Below, one piece after another: positions 1 through 10,000 of a DNA stretch of 10,000 nucleotides. A program made the translations under genes and the position numbers. The notes below the pieces were generated by a model that saw only the letters and a program-made list of their open reading frames with translations, did not search any database and was not told where the DNA came from. This DNA is from Theodoxus fluviatilis (Eukaryota > Mollusca > Gastropoda > Cycloneritida > Neritidae): positions 95,001 to 105,000 of the forward strand of contig JAWQFJ010016713.1 of the NCBI GenBank assembly GCA_034096865.1. The letters run 5' to 3'. Position 1 is the first letter of the stretch, and each line of letters opens with the position of its first letter.

Positions 1-60
1 TGACTGAACTGCATAGTGCTGACTGTACTGAATGGTGCTGACTGCACTGAATGGTGCTGA
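1..60. repeat. 19-bp minisatellite, about three units
   Basis: Units starting GCTGACTG recur at 18, 37 and 56, exactly 19 bp apart, with an older copy at 1-17. The units at 18 and 37 differ at one base (T or C at the ninth position). Each copy carries CTGAC, a good match to a metazoan branch-point consensus. The array ends just before the pyrimidine-rich tract of the candidate splice acceptor, so it probably lies in the 3' end of an intron. The left edge is cut by the window start. Confidence 0.8.
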
Positions 61-77
61 CTTCTGTGTTGTTGCAG
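57..77 (+). promoter_or_regulatory. candidate branch point and 3' splice site
   Basis: CTGAC at 57-61 (with another at 38-42) is followed by the T-rich tract TTCTGTGTTGTTG and then CAG at 75-77. The branch A at 41 would lie 36 nt from the acceptor, within the usual range, while the one at 60 would be rather close. This is a pattern match only. No transcript evidence is available in the window. Confidence 0.4.
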
Positions 78-139
78 GTCAGATTGCCTTTGTCCAGGAG
101 ATGTCCTTTTTTCCCAGAGGAATCGGCATGTCTCAGTAG
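78..139 (+). CDS. candidate 3'-terminal exon of an unidentified gene (partial)
   Basis: After the acceptor CAG at 75-77, the frame that uses 78-79 to finish a split codon reads QIAFVQEMSFFPRGIGMSQ and stops at TAG 137-139. This would be a final coding exon contributing 19 whole residues. I do not recognise the peptide and assign no function. The stretch has none of the repeats around it and its composition is balanced, unlike the AC-rich sequence that follows. The evidence is limited: the other two frames are also open across these 62 bases, one of them running on to about 240. An internal exon ending at AG|GTTGCT (138-145) is possible, but that donor is weak. No AATAAA follows in the next 600 bp. 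Only an AGTAAA at 348-353 could act as a weak polyadenylation signal. The exon could equally be a chance open stretch. Confidence 0.3.
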
Positions 140-180
140 GTTGCTCCTCCTTGTATTTCACACCAACTAAACATTGTAAT

Positions 181-236
181 ATATTACACATCAATGTGAC
201 ACAATGTGCTGAATTACACACCATCTGCACACTGTG
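181..236. repeat. two copies of a degenerate 28-bp repeat
   Basis: Bases 181-208 and 209-236 are both 28 bp long and share the pattern ATTACACA(C/T)C followed by an AATGTG or ACTGTG end. They match the larger 28-bp block at 437-754. They show that the 28-bp family starts upstream of the plain segment 237-436. Confidence 0.65.
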
Positions 237-436
237 CTGACACCCTGTGTGTCGGGGGTAAGAATTAACTCGCTGTGTCTCCCAATGTCATCCGTAAGAG
301 ATAGACACATGGGGAAATTGTGCGACTTGACTTGATCTTGCTCTACCAGTAAATGTGATTGTGCGTGTTCAGTGGCATGCCAAAGCCTTCAAAGGTTGAT
401 AGGCTGTAAAACTCCATTCATCGTCATCACCCTGTG
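237..436. other. non-repetitive segment between 28-bp repeat blocks
   Basis: This 200-bp stretch has no tandem periodicity, no convincing open frame and no RNA-gene structure that I can see. Its only possible element is the weak AGTAAA noted separately. It interrupts the 28-bp repeat family, and may be an insertion or a diverged piece of the same array. Confidence 0.5.
348..374 (+). promoter_or_regulatory. possible weak poly(A) signal with GT-rich downstream element
   Basis: AGTAAA at 348-353 is a known minor variant of AATAAA. It is followed directly by a GT-rich run (TGTGATTGTGCGTGTTC). It lies about 210 bp past the stop of the candidate terminal exon, a plausible 3' UTR length. The downstream element is closer than usual, so this is a weak suggestion. 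Confidence 0.15.
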
Positions 437-773
437 CTGTATTGCACATCAGCTACACAATCCTGTATTACACACCAATGACTCACCATGCTATATTGCC
501 CACCAGCTTCATAGTGTGCTGTATTACACAAAAGTGGCACATCGTGCTGTATTGCACTCCAACTACATAGTGTGCTGTATTACACACCAGCCACTCACTG
601 TACTGTATTGCACACCAACTATTACACACCACTTATATGCTGAACTGTTCTATACACCAACTATTCACCATGCTGAATATAACACTAACTTTACACTGTG
701 TTGTACTACTTACAATCATGTGTTGTGCTGTAAAAGAAATCATCTATAGTTCTGCATTACACACCAACGACAT
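437..773. repeat. degenerate 28-bp tandem repeat array
   Basis: Units beginning CTGTATT(A/G)CACACCA recur at 463, 491, 519, 547, 575 and 603, exactly 28 bp apart, with a 26-bp copy at 437. After about 630 the units drift in length (copies near 640, 673, 701 and 728) but keep the CTG start and ACACCAAC-like core. Open frames crossing 372-749 and 637-843 follow this repeat and show no coding character. The unit resembles the downstream 24-bp satellite: both contain CACTGT, a TACT/TATT step, CACAC and CTACA in the same order. It may be a relative of the satellite's ancestor. Confidence 0.75.
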
Positions 774-1057
774 GTTGAGATGTGTTATGCAACAGGTATG
801 GGCTATGCTGTCTTACGCACCAAGTATGCTCACTACATTGTAATACTGCAGAAACAATATACCCACACTGCACAAGTATTACAGTTCTAAAACTACACTG
901 TAGTAGTACCCTCATTGTACTCTGTATTACTATCACACTACTCAGTAGCACTACCCACACACCACACTGTACTACACTCACACACTACACCGTACTACTA
1001 CCCACACACTACACACTACACTGTACTACTACCCACACACTACACACTACACTGTAG
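774..1057 (+). repeat. left outer arm of long inverted repeat (transition into satellite)
   Basis: This 284-bp segment is the reverse complement of 9717-10000 with a single mismatch (T at 912 against A on the complementary strand at 9862). Paired positions sum to 10774 throughout, so there are no indels. The first part (774-900) is nearly unique sequence. The rest moves into satellite-like units with irregular lengths, including composite copies with an extra CACACTA near 1005-1050. The paired arm runs to the window end, so its full length is unknown. Confidence 0.95.
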
Positions 1058-2460
1058 TACTACCCACACACTACACACTACACTGTAGTACTCCCCACAC
1101 ACCACACTGTAGTACTCCCCACACGCTACACTGTAGTACTACCCATACACTACACTGTAGTACTACCCATGCACTACACTGTAGTACTACCCATGCACTA
1201 CACTGTAGTACTACCCACACACTACACTGTAGTACTACCCACACACTACACTGTAGTACTACCCACACACTACACTGTAGTACTGTCCACACACTACACT
1301 GTAGTACTAGCCACACACTACACTGTAGTACTACCCACACACTACACTGTAGTACCACCCACACACTACTCTGTAGTACCACCCACACACTATACTGTAC
1401 TACACCCACACACTACACTGTAGTACTACCCACACACTACACTGTACTACTACTCACACACTACTCTGTAGTACTATCCACACACACTACACTGTAGTAC
1501 TACCCACACACTACACTGTAGTACTACCCACACACTACACTGTAGTACTACCCACACACTACACTGTAGTACTACCCACACACTACACTGTAGTACTAGC
1601 CACACACTACACTGTACTACCACCCACACACTACACTGTAGTATAACCCCCACACTATACTGTACTACACCCACACACTACACTGTAGTACTACCCACAC
1701 ACTACACTGTACTACTACTCACACACTACACTGTAGTACTACCCACACACTACACTGTAGTACTACCCACACACTACACTGTAGTACTACCCACACACTA
1801 CACTGTAGTACTACCCACACACTACACTGTAGTACTACCCACACACTACACTGTAGTACTACCCACACAATACACTGTAGTACTACCCACACACTACACT
1901 GTAGTACTACCCACACACTACACTGTAGTACTACCCACACACTACACTGTAGTACTACCCACACACTACACTGTAGTACTACCCACACACTACACTGTAG
2001 TACTACCCACACACTACACTGTAGTACTACCCACACACCACACTGTAGTACTACCCATACAATACACTGTAATACTATCCACACACTACACTGTAGTACT
2101 ACTCACATACTACACTGTACTACTACTCACACACTACACTGTAGTACTACCCTCACACCACACTGTAGTACTACCCTCACACTACACTGTAATACTACCA
2201 GCACACTACACTGTAGTACTACCCGCACACTACACTGTAGTACTACCCACACACTACACTGCAGTACTACCCGCACACTACACTGCAGTACTGTCCACAC
2301 ACTACACTGTAGTACTACCCGCACACTACACTGTAGTACCACCCACACACTACACTGTAGTACTGTCCACACACTACACTGTAGTACCACCCGCACACTA
2401 CACTGTAGTACCACCCACACACTACACTGTAGTACTACCCGCACACTACACTGTAGTACT

Positions 2461-3215
2461 ACCCTCACACCACACTGTAGTACTACCCGCACACTACACT
2501 GTAGTACTACCCTCACACCACACTGTAGTACTACCCGCACACTACACTGTAGTACTACCCGCACACTACACTGTAGTACTAACCACACACCACACTGTAG
2601 TACTACTCTCACACCACACTGTAGTACTACCCGCACACTACACTGTAGTACTACCCGCACACTACACTGTAGTACTATCCGCACACTACACTGTAGTACT
2701 ACCCTCACACCACACTGTAGTACTACCCGCACACTACACTGTAGTACTACCCGCACACTACACTGTAGTACTACCCGCACCCTACACTGTAGTACTACCC
2801 TCACACCACACTGTAGTACTACCCGCACACTACACTGTAGTACTACCCGCACACTACACTGTAGTACTAACCACACACCACACTGTAGTACTACTCTCAC
2901 AACACACTGTAGTACTACCCGCACACTACACTGTAGTACTATCCGCACACTACACTGTAGTACTACTCACACACTACACTGTAGTACTCCCCACACACTA
3001 CACTGTAGTACTACCCACACACTACACTGTACTACCACCCACACACTACACTGTCCTACTACCTACACATTACACTATAGTACTACCCGCACACTACACT
3101 GTAGTACTAACCACACACCACACTGTAGTACTACTCTCACACCACACTGTAGTACTACCCGCACACTACACTGTAGTACTATCCGCACACTACACTGTAG
3201 TACTACTCACACACT
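2461..3215. repeat. higher-order repeats of 12 and 10 satellite units
   Basis: The ordered variant series ACTAACCACACACC, ACTACTCTCAC, CCCGCAC, ATCCGCAC appears from 2577, 2865 and 3105. The AACC markers at 2581, 2869 and 3109 are 288 and 240 bp apart (12 and 10 units). The first two copies are also preceded by the same CCCTCACACC then CCCGC, CCCGC series. This is what unequal crossover or block duplication would leave. The units within one block differ more from each other than from the matching units in other blocks. Confidence 0.75.
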
Positions 3216-3760
3216 ACACTGTAGTACTATCCGCACACTACACTGTAGTACTACTCACACACTACACTGTAGTACCACCCACACATTACACTGTAGTACT
3301 ACTCACACACTACACTGTAGTACTACCCGCACACTACACTGTAGTACTACCCGCACACTACACTGTAGTACTACCCACACACTACACTGTCCTACTACCT
3401 ACACACTACACTGTAGTACTACTCACACACTACACTGTAGTACTACCCGCACACTACACTGTAGTACTACCCGCACACTACACTGTAGTACTACCCGCAC
3501 ACTACACTGTAGTACTACCCGCACACTACACTGTAGTATTACCCACACACTACACTGTAGTACTACTCACACACTACACTGTAGTACTACTCACACACTA
3601 CACTGTAGTACTACCCGCACACTACACTGTAGTACTATCCGCACACTACACTGTAGTACTACTCACACACTACACTGTAGTACTCCCCACACACTACACT
3701 GTAGTACTACCCACACACTACACTGTCCTACTACCTACACATTACACTATAGTATTACCC
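2929..3760. repeat. duplicated block about 29 units apart
   Basis: The series CCCGCAC, ATCCGCAC, ACTCACAC, CTCCCCACAC, then the rare TGTCCTACTACCTACACATT and CACTATAGTA, occurs near 2929-3085 and again near 3613-3760. The ATCC markers at 2941 and 3637 are 696 bp (29 units) apart. The TGTCC markers at 3052 and 3724 are 672 bp (28 units) apart, because the first copy has one extra unit (ACTACCACCC). A single-unit indel after the duplication explains the difference. Confidence 0.65.
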
Positions 3761-4117
3761 ACACACTACACTGTAGTACTACTCACACACTACACTGTAG
3801 TACTACTCACACACTACACTGTACTACTACTCACACACTACACTGTAGTACTACTCACACACTACACTGTAGTACTACCCACACACTACACTGTAGTACT
3901 ACCCACACACTACACTGTAGTACTACTCACACACTACACTGTAGTACTACCCATGCACTACACTGTAGTACTACTCACACACTACACTGTAGTACTATTC
4001 ACACACTACACTGTACTACCACCCACACACTACTCTGTACTACTACCTACACACTACACTGTAGTACTACTCACACACTACACTGTAGTACTACTCACAC
4101 ACTACACTGTAGTACTA

Positions 4118-4303
4118 CCCGCACACTACTCTGTAGTACCACCCACACACTACACTGTAGTACTACCCACACACTACACTGTAGTACTGTCCACACACTA
4201 CACTGTAGTACTACCCACACACTACACTGTACTACTACCCACACACTATACTGTAGTACTACATACACACTACACTGTACTACTACCCACACACTACACT
4301 GTA
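4118..4303. repeat. segment duplicated at 5701-5886
   Basis: These 186 bp match 5701-5886 at all but one base. They carry the same ordered rare variants: CCCGCAC, CTACTCTG, TACCACCC, ACTGTCC, TGTACTACTACCC, CACTATACTG and ACTACATACAC. The copies are 1583 bp apart, one base short of 66 units, which the one-base deletion near 4443 accounts for. Confidence 0.85.
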
Positions 4304-4532
4304 CTACTACCTACACACTACACTGTAGTACTACCGACACACTACACTGTAGTACTACCCACACACTACACTGTACAACCACCCACACACTACACTGTAC
4401 TACTACCTACACACTACACTGTAGTACTACCGACACACTACACATAGTACTACCCACACACTACACTGTAGTACTACCCACACACTACACTGTAGTACTA
4501 CCCTCACACTACACTGTAGTACTGTCCACACA

Positions 4533-4740
4533 CTATGCTGTAGTACTACCCACACACTACACTGTAGAACTACCCACACACTACACTGTAGAACTATCCA
4601 CACACTACACTGTAGAACTACCCACACACTACACTGTAGAACTATCCACACACTACACTGTAGAACTACCCACACACTACACTGTAGAACTACCCACACA
4701 CTACACTGTAGAACTATCCACACACTATGCTGTAGTACTA
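4533..4740. repeat. GTAGAAC variant cassette in the satellite
   Basis: Seven successive units carry GTAGAACTA instead of GTAGTACTA, with GAAC at 4567, 4591, 4615, 4639, 4663, 4687 and 4711, all 24 bp apart. Within them CCC and TCC forms mostly alternate, suggesting a 48-bp dimer expansion. The cassette is framed by CTATGCTG at 4533 and 4725, 192 bp apart. The A for T change breaks the 10-bp palindrome found in ordinary units. Confidence 0.75.
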
Positions 4741-5700
4741 TCCACACACTACACTGTAGTACTACCCACATACTACACTGTACTACTACTCACACACTAC
4801 ATTGTAGTACTACCCACACACTACACTGCAGTACTACCCACACACTACACTGTAGTACTACCCACATACTACACTGTAGTACTACTCACACACTACACTG
4901 TACTACTACTCACACACTACATTGTAGTACTACCCACACACTACACTGTAGTACTACTCACACACTACACTGTAGTACTACCCACATACTACACTGTAGT
5001 ACTACCAACATACTACACTGTACTACTACTCACACACTACTCTGTAGTACTATCCACACACTGCACTGTAGTACTACCCACATACTACACTGTACTACTA
5101 CTCACACACTACTCAATAATACTACCCACACACTACACTGTAGTACTACCCATGCACTACACTGTAGTACTATCCACACAGTACACTGTAGTACTAAACA
5201 CATACTACACTGTACTACTACTCACACACTACATTGTAGTACTACCCACACACTACACTGCAGTACTACCCACACACTACTCTGTAGTACTAGCCACACA
5301 CTACACTGTACTACTACTCACACACTACATTGTACTACTACTCACACACTACACTGTAGTACTACTCACACACTACACTGTAGTACTACTCACACACTAC
5401 TCTGTAGTACTACTCACACACTACTCTGTAGAACTACTCACATACTACACTGTACTACTACTCACACACTACTCAGTAATACTACCCACACACTACACTG
5501 CAGTACTACCCACACACTACTCTGTAGTACTACTCACACACTACACTGTAGTACTACATACATACTACACTGTACTACTACCCACACACTACACTGTAGT
5601 ACAACCCACACACTACAATGTAGTACTACCCACACACTACACTGTAGTACTGTCCACACACTACACTGTAGTACTATCCACACACTACACTGTAGTACTA

Positions 5701-5886
5701 CCCGCACACTACTCTGTAGTACCACCCACACACTACACTGTAGTACTACCCACACACTACACTGTAGTACTGTCCACACACTACACTGTAGTACTACCCA
5801 CACACAACACTGTACTACTACCCACACACTATACTGTAGTACTACATACACACTACACTGTACTACTACCCACACACTACACTGTA
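5701..5886. repeat. second copy of the 4118-4303 segment
   Basis: This copy is identical to 4118-4303 except for one base in CACACACAACAC (near 5815-5817), where the first copy has CACACACTACAC. After 5886 the copies part: this one goes on with GTACAACCC, the first with CTACTACCTAC. Confidence 0.85.
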
Positions 5887-7111
5887 GTACAACCCACACA
5901 CTACACTGTAGTACTACCCATACACTACACTGTAGTACTACCCATACACTACACTGTAGTACTACCCACACACTACACTGTAGTACAACCCATACACTAC
6001 ACTGTAGTACTACCCACACACTACACTGTAGTACTACCCACACACTACACTATAGTACTACCCATACACTACACTGTACTACTACCCACACACTACACTG
6101 TAGTACAACCCACACACTACACTGTAGTACTACCCATACACTACACTGTAGTACTACTCACACACTACACTGTAGTACTAACCACACACTACACTGTAGT
6201 ACTACCCATACACTACACTGTAGTACTACCCACACACTACACTGTAGTACTACCCACACACTACACTGGAGTACTGTCCACACACTACACTGTAGTACTA
6301 CCCATGCACTACACTGTAGTACTATCCACACACTACACTGTAGTACTACCCACACACTACACTGTAGTACTACCCACACACTACACTGTAGTACTATCCA
6401 TTCACTACACTGTAGTACTACCCACACACTACACTGTAGTACTACCCACACACTACACTGTAGTACTACCCACACACTACACTGTAGTACTACCCACACA
6501 CTACACTGTAGTACTACCCACACACTACACTGTAGTACTACCCACACACTACACTGTAGTACTACCCATTCACTACACTGTAGTACTACCCACACACTAC
6601 ACTGTAGTACTACCCATTCACTACACTGTAGTACTATCCACACACTACACTCTACTACTACTCTCACACTACACTGTAGTACTACCCACATACTACACTG
6701 TAGTACTACCCACATACTACACTGTACTGCTACTCACACACTACACTGTAGTACTACCCACATACTACACTGTAGTACTACCCACATACTACACTGTAGT
6801 ACTACCCACATACTACATTGTACTACTACTCACACACTACTCTGTAGTACTACTCACACACTACACTGTAGTACTACCCACATACTACACTGTACTACTA
6901 CTCACACACTACTCTGAAGTACTGCCCACACACTACTCTGTAGTACTACTCACACACTACACTGTACTACTACTCACACACTACTCTGTAGTACTACCCA
7001 CCCACTACACTGTACTACTACTCACACACTACTCTGTACTACTACCTACATACTACACTGTAGTACTACCCACACACTACTCTGTAGTACTACTCACACA
7101 CTACACTGGTA

Positions 7112-7177
7112 ATCTCTCTCAACACGCCAGAGCGGGAGGAGGGGAAGTGAAAGGAAAACCGGACAGGTGGTAGAGAT
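7112..7177. other. probable PacBio SMRTbell adapter remnant (noisy)
   Basis: ATCTCTCTCAACA at 7112-7124 matches the first 13 bases of the SMRTbell hairpin adapter as I remember it. GGGAGGAGGGGAA at 7134-7146 resembles the adapter's GGAGGAGGAGGAA part, and AGAGAT at 7172-7177 matches its end. The adapter is 45 nt and this stretch is 66, so it would need many insertions, as in low-quality raw reads. It sits exactly where the satellite switches strand, which is where a read would turn round a hairpin adapter. This is recognised from memory, not from a database search. Confidence 0.7.
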
Positions 7178-7291
7178 TTACAACGAGAGAGAAGGGTGGG
7201 TAGCTAGTGTGCGGGGGGAACATAGATCGACAAGGGGATTTAGGACGTATGGAAACAATTAGCACAAGATGGTAAGTTTGGTGCGGACGTA
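7178..7291. other. unexplained spacer, possibly low-quality read sequence
   Basis: This 114-bp stretch is purine-rich and not periodic, with no open frame of note. Short fragments such as GGGTAGCTAGTGTGCGGG (7198-7215) look like corrupted satellite units in the G/T-rich orientation. It fits error-laden sequence after an adapter turn. It could also be true junction DNA of an inverted duplication. Confidence 0.45.
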
Positions 7292-9716
7292 AGTACTACT
7301 GTGTAGTGTGTGGAGAGTACTACAGTGTAGTGTGTGGGTAGTACTACAGTGTAGTGTGTGGGTAGTACTACAGTGTAGTGTGTGGGTAGTACTACAGTGT
7401 AGTGTGTGGGTAGTACTACAGTGTAGTGTGTGGGTAGTACTACAGTGTAGTGTGTGTTTAGTACTACAGTGTAGTGTGTGAGTAGTACTACAGTGTAGTG
7501 TGTGAGTAGTACTACAGTGTAGTGTGTGGTTAGTACTACAGTGTAGTGTGTGAGTAGTACTACAGTGTAGTGTGTGGTTAGTACTACAGTGTAGTGTGTG
7601 AGTAGTACTACAGAGTAGTGTGTGAGTAGTACTACAGTGTAGTGTGTGGGTAGTACTACAGTGTAGTGTGTGGGTAGTACTACAGTGTAGTGTGTGGGTA
7701 GTACTACAGTGTAGTGTGTGGGTAGTAGTACAGTGTAGTGTGTGGGTAGTACTACAGTGTAGTGTGTGGGTAGTACTACAGTGTAGTGTGTGAGTAGTAC
7801 TACAGTGTAGTGTGTGGTTAGTACTACAGTGTAGTGTGTGGGTAGTAGTACAGTGTAGTGTGTGGGTAGTACTACAGTGTAGTGTGGTGGTAGTACTACA
7901 GTGTAGTGCGTGGGTAGTACTACAGTGTAGTGTGTGGACAGTACTACAGTGTAGTGTGTGGGTAGTAGTACAGTGTAGTGTGTGGGTAGTACTACAGTGT
8001 AGTGTGTGGTAGTACTACAGTGTAGTGTGTGGTAGTACTACAGTGTAGTGTGTGGTAGTACTACAGTGTAGTGTGTGGTAGTACTACAGTGTAGTGTGTG
8101 GTAGTACTACAGTGTAGTGTGTGGGTAGTACTACAGTGTAGTGTGTGGGTAGTACTACAGTGTAGTGTGTGTTAGTACTACAGTGTAGTGTGTGAGTAGT
8201 ACTACAGTGTAGTGTGTGGGTAGTACTACAGTGTAGTGTGTGGGTAGTACTACAGTGTAGTGTGTGAGTAGTACTACAGTGTAGTGTGTGGGTAGTACTA
8301 CAGTGTAGTGTGTGGGTAGTACTACAGTGTAGTGTGTGGGTAGTACTACAGTGTAGTGTGTGGGTAGTACTACAGTGTAGTGTGTGGGTAGTACTACAGT
8401 GTAGTGTGTGGTAGTACTACAGTGTAGTGTGTGGGTAGTACTACAGTGTAGTGTGTGGGTAGTACTACAGTGTAGTGTGTGGGTAGTACTACAGTGTAGT
8501 GTGTGGGTAGTACTACAGTGTAGTGTGTGGGTAGTACTACAGTGTAGTGTGTGGGTAGTACTACAGTGTAGTGTGTGGTAGTACTACAGTGTAGTGTGTG
8601 GGTAGTACTACAGTGTAGTGTGTGGGTAGTACTACAGTGTAGTGTGTGGGTAGTACTACAGTGTAGTGTGTGGGTAGTACTACAGTGTAGTGTGTGGACA
8701 GTACTACAGTGTAGTGTGTGGGTAGTACTACAGTGTAGTGTGTGGGTAGTACTACAGTGTAGTGTGTGGGTAGTACTACAGTGTAGTGTGTGGGTAGTAC
8801 TACAGTGTAGTGTGTGGGTAGTACTACAGTGTAGTGTGTGGGTAGTACTACAGTGTAGTGTGTGGGTAGTACTACAGTGTAGTGTGTGGGTAGTACTACA
8901 GTGTAGTGTGTGGGTAGTACTACAGTGTAGTGTGTGGGTAGTACTACAGTGTAGTGTGTGGGTAGTACTACAGTGTAGTGTGTGGGTAGTACTACAGTGT
9001 AGTGTGTGGGTAGTACTACAGTGTAGTGTGTGGGTAGTACTACAGTGTAGTGTGTGGGTAGTACTACAGTGTAGTGTGTGGGTAGTACTACAGTGTAGTG
9101 TGTGGGTAGTACTACAGTGTAGTGTGTGGGTAGTACTACAGTGTAGTGTGTGGGTAGTACTACAGTGTAGTGTGTGGGTAGTACTACAGTGTAGTGTGTG
9201 GGTAGTACTACAGTGTAGTGTGTGGGTAGTACTACAGTGTAGTGTGTGGGTAGTACTACAGTGTAGTGTGTGGGTAGTACTACAGTGTAGTGTGTGGTTA
9301 GTACTACAGTGTAGTGTGTGAGTAGTACTACAGTGTAGTGTGTGGGTAGTACTACAGTGTAGTGTGTGGGTAGTACTACAGTGTAGTGTGTGGGTAGTAC
9401 TACAGTGTAGTGTGTGGGTAGTACTACAGTGTAGTGTGTGGGTAGTACTACAGTGTAGTGTGTGGGTAGTACTACAGTGTAGTGTGTGGGTAGTACTACA
9501 GTGTAGTGTGTGGGTAGTACTACAGTGTAGTGTGTGGGTAGTACTACAGTGTAGTGTGTGGGTAGTACTACAGTGTAGTGTGTGGGTAGTACTACAGTGT
9601 AGTGTGTGGGTAGTACTACAGTGTAGTGTGTGGGTAGTACTACAGTGTAGAGTGTGGGTAGTACTACAGTGTGGTGTGTGGGTAGTACTACAGTGTAGTG
9701 TGTAGAGTGGGTAGTA
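7292..9716 (-). repeat. 24-bp satellite array in inverted orientation, about 100 units
   Basis: This is the reverse complement of the left array; a typical unit is 8947-8970, with CAGTGTAGTGTGTGGG followed by TAGTACTA. It is more uniform than the left array. From about 8703 to 9290 some 25 units are identical, as are about 13 from 9325 to 9640. Variants include TGTGGTTAG and TGTGAGTAG types at 7440-7620 and 9294-9320, GGACAG at 7937 and 8697, and TAGTAGTAC at 7723, 7843 and 7963. Several units are 23 bp, with GG for GGG, notably five in a row from about 8005 to 8105. Confidence 0.97.
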
Positions 9717-10000
9717 CTACAGTGTAGTGTGTAGTGTGTGGGTAGTAGTACAGTGTAGTGTGTAGTGTGTGGGTAGTAGTACGGTGTAGTGTGTGAGTGT
9801 AGTACAGTGTGGTGTGTGGGTAGTGCTACTGAGTAGTGTGATAGTAATACAGAGTACAATGTGGGTACTACTACAGTGTAGTTTTAGAACTGTAATACTT
9901 GTGCAGTGTGGGTATATTGTTTCTGCAGTATTACAATGTAGTGAGCATACTTGGTGCGTAAGACAGCATAGCCCATACCTGTTGCATAACACATCTCAAC
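9717..10000 (-). repeat. right outer arm of long inverted repeat, cut by window end
   Basis: This is the reverse complement of 774-1057 with one mismatch in 284 bp. It starts in composite satellite units and ends in the near-unique sequence that precedes the left array. The match is still perfect at base 10000, so the arm very probably goes on outside the window. Its open frame is simply the mirror of the one at 782-1057. Confidence 0.95.

Follow-up and report, generated by a model that had tools for sequence, protein, structure and literature searches.

Organization of the palindrome

The window, i.e. the whole stretch of 10,000 nucleotides analysed, contains two arrays of the same 24-bp satellite in opposite orientations, separated by a purine-rich spacer and bordered by copies of the same flanking DNA. 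The following features were distinguished:

1 to about 890: flank at the left end of the window, before the array (about 890 bases)
774-893, + strand: part of the flank adjoining the array, which recurs in inverted form as the last bases of the window (120/120 identical to the reverse complement of 9881-10000 in the alignment)
892-7111, + strand: left arm, 24-bp satellite with unit ACTACACTGTAGTACTACCCACAC and many variant units, its last bases being ACACTGGTA (TRF and reading of 7109-7111)
7112-7156, + strand: likely a degraded 45-nt PacBio SMRTbell hairpin adapter adjoining the array end (global and local alignment)
7157-7203, - strand: likely a noisy reverse complement of the last 46 bases of the left arm, i.e. 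the returning strand, including AGAGAT at 7172-7177 (template score 42, phase peak)
7204-7291, no strand assigned: stretch without explanation, probably of low read quality and similar to the right arm in being rich in G and poor in C (composition taken over 7156-7291)
7292-9882, - strand: right arm, the same satellite reversed, shorter and more uniform, with 23-bp units lacking one base (TRF)
9881-10000, - strand: mirrored flank, cut off by the end of the window

In the TRF analysis, the left array extends from 892 to 7108 with a period of 24 (258.4 copies, 89% matches), and the right array, built from the reverse complement of the unit, from 7292 to 9882 (107.7 copies, 94% matches). A first-pass annotation had reported that the satellite runs in one orientation up to 7108 and in the other from 7292, and TRF confirmed that this switch is real. 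On the + strand, the array can be read three bases past its TRF end, from 7108 to 7111, as ...ACACTGGTA, and the spacer between the arrays accordingly comprises the 180 bases from 7112 to 7291.

The palindrome is not confined to the satellite. The reverse complement of 9881-10000 agrees with 774-893 in 120 out of 120 bases, and the mirror copy is exact up to the end of the window. The same non-array DNA is therefore found on both sides in opposite orientation, as an artefact caused by a missed adapter requires. Since the palindrome includes DNA outside the array, it is the locus itself that returns, which is more than a satellite changing direction. At the flank-side edge of both arms, TRF detected a 31-bp repeat unit (974-1107 and 9669-9800), an arrangement that fits one array edge seen twice. 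The left flank is partly repeat-derived, containing a degenerate 28/56-bp tandem repeat at 433-621 and a 19-bp repeat at 1-62 (TRF). Searches of a plasmid collection with positions 1-900 of the window gave no match, and no exact match to a 32-base pattern of the satellite was obtained among viral contigs.

A SMRTbell-like sequence at the turning point

In the first-pass annotation, the spacer was suggested to contain the parts of the PacBio hairpin adapter in the right order. All of these landmarks were found, and in that order, with ATCTCTCTCAACA at 7112-7124, GGGAGGAGGGGAA at 7134-7146, and AGAGAT at 7172-7177. The letters of the SMRTbell 45-mer used for the alignments were confirmed in the cutadapt command in PMC10936554, which carries the adapter letters, and in an exact 45-mer ending the IMG/VR locus L003. 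In the orientation beginning with ATCTCTCTCAACAACAACAAC, the 45-mer aligns over its full length to 7112-7156 with 36 identities, six mismatches, and six gaps, the adapter-like stretch thus differing from SMRTbell in 12 of 48 alignment columns. The error-tolerant local alignment of the spacer to the 45-nt adapter, a check proposed along with the annotation, yielded a score of 25 and a match above chance. This score was reached by none of 20,000 dinucleotide shuffles of 7109-7291 (mean 13.5, sd 1.8, maximum 23), by two of 20,000 shuffled adapters, and by one of 20,000 composition-matched random sequences. Local SMRTbell scores in the rest of the window did not exceed 13.

SMRTbell sequence above chance at the turning point is a further property required of a missed-adapter artefact. 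It is present here owing to the first 13 bases: what makes the match significant is the exact 13-mer ATCTCTCTCAACA, located directly at the array end. The adapter lacking these 13 bases matched the rest of the spacer at chance level (809 of 5,000 shuffles reached the score), and when the same 32 adapter bases were confined to 7125-7160, 694 of 5,000 shuffles reached the score. Among simulated noisy adapters, 0.1% scored this low or lower at 15% total error, 10.5% at 28%, and 52% at 40%. The adapter match requires heavy local noise, which could also explain how the adapter went unrecognized.

Seven other adapters were compared with the spacer, namely a newer PacBio adapter, three nanopore, two Illumina TruSeq, and the Nextera adapter. 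Neither the nanopore adapters nor those of TruSeq and Nextera stood out above chance; for the nanopore adapters LSK top, LSK bottom, and RAP, between 271 and 500 of 500 shuffles reached the score in three scorings. The newer PacBio adapter was weakly above chance, its score of 11 being reached by 40 of 500 shuffles.

A second copy of the adapter in 7156-7291 was rejected, the score being 14 versus 12.6 for the null. Likewise, extension of the adapter to the end of AGAGAT at 7177 was rejected, since the global score is then 17, compared with 24 if the adapter stops at 7156. Its end is most likely located at about 7156, and AGAGAT, previously counted among its parts, is better read as noisy returning satellite. 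Elsewhere, exact matches to a 35-base adapter core were present in two stretches of genome contigs and one of viral contigs, where SMRTbell core had been left in two Bacteroides faecalis contigs (L001, 392-426; L002, 6083-6117) and one IMG/VR contig (L003, 2341-2375); these matches were used to verify the letters of the adapter.

The probable returning strand and the differences between the arms

If an adapter is missed, the next bases should be the reverse complement of those preceding the adapter. Aligned to 7112-7203, a template composed of the adapter and the reverse complement of 7066-7111 scored 42. All 6,011 other left-arm anchors scored lower; the best of them, at the adjacent base, had 41, and the maximum among 5,980 anchors below 7080 was 40. 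As controls for the hairpin template, the adapter in opposite orientation scored 20, 5,000 permuted adapters scored no higher than 33, and the adapter followed by non-turning (+) satellite no higher than 30. When averaged by phase, the score was highest at the predicted 24-bp phase (34.7 at phases 0 and 23, a tie), the lowest average being 24.2. The 47 bases after the adapter (7157-7203) thus fit the reverse complement of the last 46 bases of the array in the phase predicted by a hairpin. A reverse complement starting at the junction, as required for a missed adapter, was found for these 46-47 bases and for the phase, but not for 7204-7291.

While the phase and the orientation of the return strand are well supported, its exact register is weakly supported. 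The end of the return span at 7203 was chosen after local alignment had revealed the span, and the register depends on the span chosen. For return strands of 24, 34, 46, 58, 72, 92, and 132 bases, 8, 0, 0, 15, 33, 49, and 180 of 5,911 anchors, respectively, were better, so that with longer spans the junction is no longer distinguished from other anchors. With an adapter-free template and starts anchored at 7150, 7153, 7156, 7159, and 7162, the corresponding numbers were 293, 44, 0, 9, and 0 of 1,528 anchors, and in unanchored local scores without the adapter, 0 and 221 of 5,812 anchors were better on 50 and 80 bases, respectively.

For 7204-7291, no match above chance to the expected satellite was obtained (score 19, reached by 1,411 of 2,000 mononucleotide shuffles). 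Taken as a whole, the region 7156-7291 did not surpass shuffled versions of itself in matching the satellite (360 of 1,000 in one test, 397 of 2,000 in another). Its interpretation as satellite with ordinary read noise was rejected, the score being 28 versus a simulated mean of 104 at 15% error and 37 at the heaviest noise tried. Therefore, only the first 47 bases of this region fit.

The 88 bases at 7204-7291 could also be the low-quality turn of a technical fold-back that involved no adapter, caused by a polymerase strand jump, an amplification palindrome, or a nanopore template-complement fusion, the 13-mer being coincidental. Amplification palindromes are described in passages of PMC6218980, and polymerase strand jumps are named in passages of PMC6977585. 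The fold-back palindromes of whole-genome amplification, as these passages of PMC6218980 present them, resemble the window in that a locus and its inverted copy lie in a single stretch, but no adapter is expected at their turn, whereas here one matches. The position of the exact ATCTCTCTCAACA directly at the array end, the failure of all 20,000 spacer shuffles to reach the adapter score, and the chance-level scores of the three nanopore adapters tried speak against a fold-back of this kind, which is considered unlikely.

The arms of the palindrome differ in length and composition. A single hairpin-folded read gives equal arms, but the arrays measure about 6.2 kb on the left and 2.6 kb on the right, a difference of about 2.4-fold (TRF). 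This inequality speaks against a simple copy of one folded read, and an additional misassembly step is needed; the length of an array can change when a tandem repeat is assembled. The structure is therefore not just the one that a missed adapter gives, as the first-pass annotation had stated it. The commonest unit accounts for 68 of 105 units in the right arm versus 44 of 233 in the left. Spacings of 23 bp were detected in 8 of 99 cases in the right arm and in none of 192 in the left, which has three spacings of 47 bp. Five consecutive 23-bp spacings are located at 7991-8106 in the right arm. In the 23-bp unit, CCC is short of one C, a loss that would be consistent with a consensus left unpolished. 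The right arm looks like a poorer consensus, a point in favour of an artefact.

Comparisons of the arms with each other revealed that irregular units near the flank are common to both, and that several variants of the left arm correspond to the standard unit on the right. Ungapped segments of 96 bases from the right arm near the junction had their best match elsewhere in the left arm and not at its end, in a test that covered all but the last 95 bases. When such 96-base segments were placed on the left arm, most of those beyond the flank-side edge had no unique register; further in, most segments fitted many places in the left arm or non-mirrored ones.

Unequal arms and different unit variants would fit separately evolving arrays, as expected if array and flank had been duplicated head to head around a natural spacer of 180 bases and the array lengths had drifted apart; the mirrored flank could then be a recent copy. 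Natural inverted satellite arrays and chromosomal palindromes comprise head-to-head arrays with mirrored flanks, which are also present here, but their spacers are not expected to hold a match to a sequencing adapter at the array end, unlike the spacer in the window. Moreover, the flank is identical in 120 of 120 bases while the arrays differ, the bases after the adapter match fit the complement of the array's end, and the 23-bp spacings (8/99 versus 0/192) argue against a real inverted duplication as well. Such a duplication is very unlikely, and there is only a slight chance that the palindrome, about 9 kb long, is a real head-to-head satellite structure whose flank was copied recently and whose spacer is adapter-like by coincidence.

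Probable origin of the palindrome and consequences for the assembly

The palindrome is very probably a long-read artefact resulting from a missed PacBio SMRTbell adapter in one folded read that entered the assembly. This interpretation, already put forward in the first-pass annotation, is supported by the directly observed match to the adapter at the array end, which is above chance, by the reversal of the array, by the exact mirrored flank, and by the fit of 7157-7203 to the array end in the predicted phase. In the proposed course of events, a PacBio polymerase would have read a fragment ending in the satellite, rounded the SMRTbell hairpin adapter (7112-7156), and come back on the complementary strand. 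The adapter would likely have been missed because this part of the read was noisy, and the read would have passed into the assembly unsplit, fusing the locus with its inverted copy. We infer the origin from a single read, and also that the arms became unequal when the tandem repeat collapsed or was overlapped out of register. The simplest account of the inequality would be a folded read with a shorter stretch of the array, or a collapsed array, plus repeat overlaps placed out of register.

Missed SMRTbell adapters produce palindromic sequences and can affect assembly, as stated in passages of PMC6218980, and PacBio reads with a missed SMRTbell adapter are described in passages of PMC3504050. 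Compared with the reads in these passages, the window is alike in having an adapter at the turn, followed by a copy of the locus from the opposite strand in the return phase predicted by a hairpin, and unlike in its unequal arms and the 88-base stretch without explanation. To account for these two differences, an additional step during assembly must be assumed, either collapse or out-of-register overlap. Chimeric breaks within large repeat regions get missed, according to a passage of PMC6977585. That adapter contamination merged two separately assembled contig ends, with no folded read involved, is scarcely conceivable: adapter sequence does persist near a contig end elsewhere (L002), but the partner here is the same locus reversed, flank included, which a chance merger would not choose, and the fit of the return strand suggests one molecule.

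With a missed adapter in a folded read as the origin, the sequence to the right of 7111, the last 2.9 kb of the window, is probably not a separate chromosomal segment, and the real array would run on from about 7111 into sequence outside this window. The giant palindrome is most likely not a real genomic feature. If this is true, the assembly contains a false inverted duplication in which about 2.9 kb of the window and any further mirrored flank are counted twice, and the real length of the satellite array and its far side lie beyond what the assembly shows. Moreover, an adapter so degraded that it differs in 12 of 48 columns would then be able to persist within an assembled tandem repeat and would probably escape adapter screens that require exact or low-error matches.
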